40,830 nt of DNA from Thermococcus celericrescens. GTDB taxonomy: Archaea > Methanobacteriota_B > Thermococci > Thermococcales > Thermococcaceae. This document shows, in pieces, positions 1 through 40,830 of the stretch. Location of the stretch: positions 1 through 40,830 of the forward strand of contig NZ_LLYW01000028.1 of NCBI RefSeq assembly GCF_001484195.1. Reading direction: 5' to 3'. Positions within the stretch are counted from its first letter, which is position 1. Each line of letters opens with the position of its first letter. A program made the position numbers and the translations under genes. Under the pieces are notes generated by a model. That model had not been told where the DNA came from. It searched no databases and saw nothing but the letters and a program-made list of their open reading frames with translations.

Positions 1-1596
1 CTCCCTGATGAACTTGATCGGGTGGGCGCCTATTCCGAGGATCATGTGCTCAGCGCGAAGGAGACCGACACCGTCGGCGCCGGTGGCTGCAGCGCGCTCA
101 GCGACCTCCGGCATGGAGACGTTGACCTTGACCTCGGTGGCGGTGACGAGCGGGGCACCGGCAACGACGACCTGGCCTCCAGCCTTCTCTTCCTCCTCCT
201 TCTTGACGAGGCTCTTGACTATGCCCTCGTAGACGACACCCCTGGTACCGTCGACGGTGACGAGCATGCCGTCCTTGAGGACCTTAGTGGCCTCCTTGGT
301 ACCGACGACGGCCGGGATGCCGAGCTCCCTGCTGACGATGGCTGCGTGGCAGGTCCTTCCGCCCTCGTCGGTAACGATAGCGGAAGCCCTCTTCATTGCC
401 GGAACCATGTCCGGGTTGGTCATGGTGGTGACGAGGACGTCGCCCTCCTTGACCTTGTCAATCTCGCTCGCCTCGAATATGACGACAACCTTACCGGCAC
501 CAACGCCGGGTGAAGCTCCAAGACCCTTGAGAAGGACGTTCATCTCCTCGGTCATCTCAGCCTCCTCCGTCTTAACCTCATCCTTAAGGGTGGTGATCGG
601 CCTGGACTGGACGATGTAGAGCTTGCCGTCGTCCTTGTCGTAGGCCCACTCGATGTCCTGCGGCCAGCCGTAGTGCTCCTCGATCTTGGCACCGATCTTG
701 GCGACCTCGATGATCTGCTCCTCGGTGAGAACCTGCTTCTCAACCCACTCGGGGCCGAGGTGGTCGGCGACCTTGACGTAAACGGTGCCCTTGCCGGTCT
801 CCGGGTTGCGGACGACCATGACCTCCTTCTTGGCGATGTACTTCTCCTTTATCTTCCAGGTGCCCTTCTCGACGATGTACTCGTCAGGGGAAACGCTGCC
901 GCTGACGACGGCCTCACCGAGGCCCCAGGCGGCGTTGATCATTATCTCGCTCCTGTCGTTGGTGACCGGGTTGGCGGTGAACATGACACCGCTGGTCTCG
1001 CTGTTGACCATCTTCTGGACGACGGCGCTGAGGTAGACCTTGCTGTGGTCGAAGCCCTGCTTGGCCCTGTAGAAGGTAGCCCTGGCAGTCCAGAGTGAAG
1101 CCCAGCACTTCTTGACCTTGTCTATGACGTCGTCAACGCCGTAGACGTCGAGGTAGGTCTCCTGCTGGCCGGCGAAGGAAGCCTCCGGGAGGTCTTCAGC
1201 GGTAGCGGAGCTCCTAACGGCGACGTAAACGGCGTCCTTGTTGTACCTGGCGCTGAGCTTCTTGTAGGCATCTTCAATCTCCTGGGCGATCTCGGGGAGC
1301 ATCGGGAGCTCGATTATCTTCTGCCTGATCTTGGCGGTGTTCTCCTGGAGCTGCTTGCTGTCATCGACGTTGGTCTCGGCGATGACGCCCATAATCCAGT
1401 CCTGGAGAACGGTACCGTCCTCAAGCTTAACGTTCTCGACGAAGTACTTGTAGGCCTCGGCGGTAACACAGAATCCGGGCGGGACGGGTATTCCCGCGTT
1501 GGTCATTTCTCCGAGGTTGGCACCCTTTCCACCGACGAGGGGAACGTCGGTCTTCCTGAGGTCCTCAAACCACTTTATAAACTTGTATTCGCTCAT
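1..1596 (-). CDS. ppsA: Phosphoenolpyruvate synthase (partial, 3' end outside window)
   Basis: Makes PEP from pyruvate and ATP in gluconeogenesis; in Thermococcales the enzyme is also thought to act in the glycolytic direction. The frame is open from the ATG at 1596 to the window edge (532 codons seen; the family is about 800). The N-terminal PEP/pyruvate-binding ATP-grasp domain is recognisable (VGGKGANLGEM near residue 22, VRSSATAEDLPEASFAGQQ near 150). The swivelling phosphohistidine domain carries GGRTCHAAI, the His that becomes phosphorylated. The start of the TIM barrel (GADGVGLLRAEHM) is the last part visible. A GGAGGG ribosome binding site lies 7 nt before the ATG. Codon use is strongly biased (GAC, AAG, GTC), as expected of a highly expressed gene. 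Identification is secure; only the C-terminal catalytic barrel is missing because the window ends. Confidence 0.97.
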   Translation of the reverse strand, partial: MSEYKFIKWFEDLRKTDVPLVGGKGANLGEMTNAGIPVPPGFCVTAEAYKYFVENVKLEDGTVLQDWIMGVIAETNVDDSKQLQENTAKIRQKIIELPMLPEIAQEIEDAYKKLSARYNKDAVYVAVRSSATAEDLPEASFAGQQETYLDVYGVDDVIDKVKKCWASLWTARATFYRAKQGFDHSKVYLSAVVQKMVNSETSGVMFTANPVTNDRSEIMINAAWGLGEAVVSGSVSPDEYIVEKGTWKIKEKYIAKKEVMVVRNPETGKGTVYVKVADHLGPEWVEKQVLTEEQIIEVAKIGAKIEEHYGWPQDIEWAYDKDDGKLYIVQSRPITTLKDEVKTEEAEMTEEMNVLLKGLGASPGVGAGKVVVIFEASEIDKVKEGDVLVTTMTNPDMVPAMKRASAIVTDEGGRTCHAAIVSRELGIPAVVGTKEATKVLKDGMLVTVDGTRGVVYEGIVKSLVKKEEEEKAGGQVVVAGAPLVTATEVKVNVSMPEVAERAAATGADGVGLLRAEHMILGIGAHPIKFIRE

Positions 1597-1642
1597 GCGA
1601 ATCCCTCCACAATCGTTTACTGCGGGTGATATATCGAGAGCC

Positions 1643-1654
1643 CATATTTAAAAT
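1643..1654 (-). promoter_or_regulatory. TATA box of ppsA
   Basis: On the minus strand the sequence reads TTTTAAATATGG about 53 nt upstream of the ppsA ATG. This implies a leader of about 25-30 nt carrying the GGAGGG site, longer than for most genes in this window, where the TATA centre lies 35-38 nt from the start. Confidence 0.6.
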
Positions 1655-1730
1655 TAACTATCCATGGGTGTTCTTCAGCGTACAGAAATGAAAATGGGGG
1701 CTAACATGTCCATTCGGGCATTAAGGTGCC

Positions 1731-3140
1731 CTAATTCTCCTTTCGGAGGTATATTTTGAACTTTCCATCGTAGAACTCTTTGGCAAGGGCGTAGTTTCCG
1801 CTCTCCGTGATGTTTAGTGCCGGTGCCGGTTCCCTCAGCACGATGAGGTCGTAGTATCCGTTCTCAATCTTCTCGTGGACTGATGCCCCCTCGAGCACCA
1901 TTTCCACACTGGCTCCGGGATAGTAGTAGCCCGCCATTGTGTACAGTCTGGGAGAGACCAGCAGGTGCTCAGCACGGTACCTGTCAGATACGTAGTCCAG
2001 AACCGTCGTTTCCTGCAACCCCATGGTGTTCCATTCATCATGCAGCTCATGGGCCCTCATCCCGATCGGGACTAAAAGGAGTAGCGAAACGGCCAGCCCC
2101 ACTGCTACACGTCTCGTTCCAACGAGCGTACTCCCCGTCCATTTGACCACAGTTTCAATGGCCTCGACGATGATCTCAGCACCTTCCACCGCCATGATGG
2201 CAATCGCCGGTGAGAGGAATGTTATGAAGCGCGTCTCCTTGTGGGTGACCGTCAGTATTCCCATGAGTCCCACGAAGAGCCAGCTTATGAGCAGCCAGCC
2301 TTCATCATTCTTTTTGAGCCTGATGAAGCCCAGGGCGGCGAGTGCCGGGAGCAGAAGGCCAACGTCCTCACGAAGCAGGTGCAGGTAGTCCGAAACCGAA
2401 ACGGGCCTGTCAAGCGTCACCACCCTCGATGCCACACTGAACGGTCTGAAGGGACCGCCGTAGTGCAGGTGCCCCATGTAAAGCCAGGGGGCGAGGGTGA
2501 GGCCGAGGAGGATGAAGCCAACCCAGTACTCCCTCTTTTTGACCCATTCCCAGTGGTCCGTGAGCCACAGATACGCTATGAATACTCCGAGTATGGAGAG
2601 CCCGGTGTAGCGGGTCAGGATGGCGAGGCCCGCGGATATGAAGGATATGTAAATCCTGTATGGAACGCCCCGTTTTCTGCCCGTGTAGAACAGATAGACC
2701 GCCAGGGTGTAGAAGAATGTAAACTCGCTGTGCACGAGCTCCCTGGTCGCCATGGTGAACGCCAGGGGGTTGAATATATAGAACAGACTCGCGGCGATGC
2801 CTTTGAAGGGGTCCCCGAACATCTCCACCGTGAGCAGGTAGGTCAGCGCTGCGGTTAATGCGAAGAACAGCATCGAGACTGTCCGGGCAACGGTGAGCTG
2901 TGCGTATGGCTCATGGATGGAGTGGTATGGAATCGAGAGGGTGTAGGGATAGAGCGGCGGCCGGTACATCATGTAGATCCCCTGGTAGGTGAAGTCCGTG
3001 ATGTCCTCCGCGAGGTTCCTTGCTATGTCTATGTAGAGCGCGCCGTCGTATGTTACGGTGTTTGATGGGGGCATCGTCAGCAGGCTGACGCACAGGGTCA
3101 GGAGGAATGGAACCAGGAATATCAGTGACTTCTTTTCCAT
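1731..3140 (-). CDS. GT39/ArnT-like membrane glycosyltransferase
   Basis: Probable polyprenyl-phosphate-sugar-dependent glycosyltransferase of the dolichyl-phosphate mannosyltransferase/ArnT type (469 aa), acting on the outer face of the membrane. An N-terminal membrane segment is followed by the acidic external loop YDGALYIDIARNLAE (residues about 31-45), which matches the catalytic loop of the family, then RPPLYPY. Many hydrophobic segments follow, with the family-typical LTRYTG near residue 175, and then a short soluble C-terminal part. It is the last gene of a four-gene minus-strand operon. Its ATG overlaps the end of the upstream Wzy-like gene and has a GGAGGTGG site. Sugar and acceptor cannot be told from the sequence. 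The context suggests assembly or decoration of a surface polysaccharide or protein glycan. Confidence 0.8.
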   Translation of the reverse strand: MEKKSLIFLVPFLLTLCVSLLTMPPSNTVTYDGALYIDIARNLAEDITDFTYQGIYMMYRPPLYPYTLSIPYHSIHEPYAQLTVARTVSMLFFALTAALTYLLTVEMFGDPFKGIAASLFYIFNPLAFTMATRELVHSEFTFFYTLAVYLFYTGRKRGVPYRIYISFISAGLAILTRYTGLSILGVFIAYLWLTDHWEWVKKREYWVGFILLGLTLAPWLYMGHLHYGGPFRPFSVASRVVTLDRPVSVSDYLHLLREDVGLLLPALAALGFIRLKKNDEGWLLISWLFVGLMGILTVTHKETRFITFLSPAIAIMAVEGAEIIVEAIETVVKWTGSTLVGTRRVAVGLAVSLLLLVPIGMRAHELHDEWNTMGLQETTVLDYVSDRYRAEHLLVSPRLYTMAGYYYPGASVEMVLEGASVHEKIENGYYDLIVLREPAPALNITESGNYALAKEFYDGKFKIYLRKEN

Positions 3141-4243
3141 ACATCCACCTCCACCGACAGATACGCCAGGAAAGCCATGGCTGAGAGGAAGAACGCGTCC
3201 ACCCCTATAGGAACCATCAGGGTCATGAGGGTCACCGACAGGACCGCGGTTGGTCTTCTTCTCTCCGCGTCCGCGAGTGCCATCCCCAGGAAGGCCCCCT
3301 CAATCAGTCCAAGGAGCCCGAAATCGTAGGCGGGCTGGCCGAAAAGCGTGTACGTGTACCCGACGTCCCGCCCAAAGAGGGAGCCGACGTAGCCCTTGGG
3401 ATCGGTTGAGAACAGTATTCCCCTCTCCCCCCAGGGCATCCCTAGGTGAAAGAGCCTTTCGTAAACTGTGTACGTCACACCGGGTCTGTAGAGAAGGGTC
3501 TCAAAGAATCCCAGGCTCCATCCGGGATACGTCCGAACGGTGGTGTAGTACCTTATCACAAACACCGCGAGGAGGGTTAGGAGCACGGCCCCGATTATGA
3601 AGTAGCGCCTCCTCCCCCGGATGCCCGTCTTTGCATTTCCCCGCTGCACCATCCGCAGGAAGTAGGCCAATGCCACAGCCAGTCCCACCGTCCGGAAGGT
3701 CGAGACCGCCGCTATCGTCTCCCCCAGGAGGAACATCCTGAAGTCCGGCTTCAGGGACAGCACCACAACCGTGAGGTAACCCGCTGCAAGGTAGAACAGC
3801 CTGAAAACGGAGTACCTTGCCTCCGGTCTGAGGAGGGGCACGGCCCCCGCGGCTACGGGTATTATGAAGAGCACGAGTACGACGAAGGTCAGGATGATCC
3901 GGAGCTCTCTGCGGGCGTTCTCGGGGTTACTCTCAACGCCGCGCGCTTCGTAGTATATAATCACCTCCGTGGCTCCGATTATGGCCAGTGCCAGGATGAG
4001 GCCCCACCACCCAAGGAGGGACAGAACAACAACCAGCACCGCCAGGTAAAGCTTGGTCTTGTAACCATCCCCAAGCCTTCCGCTCAGATGATACGAAACC
4101 GCGATAACCCCGATAAACGTCAGTGCGTATGCCAGGGGTGCCGCCCCAGGCCCGGGCAGGAGGTCTGAGTACACGGTTTTTGAAATCAGGGCCGTGATGA
4201 GGTAAAGAATGGCCGACGCCCAGAAGACGGTGCTGAGCCTCAT
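3122..4243 (-). CDS. Wzy-like polytopic membrane protein 2
   Basis: Polytopic membrane protein (373 aa from the ATG at 4243), probably an oligosaccharide repeat-unit polymerase-like protein. I chose ATG 4243 because it overlaps the stop of the upstream gene as ATGA; an in-frame GTG at 4282 is the alternative. About ten hydrophobic segments are visible, with a long external loop at roughly residues 220-310 rich in Tyr, Gly and Arg, followed by FDLGLLGLIEGAFLG-like hydrophobic sequence near the C-terminus (YDFGLLGLIEGAFLGMALA in the protein). That ending closely resembles the upstream gene product (DFGVFAVIEGFLLGVYYG), so the two look like diverged duplicates. It overlaps the downstream GT39 gene by 19 bp. 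The function is inferred from topology and context, not from a catalytic motif. Confidence 0.6.
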   Translation of the reverse strand: MRLSTVFWASAILYLITALISKTVYSDLLPGPGAAPLAYALTFIGVIAVSYHLSGRLGDGYKTKLYLAVLVVVLSLLGWWGLILALAIIGATEVIIYYEARGVESNPENARRELRIILTFVVLVLFIIPVAAGAVPLLRPEARYSVFRLFYLAAGYLTVVVLSLKPDFRMFLLGETIAAVSTFRTVGLAVALAYFLRMVQRGNAKTGIRGRRRYFIIGAVLLTLLAVFVIRYYTTVRTYPGWSLGFFETLLYRPGVTYTVYERLFHLGMPWGERGILFSTDPKGYVGSLFGRDVGYTYTLFGQPAYDFGLLGLIEGAFLGMALADAERRRPTAVLSVTLMTLMVPIGVDAFFLSAMAFLAYLSVEVDVWKRSH

Positions 4244-5244
4244 GACCCGATCCCACCGGGTTCCCTCTTGGCGCTCCTCCACCCTGTGATGATTATGTAC
4301 GCCCCGAGGCCGAAGAGAAGGTACACCGGGAGGTCGAGTATCCCGGTCTCGACGCCGACGATACCGTAGGCCAGGGTTGAATAGTAGAGGGTCATCGTAA
4401 CCGGCTGAACTGCCCTTCCAATCATCCCGTAGTAAACGCCGAGCAGAAATCCCTCGATGACAGCAAACACTCCAAAGTCCAGATACATGCCTCCTAGGAG
4501 GGTGGGAGTTATGGTGACGCCCGTGTGCACGTAGAGGAACTTAGCCACAAGTCCTCTGGGCGAATATCCCCCTGCCAGGTACGATTTTATTCCAGACCAC
4601 TGGAGGTAGCCGTGGTAGAGGCCGTTCCACCCTGCCCTCCACACTATTATATCCAGGACTGAAGTCGAACTCTGAACACGGATCCACAGGCTTCCCAGTG
4701 TTTCGCCCCTGAGGAATGTTACCCCAAGCCCAAGGATGATGAGGGCCACTACGGCCGCGGCAATGTGGTAGGGTTTGACCTTTCCCTCTTTCCTCATCCC
4801 CTCGTAGTACGCGGCGCCTAGGGCTATAACGCTGACGAGGACTGGGGTTCTGTAGGCGTAGAGCGCAACCGCAATGGGATACATCAGGGCGTATCTCCTT
4901 CCTCTCAGGAACAGGTATACGCTGGAGGGCACGCCGAGGAAATAAGTCAATGCAGTGAGTCTAGGGTTGAGGCTGGTCCTCACAGAGGGGTGGAGTAGTG
5001 GAACGCTCCGAAGCATCAGAATCTGCAGCCCTATTATCACTATTGCGATCCAGAACGCCCATACCATGTACCTCTCATCGATGTCCAGTCCCAGGTCGTC
5101 CCATTCTATCTCAGCTCCCTTGTAGATTCCCAGGATTATTGAAACTGCAAACGCCACGCCCATTGCCATCGTCTTCGGCTCTGCCAGGCCGAGGGATATG
5201 AATCCGATGAACAGCAGGGGGATGAGGAGGGGCAGTCCTTTCAT
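4240..5244 (-). CDS. Wzy-like polytopic membrane protein 1
   Basis: Polytopic membrane protein of 334 aa with about ten hydrophobic segments. A long loop between residues about 185 and 265 contains RGETLGSLWIRVQSST, WSGIKSYLAGGYSPRG and TGVTITPTLLGGMYLD, and is followed by FGVFAVIEGFLLGVYYG. The arrangement (paired helices, one large extracellular loop, G-rich segment before a late helix) fits oligosaccharide repeat-unit polymerases (Wzy/O-antigen ligase-like). The C-terminal part resembles that of the next gene in the operon. The start ATG at 5244 overlaps the upstream stop as ATGA, which suggests translational coupling. No sequence motif proves polymerase activity; a flippase or another surface glycan protein is possible. 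Confidence 0.6.
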   Translation of the reverse strand: MKGLPLLIPLLFIGFISLGLAEPKTMAMGVAFAVSIILGIYKGAEIEWDDLGLDIDERYMVWAFWIAIVIIGLQILMLRSVPLLHPSVRTSLNPRLTALTYFLGVPSSVYLFLRGRRYALMYPIAVALYAYRTPVLVSVIALGAAYYEGMRKEGKVKPYHIAAAVVALIILGLGVTFLRGETLGSLWIRVQSSTSVLDIIVWRAGWNGLYHGYLQWSGIKSYLAGGYSPRGLVAKFLYVHTGVTITPTLLGGMYLDFGVFAVIEGFLLGVYYGMIGRAVQPVTMTLYYSTLAYGIVGVETGILDLPVYLLFGLGAYIIITGWRSAKREPGGIGS

Positions 5245-5906
5245 CCAGTCCTCACCTCAAGGATCTTCAGGGGCAGGTTTCTCTCCTCCGAGTTCACGCA
5301 GAGTGTCCCGTAGAGGTACACCCTGTAGTCGCCAAGGAACTCCTTGAGAAACTCTATCGGCACCATGTTGGTACTTATAACCGCCCCGTTGCCGCTCACC
5401 TGGTTTATCGTGACGGAGCCGTATGAGAGGTAGTCGGCCCGGTACTTGAGCATCCCGAGCTGTATTGGGCTTATCTCTCCCTCTATGTAGATTATACCGC
5501 TGAACCTCTCGGAGTAAGCGTCAACGGTTATGTTATCGATTATTCCACTCATTTCTCCCAGCCGCGGGGGAAGCTCGTAGACGTAGACCTTTCCGCGGTA
5601 GTCCACCTTTATGAGTCTGGCCCTGAGGTCTTCCTTCGTGGCACTTGGACCGCCCACGCTCAGCACCTTTCCATCGGATATGATGTTTATCGTTGATCCC
5701 TGGACGCTCAGAAGTGTTCCGGTAACGGTCTCGCCTTCAACGGTCTCCACGATTATCGTTACGTTGAATCCCTTGGTCAGGAGTCCAAAGGCATGGTTGG
5801 CAGCTTCGTATATTTCGCCGCCCTGATAGTGCTGTGTGTAGTAGTTGAGGGCCAATCCGAGGATCGCCACGATCACAACAGCGGCCAAAACCTTCTCTCT
5901 GTCCAT
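5241..5906 (-). CDS. Membrane-anchored extracellular protein of unknown function
   Basis: Protein of 221 aa that I do not recognise. One N-terminal hydrophobic segment (AAVVIVAILGLALNYY, residues about 8-23) should anchor it, with a beta-rich domain outside the cell. Residues about 50-85 (VETVEGETVTGTLLSVQG, then TINIISDG) look like a small beta barrel. The remainder alternates hydrophobic strands and turns, with a single Cys in LYGTLCVNSEERN. It is the first gene of the operon with the two Wzy-like proteins and the GT39 transferase, so a role in glycan chain length or assembly is plausible but unproven. The start ATG has a GGTGAG site 5 nt upstream. Confidence 0.6.
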   Translation of the reverse strand: MDREKVLAAVVIVAILGLALNYYTQHYQGGEIYEAANHAFGLLTKGFNVTIIVETVEGETVTGTLLSVQGSTINIISDGKVLSVGGPSATKEDLRARLIKVDYRGKVYVYELPPRLGEMSGIIDNITVDAYSERFSGIIYIEGEISPIQLGMLKYRADYLSYGSVTINQVSGNGAVISTNMVPIEFLKEFLGDYRVYLYGTLCVNSEERNLPLKILEVRTG

Positions 5907-5951
5907 ACGTTCTCACCACGCTATCCGCTAGATTCATGTGCTGCTCTGCTC

Positions 5952-5962
5952 GGTTTTATATG
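5952..5962 (-). promoter_or_regulatory. TATA box of the surface glycan operon
   Basis: Minus-strand CATATAAAACC about 51 nt upstream of the ATG at 5906. A second AT-rich motif (ACTATAAAATCC, near 5972-5984) lies further upstream. The 283-bp divergent gap 5907-6189 also holds the protease promoter and is otherwise unassigned. Confidence 0.5.
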
Positions 5963-6128
5963 TTTTGGTGGATTTTATAGTCCTTCATCGATGCGGTATT
6001 CTTTAAATCACACTGTATGGTGTTTCATAATGGTGCCAACACAGCGCGACTAGGTCTTTAATGTTCATAGATAGCCACTACCGGTGTTACATGGGATGCT
6101 AGTCCTTTTTCATTACTCCCAAGAACGA

Positions 6129-6141
6129 AATCTTTATATCT
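6129..6141 (+). promoter_or_regulatory. TATA box of the pyrolysin-like gene
   Basis: AATCTTTATATCT lies about 54 nt before the ATG at 6190. The mRNA leader of about 28 nt should include the strong GGAGGTG site at 6178-6184, 5 nt before the start codon. Confidence 0.6.
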
Positions 6142-6189
6142 ATGCGACCTTTACAGTATGGATGACCATTACGACATGGAGGTGTCAGG

Positions 6190-9100
6190 ATGAATCGGAA
6201 GGCTCTGAGTCTTTTGATTGTTGTAGTGATGGTGCTGGCGGTGGTTCCGGCAGCGTTGCCGGTAGCGTCTGCTGGGACGACCGTGTCTGCCACCGGCACG
6301 TCTGCACCCGCGGGTGGCAGTGACTCTCGGCCCTCTTATCAGGTGGTTTCCAAAGAAGTCTCAACGGCCGCTCTGAATGCAATCATGGCAGGCCAGCCAA
6401 ACATGGTTCTCATAGTCAGGGTGAAGGACGGGAAACTTGAAGAGGCCAAAAGTGAGCTTGAGGCACTCGGTGCAAAGGTGCTGGATGAGAACAAGATTCT
6501 TAACATGCTCCTCATAAGGATCAAGCCTGAGAAGGTCAAGGAGCTGAACTACGTTTCAGTGCTTGAGAGGGCGTGGCTGAACAAGGAGCGGAAGCTCGTA
6601 CCCCCCGACACTAGGGAGGTTCTCTCAACCAAGACCAATGCCGCCGCAGGAGAAGCTGAGCCCAAGATGTACAACAGCACATGGGTTATAAACGCCCTCC
6701 AGTTCATACAGGACATCGGTTATGACGGAAATGGAACCGTTGTTGCCGTTCTCGACACTGGAGTTGACCCAAATCACCCTTTCCTGAACATAACCCCGGA
6801 GGGGAAGAAAAAAATCATAGACTGGCGGGACTTTACGGACGAGGGATACGTGGATACCCAGTACCAGTTTGACAATGTTACCAATGGTGTCCTTATAATA
6901 AACAAGACGTTTGTCGTCTTTGCTGGCCTTAAAGTAAACAGCTCGACCGGTTACATGGAGTACGTTACCGAGACTCTGCACATAGACAACGTCACAATCA
7001 GCGGCATAACCTCCGCCAATGGGGTTTATCACTTCGGCCTTCTCCCGGAGAGGTACTTTGACATGAACTTTGATGGTGACACCGACGACTTCTACCCGGT
7101 GCTTCTCGTTAACTCAAGCGGGAATGGCTATGATGTGGCATACGTTGATACTGACCTTGACTTCGACTTCACAGATGAGGTGCCACTTGGGCAGTACAAC
7201 ATGACTTACGACGTGGCGGTCTTCAATTACTCGGACTATGGCCCACTTAACTATGTCCTGGCTGAGATTGATCCCGACGGTAACTATGCATATTTTGGAT
7301 GGGATGGCCACAGCCACGGAACTCACGTCGCTGGAACTATAGCCGGTTACGACAGCAACAACGATGCATGGGATTGGCTCAGTCAGTATAGTGGGACTTA
7401 CATTGACTGGTGGACTGAAACAAAGACACAGACCTTTAACTTGGATACCACTCAGGGAGTTGCGCCTGGAGCTCAGATAATGGCAATTAGAGTCCTTAGG
7501 AGTGCTGGTGGTGGCTATGACTGGGAGATAATCAGTGGAATGACTTATGCCGCCACCCATGGCGCAGATGTCATAAGCATGAGCCTCGGTGGAAACGCCC
7601 CGCTCCTCGATGGCACCGACCCAGAAAGTGTTGCCGTGGATGAACTTACCGAAGAATATGGCGTCGTGTTCGTCATTGCTGCTGGAAATGAGGGGCCAGG
7701 TATTAATATCATTGGTAGCCCTGGCGTTGCTACAAAGGCAATAACGGTCGGCGCTGCTGTAGTCCCCATTGAGTATGAAACAAGAATGACGTTCTTTTAT
7801 GGAATCCTTTACTGGGACTGGTTCGACATTCTGCCGACATATGGTTACTATGGTAGGGACACGAACTACGACAACATCCGCATCGCATATTTCTCAAGCA
7901 GAGGCCCAAGAATAGATGGGATGTTTAAGCCAGATATTGTGGCACCAGGATATGCTATATATTCGTCTATTCCCATGTGGGCAGCTTCTTTTGAAGGGCT
8001 TGCTGAGTACTATGGGCTACAACCAGGACCACCGGGCGCGGACTTTATGTCTGGAACCTCAATGGCGACCCCACACGTCAGCGGCGTCGTCGCTCTCCTC
8101 ATAAGCGGGGCAAAGAAGGAGGGTATTGACTACACCCCTAATAAGATCAAGAAGGCCCTTGAGAGCGGCGCCACCTGGCTTGAGGGCGACCCGTACCTCG
8201 GGCAGGAGTACACCGAGCTCGACCAGGGACACGGTCTTGTGAACGTCACCAAGTCGTGGGAGCTCTTAGAGTCAATGGATGGAATGAAGCTCCCAACGGT
8301 TGACCACTGGGCGGACAAGTCGTACAGCGACTTCGCCGACTATCTTGGCGTTGATGTCATAAAGGGCCTCTACGCTAGGAACTCGGTTCCAAAGACGGTT
8401 GACTGGCACATCAAATATGTTGGGGACACCAAGTACAGGACGTTCAACGTCTATGCGACCGAACCGTGGATAAAGGTTCCGGTAAGCACCATAACCCTCG
8501 TGAACAACACGGACTTCGTCCTCACAGTCGAGTACGATACCGACGGTTTAGCTCCGGGCCTTTACGTTGGCAGGATAATAATCGACGACCCAACTACGCC
8601 AGTCATCGACGACGAGATACTGAACACCATAGTCATCCCGGAGAACTTTACCCCCGAGAACAACTACACGCTCAAGTGGGAGGACTCCAACGGGGCCCAT
8701 ATGCAGACTCATCACTTTGTTAGAATACCGGAGAACGTTGATGGGCTTTGGACAGAGGTTAAATACAGTAATTACCTTGAGTACGGTATATACACTCCAT
8801 ACGGAATGTATGTGTTCCCGTTCCAGACCTCTGACGAGCCACATGTTGTTACAGACCCGGCACCCGGAGTATGGGAACTAGTGACATCAGGATTTAACTG
8901 GGAGTACCCAACAGGATACGTTGGAAACCTTACTGCTTCAATCTACGGTGTCAACATAACGCCAAACATCTGGCAGGTCAGCAGGGTTTACGGTGACAAT
9001 AACACCGGCTTTACCTTTAACGTAAACCTCAAGAACATCTACACCCCGATTAACGCGAGCATCGTCGCCATCGGCCTTGGAACGTACAGCGCAAGTATCG

Positions 9101-10554
9101 AGAGCGTTGCGGACGGTGAGTACTTCATAAAGGGCATCGAGGTTCCGGAGGGAGTCCGGCAGCTTAAGATAAAGATAGGCAATCCGGGTGTAAAGGATGC
9201 AGACCTTGACCTGTACCTCTATAACAGCAAAGGTAAGGAAGTCGTTGATCCGTCCACTTACGTGGGTCCAACGGCTGAGGAAGAGATAGTCATTGATTAC
9301 CCGGCTTCAGGAAATTACTCAATTGTCGTTGAAGGCTTCGACGTTAAGGACGAGAACGGCAATCCAACAACGACAACCTTCGACCTGGTTGTCCAGATGG
9401 TTGTGGACAACGGCAACATAAAGCTCAATAAGAACAGTGTTGTCCTTGGAATCGGTGAGAGTGCTGAGTTGACTGCCAACGTAACGATTTCGAAGAACCT
9501 GCCCGCGGGAGTTTACTCCGGAGTCATCGAGGTCGTAGAAAACAACATTTACAATGATCTGTACAACTACTATGATTCGAACAACTACAACAGACCCGAT
9601 GAACTTGCAAGGGCCAGGGCCACTATCGCCACAATTCCGATAACCGTCATAGTGGACAGGGCCACCCTCGCGGTCGGTATAGACTCCAAGAGTGCCGTCA
9701 TTGGAGAGGCTAAGGAATTCACACTTACAGTCAAGAATGCCGTAAATGGCGAACCAGTTCCCAATGCGACCGTTGAAATCGAGGGCATTAAGTACGCCAC
9801 CAACGAAAACGGTACCGTCAAGTTCAACTATACTGCGACGGGCTTTGAGGATGAGATTGACGTAACGGTAACCGCCGACAACTTTGTTACTTACGAGGGC
9901 TCCTTCAAGCTTACAGTTAGTGAACCCGAAACCAAACCTGTGACCAAGCCATCTGCAGCTGTTGCATCGGAAGAGCCGGGAGCCAATGTCCAGTTCGACC
10001 CAGAGGAGGACATGACGGTTAAGGGCAATGAGGTTACATTAACCGTCAATGGAAGCACTGGAAAAACTGCTACAATCATGGTCAAACTGCCAAAAGGTGC
10101 ACAGATTAAGGGAGTATCTGCTGAACCAGAGGGACACCTTGTCGACTGGTGGACTGAGGACGGCGAGAAGGCGACTTACCTCTTCGTGAAGGTTAGATTT
10201 GCATCCCCCGTCACTGTATCAGTAAAGTACAGTGTGCCGACTAGGTCATCCATCCCGACCCTCAACTTCCTCGGCTACCGCTACTACCACATGTACCTCC
10301 AGCAGTTCAATGAGCTCTACCAGAAGGCCCTCGAGCTCGGTGTCGATAACGAGACCCTTCAGCAGGCCCTCAGCCACAATGAAACCGCCGCAGAGTACTA
10401 CAAGACTGCAGAGGAAATTGCAGGCGGCAACCTGTTGCTCAACCTCGGGGACATCAGGCTGCTCCTGCCGCTGAGACAGGCATATCTCCACGAGATGAAG
10501 GCAGTGAAGATACTCCAGAAGGCCGTTGAGGAGATTGAAAACTCCGAGGGCTGA
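6190..10554 (+). CDS. Pyrolysin-like secreted subtilisin-family serine protease
   Basis: Large extracellular S8 protease (1454 aa) that degrades proteins or peptides outside the cell. A Sec signal peptide covers residues 1-28 (hydrophobic core then PVASA, likely cut after Ala28). A propeptide follows to about residue 150. The catalytic triad is visible: Asp189 in AVLDTGVD, His376 in GHSHGTHVAGT and Ser624 in MSGTSMATPH, with oxyanion Asn500 in AAGNEGP. About 150 residues are inserted between Asp and His, as in pyrolysin and stetterlysin. After the catalytic domain come beta-sandwich regions, a PPC-like domain (about 988-1071), an Ig-like domain (about 1157-1245), a linker rich in Pro/Glu/Thr, and a helical C-terminal part with alternating charge (about 1360-1454). 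Many N-x-S/T sequons suggest glycosylation. It stands alone with its own promoter. Oligopeptides it releases would feed peptide fermentation. Confidence 0.95.
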   Translation: MNRKALSLLIVVVMVLAVVPAALPVASAGTTVSATGTSAPAGGSDSRPSYQVVSKEVSTAALNAIMAGQPNMVLIVRVKDGKLEEAKSELEALGAKVLDENKILNMLLIRIKPEKVKELNYVSVLERAWLNKERKLVPPDTREVLSTKTNAAAGEAEPKMYNSTWVINALQFIQDIGYDGNGTVVAVLDTGVDPNHPFLNITPEGKKKIIDWRDFTDEGYVDTQYQFDNVTNGVLIINKTFVVFAGLKVNSSTGYMEYVTETLHIDNVTISGITSANGVYHFGLLPERYFDMNFDGDTDDFYPVLLVNSSGNGYDVAYVDTDLDFDFTDEVPLGQYNMTYDVAVFNYSDYGPLNYVLAEIDPDGNYAYFGWDGHSHGTHVAGTIAGYDSNNDAWDWLSQYSGTYIDWWTETKTQTFNLDTTQGVAPGAQIMAIRVLRSAGGGYDWEIISGMTYAATHGADVISMSLGGNAPLLDGTDPESVAVDELTEEYGVVFVIAAGNEGPGINIIGSPGVATKAITVGAAVVPIEYETRMTFFYGILYWDWFDILPTYGYYGRDTNYDNIRIAYFSSRGPRIDGMFKPDIVAPGYAIYSSIPMWAASFEGLAEYYGLQPGPPGADFMSGTSMATPHVSGVVALLISGAKKEGIDYTPNKIKKALESGATWLEGDPYLGQEYTELDQGHGLVNVTKSWELLESMDGMKLPTVDHWADKSYSDFADYLGVDVIKGLYARNSVPKTVDWHIKYVGDTKYRTFNVYATEPWIKVPVSTITLVNNTDFVLTVEYDTDGLAPGLYVGRIIIDDPTTPVIDDEILNTIVIPENFTPENNYTLKWEDSNGAHMQTHHFVRIPENVDGLWTEVKYSNYLEYGIYTPYGMYVFPFQTSDEPHVVTDPAPGVWELVTSGFNWEYPTGYVGNLTASIYGVNITPNIWQVSRVYGDNNTGFTFNVNLKNIYTPINASIVAIGLGTYSASIESVADGEYFIKGIEVPEGVRQLKIKIGNPGVKDADLDLYLYNSKGKEVVDPSTYVGPTAEEEIVIDYPASGNYSIVVEGFDVKDENGNPTTTTFDLVVQMVVDNGNIKLNKNSVVLGIGESAELTANVTISKNLPAGVYSGVIEVVENNIYNDLYNYYDSNNYNRPDELARARATIATIPITVIVDRATLAVGIDSKSAVIGEAKEFTLTVKNAVNGEPVPNATVEIEGIKYATNENGTVKFNYTATGFEDEIDVTVTADNFVTYEGSFKLTVSEPETKPVTKPSAAVASEEPGANVQFDPEEDMTVKGNEVTLTVNGSTGKTATIMVKLPKGAQIKGVSAEPEGHLVDWWTEDGEKATYLFVKVRFASPVTVSVKYSVPTRSSIPTLNFLGYRYYHMYLQQFNELYQKALELGVDNETLQQALSHNETAAEYYKTAEEIAGGNLLLNLGDIRLLLPLRQAYLHEMKAVKILQKAVEEIENSEG

Positions 10555-10573
10555 TGCCCTCAACCTTCTTCCT

Positions 10574-10587
10574 TTCTCGATTTTTAT
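10574..10587 (+). terminator. T-rich transcription end after the protease
   Basis: A pyrimidine-rich stretch ending in CTCGATTTTTATC follows the stop at 10552-10554. Oligo-T without a hairpin is sufficient for termination in Thermococcales. The call rests only on composition. Confidence 0.3.
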
Positions 10588-10601
10588 CCGTTGCACCAAC
10601 T

Positions 10602-10612
10602 CTTTTAAACCT
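10602..10612 (+). promoter_or_regulatory. TATA box of the DUF424 gene
   Basis: CTTTTAAACCT centred about 35 nt before the ATG at 10641. This rules out the longer open frame that begins at 10554, because it would start upstream of the promoter. Confidence 0.55.
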
Positions 10613-10640
10613 GTCCGCGTTTCTCACTCCGGTGGCGCTC

Positions 10641-10940
10641 ATGATATACGTTAAAATATACCGAGTCCAGGGGGAGGTTCTCCTCGCGGCCTGCGATGAG
10701 GAGCTCCTCGGAAAGACCTTCAGGGAGGGCGACCTCAAGCTTGAAGTTAAGGAGCGGTTTTATAGGGGGGAACTGGTCGAGGAAGACGCCCTTGGGCCCC
10801 TGCTGCACGAAGCCACGATAGCCAATCTTACCGGCGAACGTTGTGTCTCCAAGGCAATAGAGCTTGGCTACGTTGATGAAGACAGGGTCCTCAGAATTCA
10901 GGGTGTTCCACACGCACAGATGGCCCGGCTCTTCCTCTGA
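10641..10940 (+). CDS. DUF424 family protein
   Basis: Small soluble archaeal protein (99 aa) matching the DUF424 family from memory: MIYVKIYRVQGEVLLAACDE, then LLGKTFREGDLKLEV, and a C-terminal half ending in RVLRIQGVPHAQMARLFL. The function of the family is unknown; members are widespread in archaea and often lie near translation genes, as here beside NMD3. The start is set by the TATA box about 35 nt upstream and a GGTG site 6 nt before the ATG. It is transcribed toward NMD3, which has its own TATA box (CATTTTTAAACC near 10945-10956). Confidence 0.75.
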   Translation: MIYVKIYRVQGEVLLAACDEELLGKTFREGDLKLEVKERFYRGELVEEDALGPLLHEATIANLTGERCVSKAIELGYVDEDRVLRIQGVPHAQMARLFL

Positions 10941-10985
10941 GCTACATTTTTAAACCTCTCCCCGCACCAACCACCGGTGAGAGAG

Positions 10986-12050
10986 ATGAGCGAGAGGTTC
11001 TGCTACAGGTGCGGGATAAGCGAGAGCGAGGGGGGCCCGCTGATAGACGGACTCTGCCAGGTCTGCTTCAGAAAGGAGAACCCGGTTTTGCTGATTGAGA
11101 GGGAAATCAACACGGAACTCTGCCAGAACTGCGGGAGCTACAGGAAGAGGGGCGTCTGGGTTGATCCTGCGAGCTATGACCTTGAGGAGCTTATATTCGA
11201 GGTGGCCGAAAACACCCTCCTGGAGGCCCTCGAGGATTCTTTCAGCGAGAAAATCGTGGAGTACGAGGTGGTCTCCCAGGAGGGGCTTGACGAAATTGAC
11301 GAGCTTCCAGTTGGACGGGCTGCGGTGGCCTTTGAACCCGCTGACTTTCACCTTGAACACTTTCCGGCGATAGTGACCTACGGGGTCCGTGTAAAGGCCA
11401 GGATTCACGAGCTCCAGCGCGAGCTCCACGACGAGACCAGATACGTCACGGTCTATGTACGCCAGACCGTCTGTCCGCGCTGTTCCAAGTTCCTCGGCGG
11501 CTACTTCGAGGCCATACTCCAGGTCCGTGCCGAGGGCAGGCCGCTGACTGAGGAGGAACGGAAGGCCATAGGAAAGCTCGTCGAGGAGAAGGTGGACGAG
11601 ATAATGCGCAGGGACAGGATGGGCTTCATCCAGGACACCATAGAGAAGGAGGAGGGCATGGACTTCTACATGGGCTCGACTTCAAGTGCCAGGAAACTCG
11701 CTCAGGCGATAAAGGAGCGCTTTGGCGGAACGATAAGTGAGGCCTACGAGCTGGTCGGCGTTGACAGACAGACCAGCAGAGAGGTTCACCGCGCGAGCGT
11801 GAGCATCAGGATTCCGAAGTTTCAGAGGGGTGACCTGGTGATGGACAGGCGCGGCAACGTTTACACCGTGGAGAACGTGGACGGGAAGGGTATGACACTC
11901 ACCAACCTGGTCACCCGTGAGACGGAGCGCCGCGACTGGAAGACCGTGAAGCGAGAGGGCATAGAAGCGGTGGAGGGACGAAAGAAAGGAAGCCATGGTA
12001 ACCAGTATAACTCCGACCGAGGTTCAGCTAATGGACATGGAGACGTATGA
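10986..12050 (+). CDS. Archaeal NMD3-like ribosome maturation protein, apparently frameshifted near the 3' end
   Basis: Homologue of eukaryotic NMD3, a large-subunit assembly factor; the archaeal protein is thought to act in 50S maturation. Two zinc fingers are seen near the N-terminus (CYRCG ... CQVCF, residues 6-27, and CQNCGSYRKRG near 40), with another Cys pair near residue 162 (CPRCSKFLGG). The C-terminal part contains beta-barrel sequence (RGNVYTVENVDG, then TLTNLVTRETERRDWK). The start ATG 10986 has GGTGA 5 nt upstream; an in-frame GTG at 10977 overlaps that site. From about residue 332 the frame reads an odd tail (GSHGNQYNSDRGSANGHG). The neighbouring frame gives a natural continuation ending at 12153, so a one-base slip or indel near 11985-11992 is suspected. 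Confidence 0.85.
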   Translation: MSERFCYRCGISESEGGPLIDGLCQVCFRKENPVLLIEREINTELCQNCGSYRKRGVWVDPASYDLEELIFEVAENTLLEALEDSFSEKIVEYEVVSQEGLDEIDELPVGRAAVAFEPADFHLEHFPAIVTYGVRVKARIHELQRELHDETRYVTVYVRQTVCPRCSKFLGGYFEAILQVRAEGRPLTEEERKAIGKLVEEKVDEIMRRDRMGFIQDTIEKEEGMDFYMGSTSSARKLAQAIKERFGGTISEAYELVGVDRQTSREVHRASVSIRIPKFQRGDLVMDRRGNVYTVENVDGKGMTLTNLVTRETERRDWKTVKREGIEAVEGRKKGSHGNQYNSDRGSANGHGDV

Positions 12051-12153
12051 AACCTATGAACTGGAGAAGCCGCGCATGGAGCTCAGAGAAGGCGAGGTCT
12101 ATCGCATGGTGGAGGTCGGGGGCAGGAGGTACTTCCTTGGCAGAAAGGAATGA
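11995..12153 (+). CDS. Small ORF, probably the displaced C-terminus of the NMD3-like protein
   Basis: A 52-codon ORF (MVTSITPTEVQLMDMETYET ... YFLGRKE) in the +1 frame relative to NMD3, overlapping its 3' end by 56 bp. If one base is skipped after the AAG AAA codons near 11985, NMD3 reads on as GRKKEAMVTSITPTEVQ without a break. The Thr/Glu-rich beta-strand pattern, with QLMDMETYET and the final GGRRYFLG, looks like the last strands of the NMD3 barrel. No good ribosome binding site of its own is present. I therefore favour one gene of about 389 aa broken by an indel, a sequencing error or a programmed shift over an independent small protein. Confidence 0.55.
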   Translation: MVTSITPTEVQLMDMETYETYELEKPRMELREGEVYRMVEVGGRRYFLGRKE

Positions 12154-12179
12154 CCCGGTTCTGTCCCGCCAATCTTTTT

Positions 12180-12196
12180 AACCTTAGGTTTTGAAC
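12180..12196 (+). promoter_or_regulatory. Extended SurR-type site over and after the nsr TATA box
   Basis: AACCTTAGGTTTTGAAC is a perfect match, in reverse orientation, to the published extended SurR consensus GTTn3AACn5GTT. It starts inside the TATA element (CTTTTTAACC, 12174-12183) and runs downstream, 17 nt before the ATG. A bound regulator would block transcription, as expected for a sulfur-induced gene. SurR itself is not in this window. Confidence 0.75.
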
Positions 12197-12213
12197 CTCT
12201 TCTGGTGATGCTC

Positions 12214-13539
12214 ATGGGGAAGACGGTGGTTATCATAGGCGGTGGAGCGGCTGGAATGAGCGCCGCGTCTCGTGTTAAGAGGCTCCAACCCGAGTGGGAC
12301 GTCAAGGTTTTCGAGGCAACGGAGTGGGTCAGCCACGCCCCCTGCGGCGTGCCCTACGTTGTCGAGGGCATCTCGCCGAAGGAGAAGCTTATGCACTACC
12401 CGCCGGAGGTCTTCATCAAGAAGAGGGGTATAGACCTCCACATGAGGGCGGAGGTCCTTGAGGTTGACCAGGGGGCGGTCAGGGTCAGGGAACCCGATGG
12501 GGAGCACACCTACGAGTGGGACTATCTCGTCTTCGCCAACGGTGCCTCCCCCCAAGTTCCGGCCATAGATGGCTGCGGCCTTGAGGGGGTTTTCACCGCG
12601 GACCTTCCACCCGACGCAGTCGCGATAAGGGAATACATGGAAAAGCACGATGTCAGGAACGTTGTTGTCATTGGAACGGGTTACATAGCCCTTGAGATGG
12701 CCGAGGCCTTCGTCGCCCAGGGTAAGAACGTCACCCTCATCGGCAGAAGCGAGCGCATCCTCAGGAAGACATTTGACAAGGAGATCACCGACATCGTTGA
12801 GGAGAAACTCAAGGGCGCCCTCAACCTCCGCCTTCAGGAACTAACGATGCGCTTTGAGGGCGATGGAAAAGTCGAGAGGGTTATCACGGACGCCGGTGAG
12901 TACCCTGCGGATATGGTGATCGTGGCGACGGGCATAAAGCCCAACACCGAGCTCGCTAGGGAGCTGGGGGTCAGGATTGGAGAGACCGGGGCCATCTGGA
13001 CCAACGAGAGGATGGAAACTAGCGTCGAGAACGTCTACGCCGCCGGTGACGTCGCTGAGACGAGGCACCTGATAACCGGCAGGCGCGTCTGGATACCGCT
13101 TGCCCCGCCCGGAAACAAGATGGGATACGTTGCCGGAAGCAATATCGCCGGAAGGGACGTGATCTTCCCGGGCGTTCTTGGAACGAGCATAACCAAGTTC
13201 CTCGACCTGGAAATAGGAAAAACCGGTCTAACCGAAGCGGAGGCTATCAGGGAGGGCTACGACGTCAGGACCGCCTTCATAAAGGCCAGAACAAAGCCCC
13301 ACTACTACCCAGGCGCCAGAGACATATGGCTCAAGGGCGTCGTCGACAACGAGACCAACAGACTTCTCGGTGTCCAGGCGGTTGGAGCCGAGATACTGTC
13401 GAGAATAGACACTGCCGCAACGATGCTCACCGCGGGCTTCACGACCAGGGATGTCTTCTTCACTGACCTGGCATACGCACCGCCCTTCGCCCCCGTCTGG
13501 GACCCGCTAATAGTTCTTGCCAGGGTTCTCAAGTTCTGA
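12214..13539 (+). CDS. nsr: CoA-dependent NAD(P)H sulfur oxidoreductase / CoA-disulfide reductase
   Basis: FAD-dependent pyridine nucleotide-disulfide oxidoreductase (441 aa) of the NSR/CoADR group. It uses NAD(P)H to reduce elemental sulfur or polysulfide in a CoA-dependent way, or CoA disulfide. Seen: the FAD-binding [10 protein letters not shown] near residue 9, single redox-active Cys44 in SHAPCGVPY, the NAD(P)-binding [13 protein letters not shown] near 152, the second FAD motif VYAAGDVAE near 275, and a C-terminal dimerisation domain ending with [17 protein letters not shown] 12214 was chosen because GGTGA lies 5 nt upstream and the TATA centre 36 nt upstream; in-frame GTG 12205 and ATG 12208 fall within the ribosome binding site. 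The promoter carries an extended SurR-type site in repressor position. It ends 6 bp from the convergent MFS gene. Confidence 0.9.
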
Positions 13540-13545
13540 CTCCTC

Positions 13546-14790
13546 TCACTTTTTCAGCAGGGCGAGGCTTCCCCCAATCAGGGCAAGCCCGAGGCCAAAC
13601 GCCGCACCAAATCCCGCCGATGATATGAGTGTGCCGCTTATGGCGCTGCCCGTGATGTATCCCGCCGAGCTGACGACGTTGTAACTCCCCATTGCACTGC
13701 CCTTCTCCTTTTCTCCCGCCCTCTCGCTCACTATGGCAGTCGAGGAGATTCCGATGAAGGCCCAGGAGTAACCCGCAAGGATGTAAGAGGCGAAAGCCAG
13801 CGGGAGCAGCGCTGGGGAGACCAGCATTCCGAGCACCATCGTAGCGAAGGCCCCGGCGCGGAGGAGCAGTCCCTTTTTCAGGATTCCTTCCTTTCCGCCT
13901 CTCATCGCGGCCCCGACGCGGGTGTAGTTCATCGCCGAGACCGCGGAGTTGGCTATGAGTGTCAGGTACACAACCTCCCTCGTGTAGCCCTCACTCGTGA
14001 GGAGCACCGGCATCTGGGGGAAGTAGAGGCCCGCCGCTATCCAGAAGAGCAGGAAGGCTACGTAGAACCTCCCCAGGCCCTCTGGAAGGCTGAAGTTGGT
14101 GTGGAGTATGAAGCTGGGGAAGTAGCGGGCCTTTTCGACGACGTAGTTGCCGAACGCTTTGATAGCCCGTCTGTTGATGTATATCGGAGCCTCCCGTATC
14201 ATCCGCTCCCCCATGAAGACAGAGGGCAGGCCCAGGATGGCGAAGGCGAGGAACAGCTGGGGCATGGTCAGGAACCTCGACAGGCCGAAACCGAGGACTA
14301 GACCGAGGACCCACCCCCAGCCGCTTATCTCGTTGAACTTGCCGATGGCGTGGTCCCAGCTGTGCTTCCTGACGCTCCTCAGCACGAGGGCTATGGGGAC
14401 CGATAGGGTGGAGGCGAGGAAAAATGCGTATACAGTGTTTACCGCGATGAGCTGAGCTGGGGTCTTCACAAAGGCCATCGCCGTGAGGAAGAGCGGAACG
14501 CTGGCAAAGCCGAGGAGTATGAACGGTTTCCTCCGCAGGGTCCTGTCGCTCACCCTGCCCCAGAACAGCGCGCCGAGCATCGAGGCTAGGCTTGCAAGAG
14601 CGAAGGTCAATCCAACGGTTGAGGCGTTCCCCCCGAGTTCCAGGAGGTAGAGGCTCACCAGGGCGGAGCTTCCGCCGGTGGCCACCTTGAACGGCACGAA
14701 GGAGTAGAACCACCTGGGCATCTTGGGGATATAGCGGTAGCGGTTTGCGACCGATGCGTTCCTCACCGCAATGGCAACTCTCTGGCTCAT
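13546..14790 (-). CDS. MFS-family transporter
   Basis: Major facilitator superfamily permease (414 aa from ATG 14790) with about 12 hydrophobic segments. The loop between helices 2 and 3 reads LFWGRVSDRTLRRKP, the classic MFS signature, at about residue 75. After helix 6 a charged cytoplasmic loop (YINRRAIKAFGNYVVEKARY) separates the two halves. The substrate is unknown; the drug-efflux-like branch is possible. The start was placed at 14790 because a TATA box (minus-strand CTTTTTAAAC, 14826-14835) lies about 41 nt upstream, whereas the longer frame would start upstream of it. An AAGGTGGG site precedes the ATG. TnpB element A is inserted immediately behind the promoter without touching it. Confidence 0.85.
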   Translation of the reverse strand: MSQRVAIAVRNASVANRYRYIPKMPRWFYSFVPFKVATGGSSALVSLYLLELGGNASTVGLTFALASLASMLGALFWGRVSDRTLRRKPFILLGFASVPLFLTAMAFVKTPAQLIAVNTVYAFFLASTLSVPIALVLRSVRKHSWDHAIGKFNEISGWGWVLGLVLGFGLSRFLTMPQLFLAFAILGLPSVFMGERMIREAPIYINRRAIKAFGNYVVEKARYFPSFILHTNFSLPEGLGRFYVAFLLFWIAAGLYFPQMPVLLTSEGYTREVVYLTLIANSAVSAMNYTRVGAAMRGGKEGILKKGLLLRAGAFATMVLGMLVSPALLPLAFASYILAGYSWAFIGISSTAIVSERAGEKEKGSAMGSYNVVSSAGYITGSAISGTLISSAGFGAAFGLGLALIGGSLALLKK

Positions 14791-14825
14791 TTTTCCCACC
14801 TTGAGGCCTCCGAGAGGCCGGTTTG

Positions 14826-14835
14826 GTTTAAAAAG
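14826..14835 (-). promoter_or_regulatory. TATA box of the MFS gene
   Basis: Minus-strand TTTTTAAACC about 41 nt upstream of ATG 14790. The left end of TnpB element A begins only a few bases beyond it, so the insertion may have replaced upstream regulatory sequence. Confidence 0.5.
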
Positions 14836-14915
14836 ATTGTGCCCAACCACTCAATAAGCCTTCAGGCGAGAAAGCAATACTCTTTTAAAGCCTAAAAATC
14901 ATACCACACTTTGAA

Positions 14916-16186
14916 ATGAAGCGTTCAGTAACGGTCAAACTCCAGCCGAGCAAGGAGCAGGAAAAAGCTCTCTTCGAGTTAGCTCACGCTTCGGCAGTAA
15001 TCTGGAACAGGCTCAATTACCAGCGTTTAAAACAATTCAAAGAATTCGGCAGGATTGATTTTAATGGGACTGAAAAGGAAGCTTACCAAGAGTTCAAAAA
15101 CTGGATTGGGGGATCCACAGTCCAGCAGTTGGCGAGGAAGAACGCCGAAAGCTGGCGGAGCTTCTTCCGGCTCAACAAAAAGAAAAAGACTGGAGAACTG
15201 CCGGAATGGTTCAGGCCAAGACCGCCCGGTTTCGTCCGGGAGGAGAACGGGCGCAAACTCTTCGTAATTCCCCTCCGGAACGATCAGTACAAAATCGACG
15301 GGAACGTCATCGAGTTGAGGCGCCTTGGAAAGTTTGGAAGACTGAGGATTCAATTCAATGGGAGGATCTACCTGAAGGGTAAGCAGGGAAGACTGGAAAT
15401 ACAATACGACCCCGTAAGGCGGAAGTGGTACGCTCACTTGAGCTTTACCGTGGAAGAAAAACTAATCAATGACGAGTGGGTTGAAGTTCCGAAACAACCC
15501 TTAGGCAACCTTTCGGCAGGAATCGACCTTGGAGTGAACAATCTGATGGCAGTTTACGTTGAAAACGGTGAAAGCTTCCTCGTGAACGGCAGACCGTTGA
15601 AGAGCATAGCTTTTTACTGGCAGGGGAGAATAGCCGAGTTCCAGTCGAAACTCAATAAGTCCGGCTGTAAAAAGAGCAGGAAACTCCGGAAAATGTACGA
15701 GAAGGCTAAACTACAAGCCAAACACTACATTAACACGGCAGTCAGGCAAACGGTGGAAAAGCTTTACCGTCTCGGGGTTTCGAGGATTGTTGTTGGCTAC
15801 CCGAAGGGGATAGCAAGAAACTCTGATAAGGGCCGGAAGCAGAATTTCCTTCTCTCCCACGTCTGGCGGTTCAATTACGTCATCAAACGCTTGACTGAAG
15901 TTGCGGAAGAGTTCGGTATCTCCGTCGAGGTTGTTGGTGAGGCTTTCACTTCTCAGGTTTGCCCTCTCTGTGGCCGACGCCATTCAGATGGAAGAATCTT
16001 TAGGGGTTTGTTTAAGTGCCATGGAGAGGGCGTTGTTATGAATGCCGACTTGTTGGTGCCTTCAACATCCTGAAGAGGGTTGTTAGAACGATAACCCCGA
16101 GCCTTCCCGCTTTGGCGGGAGGTAGAGGTAATTGGGGCAAGGCCGTCCCGAGGGGTCGCATGATCCGAAACTGGTGGCAGGAGTAG
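14916..16186 (+). pseudogene. tnpB: TnpB (element A), -1 frame break near the C-terminus
   Basis: RNA-guided DNA nuclease of the IS605/IS1341 TnpB family. The first frame runs 14916-16073 (385 aa). RuvC-I Asp204 lies in GIDLGVNN, RuvC-III Asp378 in VVMNAD, and a zinc-ribbon CPLCG in between. The usual RuvC-II Glu position reads VVGYPKGI; Glu342 in VGEAFTSQVC may substitute. Directly after Asp378 the frame runs off into LLVPSTS-stop. One base back, the frame continues as VGAFNILKRVV ... ITPSLPALAGGRGNWG to the stop at 16184-16186, giving a normal length of about 423 aa. The same break occurs in element B. It is therefore either an ancestral lesion or a programmed -1 shift. I label it a pseudogene because the full product is not encoded in one frame. 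Confidence 0.75.
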
Positions 16187-16251
16187 GAAAGACCCCTCAA
16201 ACCTCCCCACCAATGGCAAGGGATTAACTCTTCAGTACGGGGAGGAGGTCA
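16103..16251 (+). ncRNA. Probable omega/reRNA region of element A
   Basis: TnpB elements make a guide RNA from the 3' end of tnpB and the right end. Visible here: a GC-rich hairpin CTTCCCGC-TTTG-GCGGGAGG (about 16103-16122); an outer stem GAGGGGTC (16150-16157) with GACCCCTC (16191-16198); and the terminal GGGGAGGAGGTCA at about 16239-16251. In this model the guide would begin at about 16252 (GGTAGCCGCAGTTCCTGCAG), which is antisense to the zinc-ribbon gene. RNA identity is inferred from family knowledge; structures were drawn by eye. Confidence 0.5.
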
Positions 16252-16384
16252 GGTAGCCGCAGTTCCTGCAGATGATTATCTTTACCTTGTGAGCCGTGAA
16301 ACCCCATTTGCTGTCTATCTTCCCCTCCTCAACCTTGAAATCCGTTCCGCCGCAGAGCGGGCAGACCAGCTGTCTCCTTTCCAT
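16232..16384 (-). CDS. Small zinc-ribbon protein, 3' end overlapped by the mobile element
   Basis: A 50-aa protein with two Cys pairs, CPLCGG (residues 8-13) and CRNCGY (39-44), separated by a lysine-rich beta segment (KWGFTAHKVKII): a small zinc ribbon of unknown role. The ATG overlaps the stop of the TraB-family gene as TGATG, so it is translationally coupled and is the third gene of the rnz operon. Its last codons (LTSSPY-stop) lie within the right end of TnpB element A: the antisense of GGAGGAGGTCAG encodes LTSS. The original C-terminus may have been longer or different. Confidence 0.7.
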   Translation of the reverse strand: MERRQLVCPLCGGTDFKVEEGKIDSKWGFTAHKVKIIICRNCGYLTSSPY

Positions 16385-17082
16385 CACACCCCCGTGGTCC
16401 AGTATGGTGAGAGGAATCTCCTTTCCCGGGCCCTATCGAGAAGGTGCTCTATCCCGGGCTTGTGGCCGAGGCCAACCACGGCTATAACCCGTGGCCTCTT
16501 AACCCCCCGGAGCTTCAGGTTCTCGACTATGGACACGAGGTTCCTCGCCATAACCTCGTTCCTCTCCTCGACCAGAACGCGGTAGAGGTAGGGATAGCGG
16601 CGCTTGAACTGCACCATCATGACCCTGTACTCGGCCATTGGGTCGGAGGGCTCGCCGAGCCTAACGGGCAGGAATATTCCCAGGGCTTCCAGGGCCATGA
16701 GAAGCTTCTCCCTCCCCGGGGCGGCGGCTATCTTGGAGAGTATGACGTTTATGTCCTCGTCTATGAGGTAGAGGGGGATACCAAGGGTTTGAGCGGCGCT
16801 TATAGCTGCTTTCATCTCCTCGCCGGGCTTCATCCCGAACTCCTCTCCCAGTCTCTCCTCGACCTTCGCGAGTGCGTAGTTTATCAATCCCTTCCTGCCG
16901 AAGCGCAGTGATTCCTCCAAAGTTAGCCGCCGGTTCTCGTTCATGGCTAAGAAGCGCGCCCTGTCGAGCTCTATCGCGACGGCATGGGGCCTCTCACCGA
17001 GTATCGTCCTGATCACCTCTTCCCTGCTCTTCGGCGAAACGTGCATCGTGCCTATGAGCTTGACGTAGCGAAGATAGCTCAT
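16384..17082 (-). CDS. TraB/PrgY-family protein
   Basis: TraB-domain protein (232 aa), a family distantly related to Tiki-type and EreA-like hydrolases; the archaeal role is unknown. It starts with KLIGTMHVSPKSREEV (the GTxH motif), continues with VAIELDRARF near residue 36 and LYLIDEDINV near 105, and ends with VIAVVGLGHKPGIEHLL near 205 (the conserved GxGHxxGI). These are the residues expected at the putative metal-dependent active site. Unlike longer archaeal members it lacks C-terminal membrane helices, so it should be cytoplasmic. Its ATG overlaps the rnz stop (ATGA), and its own stop overlaps the zinc-ribbon start. Confidence 0.8.
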   Translation of the reverse strand: MSYLRYVKLIGTMHVSPKSREEVIRTILGERPHAVAIELDRARFLAMNENRRLTLEESLRFGRKGLINYALAKVEERLGEEFGMKPGEEMKAAISAAQTLGIPLYLIDEDINVILSKIAAAPGREKLLMALEALGIFLPVRLGEPSDPMAEYRVMMVQFKRRYPYLYRVLVEERNEVMARNLVSIVENLKLRGVKRPRVIAVVGLGHKPGIEHLLDRARERRFLSPYWTTGV

Positions 17083-18023
17083 CCTCTCTCCTCCAGAAGG
17101 TTTCTCACGCTGAATTTGCCCGATTTAAACATCAAAAGGTCGAAGTCCCGCGGAACCACGAAGTCAACCCCGAACTCGCGGCATATTCGCGAGGCCTCGC
17201 TCAGGTACTCGTCGTAGGTGTAGCGGAAGGCCCTGTGGAAGAGGGCAAGGAGCTTAACCTTGGCCCTCCTGGCCGTCTCGCAGGTCTCCTCAACCGTCGA
17301 GTGATAGCTATCGCCCCTGTGGGCGGGATTCAGATAGGTTGCCTCGTGGATAAGCAGGTCTGCCCTCTCAGCGAAGAGCCTGACCCTTTCAGCGGGCTCG
17401 GTGTCGCCGGTGTAGACGACCTTGAGGCCCTTTCTCCTTGGCCCGGTGACGTCCTCGAGGCGGATTATCCGGCCGTTCCACTCGATTTGACCCTCCCGCT
17501 CGAGCTTCCCGAGTATCGGCCCCTCGCTCAGCCCGTACTCGGCGAGCTTCTCCGGGAGAAACTTTCCGCGCCTGTCCTTCTCCCTGAAGACGTAACCTAG
17601 GGCGGGAACGCCGTGCTCGACCTTGAAGCTCCAGATTTCGTAGTCCCCGAACTTCAGCCTCGTCTCGCCAAGCTCGTGGACGTGTATATCGAAACCCGGC
17701 CTGAAGAAGCCGCTCTGGAGAAAGTGCTGGACGAACTCGAATGTGTACTTGGGGCCGTAAATGTGGAGGGGTTTTTCCCTGTCCCAGAGGTTCATCGTCT
17801 GTATCAAGGCGGCCAGGCCAAGGTAGTGGTCGCCGTGGAAGTGGGTGATGAAGATCTTCTCCACCTTCATCGGACTGAGTTTAGCGGTGTTCATCTGCCT
17901 CATCGTGCCCTCTCCGACGTCGAAGAGTATAACCTCGCCCTTGTAGCGGAGCGCTATGGCCGGAACGTTTCTCTCTCTGGTGGGCATTATGCCGCCCGTG
18001 CCAAGGAAAATCACTTCAAGCAT
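17079..18023 (-). CDS. rnz: Ribonuclease Z (tRNA 3' endonuclease)
   Basis: Metallo-beta-lactamase-fold endonuclease (314 aa) that cuts pre-tRNA after the discriminator base, as a dimer with two zinc ions. Motifs: FLGTGGIMPTRERN at residues 6-19, the zinc motif HFHGDH at 61-66, the PxKxxxF-type region PMKVEKIFI just before it, an exosite-like region near 100-180, YTGDTEP and LIHEATY near 210-240, and a final ALFHRAFRY His. ATG 18023 is preferred because a minus-strand TATA (GTTTTTAATC, 18044-18053) lies only 25 nt upstream, which implies a leaderless mRNA. ATG 18029 and GTG 18038 are in-frame alternatives. It is the first gene of an operon with the TraB-family protein and a zinc ribbon, and is divergent from the TPR gene. 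Confidence 0.93.
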   Translation of the reverse strand: MLEVIFLGTGGIMPTRERNVPAIALRYKGEVILFDVGEGTMRQMNTAKLSPMKVEKIFITHFHGDHYLGLAALIQTMNLWDREKPLHIYGPKYTFEFVQHFLQSGFFRPGFDIHVHELGETRLKFGDYEIWSFKVEHGVPALGYVFREKDRRGKFLPEKLAEYGLSEGPILGKLEREGQIEWNGRIIRLEDVTGPRRKGLKVVYTGDTEPAERVRLFAERADLLIHEATYLNPAHRGDSYHSTVEETCETARRAKVKLLALFHRAFRYTYDEYLSEASRICREFGVDFVVPRDFDLLMFKSGKFSVRNLLEERG

Positions 18024-18111
18024 GTTCATAGTTTCCACGCGGAGATTAAAAACCTAAGCATGCCAAACGTTAAATACTTCCGGACGGCTAATTATTCTGA
18101 GGTGTTCTGAG

Positions 18112-19071
18112 ATGGAGGAGATTCTGAAGGCAATCGAGGAAAAGGACTGCAAAAAGGTCGCAGACCTTCTGTACCACAGGGTTGACGAGCTGGGCGACGA
18201 GGAGCTTAAAGAGGTTCTCGAGAAGGCCGAAAAGCTCGCCCTGGAGTGTAGAGACTTTGAACTTTACAAGCTCACCGTTTACTACTTCAGCGAGCTTCTG
18301 GGGATTGACAAGCTGAGCGAGTTTGAGAAGCTGGTCGAAGAGGAAGACACCTTTGAGATTAAGTTCGAGCTGGCGGATCTGTACTACCTCATTGGGGAGC
18401 TTGAGAAGAGCTTCGACCTCCACCGCTCCCTCCTGGAAGAGGAAACCGCAAGGGGCAACAAAGAGAACGTGGCAAAGGTGTATTACAGTATGGCCCTCAT
18501 CCACGAGGAGCTTCAGGAGTACGAGAAGGCAATCGAGCTAATGGAAAAAGCAAAGGACATCTACAAAGAACTCGGAAAAGAGGAGGAGATTCTCAGAATA
18601 GACATACACAGGGCCTACGTGGTATTCGAGGCGGGTGAGACCTACGAGGCAAAGGCCATGCTTGCAGGACTGCTCCCGCTGGCGGAGGACAAAAAAGACC
18701 TTCTCGTGGAGATACACCTGAGCTTCGAGGAAATATTCGAGGAGGACGAGAACTACGAGGCCGCTTTGCAGGAGTGTCTCTACGCCCTCGTCAACGCCAG
18801 AGGCTCGGACTATGAGGACGTGGCCTTCGGCTCACTGATGGATATCCTCTGGCAGCTGATGCTCGAAGACGATTTCGAGACGGTTTACCTTCACATGGAC
18901 ATGTTCGCCAGGGCGCTCCCGGAGCTGAGCGACTTCTTTGAGGCGGTGAAGGCCATAGCACTTTACAAGGACGGCAAAATAGAGGGAGAAGAGGCGAGCA
19001 AAGCCCTGGAAAAGGTCAAGGACCCGCGCCTGCTCGACCTTCTGGAGTTCCTCGGCGAGGCGGAGCTCTGA
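18112..19071 (+). CDS. TPR-repeat protein
   Basis: Soluble, very acidic, all-helical protein of 319 aa with tetratricopeptide-like repeats, best seen at residues about 120-165 (VAKVYYSMALIHEELQEYEK, then AIELMEKAKDIYKELG). Flanking helices of the same length suggest six to eight repeats over the whole chain. TPR proteins are protein-interaction scaffolds; the partner is unknown. A GAGGTG site precedes the ATG by 7 nt, and a TATA-like GTTAAATAC lies about 40 nt upstream in the short divergent gap with rnz. No enzyme motif is seen. Confidence 0.75.
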   Translation: MEEILKAIEEKDCKKVADLLYHRVDELGDEELKEVLEKAEKLALECRDFELYKLTVYYFSELLGIDKLSEFEKLVEEEDTFEIKFELADLYYLIGELEKSFDLHRSLLEEETARGNKENVAKVYYSMALIHEELQEYEKAIELMEKAKDIYKELGKEEEILRIDIHRAYVVFEAGETYEAKAMLAGLLPLAEDKKDLLVEIHLSFEEIFEEDENYEAALQECLYALVNARGSDYEDVAFGSLMDILWQLMLEDDFETVYLHMDMFARALPELSDFFEAVKAIALYKDGKIEGEEASKALEKVKDPRLLDLLEFLGEAEL

Positions 19072-19099
19072 TTTCCCTTTTATCTTCTCCCAGAACCAG

Positions 19100-19113
19100 T
19101 GTGCATATGCACA
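19100..19113 (+). promoter_or_regulatory. 14-bp perfect palindrome upstream of the NifX-like promoter
   Basis: TGTGCATATGCACA is a perfect palindrome that ends 2 nt before the TATA element GCTTTATATG (19115-19124), that is, at the BRE. A dimeric activator or a repressor competing with TFB could bind there. The regulator is unknown, and the site is absent from the otherwise similar TDT promoter. Confidence 0.45.
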
Positions 19114-19124
19114 AGCTTTATATG

Positions 19125-19138
19125 TGAAGGTTTTTTCA
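19125..19138 (+). promoter_or_regulatory. Operator-like inverted repeat in the NifX-like promoter
   Basis: TGAAGGTTTTTTCA (TGAA-n6-TTCA) lies immediately after the TATA box and 17 nt before the ATG. The same motif occupies the same position in the next promoter (19558-19571). The position between TATA and transcription start suggests repression. Confidence 0.5.
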
Positions 19139-19154
19139 TAATAGTGGTGATCCC

Positions 19155-19529
19155 ATGAGAATCGCGGTTCCCCTGAAGGATGGGAGAGGGCTGGAGAGCG
19201 AGGTCTGCGAACACTTCGGCCGGGCGAAATATTTCGCGTTCGTTGAGGTTGATGATGGCACCATCAAGGGCGCTGAAGTCGTCGAGGTTCCCTTCGAAGA
19301 GCACGGCCCTGGAGACATTCCAAACTTCGTGAAGGAGCACGGCGGCGAGGTCGTTTTGGCCTACGGCATGGGCAGGAAGGCCATGGCATACTTCGAGAGC
19401 CTTGGGATAACCGTCGTTACCGGGGCCTACGGAAGGGTTAAAGACGTCGTTGAGGCCTTCATACACCAGGTTCTTGAAGTTGACCCACACTGGAAAGAGC
19501 GGATAGAGGCCACCAAGCACGGCCACTGA
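19155..19529 (+). CDS. NifX/NifB-type iron-molybdenum cofactor-binding domain protein
   Basis: Single-domain protein (124 aa) of the dinitrogenase iron-molybdenum-cofactor-binding family: MRIAVPLKDGRGLESEVCEH at the start, the conserved HFGRAKYFAFVEV, then VLAYGMGRKAMAYFESLGI and VVTGAYGRVKDVVEAF. Family members bind metal or Fe-S clusters; in non-diazotrophic archaea the role is unknown. His-rich ends (WKERIEATKHGH) could also bind metal. It has its own promoter and a GGTGA site 4 nt before the ATG. The neighbouring TDT transporter has nearly the same promoter, so the two are probably co-regulated. No nitrogenase genes are seen in the window. Confidence 0.85.
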   Translation: MRIAVPLKDGRGLESEVCEHFGRAKYFAFVEVDDGTIKGAEVVEVPFEEHGPGDIPNFVKEHGGEVVLAYGMGRKAMAYFESLGITVVTGAYGRVKDVVEAFIHQVLEVDPHWKERIEATKHGH

Positions 19530-19557
19530 ACCCCTAATCCGTGGCAAAGCTTTTAAA

Positions 19558-19571
19558 TGAAATTTTTTTCA
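19558..19571 (+). promoter_or_regulatory. Operator-like inverted repeat in the TDT transporter promoter
   Basis: TGAAATTTTTTTCA overlaps the end of the TATA element GCTTTTAAAT (19549-19558) and lies 18 nt before the ATG at 19589. It matches the repeat at 19125-19138 in both sequence (TGAA-n6-TTCA, T-rich centre) and spacing. Confidence 0.5.
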
Positions 19572-19588
19572 TTCAATCTGGTGGTCTC

Positions 19589-20611
19589 ATGGGAATCAAA
19601 GACTTCGCGCCGAGCTGGTTCGCGAGCGTCATGGGCACAGGAGCTTTGGCGCTTGTGAGCAAAGCTTACTCCTCGAAGCTCCCAATCATCAAAAGTTTCG
19701 CCGGGTTCCTCGTTTATCTTAACACCGTCCTCTTCTTCGTTCTGCTGATTCCGTGGGTTCTCAGATGGATCAAATACAGGGAGAACGCTCTGGCGGATCT
19801 GCACCATCCAGTCCTCGGCAATTTCTACGGGACGATAGCCATTGCAATGCTCGTGCTCTCCGCGGACTACCTCACAATCCTCGGGAATACAAGTGTGGCA
19901 TGGACCTTCTGGCTCGCCGGGACACCGCTGACGATATTCTTCGCCCTGCTGATTCCATACCTTGTCTTCACGAGTGAAGGCGTGGATACCAAGGCCATAA
20001 CGCCCGCCTGGTTCATCCCGCCTGTTGGGTTGATAGTAATTCCCATCAGCGGGGCCAAGCTCATGGCTCTCTCCTCGGGAACCGTGAAGGAACTTATGAC
20101 CTTCATCAACTACTTCGCCTGGGGCGCGGGCTTTTTCCTCTACTTAGCCCTCCTCGCGATAGTGTTCTACCGCTTCATAAAGCACGAGCCGATGCCCTGC
20201 GGAATCGCTCCGTCAATTTGGATTAACCTTGGACCAATAGGAGCGGGCACGAGCACCCTCTACGCCCTCATCAAGGCCAGCGACTTCATAAATCTCGAGG
20301 AACCTTTCTTAGTCTTTGGTCTAATATTTTGGGGCTTTGGCGTCTGGTGGTTTGCCATGGCAGTAATCTTAACGCTCCACTATGTCAGAAAGCTCAACCT
20401 GCCCTACAGCCTTGCTTGGTGGGCCTTCATCTTCCCCTTTGGAGCCTACGTGAGTGCCACATACAACGTTGGAACGACGTTCGGAATAGGTGCAATCATT
20501 AACTTTGGCTTCGCCATGTACTGGCTGCTCCTGGCGATGTGGCTGGTAACAGGGGCTTTGACGCTGAAGAACTTCGTCTTCAGAAGGAGAGCGCGACGAG
20601 CAGCGTCTTAA
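19589..20611 (+). CDS. TDT/TehA-SLAC1-family transporter
   Basis: Integral membrane protein (340 aa) with ten hydrophobic segments, of the tellurite-resistance/dicarboxylate transporter family, which includes malate transporters, SLAC1 anion channels and the sulfite pump Ssu1. It begins MGIKDFAPSWFASVMGTGAL, the typical first-helix motif, and contains SIWINLGPIGAGTSTLYAL near residue 205, matching the conserved helix 7 region. ATG 19589 is set by GGTGGT 4 nt upstream and a TATA centre 35 nt upstream; the longer frame from 19541 starts upstream of the TATA box. The substrate is not certain. The adjacent TauE/SafE permease hints at a sulfur oxyanion. The 3' end overlaps the convergent TauE/SafE gene by 32 bp. 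Confidence 0.8.
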   Translation: MGIKDFAPSWFASVMGTGALALVSKAYSSKLPIIKSFAGFLVYLNTVLFFVLLIPWVLRWIKYRENALADLHHPVLGNFYGTIAIAMLVLSADYLTILGNTSVAWTFWLAGTPLTIFFALLIPYLVFTSEGVDTKAITPAWFIPPVGLIVIPISGAKLMALSSGTVKELMTFINYFAWGAGFFLYLALLAIVFYRFIKHEPMPCGIAPSIWINLGPIGAGTSTLYALIKASDFINLEEPFLVFGLIFWGFGVWWFAMAVILTLHYVRKLNLPYSLAWWAFIFPFGAYVSATYNVGTTFGIGAIINFGFAMYWLLLAMWLVTGALTLKNFVFRRRARRAAS

Positions 20612-21317
20612 TCGCTATGACGTACATTATCGCCCCTATCACTTTTTTAACATGTTCTGAGCTCATTTTGGAATGCATCAGATGCGTTCCAAACCAGCCC
20701 CCGGCTATGGCAGGAACCGAGACCCAGAGGAGAAGGCTCCAGTCGAGGGTTCCCATACCCCAGTAGGTTAGGAAGCCGCTGAAAGATGAGAAGAAGACGA
20801 CGAGGGCTGTAGTTGCGGCAACTTTCTTGGGCTCATGACCGAGGAGGATAAGGGCAGGGCTTATTATCCCGCCGCCCCCGACGCCCAGCAGTCCCCCGAG
20901 GAATCCTGCGATTCCGCCGATGAGAATGCCTTCAACCGTACCTTTACCGCTTCCCCTCGCCTTTGGCCTGAAGAAGAGCATCATGGTTCCCGAGTAGAGG
21001 AGGAAGCCCACAAAGACAACGAGAACGGCCCTGTGGGGGACGAACTTTCCGGAGTAGGCCCCGACGGGAGCCATGAGCGTCGCGAGGAGGAGTATTGGAA
21101 GGCCGAAGCGGACGTCGAGTTTTCCAGCCTTGAGGTTCCTGACCGTTGCAGAGAGCATCGAGAGGGTGTTTATGAAGAGACCGGTTGGCTTGGCGCTCAT
21201 CAACGGGATTCCAAGCCAGCCCATAACCGGAACTATCGCTATCGCCGAGCCTACTCCCCCTATCGAGAAGACAACGCTGAGGACAAAGGCTATGAGGGCT
21301 AACTCCGGGTAGTTCGT
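20580..21317 (-). CDS. TauE/SafE-family permease with apparent ACG start
   Basis: Sulfite/sulfonate-exporter-type permease, about 245 aa and eight hydrophobic segments. Two half repeats are visible: SIGGVGSAIAIVPVMGWLGI near the N-terminus and GGLLGVGGGGIISPALIL near residue 133, each the glycine-rich motif of the family. The first ATG in frame (21224) would remove the whole first helix. No ATG, GTG or TTG occurs between it and the upstream stop. An ACG at 21317-21315 (ACG AAC TAC CCG GAG) sits 6 nt after a GGTGA site and 38 nt from a TATA box (minus-strand GTTTTAATTA, 21351-21360), the standard spacing in this genome. It is therefore either a non-ATG start or a start codon lost by one T-to-C change. 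Confidence 0.75.
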   Translation of the reverse strand, partial: TNYPELALIAFVLSVVFSIGGVGSAIAIVPVMGWLGIPLMSAKPTGLFINTLSMLSATVRNLKAGKLDVRFGLPILLLATLMAPVGAYSGKFVPHRAVLVVFVGFLLYSGTMMLFFRPKARGSGKGTVEGILIGGIAGFLGGLLGVGGGGIISPALILLGHEPKKVAATTALVVFFSSFSGFLTYWGMGTLDWSLLLWVSVPAIAGGWFGTHLMHSKMSSEHVKKVIGAIMYVIAIKTLLVALSF

Positions 21318-21364
21318 TTTAGGTCACCCAAATAAAATGAGAAGAGCCTCTAATTAAAACTTTT

Positions 21365-22113
21365 TCATGCATCTGGGCAGAGCAGTCCCTGCTCACAGCG
21401 GTTCACCTCGAGTTGCACTGTGACGTGGGTTACTCCATACTTCTTCAGAATCTTCTCGACCTCATCAATGATACACTGAGCCTCGCTTAGGGACATGTCA
21501 TTCACAGCAACGTGGCACTCGAAGTGTATCTCCTTCTCTCCAATGCGCCATGCATGGAAGTGGTGAGCATTTTTAACGCCAGGGATCGATTCGATTTCTG
21601 CCTTTATTGCATCGAAGTCGAGTTCGGGCGATGCTTCCATGAGAACCTCAACGCTTTCTTTCAGGATATCGTAGCCCTCGCGGAGGATGTAGAGGGAAAT
21701 GAACACGTGACAAGGAGGTCTATCCAGACGAGGTCGTAGTATCGTATAGCCAGACCACCTGCCACTACAGCCACAGAAGACAGCGTGTCGCTCATGAGGT
21801 GAAGGTAAGCGGAGCGGACGTTGATGCTCTCGTGAGCATGCTCGTGGAGGAGGAGAACGAGGAGGAGGTTAGCCAGAAGTCCAATAACCGCCACCACAAG
21901 CATGAGCGCTGTGTCTATTGGATTGGGGTCCCTGAAGCGCTTGTAGGCCTCCACGAGCAGGAATAGTGCAACGCCGACGAGGGAGTCACTCAGAAGGGCC
22001 AAGCTGCCGGAGAGAATTCCACCTATGACCTCAGCTATTGTAATGACAAAGTTCAGGATTATGGAGAAGACCATACGGGATTTCATGGCCCCGTGGGAGT
22101 GTTTGTGTTACAT
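21365..22113 (-). pseudogene. CDF-family cation efflux protein, inactivated by three lesions
   Basis: Remnant of a CzcD-like cation diffusion facilitator (Zn/Mn/Co export). The original ATG at 22113 is followed at once by TAA; in frame after it comes the His-rich HKHSHGAMKSRMVF expected of a CDF N-terminus. After SLALLSDSL the sequence jumps to VGVALFLLVEAYKRF (about 21980), losing roughly 45-50 residues, including the HxxxD metal site of helix 2. The helix 5 site HLMSD remains. Near 21706 one base is missing, so WIDLLVT and the expected FISLYILREGYDIL lie in different frames. The C-terminal cytoplasmic domain (VKNAHHFHAWRIGEKEIHFE) is intact to 21365. Even from internal ATG 22086 no functional transporter could be made. 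Confidence 0.85.
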
Positions 22114-22201
22114 TTCTCTCCCTGAGAGGGATCTTATTGGAGACTTAAAAGCCTTTTGAGGTCAGAATTGGGAAGTTTAATCCCTGGTAATGGAAGACAT
22201 A

Positions 22202-22218
22202 AACATAGGGTTAAAAAC
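22202..22218 (+). promoter_or_regulatory. Extended SurR-type site upstream of hypA
   Basis: AACATAGGGTTAAAAAC matches GTTn3AACn5GTT perfectly in reverse orientation. It lies just upstream of the TATA element CCTTTTTAAGG (22223-22234), the activator position reported for hydrogenase-related SurR targets. The TATA centre is 36 nt from the hypA ATG. Confidence 0.75.
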
Positions 22219-22263
22219 TCAACCCTTTTTAAGGATAGCACTGAAAAAGTTGGTGGTGATACC

Positions 22264-22683
22264 ATGCACGAGTGGGCACTCGCCGATGGGATAGTTAGAA
22301 CAGCCCTGGATTACGCACAAAACGAAGGCGCGTCTAAGCTCCTCGCCGTTCAGGTCGTTCTCGGCGAACTTCAGGACGTCAACGCCGAGATAGTCGAGTT
22401 CGCGATGAAGGAGCTCCTCAAGGGGACCATTGGAGAAGGGGCAGAGATAGAGTTCGTGGAGGAGGAGGCCGTTTTTAAATGCAGGGACTGCGGCCATGAG
22501 TGGAAGCTTAAAGAGGTCAAAGGAAACTTCGACGAGCGCATAAAGGAGGACATACACTTTATTCCTGAGGTTGTGCACGCCTTCCTCGCCTGTCCGAAGT
22601 GCGGCAGCAGGGACTTTGAGGTGGTCAAGGGTAGGGGAGTTTACATAAGCGGCATAAAGATCGAGAAGGAGGGGGAGGCATGA
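22264..22683 (+). CDS. hypA: Hydrogenase nickel-insertion accessory protein HypA
   Basis: HypA (139 aa, the usual length) delivers nickel to the large subunit of NiFe hydrogenase, working with HypB. The nickel-binding N-terminus MHEWALADGI shows the conserved His2-Glu3. The zinc domain has CRDCGHEW (near residue 73) and CPKCGSRDFE (near 110). Between them is an insertion (EVKGNFDERIKEDIHFIPEV) typical of Thermococcales HypA. ATG 22264 is chosen over the longer frame because MHE is obligatory, a GGTGGTGA site lies just upstream, and the TATA spacing is 36 nt. The stop overlaps hypB (ATGA). It is the first gene of the hypA-hypB-hycI group under a SurR-type site. Confidence 0.97.
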   Translation: MHEWALADGIVRTALDYAQNEGASKLLAVQVVLGELQDVNAEIVEFAMKELLKGTIGEGAEIEFVEEEAVFKCRDCGHEWKLKEVKGNFDERIKEDIHFIPEVVHAFLACPKCGSRDFEVVKGRGVYISGIKIEKEGEA

Positions 22684-23411
22684 TAAGCATAGACCCGCGC
22701 GTCAAGGGCATAGAGGGCAGGCTTGAGAATGTGAAGCGCATAATTCCAGTCGTCAGTGGGAAGGGCGGAGTTGGCAAGTCGCTCGTCTCCACCACGCTGG
22801 CCCTTGTCTTGGCAGAGAAGGGTTACAAAGTCGGCCTTCTCGACCTCGACTTCCACGGCGCGAGCGACCACGTTATCCTCGGCTTCGAGCCAAAGGAGTT
22901 CCCGGAGGAGGAGTACGGGGTAATCCCTCCGACGGTTCACGGGATAAAGTTCATGAGCATCGTCTACTACTCCGAGGACAAGCCGACGCCCATGAGGGGT
23001 ATGGAGGTCAGCGACGCCCTCATAGAACTCCTCACAATAACCCGCTGGGACGAGCTGGACTACCTCATCATAGACATGCCGCCCGGCCTTGGAGACCAGT
23101 TCCTCGACGTCATGCGCTTCCTCAAGAAGGGTGAATTCATCGTGGTGGCAACACCGTCAAAGCTGGCCATTAACGTCGTCAGAAAGCTCATCGAGGTTCT
23201 GAGGGAGAGGGAATACAAAATCCTCGGAATCGTCGAGAATCTTAAGCTGGACGAGGAGAAAGACATAGAGGAGCTGGCAAAGAGGTTTGACGTGCCCTAC
23301 CTAACCGGCATACCGCTGTACAGGGACCTGGAAGACAAGATAGGGAAGCCCGATGAGTTCCTGAGGACGGCCTTCGCGGAGAGGATACGGGAGGTCGCGG
23401 AGAGGATTTAG
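22680..23411 (+). CDS. hypB: Mrp/MinD-type HypB ATPase for nickel insertion
   Basis: P-loop ATPase (243 aa) of the Mrp/MinD class, which in Thermococcales takes the place of the GTPase HypB and forms an ATP-dependent complex with HypA. The deviant Walker A VSGKGGVGKSLVSTTLA begins near residue 24; the switch region LLDLDFHGASDHVILG is near 57; Walker B-like LIIDMPPGLGDQFLD is near 125. CxxC motifs of Fe-S carrier Mrp proteins are absent, which favours the nickel role. Its start overlaps the hypA stop, in keeping with a co-translated pair. Confidence 0.93.
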   Translation: MISIDPRVKGIEGRLENVKRIIPVVSGKGGVGKSLVSTTLALVLAEKGYKVGLLDLDFHGASDHVILGFEPKEFPEEEYGVIPPTVHGIKFMSIVYYSEDKPTPMRGMEVSDALIELLTITRWDELDYLIIDMPPGLGDQFLDVMRFLKKGEFIVVATPSKLAINVVRKLIEVLREREYKILGIVENLKLDEEKDIEELAKRFDVPYLTGIPLYRDLEDKIGKPDEFLRTAFAERIREVAERI

Positions 23412-23459
23412 CGAAGGGTTTTTCTTTTCTTCATCCTAAAGCCCGTTAAAGGTGAAACT

Positions 23460-23933
23460 ATGGAATTCTCCAAACTCCTCAGAAGGGCTAAACGGGTCGT
23501 CGTCTGCGGAATAGGGAACGAGGTTAGGGGGGACGATGCCTTCGGCGTCATCGTTGCCGAGAAGCTGAAGGGACTGGTGAACAACCCAAACGTTCTCATC
23601 CTCAACTGCGGTGAGGTTCCGGAGAGCTACACGGGAAAGATAACAAAATTCGAGCCGGATCTGGTGGTCTTCGTGGATGCGGTTGACTTCGGCGGGGAGC
23701 ACGGAGAGGTCATAATCGCCGACCCGGAGGGGACTCTCGGAGAGGCGGTCTCGACCCACAGCCTGCCGCTCAAGATTCTGGTGGGCTACCTGAAGACACG
23801 CCTCAACGCGGAGTTCGTCCTCATCGGCTGCCAGCCGGCCGTTCTGGGCCTCTTCCAGGAGCCGAGCGAGATTATAATCGAACGGGCGAAAACACTCGCA
23901 GAATCGCTGGCCGGGGCCCTCGGGAGCGGTTGA
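23460..23933 (+). CDS. hycI: Hydrogenase maturation endopeptidase (HycI family)
   Basis: Protease of 157 aa that removes the C-terminal extension of a NiFe hydrogenase large subunit after nickel insertion. Seen: VVCGIGNEVRGDDAFGVIVA (the conserved GNxxxxDDGxG-type motif with the first nickel-sensing acid), VVFVDAVDFGGEHGEV near residue 72 (second acid), and STHSLPLKILVGYL near 99 (conserved His). It is 48 bp from hypB with a GGTGAAACT site before the ATG and no convincing TATA box, so it is probably co-transcribed with hypAB. Confidence 0.93.
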   Translation: MEFSKLLRRAKRVVVCGIGNEVRGDDAFGVIVAEKLKGLVNNPNVLILNCGEVPESYTGKITKFEPDLVVFVDAVDFGGEHGEVIIADPEGTLGEAVSTHSLPLKILVGYLKTRLNAEFVLIGCQPAVLGLFQEPSEIIIERAKTLAESLAGALGSG

Positions 23934-23945
23934 AAACCAGAGGTT
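23929..23945 (+). promoter_or_regulatory. Extended SurR-type site upstream of hypC
   Basis: GTTGAAAACCAGAGGTT matches GTTn3AACn5GTT perfectly in forward orientation. It overlaps the hycI stop codon and precedes the likely TATA element CCCTAAAAAGG (about 23953-23963), which lies 36 nt before the hypC ATG. Confidence 0.75.
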
Positions 23946-23994
23946 TAAAAAACCCCTAAAAAGGCGGCCACGAACTAATCACAGGTGAGAGAAA

Positions 23995-24219
23995 ATGTGC
24001 TTGGCGATCCCAGGAAGGATTATCAAAGTTGACGGTAAGACCGCAGTTGTTGATTTCGGCGGCGTCAAGAGGGAAGTCCGCCTCGACCTGCTTCCGGAGG
24101 CCGGGGTTGGGGACTACGTCATAGTTCACACAGGCTTCGCAATAGAGAGGCTCGACGAGGAGAGGGCGCTGGAGATACTCGAGGCATGGGCAGAGGTAGA
24201 GAGGGCGCTGGAGGGATGA
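23995..24219 (+). CDS. hypC: Hydrogenase maturation chaperone HypC
   Basis: HypC (74 aa) works with HypD as the scaffold for the Fe(CN)2CO group and carries it to the hydrogenase large subunit. The N-terminal MCLAIPGRI contains the essential Cys2. The beta-barrel core (AVVDFGGVKREVRLDLL, then VGDYVIVHTGFAIERLDEE) and the C-terminal helix follow. A GGTGAG site lies 6 nt before the ATG. Its stop overlaps the hypD start (ATGA), so the two partners are translationally coupled. Confidence 0.97.
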   Translation: MCLAIPGRIIKVDGKTAVVDFGGVKREVRLDLLPEAGVGDYVIVHTGFAIERLDEERALEILEAWAEVERALEG

Positions 24220-25334
24220 ACGTGACCGACGTCCTGAACGCCTTCAAGGACAGGGAGCTGGCTCAGAAGGTCGTGAGGGAGATCCGCGAGGAGGCGAAGG
24301 GTCTCGATGAGCTCCGCTTCATGCACGTCTGCGGAACCCACGAAGATACTGTAACCCGCTCCGGGATACGCTCCCTCCTGCCGGAGAACGTCAAGATAGT
24401 CAGCGGGCCGGGCTGTCCCGTCTGTATAACCCCCGTTGAGGACATCGTCAAGATGCGCGAGATTATGAAGGAGGCCTACGCGGAGGGAGACAGGATAATC
24501 CTGACCACCTTTGGCGACATGTACAAAATCCCCACTCCCCTCGGGAGCTTCGCGGATTTGAGGGGCGAGGGCTACGACGTGAGGGTGGTCTATTCCATAT
24601 TTGACACCTACAAGATAGCCAAGGAAAATCCGGAAAGAACCGTTGTCCACTTCAGTCCCGGCTTTGAGACGACAACGGCTCCCGCCGCTGGAATGCTGAA
24701 CGCCGTCGTTGAAGAAGGCCTCGAGAACTTCAAGATATACTCCGTCCACCGCTTGACTCCCCCTGCCGTTGAGGCCCTCGTGAAGGCCGGAACGCGCTTC
24801 CACGGGCTCATAGACCCTGGTCACGTCTCAACGATAATAGGCGTCAAAGGCTGGGAGTACATAACGACCGACTACGGCATACCGCAGGTCATAGCGGGCT
24901 TCGAGCCCGTGGACATGCTGATGGCTATTCTGCTCCTCATACGGATGGTTAAGAACGGCGAGGTCAAGATACTCAACGAGTACACGAGGGTTGTCAAGTA
25001 CGAGGGCAACGTAACGGCTCAGAGGCTCATCGAGAAGTTCTTCGACGTCACCGACGCCAAGTGGCGCGCCCTCGGAACCATACCCGAAAGCGGACTTGAG
25101 CTTAGGAAGGAGTGGAAGGAGCTGGAGATAAGGACGTACTACGACCCGGAGGTTCCCGAGCTCCCGGACCTCGAAAAGGGCTGCATCTGCGGCGCCATCC
25201 TTCGCGGTCTGGCGCTGCCCCCGCAGTGCCCACACTTCGGCAAGACGTGCACGCCGAGGAGTCCAATAGGACCATGCATGGTCTCCTACGAAGGAACCTG
25301 CAGCATCTTCTACAAATACGGAGCTTTGTTCTAA
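24216..25334 (+). CDS. hypD: Hydrogenase maturation protein HypD
   Basis: Fe-S protein (372 aa, the size known for Thermococcus HypD) where the Fe(CN)2CO cofactor is built. Motifs: FMHVCGTHEDTVTRSGI near residue 37 (CGTHxxT), GPGCPVCITP near 65 (redox-active CxxC), FSPGFETTTAP near 148 (GFETTT), and PGHVSTIIG near 200. The C-terminal cluster-binding Cys are in KGCICGAILRG, PQCPHFGKTCTP and GTCSIFY. ATG 24216 overlapping the hypC stop is used; the longer frame from 24186 lies inside hypC. The gene ends 27 bp before the two GTTn3AAC motifs that precede hypF. Confidence 0.97.
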   Translation: MNVTDVLNAFKDRELAQKVVREIREEAKGLDELRFMHVCGTHEDTVTRSGIRSLLPENVKIVSGPGCPVCITPVEDIVKMREIMKEAYAEGDRIILTTFGDMYKIPTPLGSFADLRGEGYDVRVVYSIFDTYKIAKENPERTVVHFSPGFETTTAPAAGMLNAVVEEGLENFKIYSVHRLTPPAVEALVKAGTRFHGLIDPGHVSTIIGVKGWEYITTDYGIPQVIAGFEPVDMLMAILLLIRMVKNGEVKILNEYTRVVKYEGNVTAQRLIEKFFDVTDAKWRALGTIPESGLELRKEWKELEIRTYYDPEVPELPDLEKGCICGAILRGLALPPQCPHFGKTCTPRSPIGPCMVSYEGTCSIFYKYGALF

Positions 25335-25342
25335 CACTAAAG

Positions 25343-25351
25343 GTTGAAAAC
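25343..25351 (+). promoter_or_regulatory. Core SurR-type half of a double site upstream of hypF
   Basis: GTTGAAAAC matches the core GTTn3AAC without the extra half site. It lies 18 nt before the extended site at 25361, about 1.7 helical turns, and may allow a second SurR dimer to bind. Confidence 0.5.
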
Positions 25352-25360
25352 TCCTCTCCG

Positions 25361-25377
25361 GTTTTTAACTTTTGGTT
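25361..25377 (+). promoter_or_regulatory. Extended SurR-type site upstream of hypF
   Basis: GTTTTTAACTTTTGGTT matches GTTn3AACn5GTT perfectly. It ends about 7 nt before the TATA element ACCTATAAAGG (25384-25394), itself centred 38 nt before the hypF ATG. The geometry is that of an activator site. Confidence 0.78.
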
Positions 25378-25426
25378 TTAGAAACCTATAAAGGCCCGGA
25401 TTACCAAGAAGAAACCGGTGAGAGGA

Positions 25427-27745
25427 ATGAAGGCCTACCGACTTCACGTTCAAGGCATCGTTCAGGCCGTCGGATTTCGGCCCTTCGTCTACAGAATCGC
25501 CCACGAAAACAACCTGCGGGGCTACGTCAAGAACCTCGGCGATGCTGGGGTTGAGATAGTCGTCGAGGGCAGGGAGGAGGATATAGCGGCTTTTCTGCGA
25601 GACCTCAGGGAGAAGCTTCCCCCACTCGCGCGGATAGAGATGATAAAGAAGAAAGAGCTCTCTCCCCAGGGCTTTGACCGCTTTTACATCGAGAAGAGCT
25701 CCCAGGGCGGGGAAGGCGGGGATTCGATAATCCCGCCCGACATAGCTATATGCGACGACTGTCTGAGGGAGCTTTTTGACCCGACGGACAAGCGCTACAT
25801 GTACCCATTCATCGTCTGCACCAACTGCGGGCCCAGGTTTACAATCATCGAAGACCTCCCCTACGATAGAATCAACACCACGATGAGAGAGTTCCCAATG
25901 TGCGACTACTGCGAGAGCGAGTACAAAGACCCGCTCAACAGGCGCTACCATGCGGAACCGGTCTGCTGTCCGGTCTGCGGGCCGAGCTACCGGCTCTACA
26001 CGAACGATGGAGAGGAAATCATCGGCGACCCGCTGAAGAGGGCAGCCGAGCTCATAGACAAGGGATACATCGTCGCCATCAAGGGAATAGGTGGAATACA
26101 CCTCGCCTGCGACGCAACCAACGAGGAGGCAGTCGCGGAGCTGAGGCGGAGAACCCACAGGCCGCAGAAGCCATTCGCGATAATGGCGAAGGACGTCGAG
26201 ACCGTCGAGGAGTTCGCCTTCCTCTCGCCGGAGGAACTCGAGGAGCTGACTTCCTACAGGAGGCCGATAATAACCCTCCGCAAGAAGGAACCCTTCCCCC
26301 TCCCAGAGAACCTCGCGCCGGGACTCCACACCATAGGCGTCATGCTGCCCTACGCGGGAACGCATTACATACTCTTCCACTGGAGCAGGAGTAAGGTTTA
26401 CGTCATGACCTCTGCGAACTACCCGGGAATGCCGATGGTCAAGGACAACGATCGGGCCTTCGAGGAGCTGAGGGATGTCGCTGACTACTTCCTCCTCCAC
26501 AACAGGAAGATACTCAACAGGACCGACGACAGCGTCATCAGGTTCGTCAACGGGAGGAGGGCAGTGATAAGGCGCTCCCGCGGCTTCGTGCCGCTGCCCA
26601 TAGAGATACCCTTCAACTACCGCGGCTTGGCCGTCGGGGCGGAGCTTCTCAACGCCTTTGGCGTCGCCAAAAACGGGAAAGTTTACCCCAGCCAGTACAT
26701 CGGGAACACCTCGAAGGTCGAAGTCCTCGAGTTCATGGGGGAGGCTATAGAGCACTTCAAGAGAATCCTCCGCGTGAACGAGTTCGACCTCATCGTTGCA
26801 GACCTACACCCAAGCTACAACACCACGAAGCTCGCCATGGAGATGGCCAACGAGCTAAACGTGGAGTTCCTCCAGGTGCAGCACCACTACGCACACATAG
26901 CGAGCGTCATGGCCGAGCGGAAGCTGGACGAGATAATAGGCATAGCCGTTGACGGCGTCGGCTACGGAACCGACGGCCACACCTGGGGCGGCGAGGTGGT
27001 ATACCTGAGCTACGAGGACGTCGAGAGGCTGGCCCACATAGACTACTACCCACTCCCCGGCGGAGATCTGGCCAGCTACTACCCGCTGAGGGCCCTGATG
27101 GGCATCCTGAGCAAGGTCTACGGCGTCGAGGAGCTCGAGGGGATAATCGAGAGGTGCTGCCCAAAGGCTATCGAGAGCCTCCGCTACGGGAAGGTGGAGT
27201 TCAACGTCGTGCTGACCCAGCTGGCGAAGGAGGTCAACACGAGCTACGCGTCCTCAACCGGCAGGGTTCTCGATGCCCTCTCAGTTCTTCTCAACGTGGC
27301 GTACAGAAGACATTACGAGGGCGAGCCGGCCATGAAGCTGGAGAGCTTTGCGATGCGCGGGAAGAACGACCTGAAGTTCGAAGTTCCAGTTGACGGCGAG
27401 CTGATAAGGGTGGAGGAGCTCTTCGCCCGGGCACTTGACGTCATGGACACCGCCAGTCCGGCGGACATAGCCTATTCAGCCCACCTTGCTCTCGGCAGGG
27501 TTTTCGCAGAAACGGCCATAGAGAGGGCAAGGGAGTTCGGAGTCAAGAACGTTGGAATAAGCGGTGGCGTCGCCTTCAACGAGCTCATAGTCAAGACCGC
27601 CAGGAAGATCGTCGAAGCCGCTGGCCTGAAGTTCCACACGACCCACGAGGTTCCGCGCGGCGACAACGGAATAAACGTCGGCCAGGCCTTCCTCGGCGGC
27701 CTGTACCTCGAGGGATACATCACGAAGGAGGACCTGATGCTGTGA
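25427..27745 (+). CDS. hypF: Carbamoyltransferase HypF
   Basis: HypF (772 aa) makes the thiocarbamate on HypE from carbamoyl phosphate, the source of the CN ligands. Domains in order: acylphosphatase-like (VQGIVQAVGFRPFVYRIA, residues about 7-24, to about 90); two zinc fingers (CDDCLRE near 107, CTNCGPRFT near 130, CDYCESEY near 158, CCPVCGPSY near 183); YrdC-like domain (about 200-385); and a Kae1-like domain with VQHHYAHIASV at about 483-493 and VDGVGYGTDGHTWGGE near 507. ATG 25427 has GGTGA 5 nt upstream; an in-frame GTG at 25418 overlaps that site. It has its own promoter with one extended and one core SurR-type site. Confidence 0.97.
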   Translation: MKAYRLHVQGIVQAVGFRPFVYRIAHENNLRGYVKNLGDAGVEIVVEGREEDIAAFLRDLREKLPPLARIEMIKKKELSPQGFDRFYIEKSSQGGEGGDSIIPPDIAICDDCLRELFDPTDKRYMYPFIVCTNCGPRFTIIEDLPYDRINTTMREFPMCDYCESEYKDPLNRRYHAEPVCCPVCGPSYRLYTNDGEEIIGDPLKRAAELIDKGYIVAIKGIGGIHLACDATNEEAVAELRRRTHRPQKPFAIMAKDVETVEEFAFLSPEELEELTSYRRPIITLRKKEPFPLPENLAPGLHTIGVMLPYAGTHYILFHWSRSKVYVMTSANYPGMPMVKDNDRAFEELRDVADYFLLHNRKILNRTDDSVIRFVNGRRAVIRRSRGFVPLPIEIPFNYRGLAVGAELLNAFGVAKNGKVYPSQYIGNTSKVEVLEFMGEAIEHFKRILRVNEFDLIVADLHPSYNTTKLAMEMANELNVEFLQVQHHYAHIASVMAERKLDEIIGIAVDGVGYGTDGHTWGGEVVYLSYEDVERLAHIDYYPLPGGDLASYYPLRALMGILSKVYGVEELEGIIERCCPKAIESLRYGKVEFNVVLTQLAKEVNTSYASSTGRVLDALSVLLNVAYRRHYEGEPAMKLESFAMRGKNDLKFEVPVDGELIRVEELFARALDVMDTASPADIAYSAHLALGRVFAETAIERAREFGVKNVGISGGVAFNELIVKTARKIVEAAGLKFHTTHEVPRGDNGINVGQAFLGGLYLEGYITKEDLML

Positions 27746-27793
27746 GGAAAAGTTAAATTCAGGTTTGCTGCACGGTTATCCGGAGGGAGAAAC

Positions 27794-28804
27794 ATGAAGA
27801 TAAAGCTCGAACACGGTGCAGGCGGAGAGATAATGGAGGAGCTCCTAAGGGACGTCGTACTAAAGAGCCTGAGCCTGAAATCGGCCGGGGGGATAGGCTT
27901 AGACGCCCTCGACGATGGGGCAGCGATACCTTTCGGCGATAAACACCTGGTGTTTACAATAGACGGCCACACGGTCAAGCCACTCTTCTTCCCCGGCGGA
28001 GACATAGGTCGCTTGGCCATCAGCGGAACGGTGAACGACCTGGCCGTTATGGGGGCCAAGCCCCTTGCCCTGGCCAACTCCATGATAATCGGTGAGGGCT
28101 TCGACGGTGAAGATCTGAAGAGAATACTCCGCTCAATGGACGAAACGGCCAGAGAGGTGCCGGTTCCCATCGTCACCGGCGACACCAAAGTTGTTGAGGA
28201 CGGGATAGGCATCTTCGTTATAACCGCCGGAATCGGAATCGCGGAGAGGCCGGTAAGCGACGCCGGAGCGGAAGTTGGCGACGTCGTCCTCGTCAGCGGA
28301 ACGGTTGGAGATCACGGAATAGCGCTGATGAGCCACAGGGAGGGCATAGCCTTCGAGACAGAGCTTGAGAGCGACGTTGCCCCGATATGGGAGGTTGTGG
28401 AGGCCGTGGCAGGAGCAATCGGCTGGGAGAACATACACGCCATGAAGGACCCCACGAGGGGCGGTCTGAGCAACGCCCTCAACGAGATGGCGAGGAAGGC
28501 CAACGTCGGGATACTCATAAGGGAAACCGACGTACCCGTGAGGCCGGAAGTCAGGGCCGCCAGCGATATGCTGGGCATAAACCCCTTCGATGTTGCCAAC
28601 GAGGGCAAAGTGGTCATGATCGTCCCAAGGGAGCACGCGGAAGAGGCGCTGGAGGCGATGAGGAGCACGGAGCGGGGGAAGAACGCGGCGATAATCGGCG
28701 ATGTCATAGAGGACTACAGGGGCAAGGTTCTCGTGGAGACAGGCATAGGCGGAAAGCGCTTCCTTGAACCCCCCGCAGGAGACCCGGTTCCGAGGGTCTG
28801 CTGA
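27794..28804 (+). CDS. hypE: Carbamoyl-dehydratase HypE
   Basis: HypE (336 aa) accepts the carbamoyl group on its C-terminal Cys and dehydrates it with ATP to thiocyanate, giving the CN ligand. Seen: the PurM/AIR synthase-like N-terminal fold (KLEHGAGGEIMEELL, then GLDALDDGAAIPFG), the nucleotide-binding GDIGRLAISGTVNDLAVMG near residue 72, DPTRGGLSNALNEMA near 219, and the C-terminus DPVPRVC with the acceptor Cys336. A strong GGAGGG site precedes the ATG. A weak TATA-like AGTTAAATT near 27751 may give it a second promoter, but the 48-bp gap after hypF also fits read-through. Confidence 0.97.
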   Translation: MKIKLEHGAGGEIMEELLRDVVLKSLSLKSAGGIGLDALDDGAAIPFGDKHLVFTIDGHTVKPLFFPGGDIGRLAISGTVNDLAVMGAKPLALANSMIIGEGFDGEDLKRILRSMDETAREVPVPIVTGDTKVVEDGIGIFVITAGIGIAERPVSDAGAEVGDVVLVSGTVGDHGIALMSHREGIAFETELESDVAPIWEVVEAVAGAIGWENIHAMKDPTRGGLSNALNEMARKANVGILIRETDVPVRPEVRAASDMLGINPFDVANEGKVVMIVPREHAEEALEAMRSTERGKNAAIIGDVIEDYRGKVLVETGIGGKRFLEPPAGDPVPRVC

Positions 28805-28835
28805 GTCCCTTTTCACGATTCCCACTTTTGTCCTT

Positions 28836-28852
28836 AACCTTCGGTTTGGGAA
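28836..28852 (+). promoter_or_regulatory. Degenerate SurR-type site before the TBP-like gene
   Basis: AACCTTCGGTTTGGGAA keeps two of the three half sites of the extended consensus (AACn5GTT), but the last half is GAA instead of AAC. It sits a few bases upstream of the TATA element CCGTATAAGG (28855-28864), in the same geometry as the hyp sites. Confidence 0.4.
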
Positions 28853-28894
28853 AGCCGTATAAGGCTCTTTTTCCAATTTCAACCGGTGGGGGAG

Positions 28895-29188
28895 ATGATA
28901 ATCGCAAAGCCCTGCGTAACGATGAAGGGAGTTGTCATAAGCGGCTACTCGTGGGACAGGAAGGTGAAGGTGGACCTGACGAGAACCGCCCAGTGCCTAA
29001 AGGAGAAGGGGTACACCGTGAAGAAGCTCCTGCCGGGGATGATGCTCATTCTCGAAATGGAGGGCTACGAGACGAGCGTCTACCCGAGCGGCAAGATAAT
29101 AATCAAGCTCCTTGAGGACTCAAAGAAGGGTGAGGAGCTCGCTCGAATAATCTACGACTGCGCTGGAGTTTTGGAGGTGGTCTCATGA
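28895..29188 (+). CDS. Small protein resembling one half of a TATA-binding protein
   Basis: A 97-aa protein of unknown function. Residues about 27-85 follow the pattern of a single TBP repeat: VDLTRTAQCLKEKGYTVKKL, then LPGMMLILEM, then VYPSGKIIIK (compare FSSGKIVxTG in TBP) and a C-terminal helix (SKKGEELARIIYD). A full TBP has two such repeats, so this would act as a dimer or as a different binding module; TBP-like folds also occur in RNase HIII and some glycosylases. The N-terminal MIIAKPCVTMKGVV contains one Cys, and a second lies in YDCAGVL. ATG 28895 has GGTGGGGGAG upstream and a TATA centre 35 nt away. The stop overlaps the start of the cysteine desulfurase gene (ATGA), so the two are coupled. 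Confidence 0.6.
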   Translation: MIIAKPCVTMKGVVISGYSWDRKVKVDLTRTAQCLKEKGYTVKKLLPGMMLILEMEGYETSVYPSGKIIIKLLEDSKKGEELARIIYDCAGVLEVVS

Positions 29189-30384
29189 GGATTCCGGAGG
29201 ACATTAGGAAGGACATTCCCCTGACTGATGAGGTCATATACTTCGACAACACCGCCACTTCGCTCACCCCCAAGCCCGTGATAGAGGCGATGAACGAGTA
29301 CTACCTCAAGTACCGCGCCAACGTCCACAGGGGAGTACACAGGCTTTCCCAGATGGCGACCCACAAGTACGAGGAGAGCAGGAAGGTGACGGCAGATTTT
29401 CTCAACGCCAAGTTTGAAGAGATAGTCTTCACCAAGAACACGAGCGAGAGCCTCAACCTGGTCTCCCTCGGTCTGGAGGGGTTATTCAAGCCCGGCGACA
29501 AGATAGTGACGACGCCCTACGAGCACCACTCCGATTTACTCCCCTGGCAGAGGCTGGCCAAAAAGCTCGGCCTCAAGCTCGAGTTCATAGAGGGTGACGA
29601 CGAGGGCAACCTCGACCTGAGCGATGCGGAGAAGAAGATCAAGGACGCGAAGCTGGTAGCCGTTCAGCACGTCTCCAACGCCCTCGGCGTTATCCATGAG
29701 GTTGAAGAGCTGGGCAAGATGGCGAAGGAAACGGGGGCGATATTTGTCATTGATGCTGCCCAGAGCGCCGGCCACATGGAGGTGGACGTGAAGAAGCTCC
29801 ACGCGGACTTCTTGGGACTTTCGGGCCACAAGGGGCCGATGGGACCGACGGGGATAGGCGTTCTCTACATCAATGAGGAGTTCTTCGATATCTTCGAACC
29901 GCCGCTGATAGGTGGAGGAACGATAGAAGACGTTGGACTGGAGGGATACAAGCTGGCCGAGCCGCCGGAAAGGTTCGAGGCTGGAACGCCCAACATAGGC
30001 GGTGCGATAGGTCTCGCCGCTGGAATAAGGTACATCGAGAGGATAGGCCTCGACAAAATCGAGAGACAGGAGCACAAGCTCGTCAAGAGGATAACAGAGG
30101 GGCTTGACGAGCTGGAAGTGCCGTGGTACGGGCCGAGGAACCTGAAGAAGCACGCCGGTGTCGTGAGCTTCAACGTTCCCGGCATTCACCCCCACGACGT
30201 TGCCGCGATCCTCGACAACCACAACATAATGGTCCGCTCCGGCCACCACTGTGCTTTACCTGTCATGAAGAGGCTCGGAATAAACGGCACCGTAAGGGCC
30301 TCGTTCCATGTCTACAACAGCCTCGAAGAGGTCGAGACTTTCCTCGGAGTAATGGAGGAGCTGGTAAAAAGTTTGAGGGATTAG
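29185..30384 (+). CDS. Cysteine desulfurase, SufS/CsdA type
   Basis: PLP enzyme (399 aa) that takes sulfur from cysteine for Fe-S cluster or thio-cofactor synthesis. Seen: the N-terminal EVIYFDNTATSLTPKPVI, FTKNTSESLNLV, the PLP-contacting HVSNALGVIHEV and VIDAAQSAGHMEVDV, Lys216 in SGHKGPMGPTGIGVLY as Schiff-base residue, and Cys356 in RSGHHCALPVM as the persulfide carrier. The short RSGxxCAxP form indicates the SufS group. Its location after the hyp genes suggests that it supplies sulfur for hydrogenase Fe-S clusters. The 3' end overlaps the convergent unknown gene by 4 bp. Confidence 0.94.
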   Translation: MRIPEDIRKDIPLTDEVIYFDNTATSLTPKPVIEAMNEYYLKYRANVHRGVHRLSQMATHKYEESRKVTADFLNAKFEEIVFTKNTSESLNLVSLGLEGLFKPGDKIVTTPYEHHSDLLPWQRLAKKLGLKLEFIEGDDEGNLDLSDAEKKIKDAKLVAVQHVSNALGVIHEVEELGKMAKETGAIFVIDAAQSAGHMEVDVKKLHADFLGLSGHKGPMGPTGIGVLYINEEFFDIFEPPLIGGGTIEDVGLEGYKLAEPPERFEAGTPNIGGAIGLAAGIRYIERIGLDKIERQEHKLVKRITEGLDELEVPWYGPRNLKKHAGVVSFNVPGIHPHDVAAILDNHNIMVRSGHHCALPVMKRLGINGTVRASFHVYNSLEEVETFLGVMEELVKSLRD

Positions 30385-31280
30385 TGGAGAAACTCCCCCC
30401 ACTCCACGTTTATCGTCTCCGGGGTGCGGTAGATGAAGGCCGCCTCCCCCTTGTGGACGTGCTTCCTCATCGGGCCCAGTGGAACGCCGTTCGTCTCATA
30501 GATCACGCTCTGAATGTCCGGGTCGTGGTAGAGAACCAAGCTCGGGCCGGCCAGGTTCATTATCGAGTCTATCGCGTACTGGGTTGCGAGAACCGTTACC
30601 CTCGCCCTCATTGGGCGGGTTATCAGCGGTATAGCGGCACCACCAGCTGTGGTGTATGCCAGGACGGCGGCGTCGTTGATACCTATCATGGTGTTCCTCC
30701 TGTGTCTGACCACCGCGCTCACGACAAGAAAAGCTATGCCAGCCAGGGTTATGCTGTATGTCTCCCCTAGCTCCACCAGGATGTTCTTCCCGAACTCCGG
30801 CGGTTTTCCGGAATAGAATGCCTCATCCAAATGTGTGTAGCTCTCCCGGATAACCTCGGCGTATTTTCCATCCGACTTCATGGCCTCGGGAACGCTCTTC
30901 ACCTTTCCGGCCAAGAAATCGGCGTAAAGTCTCTCTGTCAGGGTTCTGTCGAGCCCGTAAACGGTCTGGACTATCGTTGCTGCAGTGTAACCATCGAGAA
31001 TGCCTTTGTCCGCGAGGGCTATTGGGTCGAGGCCCGTTCCCTGGCCGTCCTTCACCCTGATGATAGTGTCAAACCCCTCCTCCGGAAAGTCTCCCTCCGT
31101 GTCGAAGATAACTGCCCCGTAGTCAATCTCCCGGTACCTGTCCGCGAAGTACTTCAGGGCCTTCCCCGGCCACTCGTCCATTCCAAAGACCTTGAGAGTC
31201 CTACCGTGGTAAACGGGGTCGTAGAAGGTGTCCTCCCCCTCACGCTCAAAGAGCCTAACCGCTATACGGCTGTACTTCAT
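30381..31280 (-). CDS. Unknown protein, possibly a degenerate HerA/FtsK-like ATPase
   Basis: Protein of 299 aa that I do not firmly recognise. Its layout resembles archaeal HerA/VirB4-type ATPases: a Walker B-like or strand-2 segment YGAVIFDTEGDFPEEGFD near residue 58; DPIALADKGILDGYTAATIV near 88; a hydrophobic strand ITLAGIAFLVVSAVV near 177; NTMIGINDAAVLAYT near 197 in the place of Walker B; and ARVTVLATQYAIDSIMNLAG near 228, like the sensor region. The phosphate-binding loop is poor (GMDEWPGKA, with no S/T after the Lys), so ATP hydrolysis is doubtful. ATG 31280 has GGTGA 5 nt upstream and a TATA box (minus-strand CGTTTATAGA, 31311-31320) centred 35 nt away. It is convergent with the cysteine desulfurase. 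Confidence 0.55.
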   Translation of the reverse strand: MKYSRIAVRLFEREGEDTFYDPVYHGRTLKVFGMDEWPGKALKYFADRYREIDYGAVIFDTEGDFPEEGFDTIIRVKDGQGTGLDPIALADKGILDGYTAATIVQTVYGLDRTLTERLYADFLAGKVKSVPEAMKSDGKYAEVIRESYTHLDEAFYSGKPPEFGKNILVELGETYSITLAGIAFLVVSAVVRHRRNTMIGINDAAVLAYTTAGGAAIPLITRPMRARVTVLATQYAIDSIMNLAGPSLVLYHDPDIQSVIYETNGVPLGPMRKHVHKGEAAFIYRTPETINVEWGEFLH

Positions 31281-31433
31281 GCGGTTCACCGATTGAGAAT
31301 AGGGAGAGGTTCTATAAACGGCTTCTGGTTTAATACCTCAACTGTTCGTTTTGAGCGGAAGTTTTAAGAGTTTTCATGATTAATAGTAGGTACATTGGGT
31401 GGAGAACGAGATTCTACACTCTCAAACAAGCAA

Positions 31434-31514
31434 ATGAAATATGCCCCTGTACCAACCCAAAAATGTAAAACGCACGGAAAGCATGAAAAAACTTATCGAG
31501 GAGGTCGAGAGTGA
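31434..31514 (+). other. Short upstream ORF before TnpB of element C
   Basis: An ATG at 31434 opens 26 codons (MKYAPVPTQKCKTHGKHE and on), stopping at 31512-31514 directly before the GTG start of tnpB. It may be a leader peptide, a remnant of a lost gene, or part of the element's left end. The 31290-31433 stretch before it holds the promoter of the unknown gene and probably the element's left boundary, which I could not place. Confidence 0.25.
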
Positions 31515-32765
31515 GTGAAAATCGTTCTCACTTACAAGATGACTCACGACTGGAACGTTGAGGAGTTATTAACCGCGTACAGGCGAATCCTCCAGCGGGC
31601 GATTGATGAAATCTGGGAAAACACGACTTGGAAGGAAAAGAAAGTCAAACACCGCTACTCCATTGGAAACGGAAAATACAAGTATTACGAGACAACTCGA
31701 CTAATCCCCTACTTCCCAAAATCCAGCGAGTTCAAGAGGGAATTGAGGAATAAACTCCTCAAGAACTGGCCTTTTGCCAAACACTACGTTGATTCGGCGA
31801 TAAAAACCGCCTACTCAATCCTTGAGAGCTGGAGGCAGAACTACCTGAAGGGAAGGAGAAAGAGAAGAAAACCAGTAGTAAAGAGGAAGTTCGTGCGAGT
31901 TAAGACCACGTTAATGAAGGTTGAAGGCTCGAAAATCAGGATAACCGTCAAACCGAGGGAGGAATACCTCGAACTCGACTATTCTGGAGAATGGTTTTAC
32001 GAGAGGATTGCAGGCTGGAAGGTTGGGGAACTGATAATTAGAGAGAGGGACGTTTATCTGACCTTCTCGAAAGAACTTGAGTTTAATGGAAGGATTAAAC
32101 TCGGGATTGACAGCAACTTAATGAGCTTCGACGTTTATCATCCGGAGAAAGGCTGGATTAAGGTGGATTTGAGTGAACTTCACAGGATTGCGGAAACCTA
32201 CGATGGGATTATTGATAAGCTAAAGAGTATCCAGCGGAAAGCCCCAAAGAGGATTGGAATGCTCCTTAGGAAGTATTACGCGCGTAGGAGGAATAGAATT
32301 GAGGATTTCTTAAATAAACTCGCCGTTCAGCTCTCAAGAGAGTTTCCCGATACGGTTTTCGTTTTCGAAGATTTAAACAAGTTCAAAATGCTGGAGAACG
32401 GTTCGAGAAAGTTCAACCGCAAACTTTCCCATTCGACTTGGGGTAAGATTGTTCGGAAGCTCTCTTACCGTGTTCCAATCGAGTTTGTTAATCCTGCTGG
32501 CACTTCTTCCACCTGCCCGGTGTGTGGGAGTAGGTTAGAGTCCCGAAACGGGCTGGTGGAGTGTTTTAACTGCAGGTTTAAGGCCGATAGGCAGTTCCTT
32601 GGTGCGTTTAATGTTTTCGTTCGGGGAGTTGGGGTCGCCCTGAGCGGGGGTGAGGCCCGTGATTTACTCTCCAATGAACCCGGAGGGGAGTTGAGGCTGA
32701 TGAGCCCCAAGTCCGTCGTGAGGGTGGACTTGAACGGGAGGACGTTTATTCATGTTCCTCCCTAA
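31515..32765 (+). CDS. tnpB: TnpB of element C (intact, second family)
   Basis: IS605-family TnpB, an RNA-guided nuclease, 416 aa in one frame and unrelated in detail to copies A and B. The N-terminal wedge domain is lysine/arginine-rich (KGRRKRRKPVVKRKFVRV near residue 115). RuvC-I Asp199 lies in LGIDSNLMSFDVY, RuvC-II Glu285 in FVFEDLNKF at the usual place, and RuvC-III Asp358 in FKADRQFLGAFNVF. The zinc ribbon is CPVCG ... CFNCRF. All catalytic residues are present, so the protein may be active. The start is GTG 31515 with GAGGTCGAGAG upstream. The C-terminal about 45 codons probably overlap the guide RNA. No tnpA is near. Confidence 0.88.
   Translation: MKIVLTYKMTHDWNVEELLTAYRRILQRAIDEIWENTTWKEKKVKHRYSIGNGKYKYYETTRLIPYFPKSSEFKRELRNKLLKNWPFAKHYVDSAIKTAYSILESWRQNYLKGRRKRRKPVVKRKFVRVKTTLMKVEGSKIRITVKPREEYLELDYSGEWFYERIAGWKVGELIIRERDVYLTFSKELEFNGRIKLGIDSNLMSFDVYHPEKGWIKVDLSELHRIAETYDGIIDKLKSIQRKAPKRIGMLLRKYYARRRNRIEDFLNKLAVQLSREFPDTVFVFEDLNKFKMLENGSRKFNRKLSHSTWGKIVRKLSYRVPIEFVNPAGTSSTCPVCGSRLESRNGLVECFNCRFKADRQFLGAFNVFVRGVGVALSGGEARDLLSNEPGGELRLMSPKSVVRVDLNGRTFIHVPP
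32708..32762 (+). ncRNA. Candidate right-end RNA hairpins of element C
   Basis: Two inverted repeats lie at the end of tnpB: CAAGTCC (32708-32714) with GGACTTG (32726-32732), and GGGAGG (32736-32741) with CCTCCC (32757-32762), the latter running into the stop codon region. By analogy with other TnpB elements these could be the 3' part of the guide RNA and the element's right end. The exact end is not determined. Confidence 0.35.
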
Positions 32766-32786
32766 AAACTCACGATGGACAGACCC

Positions 32787-33923
32787 CTAAACGACCTTCA
32801 CCATCCGCTCCATCCAGGGGCTGACGCGGACGCGGATGTAGCCGCGCAGCTCCTCATCAACCTCCCTGTCGCCGGTGTAAACCCTGAGCGAGCCGTTCCT
32901 GAGCTTGGAAGGCGTTGCCACAACTATTATGTTCTCCTTGGGAATCCTCCTCAGAACCTCGGCCGAGAACTGCTGGTTTCCCCTACCGAATATGAACCCA
33001 AGACCGCCTATTACGGTGACGATGACCCTCGGACTATCTCCAACAAACTGTAGAAGATCCTTCTCGGCTGCATCCCTTACGAGGAGTCTGGTCTTCCCGT
33101 TTCTGACCTCCACAACATCGACCCCAAGGAGCGTTCCATCGATGCCGAGCCTGTCTTTTATTCTTTTTATTGTTGAACCGGAACCGAGGAAGTATATTCC
33201 ATCGTTCTCGAGGATTTCCTCCACCACTGCCTCCGCTATCGCATCAAGTTCGTCCTCCTCATCGACAGGAATCCTCTCCTTACTGCCCTGGATCAGGGTC
33301 TCAACCACCGGAACGAGGGCCCTTCCGTAGGTTCTCGCCTTAACCTCATCGTGCCTGTAGGCATCTTCGTCTATGTCCCTCACGTCCCTCTCCCCCAGGT
33401 TGGCGTTCCCTCTGAGGAACTCCACTAGGAGCCTCGCGGCATCCTCCGGTGAATACGCAAAAACTCCAGAGTACATCTTGACGCCGGTTGGAATGCCGAG
33501 GAGGGGCGTCTTCTCGTCTATTGCCTCCACGATGTCCCTCGCGGTTCCGTCGCCGCCGGCGAAGACTATCAGCTCAACCCGTCCTAACATTCTCTTCACG
33601 AGTTCCTTCGTGTCGTCGCTATCCGTATCCGGAATCCTAACGCCGAGGACTTCGCGGTAACGTACATTCCTGTGTCCGATGACCTCGTAGGGAAAATCGA
33701 ACTCCGCCAGAACCTCTTCCCCCAAACCATCGGGGCCGGTTAAAAACTCGACCTCCTTTCCCTCCGCGTAGTTGCTCAGCTCGTGGAGGAAAAGCCTCAC
33801 AACGTCGGCCGCGATGGGCCTTGCACCCCTCGTTATCGCCTCCTCAACGACGCCGTCCGTGCCCTTCAATGCCACCTTCCCGCCCATTCCAGCTATGGGA
33901 TTGATTATCAGTCCAACGCGCAT
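32787..33923 (-). CDS. ATP-NAD kinase family (AcoX-like) protein
   Basis: Protein of 378 aa from the NAD-kinase-like/AcoX family, found in many archaea; substrate uncertain. The nucleotide-binding start MRVGLIINPIAGMGGKVALKG is followed by the diagnostic GGDGTARDIVEA near residue 118 and LGIPTGVKMYSGVFA near 140. The second half has YFLGSGSTIKRIKDRLGI near 246, TLLGVDVVEVRNGK and IVTVIGGLGFIFGRGNQQFS near 310, typical of the longer COG3199 group rather than classical NAD kinase. The ATG at 33923 lies 4 bp after the stop of the channel-like gene with GAGGTGATACC between, so the two form an operon. Its 3' end faces the end of element C. Confidence 0.8.
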   Translation of the reverse strand: MRVGLIINPIAGMGGKVALKGTDGVVEEAITRGARPIAADVVRLFLHELSNYAEGKEVEFLTGPDGLGEEVLAEFDFPYEVIGHRNVRYREVLGVRIPDTDSDDTKELVKRMLGRVELIVFAGGDGTARDIVEAIDEKTPLLGIPTGVKMYSGVFAYSPEDAARLLVEFLRGNANLGERDVRDIDEDAYRHDEVKARTYGRALVPVVETLIQGSKERIPVDEEDELDAIAEAVVEEILENDGIYFLGSGSTIKRIKDRLGIDGTLLGVDVVEVRNGKTRLLVRDAAEKDLLQFVGDSPRVIVTVIGGLGFIFGRGNQQFSAEVLRRIPKENIIVVATPSKLRNGSLRVYTGDREVDEELRGYIRVRVSPWMERMVKVV

Positions 33924-33927
33924 GGTA

Positions 33928-35379
33928 TCACCTCATGTACTTCCTCGCGAACACCGTCAGGAAGACCGCCCACATAAACATGCCAAACAGGGCCTCGACC
34001 GAGGCTATAACCCTCCCCACACCTATCGGGTGGTAGTCGCCGTACCCAAGGGTCGTCGCGGTAACAACGCTGAAGTATTCGTAGTCGAGGAAGCCCATGC
34101 TTCCGGAGATGCCCTCGACGCTCCGCGTCAGGGAGAACAGAACCGGGAAGAAGACGTTGACCGCGCCGAGCCATATGAGTATGGGCCTCTTCCAGTCGGT
34201 GCCGTACTTGCAGGTCAAATCCGCGAAGAGCCACTCGAAGGCGGATTCCATCCTCATGAAGAGCCTTTTAATCCCCTTCCTCCTGCCGCTCAGCCGGGAG
34301 TTCCTCTTGGCCACCATCTCCAGGTAGTAGTAGCGGTCGGCCCTCTCAAAGTCCCCGTTCCGCTCCCAGCTTATCCTGGCGAGGCGGTAGAGAACCCCGG
34401 CCGCGCGGTGGCTGTTGAACTTACAGTCCTCGACTTCAACGAAGCCCTCGACGTTGAGTTCCACCGGGATGTTGGGCAGAACCGTGGAGTTCCAGGCGAA
34501 GTCGCCGTGGAAAGATACTTTCCGGAATATCAGGTTGCCCATGACCCTCGTGTGCACGAACTCGGGATTCCTGAGCCAGCTTCCCAGGATTTCGGCGTGG
34601 CCAAAGACGTTGAGGTTCTCGAGCACGAGGTTGCCGTGGAACCGCCGCACGCTCAGCCTGACCTGCCTCTTGAAGCGCGCCGACTGGTCGAAGCCTATGT
34701 CCCGGAGAACGAGGGCGGTGGCCTTAACGGCCCTCTCGCGCGATTCGGATGGCTTTATGCCGTGTTCCTCGAGGATTTTCCGCAGAAGAGGATAGCGAAC
34801 GTTTATTCCAATCCTGCGGACTTCACTCAGGTCGCTCAGCTCTATCCTCCCGGTCGCAGTTCTGCGCTCCCCGTACTCCCTCTCGCCCTCCTCCCCCTTG
34901 CCGGTGTACTCGGTTGAGTTTATCATGACGTAGCGAACGCTCGAATTCCTGATGTAAACCGAGTTGGAGAACCCAACCCGCAGCAGGTTCAGGCCGAAAA
35001 CGTGGGAACCGTGAACGGTGAACGTTCCAAGCTCGCTCTCAAAGACGACCAGCCTGCCCACCGTGGAGTTGTAGAAGGTTACACCCGGCACGTTAACGCC
35101 GTCGAAGAGTATCGTCCTGATGTGGGAGTTTTTAAACACTATCGGCTTCTCGGCTTTGAAATCGCTTATTTTGACGTCGTAGAGGTAAACGCCCTCAAAA
35201 TAGGTCTGGCCCACCCTGAGCCTTTTGAGAAAGGTCTCCTCCTTCACCCTCTTTATTTCATCCCCCAAAAGCTTCTCGCCCTCGTCGTAGGGTATGTGAA
35301 GGGGGCAGTAGGTGGAGCCCTCGATGGGCTTCAACCTGCACCTCCGCCCGTTCTCGTAGGTGTACTCGCACATGGCCAT
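33928..35379 (-). CDS. K+-channel-like protein with zinc-finger and repeat N-terminus
   Basis: Protein of 483 aa with an unusual build. The N-terminus (residues 1-35) has MCEYTYENGRRCRLKPIEG followed by TYCPLHIP, a probable C-C-C-H zinc site. Residues about 55-330 are a soluble beta-rich region with pentapeptide-like, short-period repeats (KPIVFKNSHIRTILFDGV, GTFTVHGSHVFGLNLL and so on). The C-terminus holds two membrane helices around a pore loop with the selectivity filter TTLGYGDYHP at about 442-451, as in 2-TM potassium channels. The large domain should be cytosolic and might gate the pore. ATG 35379 fits a leaderless mRNA: a TATA-like CCTTAATTATT lies 27 nt upstream. The first gene of an operon with the NAD-kinase-like protein. 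Confidence 0.8.
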   Translation of the reverse strand: MAMCEYTYENGRRCRLKPIEGSTYCPLHIPYDEGEKLLGDEIKRVKEETFLKRLRVGQTYFEGVYLYDVKISDFKAEKPIVFKNSHIRTILFDGVNVPGVTFYNSTVGRLVVFESELGTFTVHGSHVFGLNLLRVGFSNSVYIRNSSVRYVMINSTEYTGKGEEGEREYGERRTATGRIELSDLSEVRRIGINVRYPLLRKILEEHGIKPSESRERAVKATALVLRDIGFDQSARFKRQVRLSVRRFHGNLVLENLNVFGHAEILGSWLRNPEFVHTRVMGNLIFRKVSFHGDFAWNSTVLPNIPVELNVEGFVEVEDCKFNSHRAAGVLYRLARISWERNGDFERADRYYYLEMVAKRNSRLSGRRKGIKRLFMRMESAFEWLFADLTCKYGTDWKRPILIWLGAVNVFFPVLFSLTRSVEGISGSMGFLDYEYFSVVTATTLGYGDYHPIGVGRVIASVEALFGMFMWAVFLTVFARKYMR

Positions 35380-35405
35380 CCAGGACAAACTAGTTTCCCG
35401 AATAA

Positions 35406-36356
35406 TTAAGGTTTTCTCCTGCTCGGAAGGGCGCGCATGTAGAAGCGCCTTCCTCCATATTCGAGTTCGATCAGCTTTCCGTCCCTGATAAGCCCCTCCA
35501 CCACGTCCCAGCCCGCCCCGGCTTTTCTCAGGAGCTCCCTCACGGCTTCTTCCCTCATCGGGTGCACGGCGGTTATGCTCAGCAGGTCTTCCTCAACGTT
35601 CCCGGTTGAGGCGAAGGTGTTCCCCTCGTAGCTTATGAGGTACTCGACACGCTCTTCCCCAAGGCGCTCGCTGAACAGCTGGTATGCGATGTGTATCGTC
35701 TCCTCGTCCGCCGGTTCGACCCAGTGCTCGGCCGGAGGCCTCGTGGGGATTCCTATGTATGCCCTGTCCGGCTTGAGCTCCGCCAGAAAGTCCGCTATCC
35801 TCTCAAGCCCGCCGTTGTAATCAACGTTTATCAGCATGGTCTCGGTAACGAGCTTTCCTCCGAAGCCGTCCGCGAAGGTCAGCATGCCGTCGAGGATTTT
35901 CTCAAGCCTCAGGCTCTTGTGGGGTCTGTCCACCCTCCGCCAGAGGGGTTCGCTCACCGCGTCGAGCTTCATGGAGACGAAGTCGAACTCAAAAAGCTCC
36001 TCCCTGACGTCCTCCCGCCATATCAGCGAGGAGTTCGTGAGTATCGCCAGGGGTATTCCGAGGGTTTTCAGCATCTCTACCTCTCTGGACAGGTTTACGT
36101 CGAGCGTCGGCTCCCCGTCGGGAACGAAGGTGATGTAGTCTAGCTCTTCCCCGGCCGCTTCGGCCTTCTCGACCTTCCTCGAAACCTCCTCAAAGATCAG
36201 CTCCGGCTCGTAGAACGCCCTCCTTTCAACCTCCATCCTCAGGGTTCTGCCTATCTGGCAGTAGACGCAGGCATAGGAGCAGACCTTGTCGGGTATGTTG
36301 TTTACCCCAAGACTCTTACCGAGTCTCCTCGATGGAACTGGACCGAAGGCTATCAT
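35406..36356 (-). CDS. Radical SAM protein (COG0731-like)
   Basis: Radical SAM enzyme of 316 aa. MIAFGPVPSRRLGKSLGVNN at the start and the cluster motif CSYACVYCQ (Cys26, Cys30, Cys33) identify the COG0731-type group. The SAM-binding FVPDGEPTLDVN lies near residue 97, followed by LAILTNSSLIW and FVSMKLDAVSEPLWRRVDRP, the usual order. The C-terminal about 80 residues look like a winged helix (MREEAVRELLRKAGAGWDVV and so on), which is unusual and may bind nucleic acid. The substrate is unknown. GGTGGTGAC precedes the ATG, a TATA element (minus-strand CCTTATACGC, 36386-36395) lies 34 nt upstream, and a perfect palindrome lies between them. Confidence 0.85.
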   Translation of the reverse strand: MIAFGPVPSRRLGKSLGVNNIPDKVCSYACVYCQIGRTLRMEVERRAFYEPELIFEEVSRKVEKAEAAGEELDYITFVPDGEPTLDVNLSREVEMLKTLGIPLAILTNSSLIWREDVREELFEFDFVSMKLDAVSEPLWRRVDRPHKSLRLEKILDGMLTFADGFGGKLVTETMLINVDYNGGLERIADFLAELKPDRAYIGIPTRPPAEHWVEPADEETIHIAYQLFSERLGEERVEYLISYEGNTFASTGNVEEDLLSITAVHPMREEAVRELLRKAGAGWDVVEGLIRDGKLIELEYGGRRFYMRALPSRRKP

Positions 36357-36369
36357 GTCACCACCGGAA

Positions 36370-36383
36370 TTAGGTTAACCTAA
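36370..36383. promoter_or_regulatory. 14-bp palindromic operator in the radical SAM promoter
   Basis: TTAGGTTAACCTAA is a perfect palindrome located between the TATA element (36386-36395) and the start codon at 36356, so a bound dimer would block RNA polymerase. No other copy was noticed in the window. Confidence 0.5.
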
Positions 36384-36401
36384 AAGCGTATAAGGTTTTG
36401 C

Positions 36402-36650
36402 CTAACCCCTGAGCCTCCGGAAGTACGCCCTCATGGCACTCCAGTTGAGGGCGATATGGACGAAGGATAGGCCAAAGAAAGCGAAGCCAAGGTATATGTG
36501 GAGCGTGTCCGCTAGCGATACGGGAAGGGTGACTCCCAGCTCGGCCGCCAGGGGCGCCACAAGAAGTATAACACCCGTTATCCCCGTTACCAGCCAGAGG
36601 ACGAAGAGAACCGGTGAGACCCACATTCTCAGGCCGTAACCCATGTTCAT
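36402..36650 (-). CDS. DUF4405-like small membrane protein
   Basis: An 82-aa membrane protein with two long hydrophobic helices. The second (LHIYLGFAFFGLSFVHIALNW) has the histidine spacing of DUF4405/cytochrome-b-like proteins (LHxxLG ... HxxLNW) that bind heme or sit beside redox proteins. The first helix lacks a His, so heme binding is uncertain. The ATG overlaps the stop of the upstream secreted protein gene (ATGA). It ends just upstream of the radical SAM promoter. Confidence 0.7.
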   Translation of the reverse strand: MNMGYGLRMWVSPVLFVLWLVTGITGVILLVAPLAAELGVTLPVSLADTLHIYLGFAFFGLSFVHIALNWSAMRAYFRRLRG

Positions 36651-37434
36651 CCCCTCGTGAACCTCTTCCCATCGATGATTATCACGTCAGCCTTGAGCGA
36701 GCCCTCCTCGCTGGCTAGTATCTCAACACTCTCGCCCTGCTTCAAAAGGGCCAGCATCTCGCGCCAGTTGTAGGTGAGCCCATCCGGCCCCGTCCATTTT
36801 CCTCGGATTTCAATGGTGTAGTTGTCAACGACCACCACCCTGGAAACCTCATCCACGGCAGTCACGGTGCCGGTAACGTTGACCTCAGTCACGTTGAGGA
36901 CTTCCTCAGGGGTTGGGGCGCTCTGGTTGGAGGTAACGTTGCCCTCTGGAACCCCAACGTAGAATCGTATCGTAACCCTCTCCTCAGTTCCATAGGGACA
37001 GCCGGAACCATACTTGAAAACCACGTCGAGACTGCCGTTGCCAAGGACTTCAACGGTGTACTGTTTAAACGCCGTGTACGGATCCGTGAGTTCTGTCTCC
37101 GTTTCGTCCACGACCCTGACGTTGTCGGGATTTTCAACCAGGATTTCCCAGTCGGAGTAGGGACACGGCTGTGCGTGCTTGAACTTCACGGTCACATTGA
37201 GGGTGACATCCGTTCCCGGCCTGGGGACGTACGCCTCGGCCGGACGACGCAGAGGACATCATCCCCCTCGTGGGACGTTGCAAAACCGACGTAGTAAGTC
37301 CCGTTTACTGGAGCCGAAGGCAAGCCAGGGGATACCGGCGATGAGGACACCCTGTCCTCGGCTAACCTAACCAGAAACGGAAGGGATGTGAACACGATGA
37401 ACAGGACGAAGGCGACGGCAAGTTTCCGCTCCAT
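36647..37434 (-). pseudogene. Secreted or membrane-anchored protein, frame broken near 37240
   Basis: Two frames of one gene. The first part starts at ATG 37434 with a hydrophobic N-terminal segment (LAVAFVLFIVFTSLPFLV) and runs on to HEGDDVLCVVRP. At about 37236-37243 one base seems missing: the expected continuation EAYVPRPGTDVTLNVTVKFK lies in the next frame and leads into the second part (stop at 36647). Joined, it would be a protein of about 262 aa with paired cysteines (CPYSDWEI, GCPYGTEERV), a Thr/Asn-rich linker with N-glycosylation sequons and a small C-terminal beta domain (VTGTVTAVDEVSRVVVVDNY). I do not recognise the family. A TATA box (minus-strand AGTTTAAATTT) lies about 33 nt upstream. 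It is coupled to the DUF4405-like gene. Confidence 0.6.
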
Positions 37435-37567
37435 ACCGGTAGCAATTACATATGAAACAAAATTTAAACTTCTGGGTCGCTTTTGTAAACGGATTTGTTT
37501 TCTTTAACGAAATTATTTACTCAAAAGGTTCAAATCCATAACGGTGTGTATCCCCCTGGTGAAGACT

Positions 37568-37950
37568 ATGAGGGGATACGTGGGGCTGCTTTTGATCTGG
37601 TTCTCTTGCTTGGAATCGCATCAAGCGGATGCATAAACGGCAACCTGTCTTCTCAGACGAGCTCAACATCCCCCGTTACTCCAACGGAAAAATGGACGGT
37701 AGTTCTAACGCTGGTTGGACCCTCTGGAGAGAAGAACCTAACCCTCGATGAACTAAGAAAGCTCCCCCAAGCTGAGGGTACCGGCGGTTACAAAACGAAG
37801 CTCGGCTCTATAAAGGACATTAGGTACCTACAAGGGGGTCCTCCTGAAAGCGTCCTTGAAAAGAACCCTCTGGTGGTCTACGAAGGCGGAAGGTTCAAAA
37901 TACCGGAGATGGGAATAGATAACCTGAAGAGGATTAAAGTTGAAAAATGA
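37568..37950 (+). pseudogene. Lipoprotein with molybdopterin-oxidoreductase-like fragment, frame broken in the signal peptide
   Basis: ATG 37568, with GGTGA 5 nt upstream, reads MRGYVGLLLI and then goes out of frame, stopping soon after. The adjacent frame supplies VLLLGIASSGC, a lipobox with Cys, and then a Ser/Thr-rich linker and WTVVLTLVGPSGEKNLTLDE. That segment resembles the beginning of the sulfite-oxidase-type molybdopterin-binding domain (GPxGExxLTLDELxxLP). Only about 80 residues follow, ending KIPEMGIDNLKRIKVEK, so the middle of the domain is missing. One base lost near 37595 would explain the frame change. The gene is 9 bp upstream of the DUF364 gene. The family assignment is tentative. 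Confidence 0.45.
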
Positions 37951-37959
37951 GGTGTTCGT

Positions 37960-38700
37960 ATGCTACTGGCCGAATTTAAGAAAAAGGCCCTGAGGCTCAT
38001 CGACGAGGAGCTCAAGGTTCTGGACTTCTCCTTTGGCCTGCCCTACACCTACGTGCTGATTGAAGGAAAGAGGGGAAAAGCCCTCGGCGTTGCCATGACC
38101 CTCCCCGAGGAGATACAGAGATTCGACAACTCCATCGAGGAGCTTGCTCTGGAGGCGTTCATTGAAAAGGCCGACAGCCTCAACGTCATCGAGAGGTCCC
38201 TCGGTCTGGCGGCGATAAACGCGGTTTCGCAGTACTACATCGACCTCGGCAGTGCAAAGTGGATTGACGCCGTGGAACTGCTCGACGGTGACATCGAAAA
38301 GGTAGCGGTCATCGGAAACATGCCGCCGATAGTCAGGGCCCTGCGGGAGAGGGGCTTCAAGCTCTACGTCTTCGAGAGAAACCCAAAGCTCTGGGACAGG
38401 GAAACGCTGAGCGATTCCCTGGAGTACTGGCTCCTGCCAGAGGTGGACGCCGTGATGGCGAGCGCCTCCTGCATGATCAACGGAACCCTCGACATGCTCC
38501 TCGACAGGGCAAAGAATGCCAGAATTTTCCTCCTGACCGGCCCCACGGGACAGGTTCTCCCGGAGTTCCTCCAGGGCACCGGGGTGACCCACGTGGCCTC
38601 GATGAAGGTCGTGAACATTGAAAAGGCGATACTCCAGCTGAAGTTCGGCTGCTTCAAGGGCTTCTCCGACGAGAGCAGGAAATACGTCCTCGAAATATGA
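37960..38700 (+). CDS. DUF364 / putative heavy-metal chelation protein
   Basis: Soluble protein of 246 aa with the DUF364-type layout. The N-terminal part has VLDFSFGLPYTYVLIEG, then SLGLAAINAVSQYYIDL near residue 85. A Rossmann-like half follows with KVAVIGNMPPIVRALRERGF near 111, YVFERNPKLWD near 130, DAVMASASCMINGTLDMLL near 160, and LLTGPTGQVLPEFL near 190. The family has been proposed to bind heavy metals or metal cofactors (often found near molybdate or iron transport genes), but the activity is not established. GAGGTG lies just before the ATG. It follows the lipoprotein remnant closely. Confidence 0.75.
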   Translation: MLLAEFKKKALRLIDEELKVLDFSFGLPYTYVLIEGKRGKALGVAMTLPEEIQRFDNSIEELALEAFIEKADSLNVIERSLGLAAINAVSQYYIDLGSAKWIDAVELLDGDIEKVAVIGNMPPIVRALRERGFKLYVFERNPKLWDRETLSDSLEYWLLPEVDAVMASASCMINGTLDMLLDRAKNARIFLLTGPTGQVLPEFLQGTGVTHVASMKVVNIEKAILQLKFGCFKGFSDESRKYVLEI

Positions 38701-38807
38701 GGGTTTCTTCTTCCTTCTTTATTCCGGGCCCACTGAATGAACCATTCTGAACATTACAGTATCCTCCGCATGACCTCCTCTCCGTCCTGAAGGGCGAGGG
38801 TTCGGCT

Positions 38808-38940
38808 CAACCCCTCGCCAAGGGTGGAGAGGTTTGAGGGGTTCTCATCACCACCCTCTTTGAAGAGGGTTCGGAGAACCCCTCCGGGACGGTCTTGCCC
38901 CAATTACCTCTACCTCCCGCCAAAGCGGGAAGGCTCGGGG
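38808..38940 (-). ncRNA. Probable omega/reRNA region of element B
   Basis: The right-end region has an 11-bp perfect outer stem, GAGGGGTTCTC (38836-38846) with GAGAACCCCTC (38874-38884), that encloses a second hairpin ACCCTCTT-TG-AAGAGGGT (38853-38870). The equivalent outer stem in copy A is GAGGGGTC/GACCCCTC. The GC hairpin CTTCCCGC-TTTG-GCGGGAGG also occurs here, within the tnpB 3' coding region. The strand CCCCTC can alternatively pair with GAGGGG at 38812-38818, suggesting a switchable fold. Confidence 0.5.
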
Positions 38941-38949
38941 TTATGGCTT

Positions 38950-40118
38950 TTATCGCCTTCTCCAAAATGTTGAAGGCACCAACAAGTCGGCATTCATAAC
39001 AACGCCCTCTCCATGGCACTTAAACAAACCCCTAAAGATTCTCCCGTTAGGATGGCGTTGGCCGCAAAGAGGGCAAAGCTGGGAAGTGAAAGCCTCACCA
39101 ACAACCTCGACGAAGATACCGAACTCTTCCGCAACTTCAGTCAAGCGTTTGATGACGTAATTGAACCGCCAGACGTGGGAGAGGAGAAAGTTCTGCTTCT
39201 TCCCCTTATCAGAGTTTCTTGCTATGCCCTTCGGATAACCCACCACAATTTTAGAAACACCGAGCTCGTAAAGTCTTCTAACCGTTTGCCTGACTGCCGT
39301 GTTAATGTAGTGTTTGGCTTGGAGCTTTGCCCTCTCGTGCATTCTTTTAAGTTTTCTACTCATTTTAGCTCCAGATTTGTTAAGTTTAGACTGGTAGTTG
39401 GCAATCTTTTCCCGCCAGTAAAAGTCAATGCTCTTTAATGGTCTTCCGTTCACGAGGAAGCTTTCTCCATTCTCGACATAGACGGCCATTAAGTTATTCA
39501 CTCCCAAGTCAATTCCAGCGAAAAGACTTCCTTTTGGAGTTCTTGGAACGCTCACCCATTCCCCACCCTCAAGTTTTTCCCCAACCGTAAGACTGAGATG
39601 AGCATACCATTTCCGCTTTACGGGGTCATAAGTGATTTCTAACCTCCCCTGTTTCCCCGTCAGGTGTATTCTTCCCTTAAACTGGATTTTGAGTTTTCCA
39701 AACTTGCCGAGTCTTCTCAGTTCGATAACGTTACCCCCAATCCTGTACTGGTCGTTCCGGAGGGGAATTACGAAGAGTTTGCGCCCGTTCTCCTCCCGGA
39801 CGAAACCGGGCGGTCTTGGCCTGAACCATTCCGGCAGTTCTCCAGTCTTTTTCTTTTTGTTGAGCCGGAAGAAGCTCCGCCAGCTTTCGGCGTTCTTCCT
39901 CGCCAACTGCTGGACTGTGGATCCCCCAATCCAGTTTTTGAACTCTTGGTAAGCTTCCTTTTCAGTCCCATTAAAATCAATCCTGCCGAATTCTTTGAAT
40001 TGTTTTAAACGCTGGTAATTGAGCCTGTTCCAGATTACTGCTGAAGCATAAGCTAACTCGAAGAGAGCTTTTTCCTGCTCTTGCTCGGCTGGAGTTTGAC
40101 CGTTACTGAACGCTTCAT
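38950..40118 (-). pseudogene. tnpB: TnpB (element B), two frame breaks
   Basis: Copy of the TnpB in element A. The true ATG at 40118 matches copy A (MKRSVTVKLQPSK), but one C is missing at about 40080, so the first frame soon stops; the main frame covers the rest and contains an internal ATG at 39906 (318 aa). RuvC-I GIDLGVNN, the GYPKGIARNSDKG segment, VGEAFTSQLC and VVMNAD are kept. After the RuvC-III Asp the frame breaks at the same base as in copy A (LLVPSTF-), while the other frame gives VGAFNILEKAIKAITPSLPA and on to about 38810. Because of the added N-terminal break, this copy is probably dead as a protein gene but might still make guide RNA. Confidence 0.8.
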
Positions 40119-40238
40119 TTCAAAGTGTGGTATGATTTTTAGGCTTTAAAAAAGTGTTGCCTTCCCGCTTAATGACTTTTGGGCAGTCATGATGTTCCAC
40201 AGGGGAAGAACCATCTGGGACTTCGACTGATTCGTTAC

Positions 40239-40248
40239 TTTTATATTT
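40239..40248 (+). promoter_or_regulatory. TATA box of the KH-domain gene
   Basis: CTTTTATATT centred 36 nt before the ATG at 40280. The sequence between element B and this box (40189-40238) shows no gene. Confidence 0.55.
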
Positions 40249-40279
40249 AGAACCGCCACAGCATTCTTGGGGATTCGCC

Positions 40280-40459
40280 ATGAAGGACAGACTCGAGAAG
40301 ATGCTCAACGTCAAGATTCTTGAAATCGAGGAGCTTGAGGACAAGATAGTCGTTTACGTTCCGGAGGATCAGGTGAGGATAGCGGTGGGGAGCGGCGGTG
40401 CCGCCGTTAAAGCCGCCGAGCTTGTAATCGGCAAGAAGATTGAAGTAAAGGGCAAGTGA
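40280..40459 (+). CDS. Small KH-domain-like RNA-binding protein
   Basis: A 59-aa protein: a helix (KDRLEKMLNVKILEIEELED), a strand (KIVVYVPED), then VRIAVGSGGAAVKAAELVIG with a GxxG-type loop between helices, and a final strand KKIEVKGK. This is the core of a KH domain of the NusA/type II kind, found in archaea as stand-alone small proteins. It probably binds RNA. The gene has its own promoter and ends 21 bp before the protease gene. Confidence 0.7.
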   Translation: MKDRLEKMLNVKILEIEELEDKIVVYVPEDQVRIAVGSGGAAVKAAELVIGKKIEVKGK

Positions 40460-40480
40460 GCCTCCCCGCGGGGCGTTTCG

Positions 40481-40830
40481 ATGGGCTATGAACCGTGGAA
40501 GGACGTTCACAGGGGCAGCATGGGAAGGAGGGAGATCGAGGATTTACTGATTTCTTTTCTAGTCCTCGCTCTGCTGTTTTCCAACTTTGGCCCCTACGCG
40601 ATTCCTTACTCCATCATCGCCGTTCTAACAGCCTTCATCTTCCACGAGCTCGCCCACAGGCAGGTGGCGCGGCACTACGGCTACAGGGCGTATTACAAAC
40701 GCTGGGACACTGGCATACTCATGGCGCTCCTCGTGGGCATAGCGACGCGCCTTCTCACCGGAACGACCTGGATATTCGCCGCCCTCGGTGCCGTTCAGGT
40801 CCACGCTCCCTACGCGGTGGATTCCAGGGA
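40481..40830 (+). CDS. Site-2-protease-like M50 metalloprotease (partial)
   Basis: Open frame running off the window (about 116 codons seen). The start MGYEPWKDVHRGSMGRREIE is followed by a membrane segment (LLISFLVLALLFSNFGPYAI), another with the zinc motif in AFIFHELAHRQVARHYGY (HExxH, here HELAH), and a third hydrophobic segment GILMALLVGIA. HExxH within a membrane helix is the mark of M50 intramembrane proteases, which cleave membrane-bound regulators or signal peptides. The second metal ligand (NPDG/LDG motif) would be beyond the window. The start is set by the spacing from the KH gene; no strong ribosome binding site was seen. Confidence 0.85.
   Translation, partial: MGYEPWKDVHRGSMGRREIEDLLISFLVLALLFSNFGPYAIPYSIIAVLTAFIFHELAHRQVARHYGYRAYYKRWDTGILMALLVGIATRLLTGTTWIFAALGAVQVHAPYAVDSR

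Follow-up and report, generated by a model that had tools for sequence, protein, structure and literature searches.

The TATA-binding protein (TBP) comprises two lobes and contacts DNA through a set of residues that includes an asparagine in strand 1, two phenylalanines, and a threonine or serine in strand 5. Proteins of archaea that carry a single TBP lobe were reportedly described by Brindefalk in 2013. Single-lobe archaeal homologues are also on record in the sections of Ravarani 2020 that concern them (PMC7221094), and a TBP-like C-terminus of archaeal E1 proteins has previously been described in the relevant part of Makarova and Koonin 2010 (PMC2948915). A separate body of work concerns the partners of cysteine desulfurases. 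The SufE and SufU proteins are missing in most archaea according to the pertinent passages of PMC12442378, which also report that the desulfurase of T. kodakarensis, Tk-CSD, shows no binding to SmsC or to SmsB2C2, and apparently none to SmsB. For T. onnurineus, the portion of PMC5426080 that addresses this subject states that no sulfur acceptor gene was identified.

The stretch of Thermococcus celericrescens DNA analyzed here (40,830 nucleotides, hereafter the window) carries a gene for a stand-alone TBP-like lobe of 97 amino acids, which we call TBPL. The gene spans positions 28895-29188 on the forward strand, belongs to the subgroup that we call type A, and is supported by its open reading frame (ORF), relatives, a profile, and a structure model. 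We judge it to be real because 86 of 94 Thermococcaceae genomes carry TBPL or a paralogue (matches at E≤0.01). The start codon is an ATG just 3' of a GGTGG ribosome-binding site (28885-28889, forward strand), and sites of the GGTG type are also present in relatives. A GTG start at 28886 in the raw ORF list is unneeded, as homology and start codon coincide at 28895 in nearly all of the relatives read.

The TBPL stop codon and the ATG of the following gene share the four nucleotides ATGA (29185-29188, forward strand), and the ribosome-binding site of that second gene, GGAGGTG, is internal to TBPL (29173-29179, forward strand). The second gene (29185-30384, forward strand) codes for a SufS-type (class II) cysteine desulfurase of 399 amino acids that matches PDB entry 5b7s with E=1e-247. 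We take this entry, following PMC5426080, to be the crystallized T. onnurineus enzyme. A convergent gene, taken from the ORF list, lies 3' of SufS (30381-31289, reverse strand). Just 3' of the TBPL-SufS unit, positions 31515-32765 on the forward strand hold an ORF whose product resembles, by eye, transposon proteins of the TnpB/OrfB type and has a zinc region of the CxxC kind. On the upstream side is hypE (27794-28804, forward strand), which we do not count as part of the unit. An earlier note on this DNA had described both close neighbors. The overlap with the desulfurase gene is as it claimed, and hypE does precede TBPL, although its 3' end is separated from the TBPL start by 90 nucleotides that hold a conserved promoter with SurR-type, BRE, and TATA elements.

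The window protein alone scores 15.1 bits against the Pfam TBP model (PF00352), below the cut-off of 22.9, and a single-sequence PDB search with it yielded no TBP match. When 28 members of the family were compared with Pfam, 20 matched PF00352 at E≤0.1 (best 2.2e-5), and the top hit for the 28-member profile among 177,635 PDB sequences is the TBP of M. jannaschii (E=1.3e-5). DUF3378 is weakly matched by three of the 28 (best E=0.0021), and HEPN and other weak Pfam matches were taken as chance. Among the 10 Pfam families matched by the 28 members at E≤0.1, there is no SufE or SufU (IscU-type) model.

An AlphaFold2 model of TBPL, built from nine sequences, has a mean pLDDT of 88 and an order of strand-helix-four strands-helix, and is least confident at the C-terminus. 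In a VIA-align comparison with this model, TBPs form the top 32 of 50 rows with Z scores from 8.8 to 7.5; unrelated folds begin at Z 7.4, and a Z near 8 is by itself not decisive. Foldseek returned no match at E≤0.001, and its best rows are RNase H3 and TBPs. Thus, the modeled fold by itself is modest evidence for a TBP lobe, and the predicted fold and the profile jointly make a good case. Both point to TBPL being a homologous single lobe of the wider TBP-lobe superfamily, with one lobe in its 97 amino acids and not the two of TBP. The reading of the protein as a one-repeat TBP-like protein, made earlier from the sequence, is therefore upheld by the profile match and by the leading VIA-align rows, and the fold unlike a TBP half that would have refuted it did not appear.

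TBPL proteins fall into two types. Type A is present in 79 genomes (53-100% identical to the window protein), type B in 27 (34-43%), and both in 20, where the counts for the two types include two fragments. A single-sequence scan of genome contigs gave matches in Thermococcaceae only, and a profile search of 115 genomes of the window's phylum uncovered no further stand-alone member outside this family. Profile matches outside the family come from two genomes (G113 and G114) and are located in ORFs of 352-359 amino acids; the G114 protein, when read whole, is E1-like. Tandem TBPL genes at two loci (L013 and L064), which were hinted at by locus clustering, proved to be spurious once translated. 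The gene directly after type B codes for a family of about 265 amino acids that we call c5 (L115:5276-6076 and homologues, 25 loci), and the c5 protein has no relative in Pfam, NCBIfam, or PDB at the limits used.

The family shares a short motif, K/R-P-C, near the N-terminus. Its Pro6 and Cys7 are invariant in all 92 distinct complete TBPL proteins (70 of type A and 22 of type B; two truncated loci were skipped). The Cys7 codon, at positions 28913-28915 of the forward strand, is the proposed persulfide site. Two cysteines had been counted in the window protein earlier, but there are three, the others being Cys34 (codon 28994-28996) and Cys89 (codon 29159-29161), both likewise on the forward strand. 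Each of these is present in 63 of the 70 distinct type A proteins and in 22 of 22 of type B. The seven distinct type A proteins from which both are missing belong to a Pyrococcus-like genus (the genus name is our assignment), and they keep Cys7.

A cysteine at this edge of the lobe is not confined to TBPL. Besides TBP, the source genome has one other clear TBP lobe, which forms the C-terminal part of an E1-like protein of the ThiF/MoeB kind. This protein matches PF00899 and, over its cut-off, PF00352, and thiI directly follows its gene. Such lobes of ThiF/MoeB E1-like enzymes are the closest domain relatives of TBPL, as seen in an hhalign comparison of TBPL with 12 of them (96.4%, E=1.3e-9, 67 columns). 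All 12 of the Thermococcaceae E1 lobes carry a cysteine just before strand 1, in the sequence CDGSIQ, and LCG is found at the matching place in the five Bacilli E1 proteins read (five of five) and in the G114 E1. Thus, a cysteine immediately before strand 1 is common to TBPL and the E1 lobes, with a difference in spacing: Cys7 is about two residues further out than the E1 cysteine, and hhalign leaves the two unaligned. Both TBP lobes of the source genome lack this residue. A third setting is seen in one genome (G086), where a radical SAM protein (L231:1023-2174) has a C-terminal TBP-like lobe, over the cut-off for PF00352, with a cysteine before strand 1. Two genes after it is a PP-loop gene (L231:2886-3710) that resembles the sulfur transferases LarE and TtuA. 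Of the 94 genomes, 44 encode an E1 with the lobe, and none of these is among the eight that lack SufS (p=0.006, ignoring relatedness).

The coupling of TBPL to SufS extends well beyond the window. Of the 54 type A genes in the genus of the window, 52 are directly adjacent to SufS and share its strand, and the remaining two are on other contigs. The two genes share an exact xTGA overlap at 57 loci, a number that refers to loci read, with some genomes counted twice. At most loci of other genera, type A is located between lonB and a glycosyltransferase gene, far from SufS and with no visible sulfur link, and in the Pyrococcus-like genomes this unlinked type A is the only TBPL type. In 24 of 27 cases, type B is no more than 5 kb from SufS, and in several it is directly downstream. 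One genome of the window's genus (G028) has both types; its type B cluster is without SufS, and SufS adjoins type A. SufS has thus had the two paralogues as neighbors in succession, and each has become its neighbor in different lineages.

Among the 94 Thermococcaceae genomes, TBPL and SufS are both present in 85 and absent together from eight, and none has SufS alone (Fisher p=8e-11, ignoring relatedness). Type A without SufS is found in G082, a genome that is 82% complete, and the absence of SufS there probably reflects a missing contig. Of 74 good-quality genomes, 71 carry TBPL and the same 71 carry SufS, which in G065 is a fragment at a contig end; the exceptions are G006, G034, and G055. 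In G034 (one contig; L169:1485-3458), the gene that in the window is 3' of SufS comes immediately after HypE. Thus, the TBPL-SufS pair is absent together from this site and its neighbors are intact. When mapped to a tree of HypE from 83 genomes, TBPL requires five changes and SufS six, of which the sixth is G082. A relatedness-aware test gave three independent supported pairs that agree, none that oppose, and one with no difference (p=0.25). The pattern of joint loss is therefore suggestive, and it does not reach significance in this strict tree test. TBPL is thus encoded with SufS and lost with it, as expected of a SufS partner.

Two genomes, G038 and G089, have a second SufS copy (79% identical) at loci L237 and L238, respectively, without an adjoining TBPL gene. 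The copy at L238 is divergent from a cysteine synthase-like gene and near an OsmC-like gene, both named by eye.

The region between hypE and TBPL includes the sequence GTCCTTAACCTTCGGTT (28830-28846, forward strand), which fits the SurR-type motif GTYn3AACn5GTT. It is the GTC form, one base off the long SurR site GTTn3AACn5GTT (PMC12162507). The motif occupies the same position, 63-67 nucleotides from the TBPL start, in 41 of 50 distinct upstream regions from the genus, with the strict GTT form in 15 of 50. It is found in none of 26 regions upstream of type A elsewhere and in none of 26 upstream of type B. Following it in the window are a BRE-like element, GGGAAAG (28848-28854), and a TATA box, TATAAG (28858-28863), both on the forward strand, conserved among the upstream regions, and assigned by eye. 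A scan for bacterial-type promoters and terminators found nothing. The window as a whole has five occurrences of GTYn3AACn5GTT, against 0.38 expected. The other four are at 12180-12196 and 22202-22218 (reverse strand) and at 23929-23945 and 25361-25377 (forward strand), and two of these are about 50-70 nucleotides before the hypC and hypF starts.

By these elements, the TBPL-SufS unit has its own promoter and has probably joined the SurR regulon. Membership in this regulon would explain the place of TBPL-SufS beside the hyp genes. In T. onnurineus, the desulfurase TON_0289 was detected in cells grown on CO, formate, or starch, and not on sulfur (PMC4463584).

Taken together, the gene overlap, co-occurrence, and conservation data argue well for TBPL as a dedicated partner of SufS, to which it would presumably bind. 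The likeliest mechanism would be a persulfide relay through Cys7. This residue, on the edge of the lobe that leads into strand 1, would take persulfide sulfur from the active-site cysteine of SufS or, alternatively, would be positioned at the SufS active site and steer the persulfide. TBPL would pass the sulfur to acceptors, which may be the SmsB2C2 Fe-S scaffold, E1/Ubl carriers, or tRNA-thiolation enzymes, and it would in this way stand in for SufE or SufU, although its fold differs from theirs. In the genus Thermococcus, TBPL and SufS are translated from a single message, and the SurR-type site in its promoter implies that cells would produce the pair in the absence of elemental sulfur. TBPL fits the vacancy that published work reports for Thermococcus, where no acceptor of the SufE or SufU type is recognized.

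We give this reading as a whole, from partnership to sulfur delivery, a slightly better than even chance. On its side, we count the 4-nucleotide overlap, the joint absence with SufS, the empty site in G034, the invariance of Cys7, the fact that each of the two paralogues is a SufS neighbor, the E1 lobes with their own cysteine, the cysteine-bearing lobe of the radical SAM protein, and the published reports of a vacant acceptor role and of a desulfurase that is down on sulfur. Counted against it are the unlinked type A genes of other genera, the small number of joint losses with their p of 0.25, G082, the two genomes with a second SufS that has no TBPL, and the offset between Cys7 and the E1 cysteine. 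A sulfur-transfer module was one of the functions suggested in the earlier note and is the best supported of them. The cysteine on which it would depend needs revision, as a single one (Cys7) is invariant and Cys34 and Cys89 have been lost in the Pyrococcus-like members.

A different possibility is that TBPL is a docking adaptor or activator of SufS without sulfur chemistry of its own, bridging the enzyme to SmsB2C2, to E1/Ubl proteins, or to ThiI. Cys7 could then be structural or metal-binding, or it might sense redox state. The overlap, joint-loss, and paralogue evidence fits this role as well as it does a relay. Moreover, E1 and radical SAM enzymes carry the lobe fused at their C-terminus, much like docking modules are, and Tk-CSD alone fails to bind the scaffold (PMC12442378). 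However, a chemical role is favored by the retention of Cys7 in all 92 proteins, in contrast to Cys34 and Cys89, which some members have lost, and by the cysteine on the same edge of the E1 and radical SAM lobes. We regard a purely adaptor role as unlikely, though less so than the readings that follow.

TBPL might instead be a nucleic-acid-binding module, comparable to the lobe of RNase H3, and engage tRNA or a duplex for SufS-dependent tRNA thiolation or as a regulator. Its homology to a TBP lobe and its pI of 8.8 would suit such a role. TBPL residue columns were compared with those of both TBP lobes of the source genome. The strand-1 asparagine column holds glycine in 70 of 70 type A proteins and alanine or glycine in type B; the first phenylalanine column holds leucine, valine, or isoleucine in 68 of 70 type A proteins and valine in type B; and the strand-5 threonine/serine column holds lysine or arginine. 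The residue before SGK, which is phenylalanine in TBP, remains aromatic, being tyrosine in 70 of 70 type A and phenylalanine in 21 of 22 type B proteins. This retained aromatic residue, which favors nucleic-acid binding, appears to correspond to the L5.1 position of PMC7221094, where tyrosine occurs in the bacterial single lobes that bind nucleic acid and are treated in the part of that paper concerned. The suggestion that TBPL is a DNA-binding regulator is accordingly weakened, as the replacement of the first phenylalanine, the strand-1 asparagine, and the strand-5 threonine/serine makes recognition of TATA-type sites unlikely even with the aromatic residue kept. A nucleic-acid-binding role also leaves the invariant Cys7 unexplained, and we consider it improbable.

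The location of the window gene next to hypE raises the prospect that TBPL is a hydrogenase maturation factor of the hyp island, where the earlier note had placed it. HypE is found within 300 nucleotides upstream at 23 of 55 examined loci of the genus, and hyp genes and the desulfurase drop together on sulfur in T. onnurineus (PMC4463584). However, HypE is present in 74 of 74 good-quality genomes, among them G006, G034, and G055, which have neither TBPL nor SufS. That HypE is present throughout these genomes while TBPL and SufS vanish jointly indicates a link to SufS and not to hydrogenase maturation. In addition, TBPL is far from the hyp genes in other genera, at whose loci no hyp gene was found beside it, and common SurR-type control accounts for the neighborhood. 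The tie to hydrogenases is thus not supported by the comparison of genomes, and a maturation role appears very improbable.

Least credible of all is a TBP-fold ubiquitin-like modifier or carrier, of the kind proposed for the GG-ended TBP-like proteins of halobacteria in the relevant section of PMC2948915, for although TBPL is a small TBP-fold protein with E1-fused relatives, the C-terminus varies within the family and is modeled with the lowest confidence, an E1 with the lobe is present in fewer than half of the genomes, and the absence of a C-terminal GG from the window protein rules out a GG-ended identity.

Much of this picture has precedents. Single-lobe archaeal TBPs and the TBP lobes of E1 proteins are already known, and it is the link to SufS and the invariant cysteine that appear to be new. 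A literature search for a TBP-like protein or TBP-fold lobe joined with a cysteine desulfurase or sulfur transfer found none among the matches listed, and a search by the locus tags TK1991 and TON_0288 and two Pyrococcus tags (all guessed) gave no relevant paper. As far as the pertinent parts of PMC12442378 and PMC5426080 go, Thermococcus has one SufS-type desulfurase, no recognized acceptor of the SufE or SufU type, and no contact detected so far that would join this desulfurase to the Fe-S scaffold. TBPL is a precise candidate for this missing link, and in Cys7 it offers one residue to be mutated in an archaeon that is amenable to genetics. If this residue carries a persulfide, then a TBP lobe would have a role outside of nucleic acids, and one would expect the widespread C-terminal lobe of E1 proteins to share that role.

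More tentatively, the single TBP lobe with a cysteine before strand 1 may be an ancient sulfur-relay module and, alongside SufE and SufU, form a third structural class of partner for cysteine desulfurases. The lobe occurs in three settings: free beside SufS, fused to E1 activators of sulfur carriers, and fused to a radical SAM enzyme. We consider this idea somewhat more likely to fail than to hold. If true, one branch of the TBP superfamily has served sulfur traffic rather than nucleic acids.

TBPL is neither a TBP nor an E1, and in sequence neither a SufE nor a SufU, but a relative of the E1 C-terminal lobe that stands on its own. It has the lobe fold and remote sequence similarity in common with the TATA-binding protein (PF00352), from which it differs in having one lobe only, in scoring below the Pfam cut-off, and in the replacement of DNA-contact residues. 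The DUF3378 N-domain of RNase H3 is likewise a single TBP lobe, although it is fused to a nuclease and binds an RNA/DNA hybrid. For the single-lobe TBPs of Ravarani 2020, which may include TBPL, the sections of PMC7221094 that deal with them give no sulfur link or cysteine motif. In its proposed role, TBPL most resembles SufE and SufU, as a small cysteine protein that is encoded, lost, and inherited with SufS, but it is modeled as a TBP lobe and matches neither of their Pfam families at E≤0.1. The closest counterpart in sequence is the E1 C-terminal TBP-like domain (NCBIfam NF009123/PRK12475), which is also a single lobe with a cysteine before strand 1 and is also found in a sulfur-transfer setting, beside thiI in the source genome. 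That lobe is fused to a ThiF adenylating domain, carries an LC-G/D motif, and occurs in 44 of 94 genomes, whereas TBPL stands alone, carries KPC, and occurs in 86.
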